The translations under genes and the position numbers were made by a program. Shown here one piece after another: positions 1 to 48,121 of a stretch of 48,121 bases of DNA. Source of the DNA: a virus; IMG/VR virus record IMGVR_UViG_3300033052_000113, positions 1-48,121 of that record. The stretch is one strand, 5' to 3'. Position 1 is the stretch's first letter. Each line of letters starts with the position of its first letter. Under the pieces are notes generated by a model. The model did no database searches and had not been told where the DNA came from. It saw nothing but the letters and a program-made list of their open reading frames with translations.

Positions 1-738
1 ATGGCTGACGGATCATCCCACAGTGAAATCGACGGCCTTAGTGACGCGGGCTTTATGGCCTACGTCGGCGCGGCAAATGTACGCGGATCTCTGAAGGCAG
101 AACTGCCGTGTAACCTCAGCGACACTCGCTTTCTAGGGAACTGCGAGACCGGCGCTTTCACCTATTGCAACGGCGGCGAGATCGCTGATGCGGTCATCGG
201 ACGCTACTGCTCGATCGGCCAGGACGTGCTGATCAACCCGGGAAATCACCCGACCAACCTGATTTCGACCCACCCGTTCGCCTACAAGGCGGACGGTGCC
301 TGTTGCGGACTATCTGGGCGACCAGAATATGCCGACATCGCCGCCGACTTCACCGGCGAGACGGACGCCCGGCCCAACCGTGTCGTGATCGGCAATGACG
401 TCTGGATCGGCGCGCGCGTCACCATACTTGGCGGGGTGACCATCGGAGATGGCGCGGTGATTGGCGCTGGCGCGGTCGTCACCGGCGATGTTGAGCCCTA
501 CGCCATCGTGGGCGGCGTTCCCGCGCGCATGATCCGCCGACGACTGCCTGAGACCTATGAACGCCTCCTGGCCAGCAAGTGGTGGGGACTTGATCTGTCC
601 TACCTGCCGGGCGCTCGCGATTATTCGGACGTCGGCGCGTTCCTTGATCGTCTCGCGCTCTCTCAGCTGCCCGCGCTTGAGCCGGCAAGCGCCCGGATTT
701 CCCAAGGGTGCCCGATCGCGCTTAGAACTCCGCGCTGA
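1..738 (+). CDS. Hexapeptide-repeat O-acyltransferase (CatB/WbbJ-like)
   Basis: Likely transfers an acetyl group to a sugar or small molecule. The C-terminal half (about residues 125-180) has left-handed beta-helix hexapeptide turns such as [21 protein letters not shown] and the closing [12 protein letters not shown] typical of the xenobiotic/sugar acetyltransferase family. STHPF near residue 90 matches the segment in which that family carries a catalytic His. The ATG is the first base of the window, so a longer N-terminus cannot be excluded. Its 3' end overlaps the convergent tailspike gene by 17 bp, which suggests it belongs to the phage. Beside a tailspike it could O-acetylate surface polysaccharide and change phage adsorption; that role is inference, and a host gene is possible. 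Confidence 0.8.
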
Positions 739-2866
739 GCAGTAGGCCTCCATTGCTGGTGCGGCTGATCTGAACCTGCTGCCCCAACGTGAAGCCGTGC
801 GCGGTCTTGGTGAACGTAATCTGAGCCTGACCCCGCGTAGAGCTGACCGTCGGCGCCGACGAGCATGCCCCGCCACCCGTGCCGTCAGCCGCCTTCATCA
901 GGTAGTCGCTAGCCGCCCCGGACACCGAAAGGCTGGGAGCGTCGCGCATGGCCGGCGACAGCCGCACGTTCAGGACGGCTGTGTTCGGTCCATTGACGGT
1001 GGCGTGGCCATAGACCTGCCCCGGGCTCTCGACCGTCTGCAGGTAGCGAGCACACATCACCTCGTCGATCTGCGCAGGCCGGCGCTCAGGCTCGCGGCCT
1101 GACACGCCAGCCTCCAGGCCAGTCGGGAGAATGTCGACGGTCACGGCGGTGTTCAGTGGCAGGCGCAGGGCCGCCCGCAGGTAGTCGTTGCCGGCCGTCC
1201 CGAAGGTCTTGCCCGCCACCGAGGGCACGGCGACCCGGAACTGGAAGAACTGCCAGTTGGTGGTCACCGAGGCCAGGGCCGTGGTGGTTCCGTCGATGTA
1301 CTTGGCCTGCGTCTCGACCTCGGCCGACGGCGACCCGCCGGTGCCGAAGTTCTGGATGATGGAGAAGCCGACCTGGATCGCCGTGCTCGCCTTCAGCCAT
1401 ACGCCGAACGTCGCGCGATCACCGCTGAAGTTGTCCGCCCCCTCGACCTTCTGCTCGTAAGTGAAGGTCGTCTGGCCCGAGGCGGCCGAGACCGCGACAC
1501 GGTGGAACCAGGGCGGGTTGCCCAGCACGGGGATCTGCGCGCCCTTCGAGAAGGACTGCCGGGCAATGTTCATGCTTGCCGTGCCGTTGTAGGCCGGCGC
1601 CCAGCCGTCCAGGCAGACCGAACCCGAGGTCGGGTTGCTGAAGTTGGCGCCGCGCGACGTGCGCATGGCCGAGCAGTTGATCAGAAGGTTGCGGAACTCG
1701 TCCGAACGGACGCCCCAGCCGACCTTGGACACGCGCGCCAGGCCGCCGGTAGAGGAAGGATTTCCCTCGATCTGTGGGAACGACATCGAGAAGATGGCGG
1801 GCGCGTCATAGAAGCCTTCACGGTCGAATTCGCCGGGATCGTTTGCCCAGAGGAGCCCGGGGCGCGCCAGGGTCTCATCGACTACCACCGGCAAGTTCTG
1901 GCCAAATTGGCGGTGACCGCTGACGGTGTTGTTAGCAGGGTAGACCGCACCACTGACAGTGCGCCCGATCCTGCGGAAAGAGGCTGCGTTGCCGTCAGGG
2001 ACGCCAGCCCCCTGCATCCAGACCGAGCCGTAGTCAGTGCTGTCGACGAAGCCCTCGCGAATGCCCGTGCCTGATTGCAGATCGACGATGCACTCGATGC
2101 GTTGGAAGTTGTTCTTGGTCGGATCGAAGTTGATGTCCGGTTGGCCATCGAAGTCTACGCAGATAGCTCCAAGCCCTTGAACGCCCGTGAAACCATCGAC
2201 GAAAAGGTCAACTATGAGGCCCGCGCACGCACGTATTGCCCCATCCTCTCCCGATGGGACCGACGTCATAGCCTGGACATAGAAGCCTGCACCGACGGAC
2301 TTGCAACGGCCGACCTGTGCTCGAATTTGTGCATTCTGCGCGGACACCCAGCGCGGACCGTAGCCCGCTGCTGCAGATCCGTCGAAAGCGATATCCACGA
2401 CGCTATTGCCCCAGCATGGACCCTGACAGTCGTACATCCTGCCACCGGATGTACCGGTCCAGACGAACTTGGTGCCTAGGGCTCCGGAGCCGACCTGCTG
2501 CCTTTGAAATCCGACACCCGCCCCGCGAAGCTCAACACCATTGATGGTCGATACAGCGGAACTTGAGCCAGTGCCGTGTTGAATAGTGGTTGCCACGCCA
2601 TATGGAAGGTACTTGAAGAGAAGAACACCTCCGCCGGCAGCGGCAATTGCTACGATCGCAGCATTGATCAGCGGACCATTGTCGGTTCCGAGGCCGGGAT
2701 TGATCCCAAAACCCGAGGCGAGATAGATCGGCTTCGGTCCCTTGTCGAGAAGGGCGCCGATGGCGCGGATGATGCTTTTGACAGGCTTGTATGGGCCTGA
2801 AGCAGGAACGCCTTCGGTGTTGAAGTCCCGAAACGCGGTCGCGAAGGCATCGGCGAAATCGCCCAT
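722..2866 (-). CDS. Tailspike / tail fibre with pectin-lyase-like fold
   Basis: Predicted receptor-binding virion protein of 714 aa. Residues 1-45 carry the particle-attachment segment common in alphaproteobacterial phage fibres ([19 protein letters not shown]). It is followed by an entry to a right-handed beta helix ([18 protein letters not shown]) and then long Gly/Asn/Thr-rich beta sequence. No catalytic residues could be assigned by eye. The gene is preceded by a late GGCATACC box and a hairpin 28 nt before the ATG, and is separated from the main tail operon by the accessory island. Confidence is high for a tail fibre/spike and low for enzymatic activity. Confidence 0.85.
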
Positions 2867-2894
2867 GGGCCGGCTCTCTCTGCATCAGATCGCG

Positions 2895-2930
2895 GCGTCA
2901 TCTCGACGCTGCATGGGGTAGGTATGCCGA
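2895..2930 (-). promoter_or_regulatory. Late leader element A (box + hairpin) of the tailspike
   Basis: On the minus strand a GGCATACCTACC box (2917-2928) is followed after a few bases by a GCGTC-GAGAT-GACGC stem-loop (2895-2909). The stem ends 28 nt before the tailspike ATG. The same two parts recur at other virion genes. Confidence 0.7.
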
Positions 2931-2940
2931 CCTTTGGGGC

Positions 2941-3453
2941 TTATCGGAAGTCCGCTGACTGCCACATGCAACCGCACTGACCCAGGCGATCACATGTCCG
3001 GAAGGGCAGATCAGGAAAGGATTGAACATCAAAGCGGCGGCCGTCGCATGCGGCTGCATCAGCGCAAGGACCGGCCGCCATCGTGCTCGCTAGGAATTCG
3101 ACGCGCTCTGGGATACCGAGCTTCGCGGCCCGCGAGAAGTACCTGAACTGGACCGCCGCCTTCATAACCGTTGCAGCGATTATGTGCGCCGATTCCAGGG
3201 GGTCGAGCAGGGCAGCTGGCAGTAAGAGGCCTACGAACTCGCGAGTAGCTCTGACATTTGCGCGCAGACCCAGCGCTTTCAGCTCGTCTCGATCCAGCGG
3301 CGTTCCCTCTTTGCGCAACTGGTCTCTAAAGACGAGGCCCTCTCGTTCGCACTGTCGATAGAGCGCGTAGATGCGAACATGGGATCTGTCGTTGACGAGT
3401 CCTGTATTCGTCAAGGCGCGATCTATTGCAGCGCGTTCAGTCTTGGCTTCCAT
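2941..3453 (-). CDS. Hypothetical protein, Cys-rich C-terminus
   Basis: 170 aa, family not recognised. The N-terminal two thirds look helical and charged; the last 45 residues hold five cysteines (CADAAAC, RTCDRLGQCGC) that could form a metal site. The start overlaps the end of the upstream RHH gene by 17 bp, so the two are probably co-translated. A small DNA-binding protein followed by a larger gene recalls antitoxin-toxin or regulator-effector pairs, but no toxin fold is visible. Confidence 0.55.
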   Translation of the reverse strand: MEAKTERAAIDRALTNTGLVNDRSHVRIYALYRQCEREGLVFRDQLRKEGTPLDRDELKALGLRANVRATREFVGLLLPAALLDPLESAHIIAATVMKAAVQFRYFSRAAKLGIPERVEFLASTMAAGPCADAAACDGRRFDVQSFPDLPFRTCDRLGQCGCMWQSADFR

Positions 3454-3649
3454 TCTCCGAAACTAACCCGAGATCAGCCAGCCGTCGCAAGGCCTCTGGG
3501 CGCGACGGCTTCGGCTCAGGTTGTGCGGCGATCCAGGCGTCGAGGCGAGCAAGCTCTTCATCCGTCATACGGACCATCAGCCCCGCCTTTCGACCACCAG
3601 TCGAAGGGCGTCCTCGCGATTTTGGGGTATCCGGTATTGACGGGTCCAT
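3437..3649 (-). CDS. Ribbon-helix-helix type DNA-binding protein
   Basis: 70 aa. After a basic linker (KSRGRPSTGGRK) comes a beta strand (LMVRMTDEELARLDAWI) and a second helix (RPEALRRLADLGL), the pattern of MetJ/Arc-type RHH repressors and antitoxins. The ATG at 3649 was chosen because the longer frame begins in a sequence that does not look like coding. It is the first gene of a two-gene minus-strand unit, divergent from the RAMP-like gene island starting at 3735, so it may regulate either direction. Confidence 0.65.
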   Translation of the reverse strand: MDPSIPDTPKSRGRPSTGGRKAGLMVRMTDEELARLDAWIAAQPEPKPSRPEALRRLADLGLVSENGSQD

Positions 3650-3734
3650 GAATTCAGGATACCCATAATTCAGCTCGGCGCAAGGTTGCCGCCTCGCGCC
3701 GAGCCTAACCATGAAACTTCGGAAGGTGTGTCCG

Positions 3735-3920
3735 ATGCCCCAGGCTGCTCAGCCTAATAGCACGTTCGTGCGCGATCTCCAGGCCATGGCCGACACGGCC
3801 GCGCTCCTCGCCCGCCTGTTCCCACGCCGGAATGGCGGCGCTGCGGGTGAACCGTGCGCCGATCCCGTGACGCCGCGCCGCCCGGCGCCGGCCGCCGCAC
3901 ACGTGCTGGAGGCTGCGTAA
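3735..3920 (+). CDS. Small hypothetical protein
   Basis: 61 aa, not recognised. The ATG at 3735 has a GGAAGG Shine-Dalgarno 8 nt upstream and is preferred over 3711. The N-terminal half is helical (FVRDLQAMADTAALLARLF) and the C-terminal half is Pro/Ala-rich and probably disordered. The stop overlaps the next ATG (TAATG), making it the first gene of a coupled four-gene + unit. Confidence 0.55.
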   Translation: MPQAAQPNSTFVRDLQAMADTAALLARLFPRRNGGAAGEPCADPVTPRRPAPAAAHVLEAA

Positions 3921-4306
3921 TGGTCGCCCCCACTCGTCGCGCCCTGTTTGGAGGGGCTGTCGCGGTTGCCGCGATGGCAGCGCCGGCGATTACCGCTGCG
4001 CTTCCTCGGTTCCCCTCTGAGCTGGAGCGCAGGATCGACAAAGCGCTAGTAGATATGCGGGCGATCAACTGCATGTCCGGCCTATCCGACGACGACCTGT
4101 ACGCGCTGATGAAGCCGGGGAAGGACGCTGTCGACGAGATATTGGCCCTGGACGGCGACGATGCTGATACCCAGCGCCTCCGCCTGAAGGCCATGCGCTG
4201 GTGCCACAGCGACGAGCCGATCGAAGACGGCGACTTCGGTGAATGCACGAACCAGCGGCTGGTCGAGAAAATCCTCCGGTCGGCGCTTAAGGCGGGAGCC
4301 ATCTAA
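3920..4306 (+). CDS. Hypothetical exported protein with Arg-Arg signal
   Basis: 128 aa. The N-terminus TRRALFGGAVAVAAMAAPAI is a signal peptide or anchor with a twin arginine before the hydrophobic stretch, compatible with Tat or Sec export. The mature part is acidic and helical with three cysteines (NCMSG, RWCHS, ECTNQ). The start overlaps the previous stop (TAATG), and its stop overlaps the ATG of the RAMP-like gene by one base, so all are probably translated together. Function unknown. Confidence 0.6.
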   Translation: MVAPTRRALFGGAVAVAAMAAPAITAALPRFPSELERRIDKALVDMRAINCMSGLSDDDLYALMKPGKDAVDEILALDGDDADTQRLRLKAMRWCHSDEPIEDGDFGECTNQRLVEKILRSALKAGAI

Positions 4307-4941
4307 TGGCCGCCGCCAAGTCCTCGACCGCGATCGAGCTCCCCGCCCTCGCGATCCAAACGCTACAGGTGCCGATCGTCGGCGACAGCCCTTTGATCAC
4401 CCACGCCTGGAGCGAGAAGGCCCTGCGCGCCATGGCCGACAAGCAGCAGAAGAAGGCCACCGCCGGGCGCGAGGCCAAGGACCCCTGGGCCGACTTCTGC
4501 GGATCCATGTACTGGCTGTCGGAGCGACCCGAGAAGCCGACCGAGGCCGACGTCGAGGCGGCGCGCTTCGGCTTCCCCGCGATCGCGTTCAAGGCCGCGG
4601 CCGTGACAGCCTGCACCTCGATCGGATCCATCACTAAGGTGGCCGCCCGCCAAGCCTTCCACGTCGAGGGTGAGTTCGTCGAGATCAACGGCCCTCCTCC
4701 GTCGATGCGCGAGGACGTGGCTCGCGTGGGCATGGGCACGGCGGACCTACGCTATCGCGGCGAGTTCTCTCCCTGGTCGGCGGTCCTGACCGTCAAGTTC
4801 AACGCCAACCTGATGTCGGCGGCCCAGGTCGTGAACCTGTTCCAAACTGCAGGCTTCGCGGTCGGCGTTGGCGAATGGCGGCCCGAGCGCGACGGCCCCT
4901 ATGGCCGCTTCCACGTCGCCGCTGATGGGGAGCACGTCTAA
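4306..4941 (+). CDS. Conserved phage protein, RAMP/Cas7-like architecture
   Basis: 211 aa. It is of a conserved phage type usually left unnamed. Features that recall the RAMP (Cas7/Csm3) fold are an N-terminal strand with VPIVGDSPLITH (22-33), a GFPAIAFKAAAVTAC segment (89-103) like the RAMP P-x-S-S-x-K-G-x-x-R region, a strand LTVKFNANL (161-169), and a terminal Gly-rich segment GFAVGVGEWRP...GPYGRFHV (183-204) like the RAMP glycine loop. This similarity is by eye and needs structure comparison. Stop and start overlap both neighbours, and the gene pair ends 16 nt before a 5-nt-period repeat array. It may bind nucleic acid. No Cas nuclease is nearby. Confidence 0.7.
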   Translation: MAAAKSSTAIELPALAIQTLQVPIVGDSPLITHAWSEKALRAMADKQQKKATAGREAKDPWADFCGSMYWLSERPEKPTEADVEAARFGFPAIAFKAAAVTACTSIGSITKVAARQAFHVEGEFVEINGPPPSMREDVARVGMGTADLRYRGEFSPWSAVLTVKFNANLMSAAQVVNLFQTAGFAVGVGEWRPERDGPYGRFHVAADGEHV

Positions 4942-5414
4942 TGACGGTCCGTTATGGATGGCGCCCTGGCGCCCGCATCAGCCTGGACGCCCAGGCGGCA
5001 GGCAAGGAGATGGAGCGAGTCCGCAAGGCCAACGGTGGCTCTCTGTCTCCCGACGTGGTGCTCGACAGCGCGCGGAGCCACAACTCCGCCCTGCACGCGC
5101 ACTTCGAGTGGGACGACGCGGTCGCGGCTGAGCAACACCGGCTCTCGCAGGCGGGTGAGCTGATCCGCGCCATCACCGTGGACATCAGCCGATCCAACGT
5201 CGAACCGCCCAAGACTATCCGCGCCTTCATCAGCGTTGAGCGGGAAGGAGAGCGGTCCTACACTTCAACGGTGCACGCCATGACCGACGCGGATCTCCGC
5301 GCTCAGGTCCTGGCGACGGCATGGCGCGAACTGCTCGCTCTTCGCGAGAAGTACGCAGGGCTCGAACAATTGGCGCGCATCTTTGCCGCCATTGACGAGG
5401 CCCGACCCGCCTAA
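4941..5414 (+). CDS. Conserved partner of the RAMP-like protein
   Basis: 157 aa, conserved phage protein of unknown function. Visible landmarks are an N-terminal basic stretch (YGWRPGARI), the central LHAHFEWDDAVAAEQHRL (91-108), a beta region around FISVEREGERSY, and a C-terminal helical segment AWRELLALREKYAGLEQLA. It overlaps the upstream RAMP-like gene by one base (TAATG), so the two are made together and probably form a complex. The TAA is followed at once by the pentamer array. No catalytic motif is apparent; the helical C-terminus could be an oligomerisation or bridging module. Confidence 0.65.
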   Translation: MTVRYGWRPGARISLDAQAAGKEMERVRKANGGSLSPDVVLDSARSHNSALHAHFEWDDAVAAEQHRLSQAGELIRAITVDISRSNVEPPKTIRAFISVEREGERSYTSTVHAMTDADLRAQVLATAWRELLALREKYAGLEQLARIFAAIDEARPA

Positions 5415-5430
5415 GGGTCGAAACGAGGCA

Positions 5431-5490
5431 GGCTAGGCTGGGCGTGTCCAGGTGCGGCTTGGCAAGGCGCGTTAAGGCATGGTGAGGCGA
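5431..5490 (+). repeat. Degenerate pentanucleotide (GGYNN) array, 12 units
   Basis: Twelve consecutive in-register 5-nt units, for example GGCTA, GGCTG, GGCGT, GGCAA. Position 1 is G in 12/12, position 2 is G in 10/12, position 3 is C in 9/12 and T in 3/12; positions 4-5 vary freely. An extra GGCA precedes it. The period is not a multiple of three, so it is not coding repetition. It lies directly after the RAMP-like gene pair and ends just before a hairpin, so it would be at the 3' end of their transcript. Confidence 0.75.
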
Positions 5491-5491
5491 C

Positions 5492-5519
5492 TGAGGGGTC
5501 AGCGGTAGCTGGCCCCTCA
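5492..5519. terminator. Hairpin between convergent units
   Basis: A 12-bp stem (TGAGGGGTCAGC against GCTGGCCCCTCA, one G-T wobble) with a GGTA loop sits between the + island and the stop of the tail tip gene at 5521. There is no clear T-tract, so it may terminate weakly in both directions or cap the 3' end of the array RNA. Confidence 0.6.
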
Positions 5520-5520
5520 C

Positions 5521-7617
5521 CTATGTCACGGTCGCGGTCACTGGACCCACGGGACCAGAACCATCGCCGTTTTGATTGAAGGCGACGACCCAATATCGGT
5601 ACGTACCTGCTGAGACGCTGTCGGTAATAGACATGACCTCGCCCACGCCACCGACGATCGGCGCCCCCACCGGTGAAGCTGACCCGAACGATGTTGAAGT
5701 GCCTCGGTAGAGGATGAGGTGGTCGAGGTTCAGGCTGGTGGGATTGCGCCAGCTGATCATGGCCGAGCCTGAACCGCCGGTTGCGGCGAAGTCGGTCGGT
5801 TGGCCTGGAGCGATGTCATCGGTCGAAGTCGAGATATCGACCGTGACCGACCATGGCGAAAGCGTCCCGCCACCGGTCTGATATGCGATCTGGAACTCCA
5901 GCGTCGCGTCGGCGGGTAGGAACTCCCCCGTCTCCATCGTCACGCCGGCGTCGGGGTCGATGTCGCCGCCCTGGCGCTCGGTCCAGCTGGTCGCGCCATC
6001 CACACGCCAGCGATAGAACCAGGTCAGGTCGCTGCGGTCGGGGCCGGTACCGTCGATCCGCATGCGCACGCCGTCACCGCCAGTGCCGGTCGATGCATAG
6101 AACGGCGTGAGATCGACGATGACCGGCGCGTCGAGCGCCTCCGGCGTCGGCCTTGCCGCCGTTACGGGCCCATCGCCCTCTTCCGTCACCGGGTTCCAGT
6201 CATAGCGCGCCGCAGACGCCATCTTGTAGGTCCAGGTGATGGATGCGGAGCCCAGGTCGATCGACGCCTCCAGGATTTCGACCACAGCATTGTTGAGGTC
6301 ATCCTGGTCGCTGATGCGAATGCCCACGTAGCGCTCGCCCAGCGCCCGCCGTCCTGACAATGGTGTACGGAAGGTGCCGTCCGGAGCGAAGTTGCGATCC
6401 ATCGCCGCCTTGGCCAGTCGACGCACCTGGCTATTGCCCTGGACGCCCTTGGGCGTGAACTCGCTCGATCGCTCCTCGCCCCGGGCCAGGATGTCCTCTT
6501 CGTTTCGCCAACTGTCGGTTTCCACGGTCGAATAGTTGTTGGCCGGGTCGCAAAAGCTGACCACGAGAGCGTTGATGGCCGAGTCCGGCGTGGGACCAGG
6601 ATTGAAGCTGTAATCGATGATCTCTTCGTCGCCGAAGAAGATCGTCGGCGCCTGGTAACGCCCGGCGCGGATGATGTAGGCGCCGTCGCGGCGCACAGCA
6701 AAGTGGCCATCCATGGCGTTCAGAAGGGTCTGCAGAAGGGTCTTGCGCAGGCTCGTAGCCTCGAACCAAAACCCCACCTCATAGCGCTTCACCGATCCGC
6801 CGGCCTTGAGGGCCACCAATTCGTCGCAGACGTTGGCCTCCGCGGTCAGGATGGCTAGAGCCGGCGCGAAACGCCGGTCCCAATCAGCGCCGTAGCGCCG
6901 CCACAGAATGTTGACGGTCCAGACCACGACATTGCCCGTCTGCCCCCAGGTCGAGGGATCGTTTCGGTTCTGGTCAGGGTCGCGCCAGTCGTAAGCAAGG
7001 TAGCTCGCCTCGCGGGTCAGCTCGGTCGCCGCGCCCGCGGGAAACTGCTTCTGTGCATCGGCCAGCTTCCCGTTCTCGCACCGCAGATAGGTGGATGGAA
7101 CGCCGTCTCCGCGGCTGGTCGAGGGCCAGAGCGAAGGAAACGCCGAGGTGAGGTTGCTGTAGCTAGTCTCGGTGATGGATCCGAGCCGGCTGTAGACGCG
7201 AGCCCGCCCGGTCTCGTAACGTCCGTTGGACAACTGCTGCACGCTGTCGCCGACGATTGTGACCTCGTCATCGTTCAGCCAGGCGCGCTCATAGGCCCCT
7301 ACCGGTCCCTCGGGGTAGGCATAGACCTGATGGTAGCGGTTGCTCTCGGCCTCCCGGAAGGCGACCGCGCCCGAAACCCTCGTCCTGCCTACGCCATAGC
7401 GTCGCGCCGGCCGGGCCTGCTTGAGGTTGGTCTGCGAAGCCGCCGGGTCCGGGATATTCGGCGCCAGGGCCGCGTTGATGGCCAACGGCACGCCGACGGC
7501 CACGGCGGTAAAGGCTGCGAACCCGGCGATCTGGCTCGCAGCGATGCCCGCAGGCGCAAGAGCATTGGCGGCGGCGCCGGCGGCAAGTTGTGCGACATGG
7601 ATCAGGGTTTCGGCCAT
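5521..7617 (-). CDS. Tail tip / host specificity protein (J-like)
   Basis: 698 aa; last gene of the tail module. The N-terminus has a hydrophobic Ala/Gly segment (about 10-55), then NLKQARPARRYGVGRTRVSG (about 65-84) typical of phage tail tip proteins, a central tail-hub region, and two C-terminal fibronectin-III-like repeats ending APGQPTDFAATGGSGSAMISW and RYWVVAFNQNGDGSGP. It probably forms the tip complex that contacts the receptor. The start at 7617 overlaps the stop of the NlpC/P60-like gene (ATGA). The order TMP, two hub proteins, NlpC/P60, J matches the gene-transfer-agent type of siphophage tail tip. Confidence 0.85.
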   Translation of the reverse strand: MAETLIHVAQLAAGAAANALAPAGIAASQIAGFAAFTAVAVGVPLAINAALAPNIPDPAASQTNLKQARPARRYGVGRTRVSGAVAFREAESNRYHQVYAYPEGPVGAYERAWLNDDEVTIVGDSVQQLSNGRYETGRARVYSRLGSITETSYSNLTSAFPSLWPSTSRGDGVPSTYLRCENGKLADAQKQFPAGAATELTREASYLAYDWRDPDQNRNDPSTWGQTGNVVVWTVNILWRRYGADWDRRFAPALAILTAEANVCDELVALKAGGSVKRYEVGFWFEATSLRKTLLQTLLNAMDGHFAVRRDGAYIIRAGRYQAPTIFFGDEEIIDYSFNPGPTPDSAINALVVSFCDPANNYSTVETDSWRNEEDILARGEERSSEFTPKGVQGNSQVRRLAKAAMDRNFAPDGTFRTPLSGRRALGERYVGIRISDQDDLNNAVVEILEASIDLGSASITWTYKMASAARYDWNPVTEEGDGPVTAARPTPEALDAPVIVDLTPFYASTGTGGDGVRMRIDGTGPDRSDLTWFYRWRVDGATSWTERQGGDIDPDAGVTMETGEFLPADATLEFQIAYQTGGGTLSPWSVTVDISTSTDDIAPGQPTDFAATGGSGSAMISWRNPTSLNLDHLILYRGTSTSFGSASPVGAPIVGGVGEVMSITDSVSAGTYRYWVVAFNQNGDGSGPVGPVTATVT

Positions 7618-8036
7618 CAGACCCTCCACGCCCTCACTACCGGCCAGGCCCCAACGGCAATGCCGCCGGACGTCAGCACGGCCCATCCGATGGAGGTTCG
7701 GATTCCGGCCACTTGCTGAGCCCCTTCACGGGTGGGTGCTTCAAGCACGGCGATGTCGCCAGGCACGGGATCGACGGTGCAATACAGGCCGACCTTGGCC
7801 GCGCCGCGGCCGACGAGCGCGGCCAGTCCGCCACCAGCCTGGACCAGCTTCTTGGCCTCCTCGGCCGTTCGGTAGCAGCCGCGCCAGAGCGCGGCCCCAT
7901 CGACGCCCCTTTCTTGCTCCACCCAGCGCGCGACGAAGCCGGCGGTGCAGTCCCACCCCTGGGCATAGTCGATACGCCGGCGCGCGGCGGCGGCGACGTA
8001 GGCGCTCAGTCGCTCGACACGGGTCAGGCCGGCCAT
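7617..8036 (-). CDS. NlpC/P60-like tail peptidase (DUF6950 type)
   Basis: 139 aa. YAQGWDCTAGFVARWVEQ (24-41) contains the Asp-Cys pair that starts the catalytic helix in NlpC/P60-like tail proteins, with Cys30 as candidate nucleophile. GLYCTVDPVPGDIAVLEA and GGIAVG follow the family pattern, but the usual catalytic His is not obvious by eye. It probably opens peptidoglycan locally during DNA entry or acts in tail assembly. The ATG was chosen over a much longer frame because only this part has the domain. Its stop overlaps the next start by 4 bp. Confidence 0.75.
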   Translation of the reverse strand: MAGLTRVERLSAYVAAAARRRIDYAQGWDCTAGFVARWVEQERGVDGAALWRGCYRTAEEAKKLVQAGGGLAALVGRGAAKVGLYCTVDPVPGDIAVLEAPTREGAQQVAGIRTSIGWAVLTSGGIAVGAWPVVRAWRV

Positions 8037-8620
8037 TCGATCACCATGCCCTGGCTGATGGTTGGGATGAGGTCGAAGAAAGTATCCGTGGGCGAACGTG
8101 CCCGCTGGCCCGTCGGACTCCAGTAAGCCGTGGCGGCGAGGTTCCGGTCGAAGAAGTCCGTGCTGGCCGGCAGCGTGATCGTCCTCACCGCCGTCTCGCC
8201 CTGCCCCACCCGCGACACGCGCGGCTTGCCGGCCTGCGCCTCTAGAAGCCAGTCGCACTCCGTGGCCGGCTGCTGATGCTCGTCCAGGTCCATCAGGCCG
8301 ACGTAGATCAGCGAACCGTCGACCTCGTCGCGCTCGGCGCCGGCCAGTTGCAGCGCCGTCGCATCCACGCCCGATAGGGTGAACTCCAGGCTTGTGGCCG
8401 CGCCATTGATGGCCTGCGACAGCTCGGGAAGGCCGATGGGAAATCCCAAACCAAAGTACAGACCGCCCGCGGTGTCGGTCGCGTCCGACGGCAGTTGGAA
8501 ATCTCCCTCTCCCGACCAGACCCGCACCCATCCCGTCGGATCGCCTCCAACTTTCAGAAGGAAGAAGATCGCGAAATTTGGCGGGTCGGGCACATAGGCG
8601 CCGTCGCTCTCGAAGCTCAT
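8024..8620 (-). CDS. Tail hub/assembly protein (DUF2163-like)
   Basis: 198 aa. Beta-rich, with the pattern of alphaproteobacterial tail proteins between tape measure and NlpC: VRVWSGEGDF, a Tyr-Phe-Gly-Leu-Gly strand, then SLEFTLSGVDATALQLA and SLIYVGLMDLDE. The ATG at 8620 gives a 4-bp overlap with the upstream gene. Its last 13 bp overlap the NlpC-like start. The family assignment is by position and motif only; hub or distal tail roles are both possible. Confidence 0.6.
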   Translation of the reverse strand: MSFESDGAYVPDPPNFAIFFLLKVGGDPTGWVRVWSGEGDFQLPSDATDTAGGLYFGLGFPIGLPELSQAINGAATSLEFTLSGVDATALQLAGAERDEVDGSLIYVGLMDLDEHQQPATECDWLLEAQAGKPRVSRVGQGETAVRTITLPASTDFFDRNLAATAYWSPTGQRARSPTDTFFDLIPTISQGMVIEWPA

Positions 8621-9306
8621 CGGAACGTCTCGCGAAAGACGATCGACGGCGTCGCGTGCCAGGCGACGTCGTAGTCGGGCCACGCCGAGCCGTCCGCCAT
8701 CTGGGCGCGCATCACGCACCGAGGGTCGTTGAAGTCCACCACGGTCCCTGCCGAATAGGCTTCCCGAGCCGGTGGCCCGAAGCGAACCGTGGCGACACCG
8801 CCGCTCTGGCTGATGATCGAGGCCACGCCGTACAGGCGTTCTCCGTACCTGGGGCCGGTCATCGTAAACGGTTCGCCTCCGACCAGCTCATAGCCCGGTT
8901 CCAAGACGATGGTGGCCGTGGTGGCACGCAGCTGGATTCCCGCCGAAAGCGCCCCGGTCAGCAACACCGAGACGAATGGCGTGTCGTCGGAGTGGAGCGA
9001 ATTGTCGCTGTAGGGGACTAGGCCGAACGGCCGTGTGAAGTCGGCCTTCACACGGCCAGCGCAGCGCGGCACGACGACCTTCGTGTCGCCCAAGCTGAAG
9101 CGCAGCAGCAGGGCCTCCCAAGCCTTTGCGGCCTCGGAGGTGTAGATCGGCACGCTCTGGAACGATGCCTGCCAGGCGCCGCCGCCGCTGGCGTTGCGCT
9201 CCTGGGTTTCGCCATAAATGGTCGGACCGCCCGAGATGAACGAGCCCACGAGCCCCCAGCGAAGGACGTCGGGCGCGGCGAAGGCATGAGGCAGACGGTC
9301 AACCAT
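8617..9306 (-). CDS. Minor tail protein
   Basis: 229 aa, no named family recognised with certainty. The N-terminus (FISGGPTIYGETQERN) and the mid-region strands (LLLRFSLGDTKVVVPRC, VIGD-like turns) are typical of beta-rich tail distal proteins. The C-terminus WHATPSIVFRETFR is strand-like. It starts at the 3' end of the tape measure gene and overlaps the next gene, so it is part of the co-translated tail tip block and was assigned from position. Confidence 0.6.
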   Translation of the reverse strand: MVDRLPHAFAAPDVLRWGLVGSFISGGPTIYGETQERNASGGGAWQASFQSVPIYTSEAAKAWEALLLRFSLGDTKVVVPRCAGRVKADFTRPFGLVPYSDNSLHSDDTPFVSVLLTGALSAGIQLRATTATIVLEPGYELVGGEPFTMTGPRYGERLYGVASIISQSGGVATVRFGPPAREAYSAGTVVDFNDPRCVMRAQMADGSAWPDYDVAWHATPSIVFRETFR

Positions 9307-11615
9307 CAGCCCTTGTTCCCCTGATGCTTCGCCAAGGCCGCTGGGGCGTCACGCATGGCCTGGGTGTAGGCGGCTTGGCCGGCCTGGGCCGCGGCCTGGC
9401 GGGCGATGCGCGCGATCGTCGCGTCGCCATTGGCGCCGCTCAGGTCAATGGACATCCGCAGGACGGGGGAGATGGTGGCGCTACCTCGGCTCACTAGCCG
9501 CGACACAGGCACCATCTTGCCCGACGAAGGCGGCACGAAGACCTCTGGCCGACCTTCGTTGATCTTGTAGGGCACGCCGCCGACCATGTTGCCGCCGTTG
9601 GCCCGGCCGAACAGGCCGCCCACCGACTTGGCGATGCCGCCCCAGCCACCGCTACTGCGGAAGATCTCGGTCAGCCCCTTCGAGAGGTCGTCCAGCAGGG
9701 ACCGGGTGATCTGGTTCCCCAGGTATTCCAGAAGCCCCGGCAGACCATTGCGGAAGCCGGCCTCCAGGCCACCACGGATAGACTGATAGGTGCTGTCGTA
9801 TAGGTCGTCCTGGTAGCGCTTCAGGTCCTCGTCAGCCCCAGCCAAGGCTTGTCCGGCAGGCTTGAAGTCACCACCTCCGTTGCGGAGAGCCTCAGTGAGA
9901 CCGCCGCGCGATTGGAAGACCCTGTTGGCCTCTTCGAAGTCGCGGGTCGAGACGGTGTCCGTGAACATCACGCCGCCGCCATACTGAGCGGCCTGCATGT
10001 CATGCAGGCGTTTGGCGTAGGCGGTCGCGCTCTTGACGTCCTTGAAAACGCCGAGCTGCTGGCCAGTGTCATTGAACAGCGCGATGGCCTCATCGTCGCT
10101 CAAAAGGCGTCCGTCCGGGCTCACCGTGGGGATGAGGGTTTCGCCCCGATCAGTGCCGATCGACATCGACCGAACAGTGCTGATGGAGCTATCGGCGTTC
10201 TTCACGACCGGACGCGAGTTGAGGTCGATATTCCCCCTCTCCAACTGACCCGGAGCCAGACTGGCGTTGAAGTAGTCGATCATTGCCTCAGTGAAGAGGC
10301 GGGGGCCGTCACCATCGGCATAGCGACCCTCACGCCGAGCCAGGGCTTCCCGCTCGTCAGCCTTGGTCGGCTTGGGCGGTTTGGGGCCTTTGCCAACGTC
10401 CGCGAGCTCCTTACGAAGCTTCTTAATCGCGTCAGCTGCCGCCGCGGCGTCTTTTCCACCTGCCGAAACGCGCTTTTGCAGAAGGTCAATTTTCCCCTGA
10501 ATCTTGGCGCGCTGATCGTTGAGCGAAACGGCATCGATGATCGCGGCCGCGTCAGTCTCTTCCTGGTTCCTGCGAGCTAGACTACCCCGCCGCATCGCAG
10601 CACGGTTCGCTTGTCGCTCAGCCTCTCCGGTTGGAACCGGAACACCACCGAGGGCTCGCGCCATCTGGCGTTGGTCGGCCTCGGCCTGGGCTTTGCCATA
10701 GTCGCGCGCAGCTGCGGCCGCGTCGCTGATCGACTTGGTGAGACGGTCCCACCACCCCTTCAGGCCGCTGACTTTCGGCACTTGGCCATCGAGCGTGAAT
10801 CCAAGCCGCTCGAACAGGAGTTCCTGGGCTTGAGCAGTCTCGCCAGACGCCTGCATTGACCGGATGAGGCGCAGGGTTTCCGCGTCCAGTAGCCCGAACT
10901 TACCCTGCAGCATCTCCGCGCCGCGTGCCGGATCGGCAAAGGCTTTGCCGAGTTCCTCGGTGGCCTTCTTCGCGTCCTGGCCAGTCGCGCGGGCATAGTC
11001 GTCGGTGATGGTGATCAGCTTACCGATGACCTGGCCGCCAAGCGCGCCCGTGTTGGCATAGGAGATCGCCATTTGCTCAGCAGCCGCCCGAGTGACGTTT
11101 CCTGCGTCGGCGCTGGCGGCGGCAAGATCGCGAAGGCCTTGGGCGGACAGGCCGGTCGTCCGACCGAGGCCCACAACCGACGTTTCCAGCGCCTTGAATT
11201 CGGCGTCCGCTTTCTCCGCAGCAAGAACGGCGGCTCCCAAGGCGACCCCGAAGGCGGTCAAAGCGCCACCAGCTGAGAAAGCGAATGGCGCCAGTGCCCT
11301 TAAGGTGCCGCCCAATCCGCCGAACGCCTGGGTCACCTGCCCGCCTTGCTGGGCCAGGATCGTCAGCGGGTTCGCGCCCGAGGCCAGCGACGCGATGACG
11401 TCGTTCACCGTGTACTGGATGGTCAGAAGCTGGTTCGCCGTCAGCTTCGAGGTGCGCGTCATCGCCGCGCCGACGCGCTTTTCGGTCTTCACCGCAGCGC
11501 GTTCCATCTTGGTCATGGAGGCTTCGAACACCGTGACGGACGTCTTCACGTCCGCGTTGTACTTGTCGTTTTGCGCCTCAAGCTCAACGACAACGCGGTC
11601 GGCGGTGACGCCCAT
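9306..11615 (-). CDS. Tail tape measure protein
   Basis: 769 aa. It sets tail length and is ejected with the DNA. The N-terminal 60 residues are helical and charged (DRVVVELEAQNDKYNADVKT), then QYTVNDVIASLASGANPLT (67-85), a hallmark of the TMP_2/lambda H-like family. A hydrophobic stretch lies at about 103-133, helical segments at 300-410, and a C-terminal Gly-rich part with FRSSGGWGG and GGVPYKINEGRPEVFVPP. An atypical compact domain lies at about 455-546. The start overlaps the stop of the GT extension (ATGA). Lambda H is slightly longer, so a somewhat shorter tail is expected. Confidence 0.92.
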   Translation of the reverse strand: MGVTADRVVVELEAQNDKYNADVKTSVTVFEASMTKMERAAVKTEKRVGAAMTRTSKLTANQLLTIQYTVNDVIASLASGANPLTILAQQGGQVTQAFGGLGGTLRALAPFAFSAGGALTAFGVALGAAVLAAEKADAEFKALETSVVGLGRTTGLSAQGLRDLAAASADAGNVTRAAAEQMAISYANTGALGGQVIGKLITITDDYARATGQDAKKATEELGKAFADPARGAEMLQGKFGLLDAETLRLIRSMQASGETAQAQELLFERLGFTLDGQVPKVSGLKGWWDRLTKSISDAAAAARDYGKAQAEADQRQMARALGGVPVPTGEAERQANRAAMRRGSLARRNQEETDAAAIIDAVSLNDQRAKIQGKIDLLQKRVSAGGKDAAAAADAIKKLRKELADVGKGPKPPKPTKADEREALARREGRYADGDGPRLFTEAMIDYFNASLAPGQLERGNIDLNSRPVVKNADSSISTVRSMSIGTDRGETLIPTVSPDGRLLSDDEAIALFNDTGQQLGVFKDVKSATAYAKRLHDMQAAQYGGGVMFTDTVSTRDFEEANRVFQSRGGLTEALRNGGGDFKPAGQALAGADEDLKRYQDDLYDSTYQSIRGGLEAGFRNGLPGLLEYLGNQITRSLLDDLSKGLTEIFRSSGGWGGIAKSVGGLFGRANGGNMVGGVPYKINEGRPEVFVPPSSGKMVPVSRLVSRGSATISPVLRMSIDLSGANGDATIARIARQAAAQAGQAAYTQAMRDAPAALAKHQGNKG

Positions 11616-11851
11616 CAGTTGGCCCTCCCGAGCGCAGCGGCGGGGATCTTGGCGAAGTTGCGCATGACGCGATCCGAGGACGGCGGATCGGGCTTGGCGT
11701 CGGGATCATCGGCGGCCAGCCGCTCGCTCCTGGCCCAGCACATGGCGGTGAAATCCCCCCATCCGATGGTCCGCGCTTCCACGCCAAGCTCTCCGCAGAT
11801 GTCTAGGTAGCCGGGGTAGTCGAAGAAGCCTTCTTCTTCCCCGGCGGCGCT
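11615..11851 (-). CDS. T extension of the tail chaperone (-1 frameshift product GT)
   Basis: No independent start is likely. After the A7 slippery run at 11851-11857, a -1 slip continues as SAAGEEEGFFDYPGYLDICG and runs about 78 codons to a stop that overlaps the tape measure ATG. GFFDYPGYLDICGELG and GWGDFTAMCWARSE look like a folded domain, as in other tail assembly chaperone extensions. Frameshifted G-GT proteins with the T part just before the tape measure gene are known from lambda and many siphophages (Xu, Hendrix and Duda). The expected fusion is about 236 aa. Confidence 0.8.
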   Translation of the reverse strand, partial: SAAGEEEGFFDYPGYLDICGELGVEARTIGWGDFTAMCWARSERLAADDPDAKPDPPSSDRVMRNFAKIPAAALGRAN

Positions 11852-12330
11852 TTTTTTGGCGCGGGCGGATCCTTCGCAGCCGGCGGCGTGAAGCCCTGGT
11901 AACAGGCGAGCAGGATGGCGGCGGCCAGGTCCCAAGCATGGGAGCGCGGAAAGGGGCGGACGTAGGTCTCGACGAGCTGACGGGCGCGGATCGCGTCGAC
12001 CTTCACCTCTTGCTCGTTCACGAGGCCCTTGCCCCCACCGATCAGGCCCAGGCGGATCGTCTCGTCGAGGTCGGCGTCATGCCACGCGCCCTCTTCGGGA
12101 TGCCCCCACGAACCTTCTCCATCGCCCTTCTGATAGCGCCCCTTCAGGACGCGCGCGACGATGGCTCCCAGCCCGACAGGAACGTCGACTGGACCGTACT
12201 GCGGGTGACTGGCCTTGAAGCCGCACAGGCGCTGAAGCTCGGCGCGCTGCGGACCGTTGAGGCGGAAGAGGTAGGTGCCGTCCGCGAATTCGAGCTCGAT
12301 TTCGCACGGCGGGACGACCGCGCGCTCCAT
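11803..12330 (-). CDS. Tail assembly chaperone G (GTA gp10-like)
   Basis: 175 aa. IELEFADGTYLFRLNGPQRA (12-31) and the following helices resemble the GTA_gp10/phage TAC family, which keeps the tape measure protein soluble during tail tube growth. The C-terminus is Lys/Pro/Ala-rich (KDPPAPKKAPPGKKK) because it crosses the A-rich slippery run; 0-frame translation stops about 15 codons later. Two isoforms, G and G-T, are expected, with G in excess. The gene lies between the tail tube and the tape measure, the canonical position. Confidence 0.82.
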   Translation of the reverse strand: MERAVVPPCEIELEFADGTYLFRLNGPQRAELQRLCGFKASHPQYGPVDVPVGLGAIVARVLKGRYQKGDGEGSWGHPEEGAWHDADLDETIRLGLIGGGKGLVNEQEVKVDAIRARQLVETYVRPFPRSHAWDLAAAILLACYQGFTPPAAKDPPAPKKAPPGKKKASSTTPAT

Positions 12331-12776
12331 CAGACGACCTCAGTTTCGATCCACTCGCCATCGGAGCCGATGGTCAGCTCGGTCTGGACGAAATCATCGT
12401 CGGCGCCGATGATCTGACGCTGGGTCAGCATGGCCGGGCCGCCGAAGTAGGACGTGTAGACCGCATCGTCGGCCGGCTCGCCGATCAGAAAGCGGTAGTT
12501 GGCGCGCTTGCCGACCAGCGACGAGATCAGCGGCCCGATCGCGCGGTTGTATTGGCCAGAGCCGGACAGGTCCCACTGCTTGCCGGTCTGGATCAGACGG
12601 CGGAAGGGGATATCCTCGGGATTGTCGCAGTTGCGGGTGAACACGTCGTTGGTGTTCACCTGCTCGGTCAGCGTCCGGGTGTTCAGGCCGCACAGCGGCA
12701 GGAAGGTCCCCGGCGCGTTCGGATCCTCGACCAGGATCGAGACGTAAGTGCCGCGAACGATATCGGGCGTGCTCAT
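12330..12776 (-). CDS. Major tail tube protein
   Basis: 148 aa. GTYVSILVEDPNAPGTFLPL, then TLTEQVNTNDVFTRNC and WDLSGSGQYNRAI, are typical of TP901-1/GTA-type tail tube subunits, which polymerise around the tape measure. The ATG at 12776 is chosen over 12791: it has GGAG at good spacing, and it puts the leader hairpin exactly 28 nt upstream, as at other virion genes. The stop overlaps the next gene by one base. Strong leader signals suit a highly expressed protein. Confidence 0.85.
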   Translation of the reverse strand: MSTPDIVRGTYVSILVEDPNAPGTFLPLCGLNTRTLTEQVNTNDVFTRNCDNPEDIPFRRLIQTGKQWDLSGSGQYNRAIGPLISSLVGKRANYRFLIGEPADDAVYTSYFGGPAMLTQRQIIGADDDFVQTELTIGSDGEWIETEVV

Positions 12777-12804
12777 GGGCCGGGGCTCCATCTATGGGTT
12801 CGCG

Positions 12805-12874
12805 GCGTCATCCCGACGCTGCTTTTTGCCCCTCCGCCCACATGAGCCTTGGTGCACAAGGGTAGGTATGCCGA
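12805..12874 (-). promoter_or_regulatory. Late leader element B of the tail tube gene
   Basis: GGCATACCTACC box at 12861-12872 (minus strand), then a longer 41-nt spacer, then a GCGTC-GGGAT-GACGC hairpin at 12805-12819 ending 28 nt before the ATG. Box-to-hairpin distance varies between copies; hairpin-to-start distance does not. Confidence 0.7.
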
Positions 12875-12902
12875 GCCCCCTGGGGCTTGGGAAGGCCCGA
12901 TA

Positions 12903-13325
12903 TCAGGCCGTCACCACGCCCTCGAACGCGACGATGGCGTGCCAGCCAGTGGCTTCTTCCGGGTCTCGGATAATGTCGGTTCCGGTCCACCGGAGGTCGG
13001 TGAGGCGCGCGGGCCACGGGGCGTCGGGAAGCGCGATGGAGCGGCCGTCCAGGCAGGAAGAGACGGCCGCTCCAAGCGTAGCCACGGCTGTCTCGTCGCC
13101 GCCCTTGGCGAAGCAGCTGACGCGGATCGTGTAGCGCGTCCCGTCCAAGCAGGTGGCGCGCATCGGGACGACCGTGAGAGGCTGAAGCTTGGTGAAGGGC
13201 CACGTCGGATCCGCCGGCGGGCTTTGGCCGTAGACGCGCGACGACACGATGCTGCTCACCCCCGCGTCAGCCTTGAGGGCCGACACGAGGGCTTTGCGAA
13301 CCCAGAGGGAGGCGTCGCGGGCCAC
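12903..13325 (-). CDS. Tail completion / terminator protein (DUF3168-like)
   Basis: 140 aa. The N-terminal helix LWVRKALVSALKADAGVSSIV, then RVYGQSPPADPTWPFTKL (31-48), and the C-terminal strand GWHAIVAFEGVVTA follow the DUF3168/GTA gp8 pattern of tail terminators that cap the tail and join it to the head. It lies between the structural protein at 13329 and the tail tube gene. The start is the only reasonable Met with nearby purines. Confidence 0.8.
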   Translation of the reverse strand: MARDASLWVRKALVSALKADAGVSSIVSSRVYGQSPPADPTWPFTKLQPLTVVPMRATCLDGTRYTIRVSCFAKGGDETAVATLGAAVSSCLDGRSIALPDAPWPARLTDLRWTGTDIIRDPEEATGWHAIVAFEGVVTA

Positions 13326-13328
13326 GGA

Positions 13329-13850
13329 TCAGGCTGCGGCCGTGCGGCCGATGATGACGATGTCGTACGACACCGGCGTGCCGGCGCCACTGTTGGCGAC
13401 GAGGATGAGGTCGCCGGTCCCGGCCGTCACAGCCCATCCGTTCTTGCAGGTCAGAAGGGCGAAGTCGCCCGGCGCCAGCGTCAGCGTCAGCTTGGGCGTG
13501 GTGCCGGACAGCGGGCCGTTGAAGGCGTTCGAGGCCGCGCCGAACACCACGACGGAGTTGGTGTTGGCGGCCACCGCCCTGACATAGATCGCCACGACCT
13601 CGGCAGCGGTGAAGGTGGCGCCCAGGGCATCGGCCAGCGCGCCGGCGAGGTCCAGGTTCTCAGTGGCTGAAGCCGCCAAGGTCCTATTGTCGGCGAACAG
13701 GATGTTGGCCTTCGAGGTGGCATCCGTACCCCCGGTGAGCTGCAGCAGAGCATCCAGGTTCACCGGAGCCCTGGGGGTGCCGAGGTCGCCGACGCCGACC
13801 AGTTGCGACTTGATGCTGACCGCGATCGATGCGGTGACGCCTGCGACCAT
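13329..13850 (-). CDS. Conserved virion protein (putative)
   Basis: 173 aa, of a kind common beside tail completion genes in alphaproteobacterial phages. Ala/Thr/Val-rich beta sequence with ILFADNRTLAASATENLDLAG (50-70) and the terminal strand VANSGAGTPVSYDIVIIG (about 150-167). It could decorate the head or tail. It has a strong late leader (box plus hairpin, 28 nt before ATG), which argues for high late expression and a structural role. Exact function unknown. Confidence 0.65.
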   Translation of the reverse strand: MVAGVTASIAVSIKSQLVGVGDLGTPRAPVNLDALLQLTGGTDATSKANILFADNRTLAASATENLDLAGALADALGATFTAAEVVAIYVRAVAANTNSVVVFGAASNAFNGPLSGTTPKLTLTLAPGDFALLTCKNGWAVTAGTGDLILVANSGAGTPVSYDIVIIGRTAAA

Positions 13851-13878
13851 GTGACGGTCCTCCAGCTATGGGAATGGG

Positions 13879-13920
13879 GCGTCGTCCGACGCTCCGAAGG
13901 GGTGCATGGGTAGGTATGCC
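13879..13920 (-). promoter_or_regulatory. Late leader element C
   Basis: GGCATACCTACC box (13909-13920) followed by a GCGTC-GGAC-GACGC hairpin (13879-13892) that ends 28 nt before the ATG at 13850. The region from 13921 to 14103 upstream holds no convincing gene. Confidence 0.7.
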
Positions 13921-14103
13921 AGCGAGGCGTGAGGTGTGCTATGATCTTCGGGCAGGCGTGCAGGGCAGACCCGAGCGCCAGCCGGTAGGTACAGTGGCGC
14001 AGCCGAGGCCGACCCGTAGATTCCTGCGTTCGGACTGACAGACGAAATTCCCGAGTACCCAGACATAGGCATCGCGCCAGCTGAGGAAAGGGAAGTCATC
14101 CGC

Positions 14104-14178
14104 TGGCCCGTGGTGCAAAGGACAGCACGACGGTTTCCTAAACTGGGGATGCAGGTTCGATTCCTGCCGGGTCAGCCA
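14104..14178 (+). tRNA. tRNA-Arg (anticodon CCT)
   Basis: 75 nt and folds as a complete cloverleaf. The acceptor stem is TGGCCCG/CGGGTCA (one G-T wobble), the D stem GTGC/GCAC, the anticodon loop TTCCTAA, a 4-nt variable loop, and a perfect T stem GCAGG/CCTGC around TTCGATT. CCA is encoded. The anticodon stem has one A-G mismatch at its base. CCT reads AGG, a rare Arg codon in high-GC hosts. It is on the strand opposite the structural genes, and its CCA abuts the stop codon of the convergent gp10-like gene. Confidence 0.9.
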
Positions 14179-14610
14179 TCACCCCTTCGGGTTTCCCCTA
14201 CCCGCCTGGTCCACCACCTTCTTCACGGCGCGGCGGGCAAGCTCCACGGCCTCGGCCTTCTTCTTCTGCGCCGCCGGCCGCATGTAGGGGCGAGCCGCCA
14301 TCTTGGAGGTGCCGAACTCCAGGGCCGCCGAGGACGGCGCATTAGACGAAATCTCGACCTTCAGAGGCTCGACAAGCACGGTCTCGATGTTGCCGTCGAG
14401 CACGCCGGTGTCGCGATTGGGCGGCTGGCCGGGCTTCGACGGTACGTGGCCCTTTCCGCTCACGGAGCCCGTCGTGATGGAGATCTCCGCCTCCACCTCG
14501 ATCATGTTGCCAGCGACATAGAGCGCCTTGCTGACTTCGCGGATCATCTCCTCGCCATGGAGGCGCTTCAGGCGGGCGGCGTGGGCCTTGGCGCCGGTGA
14601 CGCGGGCCAT
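14179..14610 (-). CDS. HK97 gp10-like head-tail connector
   Basis: 143 aa. ARVTGAKAHAARLKRL at the N-terminus, VEAEISITTGSVSGKGHVPS (50-69) with KPGQPPNRDTGVL, and LEFGTSKMAARPYMRPA (109-125) are the classical HK97 gp10/minor tail family pattern. It joins the tail terminator to the head connector. The ATG at 14610 gives a 4-bp overlap with the upstream gene. The stop lies immediately next to the 3' end of the opposite-strand tRNA. Confidence 0.88.
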   Translation of the reverse strand: MARVTGAKAHAARLKRLHGEEMIREVSKALYVAGNMIEVEAEISITTGSVSGKGHVPSKPGQPPNRDTGVLDGNIETVLVEPLKVEISSNAPSSAALEFGTSKMAARPYMRPAAQKKKAEAVELARRAVKKVVDQAGRGNPKG

Positions 14611-14975
14611 CAGGCCAAGCCCGCGTGCACGACCCAGTGCGTGCCGGCCGGGTCGGTTTCGCAAGACCTCACCAGCCATCGCCGCTCCGGCTCGGCTGGT
14701 GCCTGCTTGGCCGTCAGCTGGGCGTCGGTGTTGAACTGCTCGACGCCGGCCTGCAGGATCAGGAACGCCGCGTCACGATCGGTGAAACCCTCGGCCTGGC
14801 GCATGGCCTCGGTGACCTTGTCAGGCTGGTAGCGGATCGGGATGTCGGACCAGGTCACGGTCACGTCGCCGTCGTCGCCGTCGGTGCGCGTCTGCTTGTG
14901 GAGCGTACCGGGCAGGTAGAGCGGCGCGAAGGCCGCTCCGAAGACCGACTGAAGGCCGCCGTCTAGAAGCCCCAC
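14610..14975 (-). CDS. Head-tail joining / head closure protein
   Basis: 121 aa. LQSVFGAAFAPLYLPGTLHK, then a short strand around VTVTWSDIPIRYQPDKV and the C-terminal strand THWVVHAGLA. Small size, beta content and position between the DUF4054 adaptor and gp10-like protein fit a head closure (stopper) protein. It overlaps both neighbours. The family is inferred from synteny more than from motif. Confidence 0.65.
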   Translation of the reverse strand: MGLLDGGLQSVFGAAFAPLYLPGTLHKQTRTDGDDGDVTVTWSDIPIRYQPDKVTEAMRQAEGFTDRDAAFLILQAGVEQFNTDAQLTAKQAPAEPERRWLVRSCETDPAGTHWVVHAGLA

Positions 14976-15403
14976 GGCCAGCCTCCGCAGTACGGAACGG
15001 TCCCGGCGCCCGTGACGCGCGGGCCGCCGACGTTCTGGGCACGCAGGGCGGCGAACTCCTGGCCGTAGCCGGTCGCCAGGACGGGGTCGGTCTGGCCGCC
15101 GCCACTGGACGCGCCGTTGTCGAAGCGCTCAAGCGACAACTGGCCCGACTTCATGACCTTGAACCCGGACGCGCCGGCCGCGGCCGCCTCGCCCTCGGCA
15201 CCTGGCCAGAAGCCCTCCTTCGTCAGCCAGGCGGCCGCGTAGAGCAGCTGGCCCTCGGCGAAGTCGCCCTCCGTCCACGTCTCGTCGACCTGACGGGCGG
15301 CACGGGCCAATGCCTGGGTCACCATGGCGTCAGGAACCTTGTCCACCGTCGCCCGGGGAAACCGGGCGCGGAAGTCGGCGATGGTGGGGGCGACATAGGC
15401 CAT
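14963..15403 (-). CDS. Head-tail adaptor (DUF4054-like)
   Basis: 146 aa. PTIADFRARFP (6-16) followed by helices containing ALARAARQVDETWTEGDFAE and LLYAAAWLTKEG match the DUF4054/gp6-like connector that attaches to the portal. The C-terminal YGQEFAALRAQNVGGPRVTG is also typical. A GGWPWGF tail closes the protein. Its last 13 bp overlap the next gene. Confidence 0.82.
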   Translation of the reverse strand: MAYVAPTIADFRARFPRATVDKVPDAMVTQALARAARQVDETWTEGDFAEGQLLYAAAWLTKEGFWPGAEGEAAAAGASGFKVMKSGQLSLERFDNGASSGGGQTDPVLATGYGQEFAALRAQNVGGPRVTGAGTVPYCGGWPWGF

Positions 15404-15406
15404 CGA

Positions 15407-15616
15407 TCAGGCCTTCGCCTTCTTGGCGTAGGGAAGAGCCTTCGGCGACGGATCGCGACGGACGTTCGCCTTGGGGACGGCCACGTAATAGTGCTCGTCG
15501 CCCAGCTCCATCACTTCGCCGACGAAGCCTTTGCCGTCGCCGTCCTTCCAGCACAGCAGGATCTCGCCGCCTTCGCCGACGGCCAGGACGAGCTTGGGGT
15601 CTTCTTTCTCGGCCAT
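15407..15616 (-). CDS. Small hypothetical protein in head module
   Basis: 69 aa; a beta-rich body (LVLAVGEGGEILLCWKDG) and a basic Lys-rich tail (ALPYAKKAKA). Not recognised. It lies between the SAP/HeH-like protein and the adaptor with only 2-3 bp gaps, so it is co-transcribed with the head genes and may be a minor virion or assembly component. Confidence 0.6.
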   Translation of the reverse strand: MAEKEDPKLVLAVGEGGEILLCWKDGDGKGFVGEVMELGDEHYYVAVPKANVRRDPSPKALPYAKKAKA

Positions 15617-15618
15617 GG

Positions 15619-16254
15619 TCAGGCGTCCTTGTTCTCGCCGGCCGGCGCGGCGAGCTTGGCGATGATCGTTTCGCGCTTGGCAGCGTGGTGCGGCGGCCGG
15701 CCGAACTTCTTCTCGTGCATCTCGGCCAGTTCCTCGTCGGTGGCGGCCTCCAGCAGCTCGGCATCGAAGGTCTCGGCGACTTCGCCGGTGACACCAGTAG
15801 CGGGCAGAACGGGCTCGCCGGTCACGGTATCGACGGTCGATTCCTGGATCAGCTCGCCCGTGCCGACCAGCGGAGCGTCGGCGCCCGGTTGGGGATCGAC
15901 ATGGCGGGGCTCGTAGACGAACGGCTTCCGCTCCAGCGCCTCGAATCGATAATCGCCGATCTCGGTGGGACGCGTCGGGCCCGTCGCGAAGCCGAGGAAC
16001 TTGCGAGCACTCATGTCGATCGTTGTGAAGCCTGAGCCGTTCTCGTCATCGGCCAGGGCCAGCCACAGGCGCTCGACAGGTTCGTCGGTGGTGTCGCCGT
16101 CGGTGATGGTCAGGAACGGCAGGCCTCGGGCGCGTTTGAGCGCGTCGGCGTCGACGTAGAATGAGCGCGTCTCGCCCGACGGGATGAACTTGAGGCCGTC
16201 CGTGGTGTGGACGCCCTGGTCGGCCTTGCTGGTGTTGGTGATCGTGACGCGCAT
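15619..16254 (-). CDS. Hypothetical head-module protein with HeH/SAP-like C-terminus
   Basis: 211 aa. The N-terminus is a compact beta domain (VTITNTSKADQGVHT, RSFYVDADALKRARGLPFL). The last 45 residues (TDEELAEMHEKKFGRPPHHA, then KRETIIAKL) form a helix-extended-helix or SAP-like module often found next to capsid genes. The ATG at 16254 replaces a longer frame that would run back through the terminator at 16277-16311. Role unknown; possibly a head-completion or DNA-binding accessory. Confidence 0.62.
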   Translation of the reverse strand: MRVTITNTSKADQGVHTTDGLKFIPSGETRSFYVDADALKRARGLPFLTITDGDTTDEPVERLWLALADDENGSGFTTIDMSARKFLGFATGPTRPTEIGDYRFEALERKPFVYEPRHVDPQPGADAPLVGTGELIQESTVDTVTGEPVLPATGVTGEVAETFDAELLEAATDEELAEMHEKKFGRPPHHAAKRETIIAKLAAPAGENKDA

Positions 16255-16276
16255 TGGGTGCCTCCGGGCTGCGCTC

Positions 16277-16311
16277 AGAAAAGACGGCCCCGCCGTTTCC
16301 GGTCGGGGCCG
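16277..16311 (-). terminator. Rho-independent terminator after the capsid gene
   Basis: On the minus strand a strong GC stem (CGGCCCC...GGGGCCG with an inner CCG-GAAA-CGG) is followed by TCTTTTC. It lies just downstream of the major capsid stop and would cut or attenuate transcription into the connector genes, helping to set high capsid and lower connector levels. Confidence 0.85.
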
Positions 16312-16339
16312 CAGGGTCAGGGAGCTTGTCATCCGGCCC

Positions 16340-17290
16340 TTAGGCGGGCGGGGCGATGATCTCGTCGGCGTAGGCCGCCGATTTCGGCAGGCGCCACTCC
16401 GTGCCACCGGTGCGGGCGATGATGCCTTGCTCGAAGCCCATCAGGGACTTCTGGCGCGGCGCCAGGACGGTGCGAGGCATCGGCAGGTGGAAGCGCACCA
16501 CCTCCTCGTCGCGACGGTAGGCGACCATGCGTCCGCCGCCGTCTTGGCTGGCGGTGTTGAGTTCGCGGACGCCGAAGATGTTCAGCGGCTGCTCCGTCTC
16601 GGCCGTGTAGATGTTGGCCTTCTTCACGTAGTCGAGGACGGTCATGTTGCCGTCGCCGGCGCCGAGGCGGCGCGTGGCGATGGCGCGGAACGCCTTGGAC
16701 GGCAGCGCCAGGCTGTCGGCCCACTCGACCTCGTTGGTCTGGTCGCGGACGCGGCCCAGCACCTCGTCGATATCGGCGAGGATCTGGTCGACCGTCTTGG
16801 CCGGCCAGAAGGTGCCGGCCGACGCGACGTCCGCGCGCGGCACGTTCGGATCGTTCGCGAAGCCGGTCCAGTTCTTCTCGGTCGAGCCCAGGAAGGCGAT
16901 GTTGTTCAGCTTCCGCTCGATCTTGTCGGTCGCCGACGCCGCGTCGGTGGCCGGCAGGTCGATGTTGTAGAGGTAGGACTGGTTCACCTGCTCGAGGTCC
17001 CAATCCCAGCCGGAGCCGATCATGGCGTAGTCGTGCGACGCCTGGTCGCGGGTCGACTTGTTGAACGGCATGTCGTTCGCGGCGCCGGAGATGAACTTCG
17101 CCTCGCCGGCCGAGTCCACCGAGAAGAAGGTGGTGCCGATCGCCCAGGGCGCACCCTCGGTGATGACCGGCAAGACCCGGTTGTAGTTGAACGTCGGGTA
17201 GCGGCGGCGATAGACGCGAGCCTCGATGTTGCGGCCCTGCGCGATCACGAAGGGCATGGCCGCTTGGGCGTCTTGGAAAGCTTGGCGCAT
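16340..17290 (-). CDS. Major capsid protein (DUF2184-like)
   Basis: 316 aa. FVIAQGRNIEARVYRRRYP (14-32), then GAPWAIGTTFFSVDSAG and IGSGWDWDLEQVN, and the C-terminal QGIIARTGGTEWRLPKSAAY match the DUF2184 capsid family (HK97 fold). It lies between the cement gene and the terminator. There is no long N-terminal delta domain, consistent with a separate scaffold (see the internal start at 18733). AAGGA lies 10 nt before the ATG, and a GNRA-loop hairpin 29 nt before it. Confidence 0.9.
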   Translation of the reverse strand: MRQAFQDAQAAMPFVIAQGRNIEARVYRRRYPTFNYNRVLPVITEGAPWAIGTTFFSVDSAGEAKFISGAANDMPFNKSTRDQASHDYAMIGSGWDWDLEQVNQSYLYNIDLPATDAASATDKIERKLNNIAFLGSTEKNWTGFANDPNVPRADVASAGTFWPAKTVDQILADIDEVLGRVRDQTNEVEWADSLALPSKAFRAIATRRLGAGDGNMTVLDYVKKANIYTAETEQPLNIFGVRELNTASQDGGGRMVAYRRDEEVVRFHLPMPRTVLAPRQKSLMGFEQGIIARTGGTEWRLPKSAAYADEIIAPPA

Positions 17291-17319
17291 GGCCAGTTGG
17301 TCCTTCTGTGGGAGAGCGG

Positions 17320-17333
17320 GCGTCTCGCGACGC
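17320..17333 (-). promoter_or_regulatory. Leader hairpin of the capsid gene
   Basis: GCGTC-GCGA-GACGC stem with a GNRA tetraloop, ending 29 nt before the capsid ATG. There is no GGCATACC box here, consistent with an operon-internal position. Confidence 0.65.
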
Positions 17334-17351
17334 GCGCAGGGTCTGCGGGGA

Positions 17352-18110
17352 TTAACGGAGCTTCAGCACGATCTCGACCATCTCACCGTCGGCGGCGGTC
17401 GTGTCGAACCGGGCGCCCGGGATGCGGATGCCGGTGTTGACCGAGTTGTAGCGCTTGGTCGCGGGTTGCCAGTAGACTTCGCCGCCATCGACCACGCCGC
17501 CCGCGCCAGCGACGACCCAGATCGGGCCCATCGTGCGGAACGAACCGGTGTAGTACTGCGGATAGCCGTCCACGAGCGTCGAGCCGCTGGCGACCGGCGG
17601 CACGGCCGGGGTGAGCTTGGCGATGCCCATGAACGTGGTGTTCGCGGTGTAGGTGACCGTGATGGTGAACTGGTCGCCCACGGCCGGGTCCGTGCCAGCG
17701 TCGGTGATGGTGAACGGGCCGATGCCGCCGATGGTGGCGGGCGTGCCCGTGGTGACCTCGCCCAGTTCCTGGCCGTCGGGATCGCTCAGCAGGAAGATCG
17801 CCGTCGCGCCCGCCGAAACGGCGGTGAGGCGATACACGCCCTGCTTGGCGCCAGCCGCGACCGGCGGCGAGGCGGTGATGGTGGCGGCGCCGGTGTTGCC
17901 GGCGACGGCGGCGGCGGCGGCGGTCGCGGCGAACGCGCCGCCCACGACCACGCCGTGATCGCCCGAGCCGCGGAAAGCGGGCTGGCCGAACTCGATGCCG
18001 GCGGCGCTCTCGACGGTGCGCGAGATGTCGTTGCCGACCTCGGCGTTCGAGACCATGCCGGGCAGGCCCTTGGCGGGCGTTTCGCTGTAGGTGGTTTGGT
18101 AGGCGGGCAT
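17352..18110 (-). CDS. Capsid cement/decoration protein
   Basis: 252 aa. The N-terminus (YSETPAKGLPGMVSN, about 8-22) and the inserted beta domain AGNTGAATITASPPVAAGAK ... GVYRLTAVSAGATAIFLL (about 70-108) are the pattern of Gp24-like structural cement and lambda-type decoration insertions. The C-terminus WQPATKRYNSVNTGIRIPGA (about 216-235) resumes the core fold. It would stabilise the expanded capsid. It sits immediately upstream of the capsid gene with its own leader hairpin and AAGGA 10 nt before the ATG. Confidence 0.78.
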   Translation of the reverse strand: MPAYQTTYSETPAKGLPGMVSNAEVGNDISRTVESAAGIEFGQPAFRGSGDHGVVVGGAFAATAAAAAVAGNTGAATITASPPVAAGAKQGVYRLTAVSAGATAIFLLSDPDGQELGEVTTGTPATIGGIGPFTITDAGTDPAVGDQFTITVTYTANTTFMGIAKLTPAVPPVASGSTLVDGYPQYYTGSFRTMGPIWVVAGAGGVVDGGEVYWQPATKRYNSVNTGIRIPGARFDTTAADGEMVEIVLKLR

Positions 18111-18139
18111 TGCTGTCGGTTCCTTCGGAGGAAAGGGGG

Positions 18140-18153
18140 GCGTCTCGCGACGC
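18140..18153 (-). promoter_or_regulatory. Leader hairpin of the cement gene
   Basis: GCGTC-GCGA-GACGC, identical to the capsid leader stem-loop and also 29 nt before the ATG. No GGCATACC box. Confidence 0.65.
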
Positions 18154-18166
18154 TCCGGTTTCGGGC

Positions 18167-18733
18167 TTAAGCCGCCTTCTGGCCGGTGAGGTCCGCCAGG
18201 TACTCGGCGCGCGCGTCCCTCACGGCTTTCTCGGCGGCGTCGCCGATGACCGCGCCGGCGCCGGCAGCGATGCTGTCGGCCAGCGGGTTGCTGGGGGCGG
18301 CCTGGCGCTGGCTGTCGGCGATGCTGCCGGCCATGGTGGCGAAGGAGACCTCGATCTGGGCGTCGTTCCAGTCCTTGGCGGCGTCGCCCAGCTTGGACGA
18401 GACGACGGCCTTGCGGATCGCGGCCTCGTCCATGGCGTCGCCGATGGTCAGCGAGGGGGCGAGGATCTTGGCGTCAGCCAGGGTCTTAGCGAAGGCCTTG
18501 GCGTGGTCGCGCAGCTGCTGCGGGGTCACCTTGGCGTCGGCCAGGGACTGCTTCAGGGTGGTGATCTCGGCGTCCTTGGCGGCGGCCTGGGTGGTCAGGG
18601 TGGCGACCTGGCCCTCGGCGGTGTCCTTGGCCGTGTTGGCGGCGGTCAGGCGGCCCTGCAGGGTGGAGATCACGGCCTCGGCGGCCGGGCTGACGTCGGC
18701 CACCGGCACGCCGTCGATCATGATCGTCTTCAT
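18167..18733 (-). CDS. Internal-start scaffold protein (Nu3-like)
   Basis: 188 aa, in frame with the C-terminus of the protease-scaffold gene. The internal ATG at 18733 has AAGGA exactly 10 nt upstream, the same layout as the capsid and cement genes. A hairpin relic with the GGCGTCAT start of the leader consensus lies around 18757-18776. The product MKTIMIDGVPVADVSP... would be a free coiled-coil scaffold, as Nu3 is made inside lambda C. Initiation here is inference. Confidence 0.6.
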   Translation of the reverse strand: MKTIMIDGVPVADVSPAAEAVISTLQGRLTAANTAKDTAEGQVATLTTQAAAKDAEITTLKQSLADAKVTPQQLRDHAKAFAKTLADAKILAPSLTIGDAMDEAAIRKAVVSSKLGDAAKDWNDAQIEVSFATMAGSIADSQRQAAPSNPLADSIAAGAGAVIGDAAEKAVRDARAEYLADLTGQKAA

Positions 18734-19333
18734 GGAGGTCTGGTCCTTCACGGGAGGGGCGTCATCGTCTCGATGAGGCCAGGAGTCGCCGATGCGACAG
18801 GCGGAACCGGCCCGGCCGCGATGGACCAGGGCCAGGTGATTGGCTCGGATGTTGGTCTGGCGGGCGTCGTAGGTCTCGCCGCCTTCGGTCACGCCGGGCG
18901 TCCAGTCGACGTCACAGGTGTAGCCGACGGACAGCTCGCGCTTGCCGGCGCGGTACTGACTGATCGCGTCGCCGTCCATCATGGTCAGGGGGACGCGGAT
19001 ATACTCGCCGTCCTGGGCGGTCTCGCGCCGAGCGCCATCGCCCAACTGTCCGATGGCGTCGCGCTTCCAGGTCGTGGCGGTGACCATGTCCTTCGGGTGG
19101 TCATTGGTCATGGGCCGCCACGGGATCGAGGCCATGGAGGCCTTGTCGAACACCTCGTCGGCGGAGCGCAGCACGCGGACCACCTGTCCGGGCTGCGCGT
19201 CCTTCATGCCGAGTTCGGAGGCCAGGTAGGTCTGGATCCCGGTGCGCGCGATCCGGGCGTCGGCCACGAGATATCCGTCCGCAGTGATGCGAACGGAGTC
19301 CTCGTCCAGCGCTACGGCATCGACAACGCGCAT
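18167..19333 (-). CDS. Capsid maturation protease-scaffold fusion (DUF2213-like)
   Basis: 388 aa. The N-terminal half is the DUF2213 protease domain: DGYLVADARIARTGIQTYL (about 19-37), the catalytic His in NDHPKD (about residue 79), and Ser in KRELSVGYTC (about 135). The C-terminal half is a coiled-coil scaffold (LTAANTAKDTAEGQVATLTT onward). The protease should cleave scaffold and capsid during maturation. The start at 19333 is preferred because GAGG is 6 nt upstream; 19339 would have it abutting. It overlaps an internally initiated scaffold. Confidence 0.88.
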   Translation of the reverse strand: MRVVDAVALDEDSVRITADGYLVADARIARTGIQTYLASELGMKDAQPGQVVRVLRSADEVFDKASMASIPWRPMTNDHPKDMVTATTWKRDAIGQLGDGARRETAQDGEYIRVPLTMMDGDAISQYRAGKRELSVGYTCDVDWTPGVTEGGETYDARQTNIRANHLALVHRGRAGSACRIGDSWPHRDDDAPPVKDQTSMKTIMIDGVPVADVSPAAEAVISTLQGRLTAANTAKDTAEGQVATLTTQAAAKDAEITTLKQSLADAKVTPQQLRDHAKAFAKTLADAKILAPSLTIGDAMDEAAIRKAVVSSKLGDAAKDWNDAQIEVSFATMAGSIADSQRQAAPSNPLADSIAAGAGAVIGDAAEKAVRDARAEYLADLTGQKAA

Positions 19334-19357
19334 GCCCATCCTCGTTCTAGCGATCGG

Positions 19358-19415
19358 GCGTCATCTCGACGGCCAACCGTCCCCATTTCTGGGGCCGTGA
19401 GGGTAGGTATGCCGA
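19358..19415 (-). promoter_or_regulatory. Late leader element H of the head operon
   Basis: GGCATACCTACC box (19402-19413) and an imperfect hairpin (GCGTC/GACGG in the + strand reading, 19358-19372) that ends 24 nt before the preferred ATG at 19333. It is the weakest hairpin copy, but it has the box expected at the head of the capsid transcription unit. Confidence 0.6.
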
Positions 19416-19461
19416 TGGTTTGGGGGCGTGCCTAGGGGGTCGTTTCAGCCTATGCGGCTAC

Positions 19462-19650
19462 CTACCAGTCGCGCGGATCCTTCTCGAAGCGGATCGGTCC
19501 CGGGCACGGCGTGCGCTCCATCTCGCGACCGTTTCCGTCGCGAACGACGCGGTCGGTCCAGATCGGGCGCCACCAACCATCAGGGTCTTGGGCATAATCA
19601 CCCGTCGGGCGCGGAAACTCGATCGACCCAGTCTGAAAGACCAGGTTCAC
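19462..19650 (-). CDS. Small hypothetical protein
   Basis: 62 aa, Trp/Arg-rich (DPDGWWRPIWTDRVVRDGNG) with a strand-like N-terminus MNLVFQTGSIEF. Not recognised. It abuts the upstream 80-aa gene at 19651, so it ends a run of six small co-translated genes (19462-20874) between the head morphogenesis gene and the head operon. The gap 19340-19461 holds leader H and no other gene. Confidence 0.6.
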   Translation of the reverse strand: MNLVFQTGSIEFPRPTGDYAQDPDGWWRPIWTDRVVRDGNGREMERTPCPGPIRFEKDPRDW

Positions 19651-19893
19651 CTACTTCCCCTCCCTTACAGCGTCGATCATGGCGGTGAATCGACCCTTGG
19701 TGTCGGGCATCTGGTAAGTTTCCAGATAGGCGAAGGGCTCCATCATCTCCGGCGTCGGTGCGCGCAGCTCGGCAAGGATGGCGTCGACGATCTCAGCGCC
19801 GGTTCCCTCGCGAGCTTCCTCATACCCGAAGTCGTAGGCCTTCAGGCGCTCGGCCGCCGCCGCGATCAGCCGCTCTATCATGGTCTGGGTCAT
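19651..19893 (-). CDS. Small hypothetical protein
   Basis: 80 aa, acidic and helical (MIERLIAAAAERLKAYDFGY, EIVDAILAELRAP). The ATG at 19893 gives a 4-bp ATGA overlap with the upstream gene and is preferred over 19902. Not recognised; part of the small-gene run upstream of the head operon. Confidence 0.62.
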   Translation of the reverse strand: MTQTMIERLIAAAAERLKAYDFGYEEAREGTGAEIVDAILAELRAPTPEMMEPFAYLETYQMPDTKGRFTAMIDAVREGK

Positions 19894-20150
19894 GGTTTCC
19901 ATCCCGAAATGTCGTAGGCGGTCACGGTCTCGAACCTGGGATTGCCGCTGTTCGTCGGGCTCGGCTCCTCAAGCCACAACTGGCCAGCGAAGGGGCCGGC
20001 CTGGCTCACAGTGACCGCCAAGGTCACCGGCTGCGGCGGTGACGCGAGGTCGATGTAAGGCTCATCGAGATCGCCCGACACGCCGCGCACGACGACGAGC
20101 GCGTCCTGAGGAAGGTCGGCTAAAGCCGCCCGAAGTTCACCGACGGTCAT
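19890..20150 (-). CDS. Small hypothetical protein
   Basis: 86 aa. TVGELRAALADLPQDALVVV at the N-terminus, then beta sequence with GQLWLEEP and a YDISGWKP end. This kind of short open barrel-like protein is common in phage accessory runs. The ATG at 20150 overlaps the GGQ gene stop by 4 bp, so it was chosen over longer frames. Function unknown. Confidence 0.6.
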   Translation of the reverse strand: MTVGELRAALADLPQDALVVVRGVSGDLDEPYIDLASPPQPVTLAVTVSQAGPFAGQLWLEEPSPTNSGNPRFETVTAYDISGWKP

Positions 20151-20356
20151 CTGCTCGCCAACGCCCATTCGATCATCTCCAGGCAGGTCTCGCGGTTCTG
20201 CCACTGGCTGCGGCGGAAGTGGACCTCGACGACGGTGTCGGTCGGCAGATGGGTCACGCGGACGCCGCGATTGACGCAGCCGACCTGCTGGCCGCCACGC
20301 ACGAAGCCGGGAGGGTCGACGGCCTCGATCTTCAGTTGGTCGGCCGGTATGTCCAT
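20147..20356 (-). CDS. GGQ-domain mini release factor-like protein (RF-1 domain)
   Basis: 69 aa. GFVRGGQQVGCVNRGVRVTH (17-36), then LPTDTVVEVHFRRSQWQNRE (37-56), lines up with the GGQ region of class I release factors and ArfB/ICT1-like hydrolases, including the RSQxxN downstream motif. GGQ is at 21-23. The domain hydrolyses peptidyl-tRNA on the ribosome. No codon-recognition domain is present, so it could rescue stalled ribosomes or perturb host termination; that role is inference. It is coupled to the next gene by ATGA. Confidence 0.78.
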   Translation of the reverse strand: MDIPADQLKIEAVDPPGFVRGGQQVGCVNRGVRVTHLPTDTVVEVHFRRSQWQNRETCLEMIEWALASR

Positions 20357-20359
20357 GCC

Positions 20360-20680
20360 TCACCCCTTCGCTGGCGGCAGGTGGGCGAAAAGCGCTTCCT
20401 CACCCGGCTCAAGCTGGATGGTGACGCTGGGTCGTTGAGCGCGCATCAACATCTGGGCCAGCGCCTTTGAAAGTGGTTCGCGAGCGGCGAAGTGTTCGAT
20501 GCGGAGGTCGCGCAGGACACGCTCCGCGTCCGCTTGCGCCGTGGCCGTCTGGGCGCTCTCAACGATCGCGTCGAACCGATCTTGGTACAGACGGTCCAGC
20601 GCCGCTAGGGCCGCCTTCTGCGCTTCGACGATAGGGCCCCACCCTTCGACAACTATCGGCGTGCTATCCACGAACTTCAT
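20360..20680 (-). CDS. Hypothetical helical protein
   Basis: 106 aa, from the ATG at 20680, which overlaps the HTH gene stop (ATGA). Mostly one long amphipathic helix (AALAALDRLYQDRFDAIVES) and a C-terminal strand segment VTIQLEPGEEALFAHLPPA. Not recognised. It lies between a HTH regulator and the GGQ protein in the same translational chain. Confidence 0.6.
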   Translation of the reverse strand: MKFVDSTPIVVEGWGPIVEAQKAALAALDRLYQDRFDAIVESAQTATAQADAERVLRDLRIEHFAAREPLSKALAQMLMRAQRPSVTIQLEPGEEALFAHLPPAKG

Positions 20681-20874
20681 GCGCTCACTGCCTCTTTGGC
20701 GACCTCGACCCCATGGCGCTTGGCCACCCAGCAGAACAGTCGGACCTCCGGCGGCATGGCGTTCGCGTTCACCCATCCGGTGATGGTGTTGGGGGCTCGC
20801 CCAAGGGAGCGGGCCAACTCGGCCTGCGAGATGCCGATTTCGGCCAGGGCTATGCGGAGATCGCGAGCGTTCAT
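20677..20874 (-). CDS. Small HTH (Cro/CI-like) DNA-binding protein
   Basis: 65 aa. DLRIALAEIGISQAELARSL followed by GRAPNTITGWVN is a classic helix-turn-helix with Q-A-E-L-A-R in the recognition region. The start is set by a 21-bp palindrome (20869-20889) that overlaps the ATG. First gene of a 20-kb-region accessory run, so it could autoregulate that run. Confidence 0.75.
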   Translation of the reverse strand: MNARDLRIALAEIGISQAELARSLGRAPNTITGWVNANAMPPEVRLFCWVAKRHGVEVAKEAVSA

Positions 20875-20889
20875 ATCAAGGGTATGAAC
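20869..20889 (-). promoter_or_regulatory. Palindromic operator over the HTH gene start
   Basis: Arms GTTCATA and TATGAAC (7 bp, perfect) separated by 7 nt. The ATG of the HTH gene lies inside one arm, a layout typical of an autoregulatory operator. The rest of the 64-bp gap to 20939 shows nothing else. Confidence 0.6.
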
Positions 20890-20938
20890 TAGATTTGTAG
20901 ATCGTCCATCCCTGTTGGATGTTTTTCCGGGATTTCCG

Positions 20939-21748
20939 CTACAGGCTGAGGTGGGCCTGTCGCTTACAGCCACACCAAGGCAATTGGCCCGGCAAGTCCT
21001 TCGGCGCCGTCTTGTCGGTGTAGATGTTCCCGTCCCTCTCCTTGTGCCAGAGCCGGGGGTGGAGCTTACCTGAGTGGCGCCACTTCCATTCGTCCAGGCC
21101 CGCCTGGCGCTGGCGCTCGGCGTCGAGCTCCGACGACAGCTTGTTCAGCTGATCGGAGGCGATCCGCAGGGACCGCGCCCGGCTGGTCTTCAGGGTCTCG
21201 TTGATGGCCTTAGCCACCTCGCGCGCCGGCGCCCGGCGTTGGTATCCGGCGAAGACGTCGGCCGCGATCTTGCTCTGGGCCTGGGCCGACACGTCGGAGA
21301 TGAGCGAGACGTTCCAGGTCAGGATATCGTTTAGGGCCTGTTGAGCCTCCAAGGGGCCAAGCATCGTGGTCAGGTCGACTCCCGTGGCGGTGTAGACGGC
21401 TGCGATCCACTTCTCCCGGTGCCAGCGCTCCACGAGGACGGTCCAGTCCCGTAGCTCCGGCGTAAGGGTCAGCAACAGCCGCTCGAACTCCGGGCCCAGT
21501 TCGCGGAACAGGTCACCCAGCGGCCCGGCGTCGTCGCGCACCATGCCGTCGCGCGCCGCGCGGCGCTCCAGGGCCTGGGAGTAGGCAGGGAGGATGCGAT
21601 CGCGCGCCACGGCCGCCCAGGCCCGCACCACCTTCATGTAGATCCGGGCGAGGTCGTCCTGCAGGGCCTGGGTGGGCACGATGATCCGGAAGTCCATCGA
21701 CCGGCGGGCGCCGGCGCGGCGGGCCATTGCGGCGAGGTCGAAGTTCAC
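20939..21748 (-). CDS. Phage head morphogenesis protein (SPP1 gp7-like)
   Basis: 269 aa, GTG start overlapping the previous stop (GTGA). The long helical N-terminus (MDFRIIVPTQALQDDL) is followed by the minor-head/Mu gpF motif region WKWRHSGKLHPRLWHKERDG and the terminal Cys-rich GQLPWCGCKRQAHLSL, where the family has P-x-C-x-C. It lies directly downstream of portal, as in SPP1 and HK97-like phages. Probably a minor head protein that enters the capsid with the portal. Confidence 0.82.
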   Translation of the reverse strand: MNFDLAAMARRAGARRSMDFRIIVPTQALQDDLARIYMKVVRAWAAVARDRILPAYSQALERRAARDGMVRDDAGPLGDLFRELGPEFERLLLTLTPELRDWTVLVERWHREKWIAAVYTATGVDLTTMLGPLEAQQALNDILTWNVSLISDVSAQAQSKIAADVFAGYQRRAPAREVAKAINETLKTSRARSLRIASDQLNKLSSELDAERQRQAGLDEWKWRHSGKLHPRLWHKERDGNIYTDKTAPKDLPGQLPWCGCKRQAHLSL

Positions 21749-22011
21749 GGGATCACTCCGAGGTCGCGCGCTTCCTGGATGATGGCCGTCAGGACTGGTG
21801 GCACGGTCATGACGAACCGGCCCCACTCGATGCTAGCAAGTTCGATCTCGCCCCAGTCGTCGAGGTCCGGGAGGGCCTCCAGGCGCCGCTCAAGATCGCG
21901 GAAGCGCTGCCCGTGGCGCCTGGCCAGAGCCTCATGGATCCGCAGGCAGGTATCGGCCGCGTCGGCGATCCGGTCGGTTTCGAAGATGAAGGCGATGGAG
22001 GTCTGAGCCAT
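21745..22011 (-). CDS. Hypothetical protein between portal and morphogenesis gene
   Basis: 88 aa; helical and acidic with a conserved-looking C-terminus FVMTVPPVLTAIIQEARDLG. Not recognised. It has 2 bp of spacing to the portal stop and a 4-bp GTGA overlap with the next gene, so it is made with the head proteins. Confidence 0.6.
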   Translation of the reverse strand: MAQTSIAFIFETDRIADAADTCLRIHEALARRHGQRFRDLERRLEALPDLDDWGEIELASIEWGRFVMTVPPVLTAIIQEARDLGVIP

Positions 22012-22013
22012 CG

Positions 22014-23858
22014 TCAGGCCTCGCTGATCGACTTCGCCCAGTCTTCCTTCACCTCGGCGAAGATCTCAGGCCCGAACACCAGCGGCCCCGTGTAGGGCTC
22101 GACCTTCGACAGATCGAGGTCGCCCGCGTCCCAGGTGATGGTCACGTGCGGCTGGTAGGCGGGCCAGTCCCAAGAGGCGCCCGCGTTGACGAAGCGCTCG
22201 TGGCGCCAGGTCAGGCTCTCATTGACGAACGCGAGCACGACGGCCTTGCCGCCCTCGCCCAACCGCTCGATCAGGCGCGGGCCGCCGGCCGGCACGCGCA
22301 GCCAGCCCTTTTCATCTCCGCTCCAGTCGGTCCCCATCTCCATCCAGTCGACAGGCGCGCGGCTGAAGCAGACGGTGACGTGCATGTCTTCCGCCTTCTG
22401 GGTGGTGGTGAAGCCCTGGCCCTTGGCCCAGCGAATGAACTCGTCGGCGTTGAGCAGCTTGCGGGACACGTAGAGAGTCCGCGGCGCGGCGTCGTTGGCG
22501 GCCTGACGCTGGCCGGCCGCAGGTTGGGTGAGCGCCGACGGGTCCTCGTCGGGCTGATCGACCGGATCGAACTCAAGTTCGTGCTCGGTCTCCTCGATCG
22601 CCGTTTCCAGACCGGGCCACAGTCCACTCTCGACCATGCGGTTCTGCCAGGACTTGGCCAGCGCGTCGGCCGGGACGACGTTTTCCTTGGCGATCAACGC
22701 CATGGTCTCGGCCTGAAGCTTCTCGATCTCGGCGGCTTCCTTGGGCTCGGCATCGGCCAACGGCGCCCAGGCGTAGTGAATTTCGGCCGGACGAGCGCCG
22801 AGAGCGGAGCGGATCAGCACCTCGTCGAGCGGCGCCATGGTCGGGCGCGCCTCGTTCTCCTGCTTGGCCGCGATCATGGCGTTGTAGTTGTCCTCGTCGC
22901 CCTGGCCGGTGGCGTTGAGGCCCTTGGGAGCCTCGCCTAGGAAGCGGGTCACGGGGATGTCGCAGGCGGCCGCCACCAGCTGGAGCTTCTGACGCTCCAC
23001 GTCCGGCAGGCCGGCGAAGTTGACCTGTTGGGTCGCCCACTCCTCGTCCTTGTCCAGCACGCGTGTCCGCAAGATCGACTTCGCCTGGTTCGCGATCTCA
23101 ACGCGTTGGAGAAACTTCTTCTCGTATTCGGCGGTCCCAACCTGTCGCATGAAGTCGGGGATTTTGAGCGTGTCGGTCTTGGCCTCCTGGACCAGAGCCG
23201 CGATCCCAGCCTGCACGAGGTCGGCGTTTGTCACGGCATCCCAGATGGAGACCATGAGCGGGTCTCCCCAGAACTGGTTCATGGCGCTCTGCATGCCGGC
23301 CGTGGACTGGCCCACGAAGGCGATGACCCGCGAGGGGTGAATGTTCATCGACACGCCCTCGCCGTTCAGCTGCCACATCTTGGGTTGGCCGAAGGTGGTC
23401 GAGAGCGGATTGCGTTCGATTTCGGTGAAGCTGATCTGGTGGCGCGTGACGGCGTGGACGAACTGCAGACCGCCCCTGGCGATCGTCTCGGGATTCAGCG
23501 GGAGAGACGGATCGTCAGCTGCGCCCAGGATCAGCGCGCCGCCGCCATAGAGCCGGCCATAGAACAGGGCAAGCCGCGTCTTGGCTCGCAGCCCCAGGCG
23601 GCGCTCCTCCTCTTCAATCTTCTCGATCTGGTCGGCCTCGGCCTGCCAGTTGCGCCACTTCCGCGTCATGTCGAACGGCGGCAGGTCGTGGGCCTTTCGG
23701 ACCACCCAGGACGTGCGATAGGCCGCCTCGACGTCGGTGTGAGAAGCCAAGAAGCGGGCGTCGAAGCCGTAGCGGTTGGCGATGTTCTTGTCGGCCGACG
23801 TGCCGATACCGCTGATCAGGCTCGCGAAGCCGTCCGTGATCCGCTGCACGAGGGACAT
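22014..23858 (-). CDS. Portal protein (DUF1073 type) fused to 2H-phosphoesterase (Acb1-like)
   Basis: 614 aa. Residues 1-430 are a DUF1073-type portal (NRYGFDARFLASHTDVEAAY, then the long helical crown). Residues 458-604 form an extra domain with two HxT motifs, HVTV at 493-496 and HVTI at 571-574, the signature of 2H phosphoesterases; the Acb1 anti-CBASS proteins share it. Fusions of this kind are known in the DUF1073 family. A portal can package DNA and the tail domain may cut cyclic nucleotides or RNA. Leader I (box plus hairpin, 28 nt before ATG) marks it as a late unit head. Confidence 0.85.
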   Translation of the reverse strand: MSLVQRITDGFASLISGIGTSADKNIANRYGFDARFLASHTDVEAAYRTSWVVRKAHDLPPFDMTRKWRNWQAEADQIEKIEEEERRLGLRAKTRLALFYGRLYGGGALILGAADDPSLPLNPETIARGGLQFVHAVTRHQISFTEIERNPLSTTFGQPKMWQLNGEGVSMNIHPSRVIAFVGQSTAGMQSAMNQFWGDPLMVSIWDAVTNADLVQAGIAALVQEAKTDTLKIPDFMRQVGTAEYEKKFLQRVEIANQAKSILRTRVLDKDEEWATQQVNFAGLPDVERQKLQLVAAACDIPVTRFLGEAPKGLNATGQGDEDNYNAMIAAKQENEARPTMAPLDEVLIRSALGARPAEIHYAWAPLADAEPKEAAEIEKLQAETMALIAKENVVPADALAKSWQNRMVESGLWPGLETAIEETEHELEFDPVDQPDEDPSALTQPAAGQRQAANDAAPRTLYVSRKLLNADEFIRWAKGQGFTTTQKAEDMHVTVCFSRAPVDWMEMGTDWSGDEKGWLRVPAGGPRLIERLGEGGKAVVLAFVNESLTWRHERFVNAGASWDWPAYQPHVTITWDAGDLDLSKVEPYTGPLVFGPEIFAEVKEDWAKSISEA

Positions 23859-23886
23859 GCAGGCCTGCTCCTACGATGGGACCGGG

Positions 23887-23922
23887 GCGTCATCTCGACG
23901 CTCCATAGGGTCAGGTATGGCG
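23887..23922 (-). promoter_or_regulatory. Late leader element I of the portal gene
   Basis: GCCATACCTGACC box variant at about 23909-23920, then a GCGTC-GAGAT-GACGC hairpin at 23887-23901, ending 28 nt before the portal ATG. Confidence 0.68.
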
Positions 23923-23938
23923 GGCCGGGCGGGCCTTG

Positions 23939-24235
23939 TCACTTGCGGGCGTCGCACCAGGCCTTTACGGCGACGAGGCGGCGGGTCTTCTCGGCGTTGT
24001 CGGCGCCCAGGGCCGTCAGCCACGGCGTATAGACGCCCACGGCGGCGCGCTCGGCGTCGGTGAGGGGCATCGGGAAGCCGGCGCCATCGGGCACGCGGGG
24101 CGTCGCCGGAACGGCGGCGGTCGCCTCACTGGGGCAGCGCTCCGGCTTGATCGCGGTGTTGATCTTCGCCCACGAGGGAACGCACGCACCGGTCATCGCA
24201 GAGAGGGCGAGAACCGTCAGGGTTCGGCTTAGCAT
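23939..24235 (-). CDS. Rz1-like outer membrane spanin lipoprotein
   Basis: 98 aa, ATG at 24235. The signal ends LALSAMTGAC, a lipobox with Cys at about residue 19, then a Pro/Ala-rich linker (AVPATPRVPDG). It is encoded in another frame inside the 3' end of the i-spanin gene, as Rz1 is within Rz. With the inner spanin it fuses the membranes in the last lysis step. Confidence 0.72.
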   Translation of the reverse strand: MLSRTLTVLALSAMTGACVPSWAKINTAIKPERCPSEATAAVPATPRVPDGAGFPMPLTDAERAAVGVYTPWLTALGADNAEKTRRLVAVKAWCDARK

Positions 24236-24515
24236 TCTGGATCCTCTCAATGACGCGGCCGGCCTCGATGGTGATGGGCAGGCGGCCGGCACAGGCGGCG
24301 GCGAGGCCTTCGTACGAGACCTCGGCTTGGCCACCCTCCAGCGCCCGCAGTCGCTCGCTGGCGTCCTTGGCGTCCTGCAGAGCGTCGATCTTGCCGGCCG
24401 CGACATTGGCCTCGTACTTGAGCCGGCCGATGCGCCAGGTCTGGAGGCCGCCGAACGCCGCCAGGGCGACCATGCCGGCGGCAACGTAGGGCGTGGCGGG
24501 GCCGAGAAGGGTCAT
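24126..24515 (-). CDS. Rz-like inner membrane spanin
   Basis: 129 aa. An N-terminal transmembrane anchor (YVAAGMVALAAFGGLQTW) is followed by a coiled coil (AGKIDALQDAKDASERLRAL) and a periplasmic tail with cysteines. Overlap with the lipoprotein gene in a different frame and the position between DUF3307 and the o-spanin fit an Rz/Rz1 pair. The start at 24515 overlaps the DUF3307 stop. Confidence 0.72.
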   Translation of the reverse strand: MTLLGPATPYVAAGMVALAAFGGLQTWRIGRLKYEANVAAGKIDALQDAKDASERLRALEGGQAEVSYEGLAAACAGRLPITIEAGRVIERIQNAKPNPDGSRPLCDDRCVRSLVGEDQHRDQAGALPQ

Positions 24516-24844
24516 GCCAGCGACAGGGCCGCAGCGACCCAGAACAGCTTGCACGCGACGTGCAGCACCTGGTCGGTGTTGAAGTCGATCTTCCCGGTGC
24601 ACTTGGCGTCGTCGATCAGCGCGTGCGCCGCGACCTCGGCGAGACCAAGCCACCAGACGCCCGTGATCAGCGCGACGAAGCCGCCATGGATCACGGCGTG
24701 GGCGCCGAGGGCCTGATAGAACGGGACGCCAGGGATCGGCGCGGCCCGGTTCTTCGCCTTGGCCAGAAAGTCGCCCTGGAGCGGATAGTCCGCCAGCGCA
24801 TGAGCCGCCAGCAGCAGGAAGAGCATGGTCAAGGCCTGGGTCAT
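24512..24844 (-). CDS. DUF3307-like membrane protein, lysis cassette
   Basis: 110 aa. Hydrophobic segments around TMLFLLLAAHALADYPLQGD, HGGFVALITGVWWLGLAEVA and the C-terminal FWVAAALSLA, with HALADYPLQGDFLAKAKN in the N-terminal part as in DUF3307. In this lysis cassette it could act as holin or a holin regulator; DUF3307 itself has no defined phage role. Start chosen at 24844 to overlap the endolysin stop. Confidence 0.7.
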   Translation of the reverse strand: MTQALTMLFLLLAAHALADYPLQGDFLAKAKNRAAPIPGVPFYQALGAHAVIHGGFVALITGVWWLGLAEVAAHALIDDAKCTGKIDFNTDQVLHVACKLFWVAAALSLA

Positions 24845-25227
24845 GCCGGATAGTCCTTCCGCGCCAGTTCGAAGTGGGGGCCATCCCGTAGCGACTTCCA
24901 GTCGCCGCCCCAGACGATCGCGACGCCGAGCTCGGCAGCGGCTGCCTTCATCGCCTTGGCGATCTTCGGATAGAGCGGCCAGTCCCACCTCACCTCACCC
25001 GCGACGTAGGCCGCAAGATCGACCGCGTGGCCGGTCAGGTGGCGGGAGTTCTGCGTCTGGCTGGCTCCAGCCTTCACGAGCTGCGCCTGGCGCTCGCGGG
25101 TACGCAGGCCTTCGGTGATGGTGAAGTCCACGTCGGTCAGCTGGATCGCGCGCTTCACAACCGCGACGAGGTCGGGGTGGACGCCCTTCAGGCGATCGAG
25201 CGAGCGCTGGCCTAGAGCGAAGCTCAT
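24841..25227 (-). CDS. Endolysin, M15 (VanY-like) peptidase
   Basis: 128 aa. SRHLTGHAVDL (61-71) gives the metal ligands His63 and Asp70, and GGDWKSLRDGPHFE (107-120) the terminal His118, the full M15_4 L-Ala-D-Glu/D-Ala carboxypeptidase set. No signal peptide, so it needs a holin. It cuts peptide crosslinks of peptidoglycan. The start at 25227 overlaps the upstream stop (ATGA), and neighbours are lysis genes. Confidence 0.9.
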   Translation of the reverse strand: MSFALGQRSLDRLKGVHPDLVAVVKRAIQLTDVDFTITEGLRTRERQAQLVKAGASQTQNSRHLTGHAVDLAAYVAGEVRWDWPLYPKIAKAMKAAAAELGVAIVWGGDWKSLRDGPHFELARKDYPA

Positions 25228-25532
25228 TTGAGCATCTCCTGGATCTTGTCCGAGATCAGCCACCAGATCGCGACCATCATCAGCCCCATGCCGGCGGTGG
25301 CGCCGGTGGCGTACTTGCGCATCCCGTCGAAGGCGGTGACCTTGGCCTTGACGTTGTTCTCGACCCGCATCACCCGGCCCGTGAGGCCCGTTCCGATGGG
25401 CTCGCCCTTCTCGTCGAGCTTTTCCCAGCCCACGGCCTCGCGGAGGGCGGTGACCTCGCCGCGCAGCGCGGTCAGATCGGTGGCGATCCGCTGAAGCGTG
25501 ATCCCGTTGAGCACGTCTTGCTCGCCGATCAT
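25224..25532 (-). CDS. Single-TM helical protein, holin candidate
   Basis: 102 aa. A long helical N-terminal part (RIATDLTALRGEVTALREAV) and a C-terminal transmembrane segment (ATAGMGLMMVAIWWLISDKI) with charged ends, as in tail-anchored phage lysis accessory proteins. It overlaps genes on both sides by 4 bp. Either this or the next gene is the likely holin. Confidence 0.65.
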   Translation of the reverse strand: MIGEQDVLNGITLQRIATDLTALRGEVTALREAVGWEKLDEKGEPIGTGLTGRVMRVENNVKAKVTAFDGMRKYATGATAGMGLMMVAIWWLISDKIQEMLK

Positions 25533-25873
25533 TCCCTGCCCTCCAGAGCGATGTGGTTGGATCCGGCAGACGCCTCGACGCGGCCGACCCACGGTGAGGC
25601 CAGAGCGAAGGCGAAGAGAGGGATGCAGGCGACGGCGACGAGGAGCGCCCAACCCAGGAACCAAACCCGGCGGCCGGCGGTCATCTCGGGCCAAGGGGCG
25701 AAGGTCAGGGCTCCGCCGATCAGCAGGGCGACGATGGCGACACCCACCAAGCCGGCGAAGAGCGTCCAGACCGCGCCCGTGGTCGGCCTGGACACCTTGA
25801 CCGTGCTCGGCGTTCCTTCGCCGGATACAGCAGCAGCTACGCCTGCCGCTGTCGATGCCACGTCCTCGGCCAT
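25529..25873 (-). CDS. Two-TM membrane protein, holin candidate
   Basis: 114 aa. Two hydrophobic segments, about 35-60 (WTLFAGLVGVAIVALLIGGA) and 72-94 (FLGWALLVAVACIPLFAFAL), separated by a short Arg-containing loop, with a Ser/Thr-rich N-terminus. This two-TM layout in a lysis cassette fits a class II-like holin. The ATG at 25873 is chosen because it has GGAG at good spacing and puts the leader hairpin 27 nt upstream, in line with the other late genes. Confidence 0.68.
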   Translation of the reverse strand: MAEDVASTAAGVAAAVSGEGTPSTVKVSRPTTGAVWTLFAGLVGVAIVALLIGGALTFAPWPEMTAGRRVWFLGWALLVAVACIPLFAFALASPWVGRVEASAGSNHIALEGRE

Positions 25874-25900
25874 GCCGATGGGCTCCATCTTGGGATCGCG

Positions 25901-25938
25901 ACGTCATCTCGACGTTGCCTCACCCCTAGGTATGCCGA
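25901..25938 (-). promoter_or_regulatory. Late leader element J of the lysis cassette
   Basis: GGCATACCTAGG box (about 25925-25936) and an ACGTC-GAGAT-GACGT hairpin (25901-25915). Both sides of the outer base pair differ from the consensus G-C to A-T, so pairing is kept. The hairpin ends 27 nt before the ATG. Confidence 0.68.
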
Positions 25939-25960
25939 GGGTTGAACCGGTCCGATAGGC

Positions 25961-28087
25961 CTAGAACAGCACCGACTTCTGCGATTGAGGCAGGTTCGCT
26001 GCGATGAAGTCGGAGACGTTGTCGTAGGGGTGCACGCCATCCGCCGTCGATCGAGCCAGCACAGAAGCGCCGGACGGCGCGACCGTGGCCTGCGGGGTCT
26101 CGTCGACAACGGTGAAAGGTCCGATTCCCGAGACCGTGTTGACCGTTACGGCCGCCGGGCCAGCGGATAGGACCATTCCCGGCGCCGGCGCGGCGGCCAT
26201 CTGGCAGGTGCTCCAGGTGGCGACGCCGTCGGTGCCGGCCTGGGCCGAGAGCGTGGTGGAGAACGTCGCGCCAGGCCAGGTCCACGGATAGGTGTCGTCG
26301 TGGATCACCGCGGCGATGTCGATGCAGCCGTCATGCAGGCCATTGGCGTTGGCGCGCAGCGCGTCGTTCCACGCCGGCACGCCAGCGCCTCCCCACGTGT
26401 CGTTGGCATCGTAAGCCGCCTGGCCGCCACGCGTGGTCCAGTTGTCCGACGCGGTGATTGTGCCCGTGGCCGGCGAGGTTCCCCCGGCGAAGGCGTAGGT
26501 GAAGGTCGTGCCCGAGGTCACGGTGATGGCGTAGGTGCCGTTGTAGGCTGCAGGCGTCGCGCCAGCGATGGTCACGTAGCGTCCGGTGACGAGGTGCGCG
26601 GTGGAGCCGACCGTCGCCGTGGCGGTCGTTCCCGACGACGTCAGGGTCGCCGAGATCGCCTTGGTGCGCGGTGGCGTAGTGCAGACCGTCACCTTGAGGC
26701 TTTGTCCCCACCGGGTGCGCATCCGGTCGCGATAAGCCGTGAATTCGCTTAGCATCGTCGCGGAGGCGTTGGCGCTGTTGCGTCCGTGTTGACTCAGGAT
26801 GCAGGTGAAAGGCCACTTGCCCTCCCCGCCTCCACTGAGAGCCCAGACGTCATCGAGCAAGTCCCAGACCTTCGACGAGTTGGCCTGGAAGCTCCGGGCC
26901 ATGTTGGCGCCAGGCACGACGAACGCGCCGCAATCGATGCGGCCACGGGTCGAGTCCTTAATGTCGAGCCAAGTGCGCACCGCCCCCATAGCCCCGCGGT
27001 CGGTGGCGCCGACCGAATAGGTGTTGCGGCCATAGCCCAGACTGTCGCCGATGACGGCCGGGTGCTTGGTCAAGCCATTGTGGCCCAGGTAGACGCAGAA
27101 GCAGACGTCGGGATAGGCCGGCATCGTGCCGCTGAACCCGGTGTCGAGCGCCGCCGTGGAGGGTGCGCCTGATGCGGCCAGCGCGTCCACCTCGGCCAGG
27201 CTGGTCCCACCGTAGATCTTCTCGCCGCGCTCACGCTGCAGGAGCGTGCCCGGCAGGCGGAACTCGCCGATCGCGCCGTGAGTGGTGATCTCCAGCTGCA
27301 TGTCGGTGTCCGCCGGCCAGTCGAAGGGCAGGTCGAAGCGAACCAGGACGCCCTTCGAAGCCGACGCGATCGTCGCGGACGACGATCCGGATCCGACCAC
27401 TTGGCCGTCATAGGTCGCGCCGCCGTAGCGCAGGCGCACCCGGTCCAGATTGATCGCGTTGCCCGTGACGATGGTTTCCTGGGGAGACGTGCCGCTCTGG
27501 TTGGCCGCCACGCCCGGCACGCCGAAGATGAAGCTGCGTTTACCGGCCACCGAAGGCCCGGCCACCTTCTTGATCCGCGTGGTGTACTCGCCGCCGGCCG
27601 CGATGGTGGTCAGGGCGCCAGAAGCCTGCATGACCGAGGCGCCGCCGAACAACATCCATCGGCCAGGGTCCGCCTGCACAGCAGTGACGCTGATGTCCTG
27701 GGTCACGCTGTAGAACGGACTGGAGCGCTCGGCCTTGATCCGCGCCGTCTGGACCGTGCCCGTCTGGCCAGCGGCCTGCGACAGGATCAGGTCGTTGGAG
27801 CCGTTCAGGGTGAACGGCCCAGATACGACCGTGAGCGCGGCGCCAGAGACGGTCGTGAACAGCCGGGCCGCCACTGTGCCGATCGGGGCGTTCGGAGCCA
27901 CGGTGATCGACGAAGGCTGGATACCCAGATCACCGCCAGCGAGCTGAACGGGAACCACGTCGACGGGCTGGCCAACCGCGTTCTCCGCGACCGCGCCGCC
28001 GACCACCCGTACCGGCATCACATCGAGCGCCCGGCCATCACCGGTGGTGTAGGTCAGGTTCGAGACCACGAACACCGGATCGGCCAT
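25961..28087 (-). CDS. Tail fibre/virion protein with SGNH hydrolase domain
   Basis: 708 aa. Beta-rich, cadherin-like sequence in the N-terminal 140 residues (SSITVAPNAPIGTVAARL). The SGNH esterase domain has IGDSLGYGRN (Ser349), SQHGRNSA (Asn437) and DGVHPY (Asp683, His686), a full catalytic set. An Ig-like insertion (about 478-548, YVTIAGATPAAYNGTYAITV) splits it. It may deacetylate surface polysaccharide for adsorption. It is preceded by late leader K and follows the lysis cassette, so it is expressed late. Confidence 0.8.
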   Translation of the reverse strand: MADPVFVVSNLTYTTGDGRALDVMPVRVVGGAVAENAVGQPVDVVPVQLAGGDLGIQPSSITVAPNAPIGTVAARLFTTVSGAALTVVSGPFTLNGSNDLILSQAAGQTGTVQTARIKAERSSPFYSVTQDISVTAVQADPGRWMLFGGASVMQASGALTTIAAGGEYTTRIKKVAGPSVAGKRSFIFGVPGVAANQSGTSPQETIVTGNAINLDRVRLRYGGATYDGQVVGSGSSSATIASASKGVLVRFDLPFDWPADTDMQLEITTHGAIGEFRLPGTLLQRERGEKIYGGTSLAEVDALAASGAPSTAALDTGFSGTMPAYPDVCFCVYLGHNGLTKHPAVIGDSLGYGRNTYSVGATDRGAMGAVRTWLDIKDSTRGRIDCGAFVVPGANMARSFQANSSKVWDLLDDVWALSGGGEGKWPFTCILSQHGRNSANASATMLSEFTAYRDRMRTRWGQSLKVTVCTTPPRTKAISATLTSSGTTATATVGSTAHLVTGRYVTIAGATPAAYNGTYAITVTSGTTFTYAFAGGTSPATGTITASDNWTTRGGQAAYDANDTWGGAGVPAWNDALRANANGLHDGCIDIAAVIHDDTYPWTWPGATFSTTLSAQAGTDGVATWSTCQMAAAPAPGMVLSAGPAAVTVNTVSGIGPFTVVDETPQATVAPSGASVLARSTADGVHPYDNVSDFIAANLPQSQKSVLF

Positions 28088-28111
28088 TGCACGTCTTCCA
28101 TCTCAGGGCAT

Positions 28112-28150
28112 GCGGCGTCGTCTGACGGCGCTTTAGGTCAGGTATGCCGA
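28112..28150 (-). promoter_or_regulatory. Late leader element K of the SGNH fibre
   Basis: GGCATACCTGACC box (about 28136-28148) followed by a longer hairpin (8-bp stem with one mismatch, AGAC loop) at 28112-28131; the inner stem ends 27 nt before the ATG. Nothing else clear lies between 28151 and 28236 except a TTGACG near 28179 that could be a -35 for the small + gene. Confidence 0.62.
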
Positions 28151-28236
28151 GAGGTGGAGGGCTTGGCGAGGGGCGGATTTGACGACGCCCGCCATCCGTT
28201 ATTGCCTAGCCAGATCAACAACCATGAGGCGCAGAG

Positions 28237-28368
28237 ATGCCCTATCGAGATGCTGAAACTGGCGAGTACGTCACCGAGGAATACGCCAAGAAGAATCCCA
28301 AGACGACGGTGTTCGAACGGGACAAGCCCAAGCCGAAACCTAAAGCGCCAGCTAAACGGAAGCGCTGA
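28237..28368 (+). CDS. Small conserved basic phage protein
   Basis: 43 aa on + inside a minus-strand region. It starts MPYRDAETGEYVTEEYAKKN, a short motif family seen in many phages, and ends in a Lys/Pro-rich basic tail. GAGG lies 7 nt before the ATG. It is followed by a hairpin shared with the convergent terminase gene. Function unknown; a small nucleic-acid-binding protein is possible. Confidence 0.7.
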   Translation: MPYRDAETGEYVTEEYAKKNPKTTVFERDKPKPKPKAPAKRKR

Positions 28369-28374
28369 TCGAAC

Positions 28375-28407
28375 GATCAGAGGGGCGGCGCTGTCGCTCC
28401 TCTGATC
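28375..28407. terminator. Bidirectional hairpin between small gene and terminase
   Basis: A perfect 9-bp stem GATCAGAGG/CCTCTGATC around a GC-rich loop lies exactly between the + stop at 28368 and the terminase stop at 28408. An alternative TGATCG/CGATCA hairpin overlaps its start. Confidence 0.65.
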
Positions 28408-29835
28408 CTACAGGTTGTCGAGGGTATAGCTCGACCCCAGGGCCACGATCTCGAATGCCCGCGAAGTGCTGTCTGCGTCGTCATCGTGCTTGGCGGTCGG
28501 GAAGCCTTCCAGGGCGGTGAACCACTTCTCGTTCCAGGGACCGCGCAGCACGTCCACGTTGCCGTGCTCGGCCTGCGACGAGAAGAGCGAGAAGCGGGTC
28601 AACTTGTCGCCGGTCTCGGTGGATGACTTCACGGTGTAGCCGCTGAGCATCTTCACCAGACCGGCGACCTGGCTTTTGCCGGCCTGGCCGGGGTCCTGCG
28701 GCAGCGAGATCGTGCACATGAGGCCGTCTTGGGAGGCGGTGTTCCTGATCAGCTGCTCGACCTTCGCCGGGCTCAGGGCGTCGCTGTGGTTGTCGACCAC
28801 GATGTAGCGGCCATCCGGCGTGCGTCCGATCTTGGTGCTGCTGGTCTCGTCGGGGTCCGGGCTCTCCGCCGTGCGCGGGGTGGCGGCGAGGTCGTAGCCG
28901 CGGCCAAAGACCGTGCCGGCCGGGATGGCGTCCACCACCCTGCACCACGACCGTTGGAAGTAGAGGCCGGCGGCGGGCCGGATCTTCCAGTTGCCACCCA
29001 GCAGGCGCTCGCGCTCGACCAACGGTAGGGCCAGCAGCGACGCCATGTAGGCCGGGTCCGCCGCCATCAGCGCCTTGTTGTCGGTCAGCTTGGCCGGGAT
29101 GAAAGTCAGGGACTTGGCGGGGATCGGGACAGTGTCGCCGTCCTCGTTGACCATCGTGTAGATGGCCAGGTCTTCCGGGCTGTCGGCCCACTTCAGGTCT
29201 TCGCCGACGCGGACGAACCAGCGCAGAACCCCCGACCGCTCCGGGATAGGCAGGCCGGTTTCCTGGTCTATCCACCACTCTATCAGCTTGGCGACCCAGC
29301 TGTCCGCGTCCGGGTTGCAGGTCGCCCGGATGTAGGGCCGCACGCCGCACATTGAGCGGTTGCGGCTGACCATGTACCAGAACTGGACCGCGCTGAAGTG
29401 CGTCAGCTCGTCGAACTTGATCAGGGGGATTTGCGACCCCTGCCAGTTGAACCGGGTCTTGTCGTGTTCGAGGTGGGCGAAGCTGGCCGTCGCGCCGGAC
29501 GGGAACTTCCACGACAGCACATGCTCCTTCGGCTCGGCGCCGACGAGCGGATAGAGATTGGCGCTCTCGTCCCAAAGGCCGCCCTCGTTTCGGATCTGCA
29601 CCGTGGAGCGACGGAAGGTGACCGAACCGAAGCCCGGGTTGTGGATGTGGCGCAGGTCTTCAAGCAGCAGCGCCCAAGTCTTCCCGCCGCCGGCGCCGCC
29701 GCCATAGATCGCGATGTCCGCCGAGGTAGCGAGGAAGGCGGTCTGTGGGCCTGGCTGCGGCTTGATCGTGGTTTCGTCGATCGCCGGGCCGCCGTTGTGG
29801 CCGATGGTGGGCCGCTCGGCGACCATGGCGCTCAT
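28408..29835 (-). CDS. terL: Terminase large subunit
   Basis: 475 aa. The ATPase has Walker A GGGAGGGKT (45-53) and Walker B IKFDELTHF (139-147, Asp142-Glu143). The nuclease domain has the acidic set GRGYDLA (Asp315), LPQDPGQAG (Asp381) and KHDDDADS (about 451-455). It cuts and pumps DNA into the prohead. No intein or truncation is visible. It lies directly downstream of the DUF2280-type small subunit, and its stop meets the shared hairpin. Confidence 0.92.
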   Translation of the reverse strand: MSAMVAERPTIGHNGGPAIDETTIKPQPGPQTAFLATSADIAIYGGGAGGGKTWALLLEDLRHIHNPGFGSVTFRRSTVQIRNEGGLWDESANLYPLVGAEPKEHVLSWKFPSGATASFAHLEHDKTRFNWQGSQIPLIKFDELTHFSAVQFWYMVSRNRSMCGVRPYIRATCNPDADSWVAKLIEWWIDQETGLPIPERSGVLRWFVRVGEDLKWADSPEDLAIYTMVNEDGDTVPIPAKSLTFIPAKLTDNKALMAADPAYMASLLALPLVERERLLGGNWKIRPAAGLYFQRSWCRVVDAIPAGTVFGRGYDLAATPRTAESPDPDETSSTKIGRTPDGRYIVVDNHSDALSPAKVEQLIRNTASQDGLMCTISLPQDPGQAGKSQVAGLVKMLSGYTVKSSTETGDKLTRFSLFSSQAEHGNVDVLRGPWNEKWFTALEGFPTAKHDDDADSTSRAFEIVALGSSYTLDNL

Positions 29836-29854
29836 CGCGCTACTCCGCCTCGCA

Positions 29855-30331
29855 TCAGCCCCGGCCGTTGTCGGGAAGGGCGAAGATCGCCACCGCCGAC
29901 ACGGGCGCGACCGGCAGGTCCTTGCCGTCCTTGCCGGTCAGCTCGCGGCGGTTCGTGTAGGCGTTGCCCATCTCCTTGGCGATCTGCTCATAAAGCTGGG
30001 CGGCGACGACGAGGTTGCCCTGGGTCTCGGCCCGGCGGGCCATGCGCTCCAGCGCCCGGACGCGGACGTTCTTGTGGCTCGCGCCGATCGTGGCCGAGTC
30101 CTTCAGGAACTTCTCGCGCGTCTCCTCGAACATGGCCTTCCACTTGGCCGAGAGCTTCCGGCCGGCGCGCTTGGTCGGGTCGTAGGCCTCGACGCTCTGC
30201 GGCGTGATCTGGAGGCCGAATTCCTCCCTGACAGCCTTGGCCACGACGCCGGGCGGATCGAAGCACGCGAGGGCTGCCACCACATAGGCGCGGGCCTCGT
30301 CGTTGAGCGTGGGTTCTGGGCGCTTTGCCAT
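29855..30331 (-). CDS. Terminase small subunit (DUF2280-like)
   Basis: 158 aa. An N-terminal HTH-like region (GVVAKAVREEFGLQITPQSV, 28-47), then WKAMFEETREKFLKD (63-77) and RVRALERMARRAETQGN, follow the DUF2280/TerS pattern that recognises the packaging site and loads TerL. It lies 19 bp upstream of terL. Confidence 0.85.
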   Translation of the reverse strand: MAKRPEPTLNDEARAYVVAALACFDPPGVVAKAVREEFGLQITPQSVEAYDPTKRAGRKLSAKWKAMFEETREKFLKDSATIGASHKNVRVRALERMARRAETQGNLVVAAQLYEQIAKEMGNAYTNRRELTGKDGKDLPVAPVSAVAIFALPDNGRG

Positions 30332-30341
30332 CAGGTCAGCC

Positions 30342-30974
30342 TCAGGCCGCCTTCAGCATGCGACAGGTGCCGCACGCCTGGCTGATCTGCGCCGCGGCGA
30401 TCTCAGGGCGACGGCTGGCCGCCTCGACGAGAGCCTGGGTCGCCCCCGCAGCCGGTCCAGCGCCGTAGCGGCGCACGATGCCCACGAACTCCTCGACGTC
30501 GTGGCCCTTGAGGCCGAACTTCGGGCGGCCGTCCCTCGTGAACTTGGGCGCGCCGTACTGATCGCGCTCCTGGGCGGCGTGATAGAGCTCGTGGTCGACC
30601 AGGGCGCAGAACTCGGGCTCGTCGCACACCTGGGCATAGTTCGCGTCGATCGTGATCAGGAAGTCGGGGATGCTTCCGAACCACTCGGTGATCTGCTGCT
30701 CGGCTCGGGCGCGGGCCCACTTCCCCATCGCCATCGGCGGCATGGTCTCGCATTGGCCGGCGATCATGTTCCCTCCCCGGCTATTGGAGACCGTGGTCCA
30801 GACGAAGCCGAGCGCGGCGCGGTTCAGGTGGTCGTGGTCCTCGTTCCAAAGCGTGGCGCCGGGCTCGATGAACGTCGCACGGGCCCAGGCCTCAAGCTCC
30901 GGGCTCGGCATCATCGTCAAGTCCAGGCTCCCCATCAGATCGGGGGGCGGGGTCGGTCGGGCCAGGCCGCTCAT
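30342..30974 (-). CDS. Phage metallopeptidase (PhageMetallopep-like)
   Basis: 210 aa. HELYH at 128-132 is a zinc-binding HExxH motif in ALVDHELYHAAQERD; residue 129 is the catalytic Glu. The mid-region TLWNEDHDHLNRAALGFVW (41-59) fits the phage metallopeptidase family. The ATG at 30974 is preferred over the long frame from 31106 because a late GGCATACC box lies immediately upstream (30977). Cellular target unknown; the gene is next to the terminase. Confidence 0.78.
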   Translation of the reverse strand: MSGLARPTPPPDLMGSLDLTMMPSPELEAWARATFIEPGATLWNEDHDHLNRAALGFVWTTVSNSRGGNMIAGQCETMPPMAMGKWARARAEQQITEWFGSIPDFLITIDANYAQVCDEPEFCALVDHELYHAAQERDQYGAPKFTRDGRPKFGLKGHDVEEFVGIVRRYGAGPAAGATQALVEAASRRPEIAAAQISQACGTCRMLKAA

Positions 30975-30976
30975 AG

Positions 30977-30989
30977 GGTTTGGTATGCC
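30977..30989 (-). promoter_or_regulatory. Late GGCATACC box L (metallopeptidase/terminase unit)
   Basis: GGCATACCAAACC, the same box as elsewhere, but it lies 2 nt from the ATG and has no leader hairpin. If the box includes a -10 element, the mRNA would start near the ATG and be leaderless. The 31000-31136 stretch upstream holds a weak hairpin (31074-31095) and no convincing gene. Confidence 0.55.
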
Positions 30990-31136
30990 TCTGCTTGGGG
31001 TGGTCGTCACGGGGAGGATTGCAGGGGAAGTCGTAGTGCTTGCCGGGGTGGGGTCGGTGGGGGTGCATGGCGATCTCTCGTGGTTTACGGAGAGACCCTT
31101 CACCAAGCCGCAGAGATCACCGACGCACGGTGGAAC

Positions 31137-31538
31137 TCAGGGTGGGTCGGATTGGCGAACGTTGACTCGGAAGCCAGACAGTGCCGCCCACGGATCGCGA
31201 TTCGGACCCTTGTTCGGATCAGGCTGGTCGTAGACCAGGACGGTTGCCCTGGGCGGCTTGGGGCCATGGCGGCGGGCCTTGCGGCTGTGACGTCGGGCGC
31301 CGCGGCCTGGCGCTACGCCCAGGCGCTCCAGAAGCGCCGTCGCCTGCTGGCGCTTGTTGTTGATCGCGTTGTCCTCGTTCACCGGCGAGCCAGCGACCGG
31401 CATGTGGTGCTCTCCGCCATCAGGCGCGATGACCACGATGTGGAGGTGCTTGCCGCCGTGCTCGGTGCGCCAGCGGAGGCCGGCGGCCTCGACCAGGCCG
31501 GCCACGACTTCGACGACGCGGCGTTCACAGCGCTTCAT
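31137..31538 (-). CDS. HicA-like / dsRBD-fold small protein
   Basis: 133 aa. WRTEHGGKHLHIVVIAPDGG (22-41) and INNKRQQATALLERLG resemble the small alpha-beta HicA-like mRNA-interferase fold found in phages, with GKHLHI where the family has its conserved His. The C-terminal half is basic and proline-rich. No HicB-like partner follows. It overlaps the PD-(D/E)XK gene stop. Function uncertain. Confidence 0.55.
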   Translation of the reverse strand: MKRCERRVVEVVAGLVEAAGLRWRTEHGGKHLHIVVIAPDGGEHHMPVAGSPVNEDNAINNKRQQATALLERLGVAPGRGARRHSRKARRHGPKPPRATVLVYDQPDPNKGPNRDPWAALSGFRVNVRQSDPP

Positions 31539-32275
31539 GCCGCACGCTCCTCAGGCCGGTAGAGGTTGGGCTGGCGGGCAATACGAGGCACGCCTTCCAA
31601 GATGATAGGCGGATCGGCTCGCGGGAAGGCACGGGCCCTGAGCGCTGCGCAGGCGGCTCGGCGGATCTGGGCGCCGGTCATGTTCTCGACGGCGAACCTC
31701 GCCATGGCGCCGCGCGCAGCCTTGCCGCCTCCGATTGACCTGACGACCACTTCTTGCTCCGCAGCCCAGAGCAGGTCGAAAACCGCCTTCGGGTGTGGAA
31801 TCGCGTCAGAACTTGAGACACGGTGTCGATCGAACGGTCGAAGGTCGCCCTCGGGGCCGTCTTCGCGGATCAACTGCGTTCGGCTCAGCAACGCAATGCG
31901 GTTCGGATTATTGACCAACTTCGTAGTCAGCAACTCGCCGCTGTAGTGGTTTCGCTCGGGCGGGTCTCGCGGCACCTCGATGTAGTAGTCCTCCAGCGCC
32001 GAGACCGCCGCAACGTGCTTGTCGGCCACGTACAGGCGCACGTCATCGGTCACGGCAAATGCAGCGCGCATCTGGTCGGCGAGGCGCTTCAGCACGTCGC
32101 GCTCCGATTTGATCTCGCCCAGGACGATCCGGTCCGGCGTCACGGCGGCGATGTCGATCCGACACCCGCCTTGCTCCAACATGAGTTCGTGGATGATCCG
32201 AGCGTCAGGGAACGACCGGCGAAGCGATGCCTCGACCTTGGCCCTGATGCGCTCTTCGGCGACGGAGCCAGCCAT
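31535..32275 (-). CDS. PD-(D/E)XK nuclease-like protein
   Basis: 246 aa. CRIDIAAVTPDRIVLGEIKS (38-57) has the Asp41 / Glu54-x-Lys56 core of PD-(D/E)XK nucleases, in a sce7726-like setting with an N-terminal HELMLEQGGC segment. It may act in replication or recombination, or restrict competitors. The C-terminus has basic helices. It lies between a HicA-like protein and a HTH in the leftward early region. Confidence 0.72.
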   Translation of the reverse strand: MAGSVAEERIRAKVEASLRRSFPDARIIHELMLEQGGCRIDIAAVTPDRIVLGEIKSERDVLKRLADQMRAAFAVTDDVRLYVADKHVAAVSALEDYYIEVPRDPPERNHYSGELLTTKLVNNPNRIALLSRTQLIREDGPEGDLRPFDRHRVSSSDAIPHPKAVFDLLWAAEQEVVVRSIGGGKAARGAMARFAVENMTGAQIRRAACAALRARAFPRADPPIILEGVPRIARQPNLYRPEERAA

Positions 32276-32613
32276 CAGGACGCCCTCCCCTCTTCCTCGA
32301 CCGGGACGATCTTCACCTTCCCCGTCGAGAGCAGGTCCCTCATGGCGCGTAGGGTCTCGGAGTGCTTGGTGCCCAGCCAGTCGGCTAGGTCTTCGACCGT
32401 GGCGCCGGCGGGGAAGTGGCGAAGGTCGCCCAGGATCTCGGCGCGGAGGTGCTCGGTCTTGGCAGAAGGCGGGCGCTTGTCCGGCCGGCCGCGTGGGCGC
32501 AGCGTCACCCCCGCTTCCCTCAGGCGATTGCGTACCGTCGTGCGGCTAAGGCCCGTCGCCGCGGCAACCTGACGAAGGCTCTTGCCCTGGTAGAGGTCGG
32601 CGAGGTTGGTCAT
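32275..32613 (-). CDS. Helix-turn-helix regulator
   Basis: 112 aa. KSLRQVAAATGLSRTTVRNR (11-30) is a resolvase/HTH_7-type helix-turn-helix, with a second winged-helix-like region (TVEDLADWLGTKHSETLRAM, 72-91). The last and first bases overlap neighbours, so it is co-translated in the leftward operon. Candidate early regulator or replication accessory. Confidence 0.72.
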   Translation of the reverse strand: MTNLADLYQGKSLRQVAAATGLSRTTVRNRLREAGVTLRPRGRPDKRPPSAKTEHLRAEILGDLRHFPAGATVEDLADWLGTKHSETLRAMRDLLSTGKVKIVPVEEEGRAS

Positions 32614-33188
32614 GCGGCCCTCCCCTTGTCGCCATTCGCAGGCGGCCGCGTGAAGCCGGCCAGCATCTTGGCGACGAGCGCCTTTCGGGTCTCCACGTCC
32701 TGCGGCGGGATCACCTTGGGCGGCAACGTGGCGGCGGCGCGCTTGGCGCGGGACAGGGCTTTCAGTATTGGCTCGGCCCGCTTGGCGGCCAGGGCTTTCA
32801 GCGGACCAGGCTTCGGGAAGAACTCGGCATTGGCACCGCCGGCGTAGTCGCTCACGGCCTGGGCTAGAGCCTCCGCGGGAAAACCGGACAGCTGTTCGAC
32901 ATAGACCCGCCAGAACGCCGCCGACTTGGCCGCCTCCCCCACGCCGTAGACCAGAACGAGGGGCTGCAGGGCCTCGCGCACCTTCTGGGCGCCGCAGGGT
33001 TCGGCGACGGACGTCAGGGCCGGGATCGACGCTCGCGCCTCGGCATGCAGCGCCGGGACGGAGACGATCGCCTCCAGGGCGACCTCGGCAGGCAGGTCAC
33101 TCGCAAGCTGCCGCCATAGCCCTGTCGATATCCGACAGTCGGTCAGCGTAAGCGGCTTCTCGGGGCGGGCGGGAACCAGTTCGTTCAT
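32610..33188 (-). CDS. Hypothetical replication-region protein
   Basis: 192 aa. Helical, with WRQLASDLPAEVALEAIVS (25-43) and FFPKPGPLKALAAKRAEPIL (122-141). It resembles unnamed proteins that follow DUF1376 initiators in alphaproteobacterial phages. Its start overlaps the initiator end by 92 bp in another frame, which ties the two genes. Possible helicase loader or replication accessory; unproven. Confidence 0.62.
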   Translation of the reverse strand: MNELVPARPEKPLTLTDCRISTGLWRQLASDLPAEVALEAIVSVPALHAEARASIPALTSVAEPCGAQKVREALQPLVLVYGVGEAAKSAAFWRVYVEQLSGFPAEALAQAVSDYAGGANAEFFPKPGPLKALAAKRAEPILKALSRAKRAAATLPPKVIPPQDVETRKALVAKMLAGFTRPPANGDKGRAA

Positions 33189-33930
33189 GTCGGGCCTGCG
33201 GGTCGTAGGTTTCGGGGGGGCGAGTCCTGGCGGCGTGAGCGCGGCCGATGGCCTCGGTGAAGAACTTCCAGGTCGACACGGGATCGGGGCCGGCGCGCTG
33301 GCCGTGGGCCCTGACGATCGGCAGCACGTCGAGCTGCCAGCTCCAGCCGAGCTGACGCCAGCGGGCGACCTCGCCCAGCGACGTGATCAGTCCAGGCCTT
33401 CGGGAGGCGTCGATGTTGTGGTTGATCGTGGCCAGGCGGGCGGCGTGGTCCGTGGCGGTCTCGCCGGCCGGCCAGTCGTCCACGGCGCTCTCGCGCGTCT
33501 CCACAACACCAATCTTATGGTTCTGGTTATGGTTCTGGTTATGGTGGCAATTGCTTTCCGCGTCGGAAGCAATTGCTTGGGCCAGAGCTTTGTTTTTGTT
33601 GGCCTTTTCGGCGGCACCGCGTTTTCCAGCCTCTGAACGCCTACCGGAAGTGCTTTCGTACTTGGCGATTTCATCGGTCAGCCGCTTGTGGGTCAGCCGA
33701 CCGCGAGATCGCTTGAAGAAGGCCAGCACGTCGGCCTTGATCGCCTCCCACTCGGCCGGGGTGCAGCGGGCCAATTTGGCGAGGTTGGCGTCCGCGGCCG
33801 GCAGCGAACCGCCGGCGCGCCACATGCCCATCAGTAGGAGCAGATAAGCGCCATGCTCCAAGGCCCCCAGGTGGTGCGTGTCGCCCAGGTAGTCGGCCAC
33901 GTAGAGCTTCATGTAGGGAGGAGCGCTCAC
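33097..33930 (-). CDS. Phage replication initiator (DUF1376-like)
   Basis: 277 aa. The N-terminus PPYMKLYVADYLGDTHHLGA (4-23) followed by ALEHGAYLLLLMGMWRAGG is the DUF1376 signature. A Lys/Asn/His-rich middle (HHNQNHNQNHK) corresponds to a tandem DNA repeat. It probably binds the phage origin and recruits the host replisome, as lambda O does. The candidate origin lies inside it. It overlaps the downstream gene by 92 bp and is next to a DnaA-domain protein. Confidence 0.8.
   Translation of the reverse strand: MSAPPYMKLYVADYLGDTHHLGALEHGAYLLLLMGMWRAGGSLPAADANLAKLARCTPAEWEAIKADVLAFFKRSRGRLTHKRLTDEIAKYESTSGRRSEAGKRGAAEKANKNKALAQAIASDAESNCHHNQNHNQNHKIGVVETRESAVDDWPAGETATDHAARLATINHNIDASRRPGLITSLGEVARWRQLGWSWQLDVLPIVRAHGQRAGPDPVSTWKFFTEAIGRAHAARTRPPETYDPQARHERTGSRPPREAAYADRLSDIDRAMAAACE
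33515..33579. repeat. Candidate replication origin within the initiator gene
   Basis: Two and a half tandem 12-nt repeats of TTATGGTTCTGG (33515-33547) are followed by an inverted repeat with arms CAATTGCT/AGCAATTG (33548-33575) containing two GCAATTGC copies. The area then becomes T-rich (33591-33608). Iterons, a palindrome and an AT-rich stretch inside an initiator gene match the lambda O layout. Confidence 0.5.
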
Positions 33931-34463
33931 GCCGCCTCCGATCGTAGAAGCTGCTCGGTGCGACGTTCGTGGGCGCGGATGCCGTGCAGGGCCGTCGTGT
34001 GGTCGCGATTGAAGAAGCGACCGATCTCGGAGCGGCTATAGCCGAACTCGCTCATCGACCACATGGCGTGCTGCCGGGCGACGACGATGCCTTTTCTCCG
34101 GGATTGCCCCTTCATCGCCTCGACGCTGACGCCGTAGGATTCGGCGATCATGTCGGCGATGGTGGCCATGGCTCGGCCTGAACGCCGAGTAGGCATGAAG
34201 CCCCGCCAGAGCGACTGGTAGCCTGTCGGGATCTCAACAACCTTCGGTGTGACGTTGACCTGAACAGGCTTAACGGCGCGGCCGAACCATCCCGCGACGG
34301 TGTTGGCGCCGTAGTCTTCGCATAGGGCTCGGATCACGGCCGCACGGGCCGCACGGGCCTCGCGGCTCTCGTCGGCCCCCAGCAGCTCGTCTGGCATGAA
34401 CCCGGCGCGGCCGCCGATCCTGGCGATGACGTTCATGGCGGCGTCGGGGATGGCCTGGATCAT
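33927..34463 (-). CDS. DnaA domain IV-like DNA-binding protein
   Basis: 178 aa. The C-terminal part (about 100-165) has ARQHAMWSMSEFGYSRSEIG and FFNRDHTTALHGI (150-162), the DnaA box-binding helix-turn-helix with the RDHTT signature. The AAA+ ATPase and domains I-II of DnaA are absent. An N-terminal HTH-like segment (VIRALCEDYGANTVAGWFGR, 43-62) may bind DNA too. It could compete with host DnaA at DnaA boxes or deliver phage replication proteins; not proven. Confidence 0.78.
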   Translation of the reverse strand: MIQAIPDAAMNVIARIGGRAGFMPDELLGADESREARAARAAVIRALCEDYGANTVAGWFGRAVKPVQVNVTPKVVEIPTGYQSLWRGFMPTRRSGRAMATIADMIAESYGVSVEAMKGQSRRKGIVVARQHAMWSMSEFGYSRSEIGRFFNRDHTTALHGIRAHERRTEQLLRSEAA

Positions 34464-35227
34464 CAGGCGGCCTCCCCGCCCAGAAGGTCACCTTGCGTCG
34501 CCACGGGCTCCGCGTCGCCAAACAGCCGAGGCTCCCGAAGCGCGGCCTCCACGCGGCGGCAGGCCACGTCAAACCACTGCTGGGTGAGCTCAACGCCGAC
34601 GAACTTGCGACCGGCTCGGATGGCTGCCACACCCGTGGTGCCGGAGCCCATGAACGGGTCGAGCACGACCTCACCCAGCTTGGTCGAGTTCTCGATGTAG
34701 AACTGGCAGAGCGAGACCGGTTTCTCGGTGGGGTGCTTGCTCTCGTCCCGTTGGAAGATGGACTGCAGGGCCTTCGACGACGGATCATTAATCCGGAAGG
34801 CCGTCCCCTTGCGCATGAAGAGGACGAACTCGCAGGTCTGCTGGTACCAGCGGTTCGGCATGGCCGTCCGCTTGTCCCACACGAGGATGCGGTGAAGCCG
34901 AAGGCCTGCTGCTTCGGCCGCCGATTGCGCCTCCGAGATGCTTCGGTCGTTCGTGAAAATGTAGGCGTGGGCGTCCGCCTTGAGCGCGTTCGGGACGAGC
35001 GGAAGCCAGTCCGACCAATCAAGGTCGCACTCGACAATCGATCCTCCATTGTCGTAGCCGTTTTTCATCCAGCCGCCGAACGGCTTGTCGCCGGAATTTC
35101 CTCCAGACTGGACGAGGTACGGCGGGTCACTGCATAGGACGTCAGCCGGCGCCAGCGTTGGTAGGATCGCTCGCGCGTCGCCCAGGTAGAGGGTCGCGTC
35201 GCCGATCACCTCTTTGCGGAAGCTCAC
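34463..35227 (-). CDS. N6-adenine DNA methyltransferase (beta class)
   Basis: 254 aa. Motif IV DPPY (34-37) precedes the SAM-binding motif I DPFMGSGTT (190-198), the order of beta-class methyltransferases such as CcrM. KHPTEKPVSL (164-173) is also typical. The CcrM C-terminal extension is absent, so target specificity cannot be read. It may protect phage DNA from restriction or alter host methylation-dependent transcription. It is coupled to the DnaA-like gene by one base. Confidence 0.85.
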   Translation of the reverse strand: MSFRKEVIGDATLYLGDARAILPTLAPADVLCSDPPYLVQSGGNSGDKPFGGWMKNGYDNGGSIVECDLDWSDWLPLVPNALKADAHAYIFTNDRSISEAQSAAEAAGLRLHRILVWDKRTAMPNRWYQQTCEFVLFMRKGTAFRINDPSSKALQSIFQRDESKHPTEKPVSLCQFYIENSTKLGEVVLDPFMGSGTTGVAAIRAGRKFVGVELTQQWFDVACRRVEAALREPRLFGDAEPVATQGDLLGGEAA

Positions 35228-35544
35228 GCCGACACCATGACGCGGTCGAGCCCGCGCTCCCGGCTGATCTCGTGCAGCTCCAGCGCGACACGCCTGATCT
35301 CGGCGTCTGACCAGGCCGCCATCTGCTCGCGTGGCGGTCCCTCTCGCAGGATCACGAACGAGCAGGCGCGGCCTGGCGTCCAGGCGATCATGCCGTCATC
35401 GCGCATCTGCTCGAGTGCGTTGTAGACCGGGCTGGTGCTGGAGCCGATGTGCTTGGCGATCTGGCGGATGCTGGGAGACACCGTGCCGACGGTCAGCAAG
35501 CGGATGGCGCCGAGGATCTGATTGCGGAGCGTGGGATAGCTCAT
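35224..35544 (-). CDS. Winged-helix (LexA N-domain type) regulator
   Basis: 106 aa from the ATG at 35544. RNQILGAIRLLTVGTVSPSI and RQIAKHIGSSTSPVYNALEQ (20-46) form a wHTH like the LexA N-terminal domain; no protease domain follows. The stop overlaps the methyltransferase start (GTGA/ATGA type). It is an early leftward regulator. Confidence 0.72.
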   Translation of the reverse strand: MSYPTLRNQILGAIRLLTVGTVSPSIRQIAKHIGSSTSPVYNALEQMRDDGMIAWTPGRACSFVILREGPPREQMAAWSDAEIRRVALELHEISRERGLDRVMVSA

Positions 35545-35957
35545 CGAGCCCACCTCATGACGGATTTGATGTAGGCGGCGGGCAAAAGCACGCCGGTGCG
35601 GAAGGCGCGGCGCTGGTGCGCCGGGCAGTACGGGGAAGGCTCGCCGTCTGGGCGCTTGCCCTTGCGGGCGCCGCAGAACCGGTCCTCGCCGTCGAAGGTG
35701 ACGACCCACCGGCAGTGGTGGTCGCGCGCCTCGGCGATCGGGACCGGCCGGGCGTAGGGAAGCGGCTCGCAGTGGTAGCGGACGTGGCGCGGCGGCAGGC
35801 TCTCGGCCTGGGCCTTCCGCTCCGGCTCCACCGGGGTGGCGACGGGAGGCGGCGGGGCGACCGCAACCAGGCGCGGACGAGGAACCGGAGGCGCGGGCGT
35901 CACTGCCACGGGCGCCGGGGCCAGCATCAGCTCCAGAAGGGCCGGCATGGGTTTCAT
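35541..35957 (-). CDS. GcrA-like C-terminal (sigma-interacting) domain protein
   Basis: 138 aa. After a Pro/Ala-rich N-terminus, CRWVVTFDGEDRFCGARKG (82-100) and YCPAHQRRAF (110-119) match the C-x-W ... FCG ... YC-x-x-H pattern of the C-terminal region of GcrA, a Caulobacter regulator. The N-terminal GcrA HTH that reads methylated GANTC is missing. GcrA's C-terminal domain binds sigma70, so the phage protein may contact RNA polymerase without that DNA specificity. Four Cys/His (82, 95, 111, 114) may bind zinc. Confidence 0.7.
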   Translation of the reverse strand: MKPMPALLELMLAPAPVAVTPAPPVPRPRLVAVAPPPPVATPVEPERKAQAESLPPRHVRYHCEPLPYARPVPIAEARDHHCRWVVTFDGEDRFCGARKGKRPDGEPSPYCPAHQRRAFRTGVLLPAAYIKSVMRWAR

Positions 35958-36115
35958 GCTGGGCGCTTGCCTCCGACGAGGCCGGCGGCGCGCTGTCGGA
36001 CGTCGGCGGCCCGACGCGCCATGGCCTGGCCTGCCTCGTGCGCCGTGATCGCCGGCCGCAGCCAGCGGATGGAGAACAGCTCGCGCAGGCGCGCGGTCAG
36101 GGTTCGCGACTTCAT
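35954..36115 (-). CDS. Small basic hypothetical protein
   Basis: 53 aa, Arg/Ala-rich and helical (KSRTLTARLRELFSIRWLRP). The ATG at 36115 and stop overlap both neighbours (ATGA), so it is translated in the operon. Not recognised; possibly nucleic-acid-binding. Confidence 0.55.
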   Translation of the reverse strand: MKSRTLTARLRELFSIRWLRPAITAHEAGQAMARRAADVRQRAAGLVGGKRPA

Positions 36116-36237
36116 CGCGCGGCTCCGAAGAAGGTGGTGAAGGTCCAGGCGTAGACGCCGGCCACGGCGGCGGCGTAGAGGGCGGCCGCCAGCCAGATCC
36201 GGGCGCGCTGGGCGATGGTGATCGGCTGGCGGCGCAT
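36112..36237 (-). CDS. Small single-TM protein
   Basis: 41 aa with one hydrophobic segment (WLAAALYAAAVAGVYAWTFT) between basic ends. It overlaps the next gene (ATGA) and lies 2 nt after the GapR-like stop. Small inner-membrane protein of unknown role. Confidence 0.55.
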   Translation of the reverse strand: MRRQPITIAQRARIWLAAALYAAAVAGVYAWTFTTFFGAAR

Positions 36238-36239
36238 GG

Positions 36240-36509
36240 TCAGATCTCGCCGATCGCCGAGAGGTATAGGTCGAGGATGGCGTCCTCTTCTTGGCGCTTG
36301 GCGCGGTCCTTCTTGCGGATGGCCACGACCTTCTTCAGGACTTTCGGATCCAGGCCGTTGCCCTTGGCCTCCAGGTAGACCTCAGCGATCTGCTGCAGGA
36401 TCTCGGCTTTCTCCACTTCCAAGCGCTCGACGCGCTCGATCACGGATTTCAGTTGGGTCTGGGCGGTCTGATTGAGCACGTCAGCGTGCGGGATGGCGTC
36501 GTCGGCCAT
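36240..36509 (-). CDS. gapR: GapR-like nucleoid protein (DUF2312)
   Basis: 89 aa, about the full length of host GapR. The N-terminus [20 protein letters not shown] and the coiled coil with [40 protein letters not shown] and [12 protein letters not shown] are close to Caulobacter GapR as I recall it. GapR binds AT-rich, overtwisted DNA near replication forks and aids topoisomerases. A virus-encoded copy suggests recent transfer from a host, and could support phage replication or interfere with host chromosome handling. Confidence 0.85.
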
Positions 36510-36565
36510 GTTCTGGTTCTCCCTGGCGCCGGTCGGAGATGCGCCCCGGCGCTTGGCGCGTGGGG

Positions 36566-37015
36566 TCAGCCGACGACGCGCAGATGGCGGGTCGGAGTGA
36601 GGCCGTTGGCCACGTCGTGGCCGCGATCGACCTGCTGCTTGAGGGCGGCGAAGGCGGCGCGCACGCCGTGGATCTCGCCGGCGTCGCGGTGGCCGTCAGC
36701 CTCCATCTCGTGGATCGCCGCCAACGCCTGGGTGGCGCGGTTCATGGTCTCGACCATGGCCGAGAGAATGTCGTCCTCGGGGTCGTCCTTGATCGCCCGG
36801 CTGGCGGCGCCAGTGACGATATCGGTCTGGGCGGCGGCCTGCAGGGTCAGGATGCCCATGAAGGGCATGACGTCGGGGTGGTTGGCATTCTGCCACTGCG
36901 ACACGCGCTGGTGGCTCACACCCAGCATGATCCCGGCCGGGACAACCCCGCCGACGGTCGCGACCAGCTGGTGCGTCAGGGCCTTCACTTCTTCCACGGT
37001 CAGGGCGCGGCTCAT
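36566..37015 (-). CDS. HTH regulator (CII-like position)
   Basis: 149 aa. [20 protein letters not shown] (22-41) is a helix-turn-helix. The rest is helical. The first gene of the leftward operon, immediately next to an operator core at 37061-37070 from which + genes diverge; so it is probably repressed by CI and controls early left genes. Exact role as activator or repressor unknown. Confidence 0.68.
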
Positions 37016-37058
37016 TGCACAGTTCCAATCTTTGCAAGGGGACGTGCGGCGGCGCGGC

Positions 37059-37073
37059 GTTGCATTTTGCGCC
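37059..37073. promoter_or_regulatory. Degenerate operator between divergent early genes
   Basis: It shares the TGCATTTTGC core (37061-37070) with the other operators. A longer GC inverted repeat (GTGCGGC 37044-37050 / GCCGCAC 37071-37077) encloses it. It sits between the leftward regulator at 37015 and the rightward gene at 37096. Confidence 0.5.
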
Positions 37074-37095
37074 GCACAACCGAGGGGATATCGAG

Positions 37096-37299
37096 TTGAG
37101 TGATTTCGAGTTGGCCCTGAGCCATGCCGGCCGGGCCGCAGCCCTGCGTGCCGAGGCGCTTACGGCCATGGCCGCCGCCGACTTCCATTCGGCGGTGAGC
37201 CGCTGTTACCTGCGAGATTGGGTGGCGCGACAGGCGGTAGGAGAAAACCCGCCCGCCGCGCCGGTTCACCGCCGGGGGAGAGGCGGCGAAGCTCGTTGA
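37096..37299 (+). CDS. Small helical protein, tandem pair member 1
   Basis: 67 aa, TTG start with AGGGG 8 nt upstream; no ATG fits. ELALSHAGRAAALRAEALTA (5-24) resembles the N-terminus of the next gene. Role unknown; it lies on + between two minus-strand regulators and next to the 37059 operator, so expression is probably repressed in the lysogen. Confidence 0.55.
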   Translation: MSDFELALSHAGRAAALRAEALTAMAAADFHSAVSRCYLRDWVARQAVGENPPAAPVHRRGRGGEAR

Positions 37300-37308
37300 G
37301 GGGAAGCC

Positions 37309-37488
37309 ATGAAGACCAAGACCGAGCAGGCCATCGAGTTCGCCGGCAAGGCAGCGGCCCTGCGGCAGGAAGTCGACGCCACCGACCAGGTCACGGCCGA
37401 GACCGAGCACCTGGCCCTGGTGGGCGAGTTCTACAGCCTTCTGGGCGAGGCGTTCGCCACCGAGGCAGTCGAGGAAGGGGACGGGTGA
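37309..37488 (+). CDS. Small helical protein, tandem pair member 2
   Basis: 59 aa, ATG with GGGGAAG just upstream. MKTKTEQAIEFAGKAAALRQ is similar to part of the preceding gene (FELALSHAGRAAALRAE), so the two look like tandem paralogues. Acidic C-terminus. Convergent with the Cro-like gene. Function unknown. Confidence 0.6.
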   Translation: MKTKTEQAIEFAGKAAALRQEVDATDQVTAETEHLALVGEFYSLLGEAFATEAVEEGDG

Positions 37489-37498
37489 GCAGGCCACG

Positions 37499-37717
37499 TC
37501 ACGCAGCCTCACTACGAGCTTCGGGTTTGGCTCGCTCGGCTGCGGCTTCTGCCAGCTCCTCCAGTGTCGCCACGCCCAGGTCCCGGAGGCCAGCCCAGTG
37601 CTCGGCCGGTATCGAGTTCCGCTGCGCCCACGAGCGGACGGTGTGCAAGCTTACCCGCAGCGTCGTGCTGACCAGGCTCGCGGGGCGACTACGAATGATG
37701 TCGGCATGGGTTCGCAT
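37499..37717 (-). CDS. Cro-like small HTH regulator (carph-isopro type)
   Basis: 72 aa from the ATG at 37717. MRTHADIIRSRPASLVSTTL (1-20), RVSLHTVRSWAQRNSIPAEHW (21-41) and LGVATLEELA are a compact HTH common in Caulobacter phages. The first in-frame ATG (37741) lies in the operator and is less likely. A TTGCCT/TTATAC promoter 18 nt apart on minus would start transcription at the ATG, so the mRNA may be leaderless. Divergent from cI over the operator at 37728. Confidence 0.75.
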   Translation of the reverse strand: MRTHADIIRSRPASLVSTTLRVSLHTVRSWAQRNSIPAEHWAGLRDLGVATLEELAEAAAERAKPEARSEAA

Positions 37718-37727
37718 AGGCTCGTAT

Positions 37728-37742
37728 AATGCATTTTGCATT
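37728..37742. promoter_or_regulatory. Operator O1 (AATGCATTTTGCATT palindrome)
   Basis: Perfect 6-bp arms with a TTT centre, between the divergent Cro-like and repressor genes. A + strand TATAAT (37725-37730) overlaps it, as expected for repression of the cI promoter; half-sites TTGCATT follow at 37761. Confidence 0.75.
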
Positions 37743-37791
37743 TAACGAGGCAAGTGCCTATTGCATTAATCGGCGCGCTAGCAGTGATGCC

Positions 37792-38424
37792 ATGAGCACG
37801 ATGGCAGACAGGCTGCGCGAGGCGCGGGAGAAGGCTGGCCTCTCCTTGGAGGAGATGGCGAAGGCCGTTGGCGCCAAATTGCCGACCTATACTCAGCACG
37901 AAAATGGCACGCGGAATTACCCGGCCAAGAAGGCGGCGCAGTACGCGGAGTTTCTTCGGACTACGCCGGAATGGTTGCTCTACGGACGAAAGACCAAGCC
38001 TCAGCTCCTGCCAGTGCCGGTTGATGTCGCGACGAAGGCTCGGACAATACCTGTGATCGATTGGGTCGCGGCCGGCAGGTTAGCCGACAACGTGTCTCAG
38101 CTACCGCCGGAAAGCGAGACCATAGAGATTAGCGGCCTCCCGCCCGGCGACTATTTCGGCACGAGAGCGCGCGGCGACTCCATGAACCGAATTGCGCCCG
38201 ACGGGGCGTTGATTATCGTTGATAAAGCCGACCGCGAGCTGATCAGGGGCCGGCGGTACATCTTCGCAAATCGGGGCAAGACGACTTTCAAGCGCTTCGG
38301 TGGATCAGACCCCTACCGACTAGAGCCAGAGAGTTTAAACCCTGACAACGAGCCGATCTTCCCGCGACCCGGCGAAACTTGGGATGTCATCGGACGGGTC
38401 AAGCTTGTTGTGTCGGAGGTTTAG
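37792..38424 (+). CDS. CI/LexA-like repressor with S24 peptidase domain
   Basis: 210 aa. The N-terminal HTH_XRE (ADRLREAREKAGLSLEEMAK, then PTYTQHENGTRNYP) and the C-terminal S24 domain with the Ala94-Gly95 cleavage site (WVAAGRLAD), GDSMN (Ser130) and TTFKRF (Lys167) are complete. RecA-driven self-cleavage after DNA damage would induce the prophage. The start at 37792 lacks a strong Shine-Dalgarno and follows the operator region. This gene supports a temperate lifestyle although no integrase is visible. Confidence 0.88.
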   Translation: MSTMADRLREAREKAGLSLEEMAKAVGAKLPTYTQHENGTRNYPAKKAAQYAEFLRTTPEWLLYGRKTKPQLLPVPVDVATKARTIPVIDWVAAGRLADNVSQLPPESETIEISGLPPGDYFGTRARGDSMNRIAPDGALIIVDKADRELIRGRRYIFANRGKTTFKRFGGSDPYRLEPESLNPDNEPIFPRPGETWDVIGRVKLVVSEV

Positions 38425-38463
38425 ATGGCTGAGCAAATGACCGGTCTAGCCGCGGAGCGGTGA
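38425..38463 (+). CDS. Micro-ORF after the repressor gene
   Basis: 12 codons (MAEQMTGLAAER) with GGAGG 5 nt before the ATG; its TGA abuts the next ATG. It may be translated only to couple or attenuate the downstream gene. No function can be assigned. Confidence 0.35.
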   Translation: MAEQMTGLAAER

Positions 38464-38736
38464 ATGGATGAGACCCAGCGCGTACTGAGCCAAGTCTTGG
38501 ACCGCATTCAGCAGCAGGAAGTCGCGCTAAGCGCGCTCTTCGGGGCCATTGATGGAGCTCTCGTCGCGAGGGGCTTGATTGAACCAGGCTCCCTCAAGCG
38601 AACGTTGCTTAGCGTCGCGGAGACGTTGGATGACGCTTCCGCCGACGCGATACGAGCGCTCGCAGAAGGGCATGGACCGCCCTCTCTGAGAGTGATCGAG
38701 GGCGGCCGTCCTCGATCGCAAGGCGATACGCCCTAG
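38464..38736 (+). CDS. Hypothetical protein downstream of repressor
   Basis: 90 aa, helical and acidic (VLSQVLDRIQQQEVALSALF, TLDDASADAIRALAEGHG). Starts right after the micro-ORF stop, so translation is probably coupled to the strong ribosome site at 38415. Not recognised. Co-transcribed with cI, so it would be made in the lysogen and may be an immunity or exclusion factor. Confidence 0.6.
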   Translation: MDETQRVLSQVLDRIQQQEVALSALFGAIDGALVARGLIEPGSLKRTLLSVAETLDDASADAIRALAEGHGPPSLRVIEGGRPRSQGDTP

Positions 38737-38848
38737 CCCCGGCGGCGGCCGCCCCTCGGCGAACCTGCTCCCACTTGTCCATTCGGATCTCCCAGCGCGC
38801 CCAACCGGCGGGCTTTCTCGTGCGTATAGGATAGCGTGAGACCGCCAT
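38609..38848 (-). CDS. Possible small basic protein, divergent at the right operator
   Basis: 79 aa, Arg-rich, with a plausible N-terminus (MAVSRYPIRTRKPAGWARWE). It starts 9 bp from the operator at 38858 on the opposite strand, a divergent layout, but overlaps the gene above by 128 bp and has no recognised domain. It may be a false frame; no good Shine-Dalgarno is seen. Confidence 0.3.
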   Translation of the reverse strand: MAVSRYPIRTRKPAGWARWEIRMDKWEQVRRGAAAAGARAYRLAIEDGRPRSLSERAVHALLRALVSRRRKRHPTSPRR

Positions 38849-38857
38849 CACAAAAAT

Positions 38858-38898
38858 AATGCAAAATGCACTTGACCCCAGTTAATGCATTTTGCATT
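38858..38898. promoter_or_regulatory. Right operators O2 and O3 with early promoter
   Basis: Two palindromes: AATGCAAAATGCACT (38858-38872, one mismatch) and AATGCATTTTGCATT (38884-38898, perfect). A TTGACC (38872-38877) lies between them as a candidate -35, so the right early promoter would be covered. The stretch 38737-38857 otherwise holds only the doubtful minus ORF. Confidence 0.68.
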
Positions 38899-38929
38899 GT
38901 GCCTTCATCGAAACCGATGGAGCCACCCA

Positions 38930-39259
38930 GTGGTCACCCCCGCCGAATTCACTGTCCAGGCCGCGTTCGATATGCGCGACCCGGCCCAGCGCCAGGCGCT
39001 GCAAAGCCTGATCGCCATCCCGCCGAAGCGTAAGGCGGAGATCCGCCTCTCGGCCGCGTCGAACCAACACCGCGACTACGCCATGGCGGTGATGAGCTTC
39101 ACCGAGCACTTCGCCTACCTGCACACCAACGGTCCGCTGCCGGCCGATCTGGCGCCGGTCCACGTCGATCGCCTCGCCGCGCTCAAGGCCGAGGTCGTGG
39201 CGTGCCGTGAAGAGCTGCTGGCGTTCGATCGCCCGGCCGTCGCCAAGAAGGCGGCCTGA
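38930..39259 (+). CDS. Early protein of unknown function
   Basis: 109 aa, GTG start with GGAG 7 nt upstream; the only ATG lies inside the operator. DMRDPAQRQALQSLIAIPPK and AASNQHRDYAMAVMSFTEHF look folded and helical. First gene of the rightward early operon, so expressed first. Family not recognised. Confidence 0.65.
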   Translation: MVTPAEFTVQAAFDMRDPAQRQALQSLIAIPPKRKAEIRLSAASNQHRDYAMAVMSFTEHFAYLHTNGPLPADLAPVHVDRLAALKAEVVACREELLAFDRPAVAKKAA

Positions 39260-39262
39260 TCC

Positions 39263-39514
39263 ATGGCCGCCACCATCACCCCAGACTTCGCCGCCCAGCT
39301 GCGTCCGCTGGCCCTGACCGTCACCAGCGGCATGGTCGGCGCCCGCCTCGCCTTCGCTGGCGGCCCTGAGCATCACACCATCACCGTTCCGATGACGCCC
39401 GACCATGACGGCGCGCTGGAGTTCATCGACCTCGCCACCGCGCAACTGATCCGCCGCGAGGCAATCGGCGCCACCGCCGCGCTTCTGGCGCGGGTGTTCG
39501 GGGAGCGGGCGTGA
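39263..39514 (+). CDS. Small early hypothetical protein
   Basis: 83 aa, beta then helix (LRPLALTVTSGMVGARLAFA; DLATAQLIRREAIGATAALL). Three bp after the previous stop; its TGA overlaps the next ATG. Not recognised. Confidence 0.6.
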   Translation: MAATITPDFAAQLRPLALTVTSGMVGARLAFAGGPEHHTITVPMTPDHDGALEFIDLATAQLIRREAIGATAALLARVFGERA

Positions 39515-39936
39515 TGGGGGAGCTACTCGAACAGCCCCACTGCAAGGCGTGCTTCAAGCCCCTTCGCACCGAGCCGGTCATGATCCTCAACGGGCCGCGC
39601 TACAGCGGCGCTCAGTGGGTCGAGAGCAGCATCCAACGCTGCGCCAACTCTGAGTGCTGCAACACGACCGGCGGAACGCTGGAGGAGCGGATCGCCTACA
39701 TCAACGGGGTCTACGGCTACAAATACTTCGGCGACTACGAGCTTTCGCCCGAGCAGATGGATGCGGTCGGCGAAGCCGTCAGCCTTGCCGCCCAAGTGCC
39801 GAGTTTGGTGGCCGTTCTCGCCGACCTGCTCCACGAGAACAGCACCAAATCCGCCGAGGATCGGCTTCGGACGCGGATCGCCGCTGAAGCCGCCATCGCC
39901 AAGGCTCTTGGCCAGGACGCGGAGGGCGTGTCGTGA
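39514..39936 (+). CDS. Cys-rich early protein, putative zinc ribbon
   Basis: 140 aa. CKACFKPLRTEP near the N-terminus and RCANSECCNTTGG (about 43-55) give paired cysteines that could bind zinc. The C-terminus is a long helix. ATG at 39514 overlaps the previous stop (TGATG). Function unknown. Confidence 0.62.
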   Translation: MGELLEQPHCKACFKPLRTEPVMILNGPRYSGAQWVESSIQRCANSECCNTTGGTLEERIAYINGVYGYKYFGDYELSPEQMDAVGEAVSLAAQVPSLVAVLADLLHENSTKSAEDRLRTRIAAEAAIAKALGQDAEGVS

Positions 39937-40022
39937 GCGCGCCCGACGTCTGGTCCCTCATCGGCCTCGTCTCCGGCGTCGCAGCTCTGTTGCTGGGCCT
40001 CTCCCAGAGGATCGGCCGATGA
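39933..40022 (+). CDS. Tiny single-TM protein
   Basis: 29 aa, GTG start (GTGA overlap). Almost all is one hydrophobic helix (WSLIGLVSGVAALLLGLSQR). The stop overlaps the next ATG (ATGA). Unknown role; the exact coupling on both sides supports real translation. Confidence 0.5.
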   Translation: MSAPDVWSLIGLVSGVAALLLGLSQRIGR

Positions 40023-40327
40023 CTCCGCCCCTCCTCTTCACCGCCCGCGGCGGCGCTGTGGTCTTCGAAGGCCGCCCGGTCCCTGAGTACCGGGCCGTCG
40101 CCCTTCGCCAGCGCCTCGTGACGATGGCGCTCGATCCGACCGCTGCCATGCCCCGCGCCAACGCCTTCTGGCGGATCGCCGCCGAGCTGCGCGCCGCGCT
40201 CGCGGAAGCCCGCAAGCAGCCGCGCCTCACCGTCGCTAAAGCCATTCGCACGCTTCAGGCGGTGATTGAAGATGCGAAGGCGCGGACGGCCGCCCCTCTG
40301 GCAATCGCTCCTCAAGGGGAGAGCTGA
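40019..40327 (+). CDS. Early protein, paralogue of the gene at 41680
   Basis: 102 aa. FTARGGAVVFEGRPVPEYRA and LRQRLVTMALDPTAAMPRAN are shared almost unchanged with the gene at 41680. The C-terminal extension (VAKAIRTLQAVIEDAKART) is unique to this copy. Function unknown; a helical early protein. Confidence 0.65.
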   Translation: MTPPLLFTARGGAVVFEGRPVPEYRAVALRQRLVTMALDPTAAMPRANAFWRIAAELRAALAEARKQPRLTVAKAIRTLQAVIEDAKARTAAPLAIAPQGES

Positions 40328-40330
40328 GCC

Positions 40331-40474
40331 GTGGCCAATCGCGTTTGCAAGGCCCGTTCCTGTGGCCAGCCGATCATCGACAAGACCCGCAGCTCATACT
40401 GCAAGGCCTGTCGCGGTCCCAATACGCACGGGATCAAGCCGAGCGTCCGCTTCTTCGCGGAGGCGGTTTCGTGA
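40331..40474 (+). CDS. Small zinc-ribbon protein
   Basis: 47 aa, GTG start. CKARSCGQPIIDKTRSSYC then KACRG gives four cysteines in a zinc-knuckle spacing. Its TGA overlaps the GTG of the DpdA-like gene. Probably DNA or RNA binding. Confidence 0.55.
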   Translation: MANRVCKARSCGQPIIDKTRSSYCKACRGPNTHGIKPSVRFFAEAVS

Positions 40475-41383
40475 GCGCTTTGGTCAAATGGGCAGACGAG
40501 GATGTCAGGTTCTTTACCGGCCTACACCAAGTCAATCACACGAAGCATGTCTCGCCTGGCTGCCTGAGCATTAGCCGGACCTACGGGCGTCAGAAGCCCG
40601 TTGAGGGCAAGGGCCATTTCGGCGACAGTAAGGCGTTCACAACGATCGCTGAGCACGGCGGCTATCCTGACCCACCAGAGCATTACGCTCGCGAGGTTCA
40701 TCGCCTGCAGTCGCATGGGATCGTCGACTTCGCTGTTGTTTCGACCCAAGACTACATGTGCGAGCCGATCATGCTCGCCAAGACCGGGCTGACGATCGAC
40801 GATCACCAGCGCCTGACGATCGAACGCTACGACGCCATCCTGGCCGAGTTCCTGCGTCTCTACGACGTGACGGACCAGCGAGACCTGCCATTCGAGTTCC
40901 TACCCGTCCTCCAGGGATGGACGCCGGACGACTACGTCCGACACCTCGAAATGTACGGCGACCGCGTGCAGCCCGGAATGTGGGTCGGGGTTGGCTCTGT
41001 CTGCAAGCGCAACGCCAACGTCGCGTCCGTCGAGGATATCTTGTCAGCGATCAAGGGGGTGCGGCCGGATCTTCGGCTGCACGGCTTTTGGGTTGAAGAT
41101 AACGGCGCTCCAGAGTTACCGCGTCAGGCGACTGCTCTACAGCGCCGACAGCATGGCCTGGTCGTTCGCAGCTCGCAAAGCGCGGATGGAGATCCTCCGC
41201 GATCTGAAGCGCGAGTTCGGACGCGTCGTCTTGATTGCGGCGGCCAAACGCCTCCTGCGCCGACGCCGACAACACCTCCCCGATCCAAACGACTGGCGGG
41301 AGGCCGCCGCCTTCGCAGCGCGTGTCGCTCAGCCGCCCAAGCATCCCGAACAACTCAGCCTTCTCGACCTTTTTGCAGCCTAG
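40471..41383 (+). CDS. DpdA-like (tRNA-guanine transglycosylase-like) gene with frameshift
   Basis: GTG start in a GTGA overlap. FFTGLHQVNHTKHVSPGCLS, FTTIAEHGGY, QDYMCEPIMLAKTGLTIDDH and LPVLQGWTPDDYVRHLEMYG match the DpdA/DUF7221 family that inserts 7-deazaguanines into DNA. The reading frame is broken in a TTTT run (41086-41089); skipping one T restores LKITALQSYRV then LLYSADSMAWSFAARK and a stop at 41383, 10 nt before the next gene. The other frame runs to 41397 and overlaps that gene. It may be a sequencing error, a degraded gene or a +1 shift. Confidence 0.72.
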
Positions 41384-41393
41384 GAGAACGGTC

Positions 41394-41678
41394 ATGATCG
41401 ACCAGACCCGAGCCAACACCGGCGGCTTGTCTCCGCGCTACATCGTCGAGCGCACCGATGGCCAGCCCATCGCCAAGCACAAGCGCTTTCCCGTCCTTCT
41501 GGAGGCCAGCGGCGATGATCCGGAGGCAGTGGAGGCTCTAGCCTACTACGCTTTCCTCAAGCACTCGCGCGGCAAGAACCGCGAACTCGCCGCCGACATC
41601 ATGGCGGCCCTGGCAGACCCTATCAACGCGCCGGCGCAGCATCGGTACGCCGCCCCTCAGTCCGAGGGAGAAGGCTGA
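41394..41678 (+). CDS. Small early hypothetical protein
   Basis: 94 aa, with GGAG 9 nt before the ATG. ANTGGLSPRYIVERTDGQPI (7-26) and YYAFLKHSRGKNRELAADIM look folded. Not recognised. Confidence 0.6.
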   Translation: MIDQTRANTGGLSPRYIVERTDGQPIAKHKRFPVLLEASGDDPEAVEALAYYAFLKHSRGKNRELAADIMAALADPINAPAQHRYAAPQSEGEG

Positions 41679-41679
41679 C

Positions 41680-41916
41680 ATGGCGCAAGCGATCTTCACC
41701 GCGCGCGAAGGCGCCGTGTTCTTCGAAGGCCGGCCGGTTCCTGAATCCCGAGCCGTCGCGCTGCGCCAGCGCCTCGTGACGATGGCGCTCGACCCTTCCG
41801 CCGCCATGCCGCGCGCCAACGCCTTCTGGCGTCTCGCCGCCGAGCTTCGCGCCGCCCTGGGCGAAGCACGCAAGCACTCGCGCACCACCGACAACCCGCC
41901 GCCGCGCGCGGCCTGA
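41680..41916 (+). CDS. Early protein, paralogue of the gene at 40019
   Basis: 78 aa. FTAREGAVFFEGRPVPESRA and LRQRLVTMALDPSAAMPRAN nearly match the gene at 40019, also at DNA level, so a recent duplication flanking the DpdA-like region is likely. The C-terminus is shorter and basic. Function unknown. Confidence 0.65.
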   Translation: MAQAIFTAREGAVFFEGRPVPESRAVALRQRLVTMALDPSAAMPRANAFWRLAAELRAALGEARKHSRTTDNPPPRAA

Positions 41917-41940
41917 CCCACCCACCAGAGGAGCCCTACC

Positions 41941-42195
41941 ATGGCCGTCGCCATCCCGCCGGACCTCTACGAGTCCGCCGCTTCCATTCTCGCCCAGGCC
42001 GGCCGCGTCGAGCGGACCTGCCAACGGTTCACGTCCGAGGCGCAGTTGCAGAACGCCCTTCGCGACCTCGCCACGATCAAGCACGAGGCCATGAAGGCCC
42101 GGCGCCACATCCGGGGCCTGATAGCCGAAGCGCGGGCCGAGGCCAAACGCGTCGCCGCGCTCGCGCCGGCCATGGCCGGAGGCGTGGCGGCGTGA
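41941..42195 (+). CDS. Small helical hypothetical protein
   Basis: 84 aa, helical with a basic C-terminal half (EAMKARRHIRGLIAEARAEAK). Its stop overlaps the GTG of the ACP-like gene. Not recognised. Confidence 0.6.
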   Translation: MAVAIPPDLYESAASILAQAGRVERTCQRFTSEAQLQNALRDLATIKHEAMKARRHIRGLIAEARAEAKRVAALAPAMAGGVAA

Positions 42196-42446
42196 CCTGC
42201 TCCACCACCTCCATGGTTCACCGGATCGTGGCCAAGCGCCTCAAGGTGGATCCGTCCGACCTTGGGCCTGGCCTGATCTTCGCCGACGTCGGGGTCTGCG
42301 ACCTCTCCATGATCGAAGTGCTGATGGAGGTGGAAGACCTCATCGACGCCGAGATCGGGGACGACGAGGCAGAGCAGATCAAGACCGTGGGCGATCTGGT
42401 ACGTCTGGCCCAGCGCCTGGCCGGCGACGTCACCGCGGCCGCGTGA
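42192..42446 (+). CDS. Acyl carrier protein-like, without the pantetheine serine
   Basis: 84 aa. RIVAKRLKVDPSDLGPGLIF, then ADVGVCDLSMIEVLMEVEDL and DDEAEQIKTVGDLVRLAQRL follow the ACP fold closely. Where ACPs have FADLGADSLD, this has FADVGVCDLS, so the usual phosphopantetheine Ser is replaced by Asp37; Ser39 is two residues on. It may be a carrier-protein mimic or decoy rather than an acyl carrier. GTG start in GTGA overlap. Confidence 0.68.
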   Translation: MTCSTTSMVHRIVAKRLKVDPSDLGPGLIFADVGVCDLSMIEVLMEVEDLIDAEIGDDEAEQIKTVGDLVRLAQRLAGDVTAAA

Positions 42447-42625
42447 GCGAGGAGGCCTTCGTGACCGCCCTCGTCTCCCTCTGCATCGGCCTGGCGCGAA
42501 CCCCTGACGACCTGAAGGCCTGGGGCGCGGCCAACGCCGCCGCCCTCCAGTCCCACCCCGAAACCCTTCCCGCCAACCGCGCCGCCTTCGCCGCCCGGAT
42601 GGCTGAGCTTCAGGAGAGCCGCTGA
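42443..42625 (+). CDS. Small hypothetical protein
   Basis: 60 aa, GTG start overlapping the ACP-like stop. Helical with Ala-rich stretch (GAANAAALQSHPETLPANRA). Not recognised. Confidence 0.55.
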   Translation: MSEEAFVTALVSLCIGLARTPDDLKAWGAANAAALQSHPETLPANRAAFAARMAELQESR

Positions 42626-42626
42626 A

Positions 42627-43223
42627 ATGGCCGCCAAGAAGAAGGTCTACGAGCCCGACCCGATCCGCGAAGCCAAGGCTGCGGCCGCGCTGCGCGAGAG
42701 CCTGCTGGCCACCGTCGGCGACGACGGCGAACTGCTGGTCGACATGATCGAGGGCGAGACCAACCTGTTCGAGACGATCGACGAGTTGCTGGTCGGGATC
42801 GCCGCCGACGAGGGCGCCGCCCAGGGCGTCGCGGCGATGATCGCCACGCTGGACAGCCGCAAGGCCCGGTTCGAAGGCCGGGTGAGCCGCGCGCGCGCCC
42901 TGATCGAGCAAGCGCTGATGATCGCTGAGGTGGACGCGCCGATCGTCCGGCCTGGTGGCACGCTGTCGCTGTCCACGCGGGCGCCGTCCCTGGTCGTGAC
43001 CGACGAGGCCGAAATCCCCTCAGCCTACTGGAAGGCCGGCAAGCCCACGCTCGACCGCGCCGCCCTGACGGCCGACCTGCGCGAGCGGGCCAAGGCCCGC
43101 ACCGAGGCTTTGGAGATCGCCGACGAGGAGGAGCGCACCGCCGCCCTCGCTGCCCTGACCGACCCCATCCCCGGCGCGACCCTGTCGAACGCCGCCCCCT
43201 CTCTCACGATCCGGGTGAAGTGA
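42627..43223 (+). CDS. Siphovirus Gp157-like protein
   Basis: 198 aa. A long coiled coil (LVDMIEGETNLFETIDELLV) followed by a beta part with GGTLSLSTRAPSLVVTDEAE and EIPSAYWKAGKPTLDRAALT is the Gp157 family pattern. Usually found beside RecT/Bet or Erf-type annealases, as here. In Streptococcus phage Gp157 is linked to phage resistance; its biochemical role is unclear. Confidence 0.85.
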   Translation: MAAKKKVYEPDPIREAKAAAALRESLLATVGDDGELLVDMIEGETNLFETIDELLVGIAADEGAAQGVAAMIATLDSRKARFEGRVSRARALIEQALMIAEVDAPIVRPGGTLSLSTRAPSLVVTDEAEIPSAYWKAGKPTLDRAALTADLRERAKARTEALEIADEEERTAALAALTDPIPGATLSNAAPSLTIRVK

Positions 43224-43225
43224 CC

Positions 43226-44242
43226 ATGTCCAGCAACGTTGTCGCCCTCAATTCCTCGAACGCCGGCTTCTCGGCTGCGCAGATCGCGCTGATCAAGAAC
43301 ACGGTCGCCAAGGACACCAACCACGACGAGTTCAACCTGTTCGTCAGCGTGGCCCGCAACACCGGCCTGGATCCGCTGCGCAAGCAGATCATGGCCGTGG
43401 TCTACAGCAAGGGCGATGCCGAAAAGCGCCGCATGTCGATCGTCACCGGCATCGACGGCCTTCGCGCCATCGCGGCCCGGTCCAAGCGCTACCGGCCCGA
43501 CGAGAACGAGCCCGAGTTCACCTATGACCCCGACTTGAAGGGCCCGGCGAACCCGCTCGGCTTGGTTAAGGCCGTGGTGCGCGTGTTCATCGCCGACGCC
43601 AACCGCGATGGCGGCTGGCGTCCGGTCGCTGGCGTCGCCTACTGGGACGAATTCGCTCCGATGAAGGAGGAGGCCGAAGGCGGCTTCGACTGGGTCGACA
43701 CCGGCGAAGTCTGGCCCGACACCGGCAAGCCAAAGAAGCGCAAAGTTCCGCGCGTCGCCGGCGCCCAGGTCGTCCGCCAGCTGGATACCTCCGGCCAGTG
43801 GGGGAAGATGGGCCGGCTCATGCTCGCCAAGTGCGCCGAGTCCCAGGCCCTGCGGAAGGCTTTCCCGGAAGACCTCTCCAACCTCTTCGAGCACGCCGAG
43901 ATGGATCAGGCGGCGTCTTCCGACATGCTGGCCTCGGATATCATCGAGGCGACGGCGGTCGAGCAGCGCCTGCAACGCATCGGCGGCGGCGGCATCCTGT
44001 TCCAGTTCATGCCCAACGAGCCGATGGAAAGCGTTCCGCTCGGCAAGGTGGCCGACCGGGTGATCGAGGCGGCCGCCACCTTCACCAGCGTGCGCCACCA
44101 CGACTGGTTCATGAGCGTCAACCGGGCGCCGATGCAAGAGTTCTGGGCCCGCGCCCAGGCCGACGCACTGGAAGTGAAGAAGGTTTTGGAGGCGCGCCGC
44201 GCCGAGTTGGCCGCCGCCGAGCAGGAGGCGGAAACGGCATGA
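43226..44242 (+). CDS. Bet/RecT-type single-strand annealing protein
   Basis: 338 aa. FSAAQIALIKNTVAKDTNHD (15-34), then FNLFVSVARNTGLDPLRKQI and MSIVTGIDGLRAIAARSKRY are Redbeta/RecT hallmarks; LAKCAESQALRKAFPEDLSN is the next conserved block. It anneals complementary single strands for phage recombination. The C-terminal part is helical. Start at ATG 43226 has GGTGA 7 nt upstream; GTG 43220 with a GTGA overlap is an alternative. No exonuclease partner is seen. Confidence 0.85.
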   Translation: MSSNVVALNSSNAGFSAAQIALIKNTVAKDTNHDEFNLFVSVARNTGLDPLRKQIMAVVYSKGDAEKRRMSIVTGIDGLRAIAARSKRYRPDENEPEFTYDPDLKGPANPLGLVKAVVRVFIADANRDGGWRPVAGVAYWDEFAPMKEEAEGGFDWVDTGEVWPDTGKPKKRKVPRVAGAQVVRQLDTSGQWGKMGRLMLAKCAESQALRKAFPEDLSNLFEHAEMDQAASSDMLASDIIEATAVEQRLQRIGGGGILFQFMPNEPMESVPLGKVADRVIEAAATFTSVRHHDWFMSVNRAPMQEFWARAQADALEVKKVLEARRAELAAAEQEAETA

Positions 44243-44652
44243 CCGGACCGACCGTCATCCTGGAGAGCCGCACGCGCCGCGAGCAGGCTCACCGCCTGAT
44301 CGAGCAGGCGCCGGACGGCGCCGTGGTGTCGTTCGAGCCACCGCGTCGCACCCTGCCGCAAAATTCGCGCCTGCACGCTCTGATCACCGACGTGGCCCGC
44401 CAAGTCGAGTGGCCCGTCGGCTCGGGCACCAAGCGCACCGTCGAGGCGTGGAAGGACATCTTCACCGCCGCCCTGCGTAGCGCCAACCACGGCCTGGACG
44501 TCGTCCCCGGCCTGAACGGCGGCTTCGTGCTCCTCGGAATGCACACCAGCCGCATGACGAAGGACGAGCTTGGAGAGCTGATGGCCTTGATCGAGGCTTT
44601 CGGCGCCCAGCACGGCGTGACCTTCCACGAGCCGGATAGGAGCGCGGCATGA
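44239..44652 (+). CDS. NinB-like recombination protein
   Basis: 137 aa. RTLPQNSRLHALITDVARQV and VEAWKDIFTAALRSANH are typical of NinB/Orf, which loads RecA-like pathways in lambda. It overlaps the annealase stop (ATGA), so they act together in recombination. Confidence 0.82.
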   Translation: MTGPTVILESRTRREQAHRLIEQAPDGAVVSFEPPRRTLPQNSRLHALITDVARQVEWPVGSGTKRTVEAWKDIFTAALRSANHGLDVVPGLNGGFVLLGMHTSRMTKDELGELMALIEAFGAQHGVTFHEPDRSAA

Positions 44653-45044
44653 GCGCCCACGAATGGGTCGAGCGCCAGCTGTCGCGCGAGACGCCGCTTC
44701 CTGCCTTCCCGGCCGCTGCGATCGACCTCCTGTGCAATGCGCTGGGCGTCGGACCCTGGAACGTGCCGGTTCGTTGGGACCGGGCGAGCCTGACCGAGCG
44801 CCGCTGCCGGTTCGTGCTCCGCACGGATGGCCTCGCCACTTTCGACACCGATCCGCTGACGCGGCTCGTCGTACTGGCGCATGACCGGTGCATCCGCGTC
44901 CAGGTGTCGCCGGCGGCGGTCGCCTTCCTCGCGATCGAGATGTGGCCGCGCCGACGCGAGCGTGGGGACCTCTTCTCCCACCATCCGACCATCGAAAAAG
45001 CTATCGCCCGGCTCCGGCCGGCCGCTGTCGAGGAGGCCGCATGA
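44649..45044 (+). CDS. Hypothetical protein
   Basis: 131 aa; N-terminal helical region (VERQLSRETPLPAFPAAAID), then beta strands (RCRFVLRTDGLATFDTD). Starts in an ATGA overlap with NinB and ends in one with the HNH gene. Not recognised; functional context is recombination and nuclease genes. Confidence 0.6.
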   Translation: MSAHEWVERQLSRETPLPAFPAAAIDLLCNALGVGPWNVPVRWDRASLTERRCRFVLRTDGLATFDTDPLTRLVVLAHDRCIRVQVSPAAVAFLAIEMWPRRRERGDLFSHHPTIEKAIARLRPAAVEEAA

Positions 45045-45472
45045 CCCTCCACCACACCCAGGTAGACCGACAAGCCCCCGGCGACCTAGTCGAGAAGCGC
45101 CGCAAGCTCACGCGCGCCGAGATCATCGAAATCACCGTGCGCCAGGCTGGCCGCTGCGGCTGCGGCTGCGGCCACCGCCTCGACCCCTTCTCCGAAGGGG
45201 TGATCGACGAGCACATCATTCCTTTGGAGTTGACCGGCTCCAACGACATCACCAACCGCGCCCTCTATCGCAAGCCGTGCGCGGCCGAGAAGACCAAGGC
45301 CGACGCCACCGACATCGCCAAGGCCAAGCGCCGCGCCGGCGAGACCTGCCAGGGAGCCAAGCGCCCCATCCCCCCGCGCGGCTTCGACAAGACCCGCACC
45401 AAGCGGTTCGACGGCACCGTCGTTCCCAGAGTCGTCAAGGCCTCCACTCTTACAGACGGAGGAGTGGAGTGA
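45041..45472 (+). CDS. HNH endonuclease
   Basis: 143 aa. Two zinc-type cysteine pairs (GRCGCGCG, 38-45, and CAAEKT, 80-85) frame the HNH segment DEHIIPLELTGSNDITNRAL (57-76), with catalytic His59 and Asn72. Ends with a basic tail. It may process DNA ends or branched structures. Its stop overlaps the C5 methyltransferase GTG, pairing a nuclease and methylase. Confidence 0.78.
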   Translation: MTLHHTQVDRQAPGDLVEKRRKLTRAEIIEITVRQAGRCGCGCGHRLDPFSEGVIDEHIIPLELTGSNDITNRALYRKPCAAEKTKADATDIAKAKRRAGETCQGAKRPIPPRGFDKTRTKRFDGTVVPRVVKASTLTDGGVE

Positions 45473-46140
45473 GCCGTCCTCGTCTTCTCGACCTGTTCTG
45501 CTGCGCCGGCGGTGCCGGCATGGGCTATCACCGCGCCGGCTTCGAGGTCGTGGGCGTCGATATCGAGCCGCGGCCACGATATCCTTTCCGCTTTATCCAG
45601 GCCGACGCTCTCAGCCTGCCCAACTTCTTCTTGGCCTCCTTCGACGCCATTCACGCTTCACCGCCGTGCCAATTCCACACGGCGATGAAGTCCATGCACA
45701 ATGCAAAGCAGCACATCGACCTGATCGAGCCGACGCGCGCGCTCCTGGTTGGCAGTGGCGTTCCTTGGATCATGGAGAACGTTGTCGGAGCGCCGCTCGA
45801 GGATCCGATCCTGCTGTGCGGCACGATGTTTGGACTCGGCGTCGACGGCGCCGAGCTTCAGCGCCATCGCGTGTTCGAGACGAGCTTTCCGATCCTGCTC
45901 CACCCGCAGTGCCAACACTCCAAGGGCAGGACCATTGGAATCTATGGCGAAGGTTGCCGGGACAGCCGGCGCAAGTTCGACAAGTCGATCCCTGAATTCA
46001 CAGTCGTCCAGGGCCGGGCCGCGATGGAATGCCCGTGGATGACGACCGCGGAGCTGAGCCAGGCCATCCCCCCCGCCTACACCGAGTTTCTCGGCCGGCA
46101 CCTGATCGCCCACCTCTCCCAGCAAAGGCCTGCCGCATGA
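45469..46140 (+). CDS. C5-cytosine DNA methyltransferase-like protein
   Basis: 223 aa, GTG start with GGAGGA upstream. LLDLFCCAGGAGMGYHRAGF (6-25) is motif I, SPPCQ (64-68) motif IV with catalytic Cys67, IMENVVGAP (101-109) motif VI and LQRHRVFE (130-137) motif VIII. Short compared with usual C5 enzymes, so the target-recognition domain is reduced. It would protect phage DNA from restriction. Confidence 0.82.
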   Translation: MSRPRLLDLFCCAGGAGMGYHRAGFEVVGVDIEPRPRYPFRFIQADALSLPNFFLASFDAIHASPPCQFHTAMKSMHNAKQHIDLIEPTRALLVGSGVPWIMENVVGAPLEDPILLCGTMFGLGVDGAELQRHRVFETSFPILLHPQCQHSKGRTIGIYGEGCRDSRRKFDKSIPEFTVVQGRAAMECPWMTTAELSQAIPPAYTEFLGRHLIAHLSQQRPAA

Positions 46141-46787
46141 GCGACCAGAACAAGGGCTCATCCCAGAGCCAGCCCGTCTCCGCGCCCGAGAGCGCGGCCC
46201 GCAACTCCAGCGCCCCGATGGACATGAGCAAGACCACCACACCTGACCTGGACGCGCTCGTCTTGGAGCTGCCGGAAGAGGACGAAATCGTCCAACTGCT
46301 GTTCAGCGTTCAGCGCGGAGCGGCCCGTCTGCGCCCCCAGGCCGCGAAGATCATGGAGCTATATCAGCCCCTCCTCGACGCCTATGCAGAGCAGGGGCGG
46401 AAGCTTGCCGCCTGCTATCGTGTGGCCGGCGCGGACACCGATGGCGACGAGGAGTGGCGCTATGCGGGATACGCGCTTGAGGCGGTCGAGGATCTGCGCC
46501 GTGATTATGAGGAAGCCGGAGAAGAAAATCATCGCCAAGCCGTCACCATCGCCGCCCTGACGGCAGAGGCAGCGAACCTAAAGGGCGAGGTTGCCGAAGC
46601 CGAAGGCCTGGAGCAGATGCAGCGCGACCAGCTGACCCTGTGTCAGGCAGAGGTCGAGCGGCTGAAGGTGGCGCTAAGCACCCTCGCGGAGCCGATCGTT
46701 GGCACCGCAGTAGGCGACCCGTGGGCCTTCTATGAAGATGCGCGCGCCTTTGCAGAAAAGGCTCTCGCCACCCAAGGCGAGGGCTGA
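46137..46787 (+). CDS. Acidic coiled-coil protein
   Basis: 216 aa. A Ser/Pro-rich N-terminus is followed by a long acidic helical region (VEDLRRDYEEAGEENHRQAV, AEGLEQMQRDQLTLCQAEVE). Start overlaps the previous stop (ATGA). Not recognised. Confidence 0.58.
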   Translation: MSDQNKGSSQSQPVSAPESAARNSSAPMDMSKTTTPDLDALVLELPEEDEIVQLLFSVQRGAARLRPQAAKIMELYQPLLDAYAEQGRKLAACYRVAGADTDGDEEWRYAGYALEAVEDLRRDYEEAGEENHRQAVTIAALTAEAANLKGEVAEAEGLEQMQRDQLTLCQAEVERLKVALSTLAEPIVGTAVGDPWAFYEDARAFAEKALATQGEG

Positions 46788-46789
46788 CC

Positions 46790-46975
46790 ATGGTGGACAA
46801 GATCGACCCGGCCGACGTGGTTCGTGCAGCCGTGACCTTCACCGACCTGCGCAAGCGGATCGTCGACATCCTTGGCGATCACCTTGGGTGCGAGGAATTT
46901 CAGATTACGGGCAAGGAGCAGGCGGCCGAAGCGCTGATCTTCTTCATGGCTGAGACCCTTGCAGCGGAGGCGTAA
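46790..46975 (+). CDS. Small hypothetical protein
   Basis: 61 aa, alpha-helical (DLRKRIVDILGDHLGCEEFQ, EALIFFMAETLAAEA). Not recognised; rightward early operon. Confidence 0.58.
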   Translation: MVDKIDPADVVRAAVTFTDLRKRIVDILGDHLGCEEFQITGKEQAAEALIFFMAETLAAEA

Positions 46976-46976
46976 C

Positions 46977-47282
46977 ATGGCCCTGTCACCCGAGAACCGC
47001 GACCTGATCACCAGCACGTTCGGCGATCCCGAATACACGGCCTCCATCGCGGACAACGGCGAGCTTTCACCGCGCGATCTGAACGACCTGCTAAACGCCG
47101 CCCGCGCCCAAGGCCGCGCCTCCCTAGAGGAGAGGGTGCGGGAGTTGGCGGCGCTCTGGGACGAGCAGCAATCGCGCTATCCACTAGATGCCTCCGGACG
47201 TGGCGCTTCGGCAGCCGTCAGTTGCTGCGCCATCGAGCTTCGGCATCTTCTGGCCACCCCTGGGGAGCGGGAGAATGGGTGA
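46977..47282 (+). CDS. Hypothetical protein
   Basis: 101 aa, mixed (NGELSPRDLNDLLNAARAQG, LEERVRELAALWDEQQSRYP). ATG at 46977 follows the preceding stop closely; its end overlaps the next gene by 8 bp. Not recognised. Confidence 0.58.
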   Translation: MALSPENRDLITSTFGDPEYTASIADNGELSPRDLNDLLNAARAQGRASLEERVRELAALWDEQQSRYPLDASGRGASAAVSCCAIELRHLLATPGERENG

Positions 47283-47463
47283 GCGGCAGACCTACGAGCA
47301 GGCCGTCGCCGAAATCGAACAGCGCATCGGCTGGACCGTCGAGGACGGCGAGAACTGCGGCTGCAACTTCCGCGAAGAGCCCTGCGACCGCTGCTGGTCG
47401 CTCGGCTGGGCCATCGGCGGCATCGACCGCGCCGCCCTCACCACTACGGAGCCCTCCGCATGA
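47275..47463 (+). CDS. Small Cys-rich protein
   Basis: 62 aa. CGCNFREEPCDRC (33-45) gives four cysteines in a zinc-like arrangement. Its stop overlaps the next ATG (ATGA). Function unknown. Confidence 0.58.
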   Translation: MGERQTYEQAVAEIEQRIGWTVEDGENCGCNFREEPCDRCWSLGWAIGGIDRAALTTTEPSA

Positions 47464-47714
47464 GCGAGCGCATCACGAACGTCGCGGTCCGATACGGCGA
47501 CAAGGTGGTTCAGGTCCCGCGCCCGTACCGCCACCACAACATCCTGCAGGTTGCCGAACAACTCGGGCACCGCGCCGCACCGGACGACCAGGGCTTCGTC
47601 ACCGACACCGGTCGGTTCGTCACCCGCGCTGAAGCCGGCCGTATCGCAATCGCCGCCGGCCAAGTCGAGAGCTTGATCGCCGGCCCTGACCTCTATTCGG
47701 AGGACCTTTTCTGA
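47460..47714 (+). CDS. Conserved small phage protein
   Basis: 84 aa. PRPYRHHNILQVAEQLGHRA (20-39), GFVTDTGRFVTRAEAGRIAI and the SEDLF end resemble an unnamed phage family. Stop overlaps the last gene start (TGATG). Function unknown. Confidence 0.62.
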   Translation: MSERITNVAVRYGDKVVQVPRPYRHHNILQVAEQLGHRAAPDDQGFVTDTGRFVTRAEAGRIAIAAGQVESLIAGPDLYSEDLF

Positions 47715-48121
47715 TGAACCAGAACCCCACCCTCAGCGAGCGCGAGGCGCTGGAACGCGAAATCAACGGCATCCTGGTCACAGTGATGAACGAGACCCAT
47801 GCACTTCCCATGGGTCAGAGCCATGGCCCCATCCAAACAAAGGCCCGCGAAGCGATCATGAAAGCTCTCGGCCGCCGCGCCCCTGTAGCGCCGGCCGAGC
47901 CGGTGGCGCAGTTCATCGCTGACGAGGAAGACGGTCCAGCCGTGGGCGTGCTCTACGACCTACCCAACGGCGATCAGGTCTGGTCGGGCGAGGTCAGCGA
48001 GAAGCTCCTGAGCGCCCAGCCCGAGGCCGACATTCTCGGCCCCGACAACGGGTCGTTTGTGGTCCATGCCTGCAAGGGTGACGTTCGCATCCTGGCGCAG
48101 GCCGCCACGCCGGACATCGCC
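47714..48121 (+). CDS. Hypothetical protein, cut off by the window end
   Basis: At least 136 codons, open at 48121. LSEREALEREINGILVTVMN at the N-terminus, then a mixed region with VLYDLPNGDQVWSGEVSEKL. Not recognised; the C-terminus is missing from this window. Confidence 0.55.
   Translation, partial: MNQNPTLSEREALEREINGILVTVMNETHALPMGQSHGPIQTKAREAIMKALGRRAPVAPAEPVAQFIADEEDGPAVGVLYDLPNGDQVWSGEVSEKLLSAQPEADILGPDNGSFVVHACKGDVRILAQAATPDIA

Follow-up and report, generated by a model that had tools for sequence, protein, structure and literature searches.

Gene pair, array and hairpin in the viral window

The window, a viral DNA stretch of 48,121 nucleotides (IMG/VR record IMGVR_UViG_3300033052_000113), carries a compact cassette whose components are collected in Table 1. 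Inspection of the cassette reveals two genes coupled through a TAATG overlap of stop and start codons, followed by an array with a 5-nt period that ends at a hairpin, an arrangement described in a first-pass annotation of the sequence and found again here. The immediate surroundings consist of phage tail genes, a ribbon-helix-helix (RHH) gene and unassigned ORFs.

Table 1. Positions of the cassette and flanking features within the window
Feature	Position	Strand	Basis or remark
Small ribbon-helix-helix-like gene, divergent	3437-3712	-	Homologues divergently upstream of vipr
Two small ORFs 5' of vipr	3711-3920 and 3920-4306	+	Same kind of overlap
Predicted vipr gene, RAMP/Cas7-type protein, 211 aa, phrog_4652	4306-4941	+	Profile match and predicted fold
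Putative accessory (vap-like) gene, 157 aa, phrog_15946	4941-5414	+	phrog_15946 match, 6e-21
GGCA, unit one base short (4-nt slip, guide-start mark in the clade)	5427-5430	+	Directly 5' of the array
Predicted vrRNA guide tract	5431-5490	+	Twelve in-phase 5-nt units, ten exact GGYNN
Hairpin closing the array	5492-5519	+	12-bp stem, 4-nt GGTA loop, no T run
Central tail fiber / tail-tip gene of the phage itself (phrog_5616, phrog_31)	5521-7686	-	Orthologous to the gene predicted as target
Predicted target site as present in the phage's own gene (YWVVAFNQNGDG)	5561-5595	-	Guide fit 17/24 letters

The array had been read as twelve in-phase GGYNN units. The number and the phase both hold, but only ten of the units are exact, where the two deviating units carry GTC and GTT in place of GGY. 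On the plus strand, units 1-6 (5431 onward) are GGCTA, GGCTG, GGCGT, GTCCA, GGTGC and GGCTT, and units 7-12 (to 5490) are GGCAA, GGCGC, GTTAA, GGCAT, GGTGA and GGCGA. The best 12-unit stretch on the opposite strand of the window contains 6 exact units, and order-3 Markov simulations of the window (n = 60) reach at most 7/12 units on either strand, usually 5-6. The reported array is confirmed as real. RNA spanning 5415-5525 has a folding energy of -55.7 kcal/mol (z -3.9), and the hairpin, which lies between convergent genes, probably serves as a 3' end or terminator. Scans of the cassette found neither a consensus terminator nor a sigma-70-like promoter; in relatives, the array is closed by a G+C-rich, terminator-like hairpin.

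Upstream of the gene pair, the two small ORFs have no relatives among the collected loci. Homologues of the divergent RHH-like gene were found in 32/81 clade loci; in 29 of these 32 they stand upstream of vipr in divergent orientation. Relatives of the gene have a Pfam RHH_1 match, and it is a probable regulator of the cassette. Further along the window, a tRNA gene (14104-14175, +; Rfam RF00005, 53 bits) is the sole Rfam match of the scan and is encoded on the other strand from the structural genes around it.

The RAMP-like protein and its relation to VIPR

The PHROG family of the first gene is annotated as being of unknown function, and Pfam and NCBIfam searches with the 211-aa protein returned no match. 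When a profile of 109 family members was compared with the PDB, it matched 36pp_D, 'SUSP1 Vipr protein', with an E-value of 2.5e-35, and the 211-aa sequence alone matched the same entry at 5e-4. Applied to phage SUSP1, the family model located the gene at 28474-29061, with GGY/NN arrays next to it. Residues G183, G187, G189, R192 and G200 are invariant or near-invariant in the family, of which the Vipr of Peiella sedimenti is 83% identical to that of the window. An AlphaFold2 model of the protein (pLDDT 94.9) has as its leading fold matches Csm3 (type III-A) and Cas7 (type VII), with Z-scores of up to 11.3 over ~153 residues; rows from annotated phage records had been left out of the alignments used for structure prediction. 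A RAMP-like nature had been suggested for this protein, with the comparison of its predicted structure to Cas7/Csm3 set as the refuting test, and the match found here together with the profile match to SUSP1 Vipr confirms it, at the level of profile and model, as a RAMP.

VIPR (Viral Interference Programmable Repeat) was described in an April 2026 preprint (PMC13142463). As presented there, Vipr is a small RAMP that binds a vrRNA of 9-16 GGY/NN units. The NN letters read double-stranded DNA by pairing that leaves out one target base between pairs, the skipped base tending toward codon wobble positions, and competing phages, satellites and prophages have genes silenced by this binding (PMC13142463). 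According to the same preprint, vrRNA production, the 1-nt skip rule, DNA binding and silencing have been demonstrated for relatives of the window system; seven types are distinguished and six vap genes named; the examples include Escherichia phage SUSP1 and a Pseudomonas fulva prophage; VIPR systems are claimed to attack each other; and VIPR may be ancestral to the CRISPR RAMPs (PMC13142463).

Because of its RAMP fold and its profile match to SUSP1 Vipr, we assign the window locus to VIPR, known since April 2026. Computational analysis of the window finds the VIPR features of a single small RAMP with a G-rich loop, a guide tract of 9-16 units (here 12, adjoining vipr) and an NN/1-nt-skip reading. 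As in SUSP1 and the Pseudomonas fulva prophage, the Vipr homologue is phage-encoded and has a neighboring gene, here a putative accessory one, and the predicted target emerges under the 1-nt skip rule with the skip on the codon wobble. Unlike both of these systems, the window has a single guide whose start is marked by a GGCA slip, a divergent RHH gene and a tail-tip gene as predicted target. Unlike SUSP1, where the array is followed by a pseudoknot tail, the window array is followed by a plain hairpin of different sequence, and its accessory gene is unrelated by HMM to Vap1.

Relatives of the 157-aa accessory gene stand beside vipr in 77/80 related loci. The model of its product (pLDDT 95.1) bears at best a weak winged-helix resemblance (Z of 6.2 or less), HMM comparison with SUSP1 Vap1 gave no relationship, and PDB sequence searches with the single protein or its profile returned nothing significant. 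A HepT-like match (Pfam, E 0.13) and a PADLOC '2TM effector' match (E 0.001) were both weak and were set aside.

The window protein shares with Csm3 and the type VII Cas7 the RAMP fold with its G-rich loop and, by expectation, a periodic assembly on guide RNA. It is set apart from the class 1 CRISPR RAMPs by an identity of about 8-17% and by the lack of cas genes beside vipr; moreover, the 5-nt repeat would be read with gaps, whereas a CRISPR guide is contiguous. The earlier proposal of a Cas7-like system without Cas nucleases agrees with our searches, where PADLOC, Pfam and NCBIfam gave no Cas matches for the cassette proteins and the immediate locus holds the 5-nt array alone, with no CRISPR repeat-spacer array or cas operon. 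A 5-nt period with two free positions also resembles the targets of TRAP, and the array could in principle be a lattice to which an annealing protein or an RNA-binding regulator of the TRAP type attaches, with the NN letters as mere spacers. The fold and Vipr matches led us to drop both versions, and we regard such a lattice as highly improbable: the fold is of the Cas7 type, decoded guides match in-frame rival genes, and the family includes a characterized RNA-guided protein (PMC13142463).

Array-protein linkage and guide register across viral loci

The association between array and protein was examined from both sides. With the 211-aa protein as query, 80 related viral loci were retrieved, and in 61/80 GGYNN runs accompany the relatives of the gene pair, almost without exception on the same strand as the genes. 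The array lies most often downstream of gene 2 and is also seen upstream of or between the genes. In the reverse direction, scanning viral contigs blindly for runs of twelve exact GGYNN units returned at least 120 loci, and the Vipr family is present in 88 of the 120 listed. Of the array segments in those 88 listed loci, 340 share the strand of the gene and 6 lie opposite, with the nearest array commonly <100 bases from the gene; among the remaining 32 listed loci, several have the array near the contig end. Arrays and the Vipr family are reciprocally linked, a result new in the present analysis and one that answers the earlier question of whether arrays are conserved next to homologous gene pairs. 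A reciprocal, strand-biased association across >140 viral loci gives independent support for the published link.

Relatives differ from the window in guide number, with several guides arranged head to tail and a unit one base short at each junction. Among the 4-nt slips in arrays of the collected loci, 537/805 consist of GGCA followed by GGC or GGT, and run length between slips peaks at 9-13 units. Slips of this kind are seen in the arrays of L001, L003-L006, L021, L032, L035, L059, L065, L068, L071 and L206. In the window, the decoded target match begins at the first unit 3' of the GGCA at 5427-5430, and the slip possibly marks the register of each guide or the point at which it is processed. 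Staggered arrays are mentioned in a supplementary figure of the VIPR preprint, so this slip grammar may already be known (PMC13142463). With that reservation, the elements new here are the reciprocal linkage, the predicted target, the fit of a relative's guide to rival accessory genes, the slip grammar of the clade, an accessory protein unrelated to SUSP1 Vap1, and the RHH neighbor.

Two further observations concern the relatives. L064, L068, L071 and L072 carry very long GGYNN arrays of several hundred bases, with at least 10 guide-length runs. In six relatives (L206:5313, L001:4696, L003:5022, L004:4364, L032:4383 and L065:4318), the next ORF 3' of the array looks, by eye, like the beginning of a tape-measure gene, and Gordonia phage ODay has the cassette just before its tape-measure gene.

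The guide, its predicted target and guides of relatives

The NN letters of the window guide are TA, TG, GT, CA, GC, TT, AA, GC, AA, AT, GA and GA, which with a 1-nt skip read as the codons Y-[CW]-V-[HQ]-A-[FL]-[NK]-A-[NK]-[IM]-[DE]-[DE]. The full 24-letter target pattern has no exact match in the viral contigs and no match in the window's own record. Restricting the pattern to units 1-9 (18 letters) identified one viral contig, L217, as the one 18/18 match among the matches listed. The L217 site lies in frame in a 770-aa ORF with the skip on the wobble, and this ORF is the orthologue of the window tail-tip gene, both being assigned to phrog_5616 and central tail fiber J. The two proteins are 40% identical over 669 aa, and the tail module is syntenic; neither vipr nor the accessory gene was found in the 12-kb L217 locus. 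The predicted target codons, YWVQAFNAN, are C-terminal in the tail-tip protein, in a stretch that appears FN3-like from its sequence and lies at homologous positions in the rival (YWVQAFNANGNGSGPVGP) and in the window (YWVVAFNQNGDGSGPVGP). Overall, the guide fits L217 in 20/24 letters, with 18/18 in units 1-9, whereas units 10-12 do not fit. A second contig, L222, has a site identical to that of L217, where the pattern scans list L217 only.

The misfit of units 10-12 means that the true target may differ from L217 in these units. It also speaks for a less probable alternative, namely that an unsampled element was the one against which the guide was acquired, and that the L217 match is coincidental or the relic of a related sequence. 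Patterns of 18 letters yield a few chance matches in these contigs, and units 4-12 gave three, all unrelated and with 4-5 mismatches over the full guide, which were rejected as chance. Weighing against coincidence, the sole units 1-9 match among those listed falls in the orthologue of the neighboring gene, at homologous codons and with the skip on the wobble. A looser scan with units 1-8 returned 12 stretches, where the eleven besides L217 are unrelated and fit worse, and the orthologous sites in Caulobacteraceae genomes and one other contig fit in 13-19/24 letters. Among 390 genomes of the Caulobacteraceae, the family of Peiella sedimenti, no target with two or fewer mismatches was found, and a single 3-mismatch match was dismissed as being at chance level. 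These 390 genomes include tail-tip relatives with identities of up to 74%, and the host of the window phage is probably a member of the Caulobacteraceae.

Since the only window site with seven or fewer mismatches lies in frame in the gene next to the array, the guide could instead autoregulate the phage's own tail-tip gene. We consider this unlikely. The own site fits in 17/24 letters, with its 7 mismatches in units 4, 8, 10 and 12, compared with 20/24 and a perfect fit in units 1-9 for the rival; an equally good own-genome site arises by chance for 12% of shuffled guides; and the targets published for VIPR are rivals (PMC13142463).

We favor, with a probability of about 0.93, a reading in which the locus is a single-guide VIPR of a temperate siphophage that silences the tail-tip gene of a related rival, L217, while its own gene is spared. 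This reading builds on VIPR membership, array conservation and a target match obtained from sequence and model comparisons in the present analysis. From the SUSP1 work we infer transcription, complex formation and silencing at the window locus. The region after the operon would be transcribed to give a vrRNA with 12 GGY/NN units and the hairpin at its end, and Vipr subunits (4306-4941) would coat this RNA so that GGY is held and each NN pair left exposed. The pairs would then read double-stranded DNA with one target base skipped between them, so that the skip would fall on codon wobble positions. At the predicted target, the C-terminal FN3-like codons of the tail-tip gene in the related siphophage L217, binding would silence the gene of a co-infecting or resident rival, and the own gene would be spared through its 7 mismatches. 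A probable role of the 157-aa partner is to aid DNA binding or repression; the operon is probably under the control of the divergent RHH protein.

The idea that the variable dinucleotides carry information is borne out for relatives by the VIPR preprint (PMC13142463); for the window itself, decoding of the guide yields a plausible target. The functional guess of the first-pass annotation is thus supported as substantially right, but it had already been published (PMC13142463). With the window locus, a minimal one-guide VIPR, the predicted targets extend to a structural tail gene, a natural target open to direct testing. The VIPR cassette itself seems to favor the tail module.

A broader role for VIPR in rivalry over the host-recognition apparatus appears slightly better than an even proposition. 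In this reading, the one guide, located between the phage's own tail genes, would silence a competitor's tail-tip orthologue at a conserved FN3 motif from which the own copy has diverged, guides of sister phages joined by the GGCA 4-nt slip would attack the vap genes of rivals, and a divergent RHH protein would exert control over the cassette. Decodable guides of the collected loci were searched against the same loci. All clade guides taken together show no general excess of matches to vipr or vap genes when compared with shuffled guides, the exceptions being L059 and, to a weak degree, L031, so guides targeting vap genes represent one strong case and not a rule. A 3-nt-skip search of the collected loci mostly returned the arrays themselves, and a perfect 0-skip match was an AC repeat; both were discarded. 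The weaker case, L031:4203, matches another conserved vap motif in 16/18 letters. The strong case is the guide L059:4182 (4182-4231; GG, CT, AT, CG, TC, GT, CT, GC, AT, TA), which under a 1-nt skip matches the vap genes of L024, L026, L034, L035, L036 and L066 in 19/20 letters, in frame at the conserved codons G-L-I-R-S-V-V-A-I-Y and with the skip on the wobble, versus 15/20 (5 mismatches) for its own vap gene. This predicted VIPR-against-VIPR match agrees with the mutual attack put forward in the preprint (PMC13142463).

Follow-up and report, generated by a model that had tools for sequence, protein, structure and literature searches.

A GGYNN pentamer array beside a RAMP-fold gene in a viral genome: a probable guide RNA gene of the VIPR type

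VIPR (Viral Interference Programmable Repeat) is a very recently described form of RNA-guided DNA recognition, proposed to be older than CRISPR (bioRxiv 2026.04.26.720920, PMC13142463, a 2026 preprint). It consists of Vipr, a RAMP protein encoded by the phage, of an accessory gene named vap, and of vrRNAs with 9–16 GGY/NN repeats; on DNA these vrRNAs skip one base between the dinucleotides that they read, and they are directed against competing phages (PMC13142463). The vrRNAs of Escherichia phage SUSP1 have a conserved pseudoknotted tail (PMC13142463). A literature search returned no paper on VIPR besides this preprint. In the SUSP1 record, GGYNN arrays were found on both sides of two genes, as the preprint describes, and the larger of these genes encodes a homologue of a protein of the DNA analysed here, a virus record stretch of 48,121 nucleotides referred to as the window. 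The window contains a small phage locus with vipr and a conserved downstream gene, and the features discussed are the following.

4306–4941, forward strand: vipr gene, 211 aa, RAMP/Cas7 fold, phrog_4652 (AlphaFold2 model, PDB matches and SUSP1 homology)
4941–5414, forward strand: putative vap (accessory) gene, 157 aa, phrog_15946 (homologue follows vipr in relatives)
5427–5430, forward strand: 4-nt GGCA unit opening the block (GGCA also lies between blocks in relatives)
5431–5490, forward strand: vrRNA guide tract of 12 GGYNN pentamers (period-5 statistics)
5492–5519, forward strand: 12-bp hairpin just 3′ of the tract, vrRNA 3′ end or terminator-like
5560–5595, reverse strand: the window's own counterpart of the proposed target site, at the 3′ end of tail-fibre gene 5521–7686, with 17/24 guide letters

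The pentamers of the tract are GGCTA, GGCTG, GGCGT, GTCCA, GGTGC, GGCTT, GGCAA, GGCGC, GTTAA, GGCAT, GGTGA and GGCGA. On recount, the column counts given in the original prediction proved exact, with G at the first position in 12/12, G at the second in 10/12 (T in the other 2/12) and C or T at the third in 12/12 (nine and three, respectively). Positions four and five are mixed and give the series TA TG GT CA GC TT AA GC AA AT GA GA. The tract is situated, as had been stated, outside both neighbouring coding sequences, in the gap that separates the stop of the ORF at 4941–5414 (+) from the end of the tail gene at 5521–7686 (−), which runs towards it. When the 5-nt periodicity was submitted to a permutation test, no shuffle equalled the array: a full GGY is present in 10 of the 12 pentamers, a number reached by 0/100,000 mononucleotide shuffles (maximum 7), and the column-consensus score was matched by 0/20,000 dinucleotide-preserving shuffles. 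The lag-5 autocorrelation gave p = 0.0015, and no other 60-bp stretch in the 48-kb window ranked higher for period 5. The earlier claim that the pattern is not derived from codons and is selected at the nucleic-acid level was upheld. A second, weak GGY-like run was seen at 41899–42022 (−), scoring 16 versus 28 for the main array, and is probably GC-rich coding sequence.

Folding of 5410–5530 gave a z of −3.8. The hairpin at 5492–5519 is strong and its sequence is not conserved; it lacks a T-run and was not reported by a consensus terminator scan. A counterpart of the pseudoknotted SUSP1 tail was not found. Rfam gave no match at the array, its sole match in the window being a tRNA gene at 14104–14175 (+) (RF00005, 53 bits). 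No CRISPR direct repeats were found at 5300–5700, no cas-type matches among the proteins neighbouring the array, and no DNA similarity of 3400–5800 to named phages.

Relatives of the 4306–4941 protein numbered at least 80 in a scan of IMG/VR, and the counts below are based on the 80 listed. In line with the comparison with related phages that had been proposed, locus segmentation detected GGYNN arrays, lying on the strand of the gene, in 76 of these 80. In three of the four array-less loci (L027, L042 and L047) the contig stops about 490–565 nt past the gene. The arrays are mostly located 500–1000 nt downstream of the gene, a few lying directly downstream or upstream, and consist of one block, as in the window, to about 28, separated by a 4-nt unit that is GGCA in about four-fifths of cases. 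Over thousands of pentamers the first position is G in 95%, the second G in 80% or T in 16% and the third C or T in 93%, while the fourth and fifth are spread across all four bases. A strong hairpin immediately follows about half of the arrays. The fixed GGY, the free NN and the variable number of blocks suggest a guide array, independently of any paper.

TRAP binds (G/U)AG triplets in the Bacillus trp leader with a fixed ring stoichiometry of 11 triplets. A TRAP-like ring protein regulating the neighbouring operon, with about 11 triplets 5 nt apart wound round an oligomeric ring, would explain the triplet with two free bases, the 11–12 repeats and the UTR-like position of the window array. 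This explanation is very improbable, as blocks in the relatives mostly hold 8–13 pentamers but extend to 19 or more, and arrays reach about 950 nt, so that there is no fixed ring number; moreover, the triplet is GGY, the conserved neighbour is a RAMP, and the NN letters decode to targets as described below.

Two further observations were made on the arrays of relatives. Mycobacterium phage Brocalys (NC_031262), a laboratory phage of M. smegmatis, has a GGCA-punctuated GGYNN array (L138 2126–2362, record positions about 32516–32752) just upstream of its Vipr gp45 (41% identical) and near repressor and antirepressor genes, and would lend itself well to work on multi-block arrays. Loci L049, L057, L025, L032 and L078 share a conserved leader ahead of the first block, GTTACGGCGAGAGTTCC..ACAACCTCGCG, and in four of these five an L079 guide fits the leader at 19–20/20.

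The partner protein of the array, the product of the second ORF upstream (4306–4941), had been overlooked in the original prediction. Its family, phrog_4652, is annotated as of unknown function. The AlphaFold2 model (alignment A1, 33 relatives) had a pLDDT of 87 and a pTM of 0.83, and its top PDB matches were all CRISPR RAMPs, namely type VII Cas7 and Csm3 (Foldseek E 1.4e-5; VIA Z 10.1 over 157 residues). According to this model the protein folds as a CRISPR RAMP/Cas7-fold subunit. It is homologous to the SUSP1 protein at 28474–29061 (BLASTP 7e-10, 23% identity; hhalign 97%), which is presumed to be Vipr from its place between the arrays. In at least 56 of the 80 loci vipr is followed by a homologue of the next gene, the putative vap (phrog_15946); its model was confident but resembled winged-helix repressors only weakly (Z no higher than 5.8), and no relation to the smaller SUSP1 gene product was detectable. 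Pfam and NCBIfam gave no match above cut-off for either gene, and PADLOC gave none for vipr and two weak partial matches for vap. An ORF without family match (3854–4306, +, 150 aa) lies directly upstream of vipr, overlaps it and possibly belongs to the same operon. A further ORF, at 1–738 (+) on the record's edge, resembles hexapeptide-repeat acetyltransferases.

The stretch 5427–5490 would be the single guide RNA (vrRNA) of the window VIPR, its 12 GGY/NN repeats falling within the VIPR range of 9–16. In all likelihood the window locus is a VIPR system with the array as its guide-RNA gene, whose RNA would be transcribed with vipr, use the skip-1 code and repress a competing phage.

The code was tested on whole blocks of 8–13 pentamers with skips of 0–3 against about 1.4 Mb of relatives with the arrays masked and with unit-shuffled blocks as controls, a small database that yields small numbers. 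Only skip 1 gave perfect whole-block matches (3/305, versus 0 in the shuffled controls), and skips 0, 2 and 3 gave no perfect blocks and no excess over controls in the same 1.4 Mb. One L059 block fits the vap genes of L024, L026, L034 and L035 at 19/20, in frame and with the wobble bases skipped, another L059 block fits L035 at 18/18, and an L079 block fits the leader just upstream of the L049 and L057 arrays at 20/20. Each of these matches takes up one block from GGCA to GGCA. The blocks thus act like individual guides, an indication that in the GGCA-punctuated multi-block arrays every block is read on its own. These matches between sequences support the published 1-nt-skip rule for the clade of the window. 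Contiguous NN, YNN and reversed-NN readouts were also run against all loci and showed no excess over shuffles, and allowing G-A or T-C wobble at skip 1 brought no clear gain over exact matching.

The original prediction had proposed a protein footprint, an RNA helix or a recombination site, and had passed over the information in the two seemingly random letters, which make up a noncontiguous guide. The footprint comes nearest, since RAMP subunits hold each GGY in the VIPR model; the RNA helix found no support. A DNA-level repeat, an iteron-like binding site or recombination site for a phage protein, would agree with the intergenic position and the direct repeats, but is highly unlikely, and recombination in particular was not supported: the arrays keep to the vipr strand, a hairpin comes next in about half, NN is free where GGY is fixed, and the skip-1 code yields coherent targets elsewhere.

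To return to the VIPR reading, pentamers 1–9 of the window guide at skip 1 (18 fixed bases) matched a single stretch in IMG/VR at 18/18, positions 5809–5834 (−) of contig L082. A near-identical sister contig also has an 18/18 site; it was unlisted at first, and the IMG/VR scan with this code is thus not exhaustive. The L082 site codes, in codon register, for YWVQAFNAN and belongs to the 3′ end of a gene for a tail fibre. This gene is homologous (40% over 669 aa) to the window gene 5521–7686 (−), which itself ends 31 nt from the array. Pentamers 10–12 fit the L082 target poorly (2/6), so that the guide may by nature be directed at a related but so far unsequenced tail gene. An order-shuffled guide pattern had no match in IMG/VR. 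Among permuted guides, 8/300,000 matched anywhere in the 1.4 Mb of relatives, and on this scale about one chance 18-base match in all IMG/VR is expected and would be unremarkable. What gives the L082 match weight is its position, in codon register within a gene homologous to the array's neighbour, and a rival phage's tail-fibre gene is a plausible target of the window guide as judged from these alignments.

Two other searches gave candidates that were set aside: pentamers 4–12 had three matches in IMG/VR (19–20/24, in lower-GC phages), read as chance, and the 18-base code had four in GTDB genomes, all cyanobacterial, read as background. The guide of L002, the closest sibling, had no target in IMG/VR. 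Vipr was not found in four records with the tail homologue, in a search run without a positive control.

VIPR may also be right with the tail-fibre match being chance or a proxy, the natural target being another phage, a satellite or a host gene outside the collections. We consider this the less probable case, though one of real weight. The misfit of pentamers 10–12, the expected chance match and the cyanobacterial background agree with it; what speaks for the tail-fibre gene is the placement of the match described above, together with the very few IMG/VR contigs, among those scanned, that carry a close homologue of the tail protein end.

The window's own copy of the tail-fibre site reads YWVVAFNQN, differing by amino-acid replacements, and mismatches the guide in both letters at pentamers 4, 8 and 10 and in one at pentamer 12, which gives a fit of 17 versus 20 of 24 for the rival. 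The L059 guide fits its own vap at 15/20 versus 19/20 in other phages, a guide of L070 fits its own copy at 12/16 versus 16/16 in the rival, and the own leader of L079 diverges inside the targeted stretch. In each case inspected the own copies fit the guides worse than the rival copies, which on sequence grounds is suggestive of self-avoidance; the comparison uses best matches, a choice that itself tilts toward rivals over self. Because a skip-1 guide does not read wobble bases, a synonymous change can in practice give escape only at codons for Leu, Arg and Ser. The own vap of L059 encodes GLIRSVVAIY, the very peptide targeted in the others, using TTA, AGG and AGC codons, synonymous changes of the sort that affect guide-read letters (site 4894–4923, compared with L024, L026, L034, L035 and L036). 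The chance of this codon set from its own codon usage is 0.24 × 0.21 × 0.34, or about 0.02, and it is taken as a lead and not as a result. Tentatively, the guides of the clade might be allele-specific weapons against rivals' versions of a phage's own genes, with self-immunity through altered guide-read letters, an idea we entertain without favouring it. L005 and L006 share an 8-pentamer block differing by one letter, and these guides fit the other's allele (NKYLGNKG or NKYRGNKG) at 14/16 versus 13/16 for their own, a difference that is not significant alone.

The mechanism that we propose would start with one transcript through vipr (4306–4941), vap (4941–5414) and the 3′ pentamer tract, with its end close to the hairpin. 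On this RNA the small RAMP Vipr would assemble into a ribonucleoprotein with one subunit per GGYNN; the protein would hold the GGY, leaving the NN pairs to read double-stranded DNA. In coding targets, the base skipped between successive dinucleotides would be the wobble position of each codon. Once bound, the complex would repress a gene of the competing phage, for the window guide presumably the 3′ end of a related phage's tail-fibre gene, from which the own copy differs at guide-read positions.

This kind of system has already been described, and what is new here is its independent rederivation from raw sequence. The noncontiguous code of VIPR is supported in an independent clade, one guide gains a plausible rival-phage target in a tail-fibre gene, and there are first hints of how VIPR phages avoid hitting themselves. 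Among known systems, TRAP-regulated leaders such as that of the Bacillus trp operon share the triplets with two free bases between them, but the window has GGY as its triplet, a variable repeat number and another protein fold. The backbones of class 1 CRISPR effectors (Csm3/Cas7, type III and VII) have the RAMP fold in common with Vipr, as well as the RNA-guided logic and periodic unread bases; their period is 6 nt versus 5 nt with three fixed letters in the window array, and the window protein and locus are far simpler. VIPR of SUSP1 is similar in its phage-encoded RAMP, single accessory gene and GGY/NN vrRNA, the window hairpin perhaps corresponding to its 3′ structure, and the clade of the window fits the 1-nt skip and has a putative rival-phage target. 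The two differ in that Vipr identity is only about 23%, the accessory genes are unrelated, and the window has a single block with a plain hairpin. The relatives of the window have GGCA-punctuated multi-block arrays, perhaps the 'staggered arrays' of the preprint.
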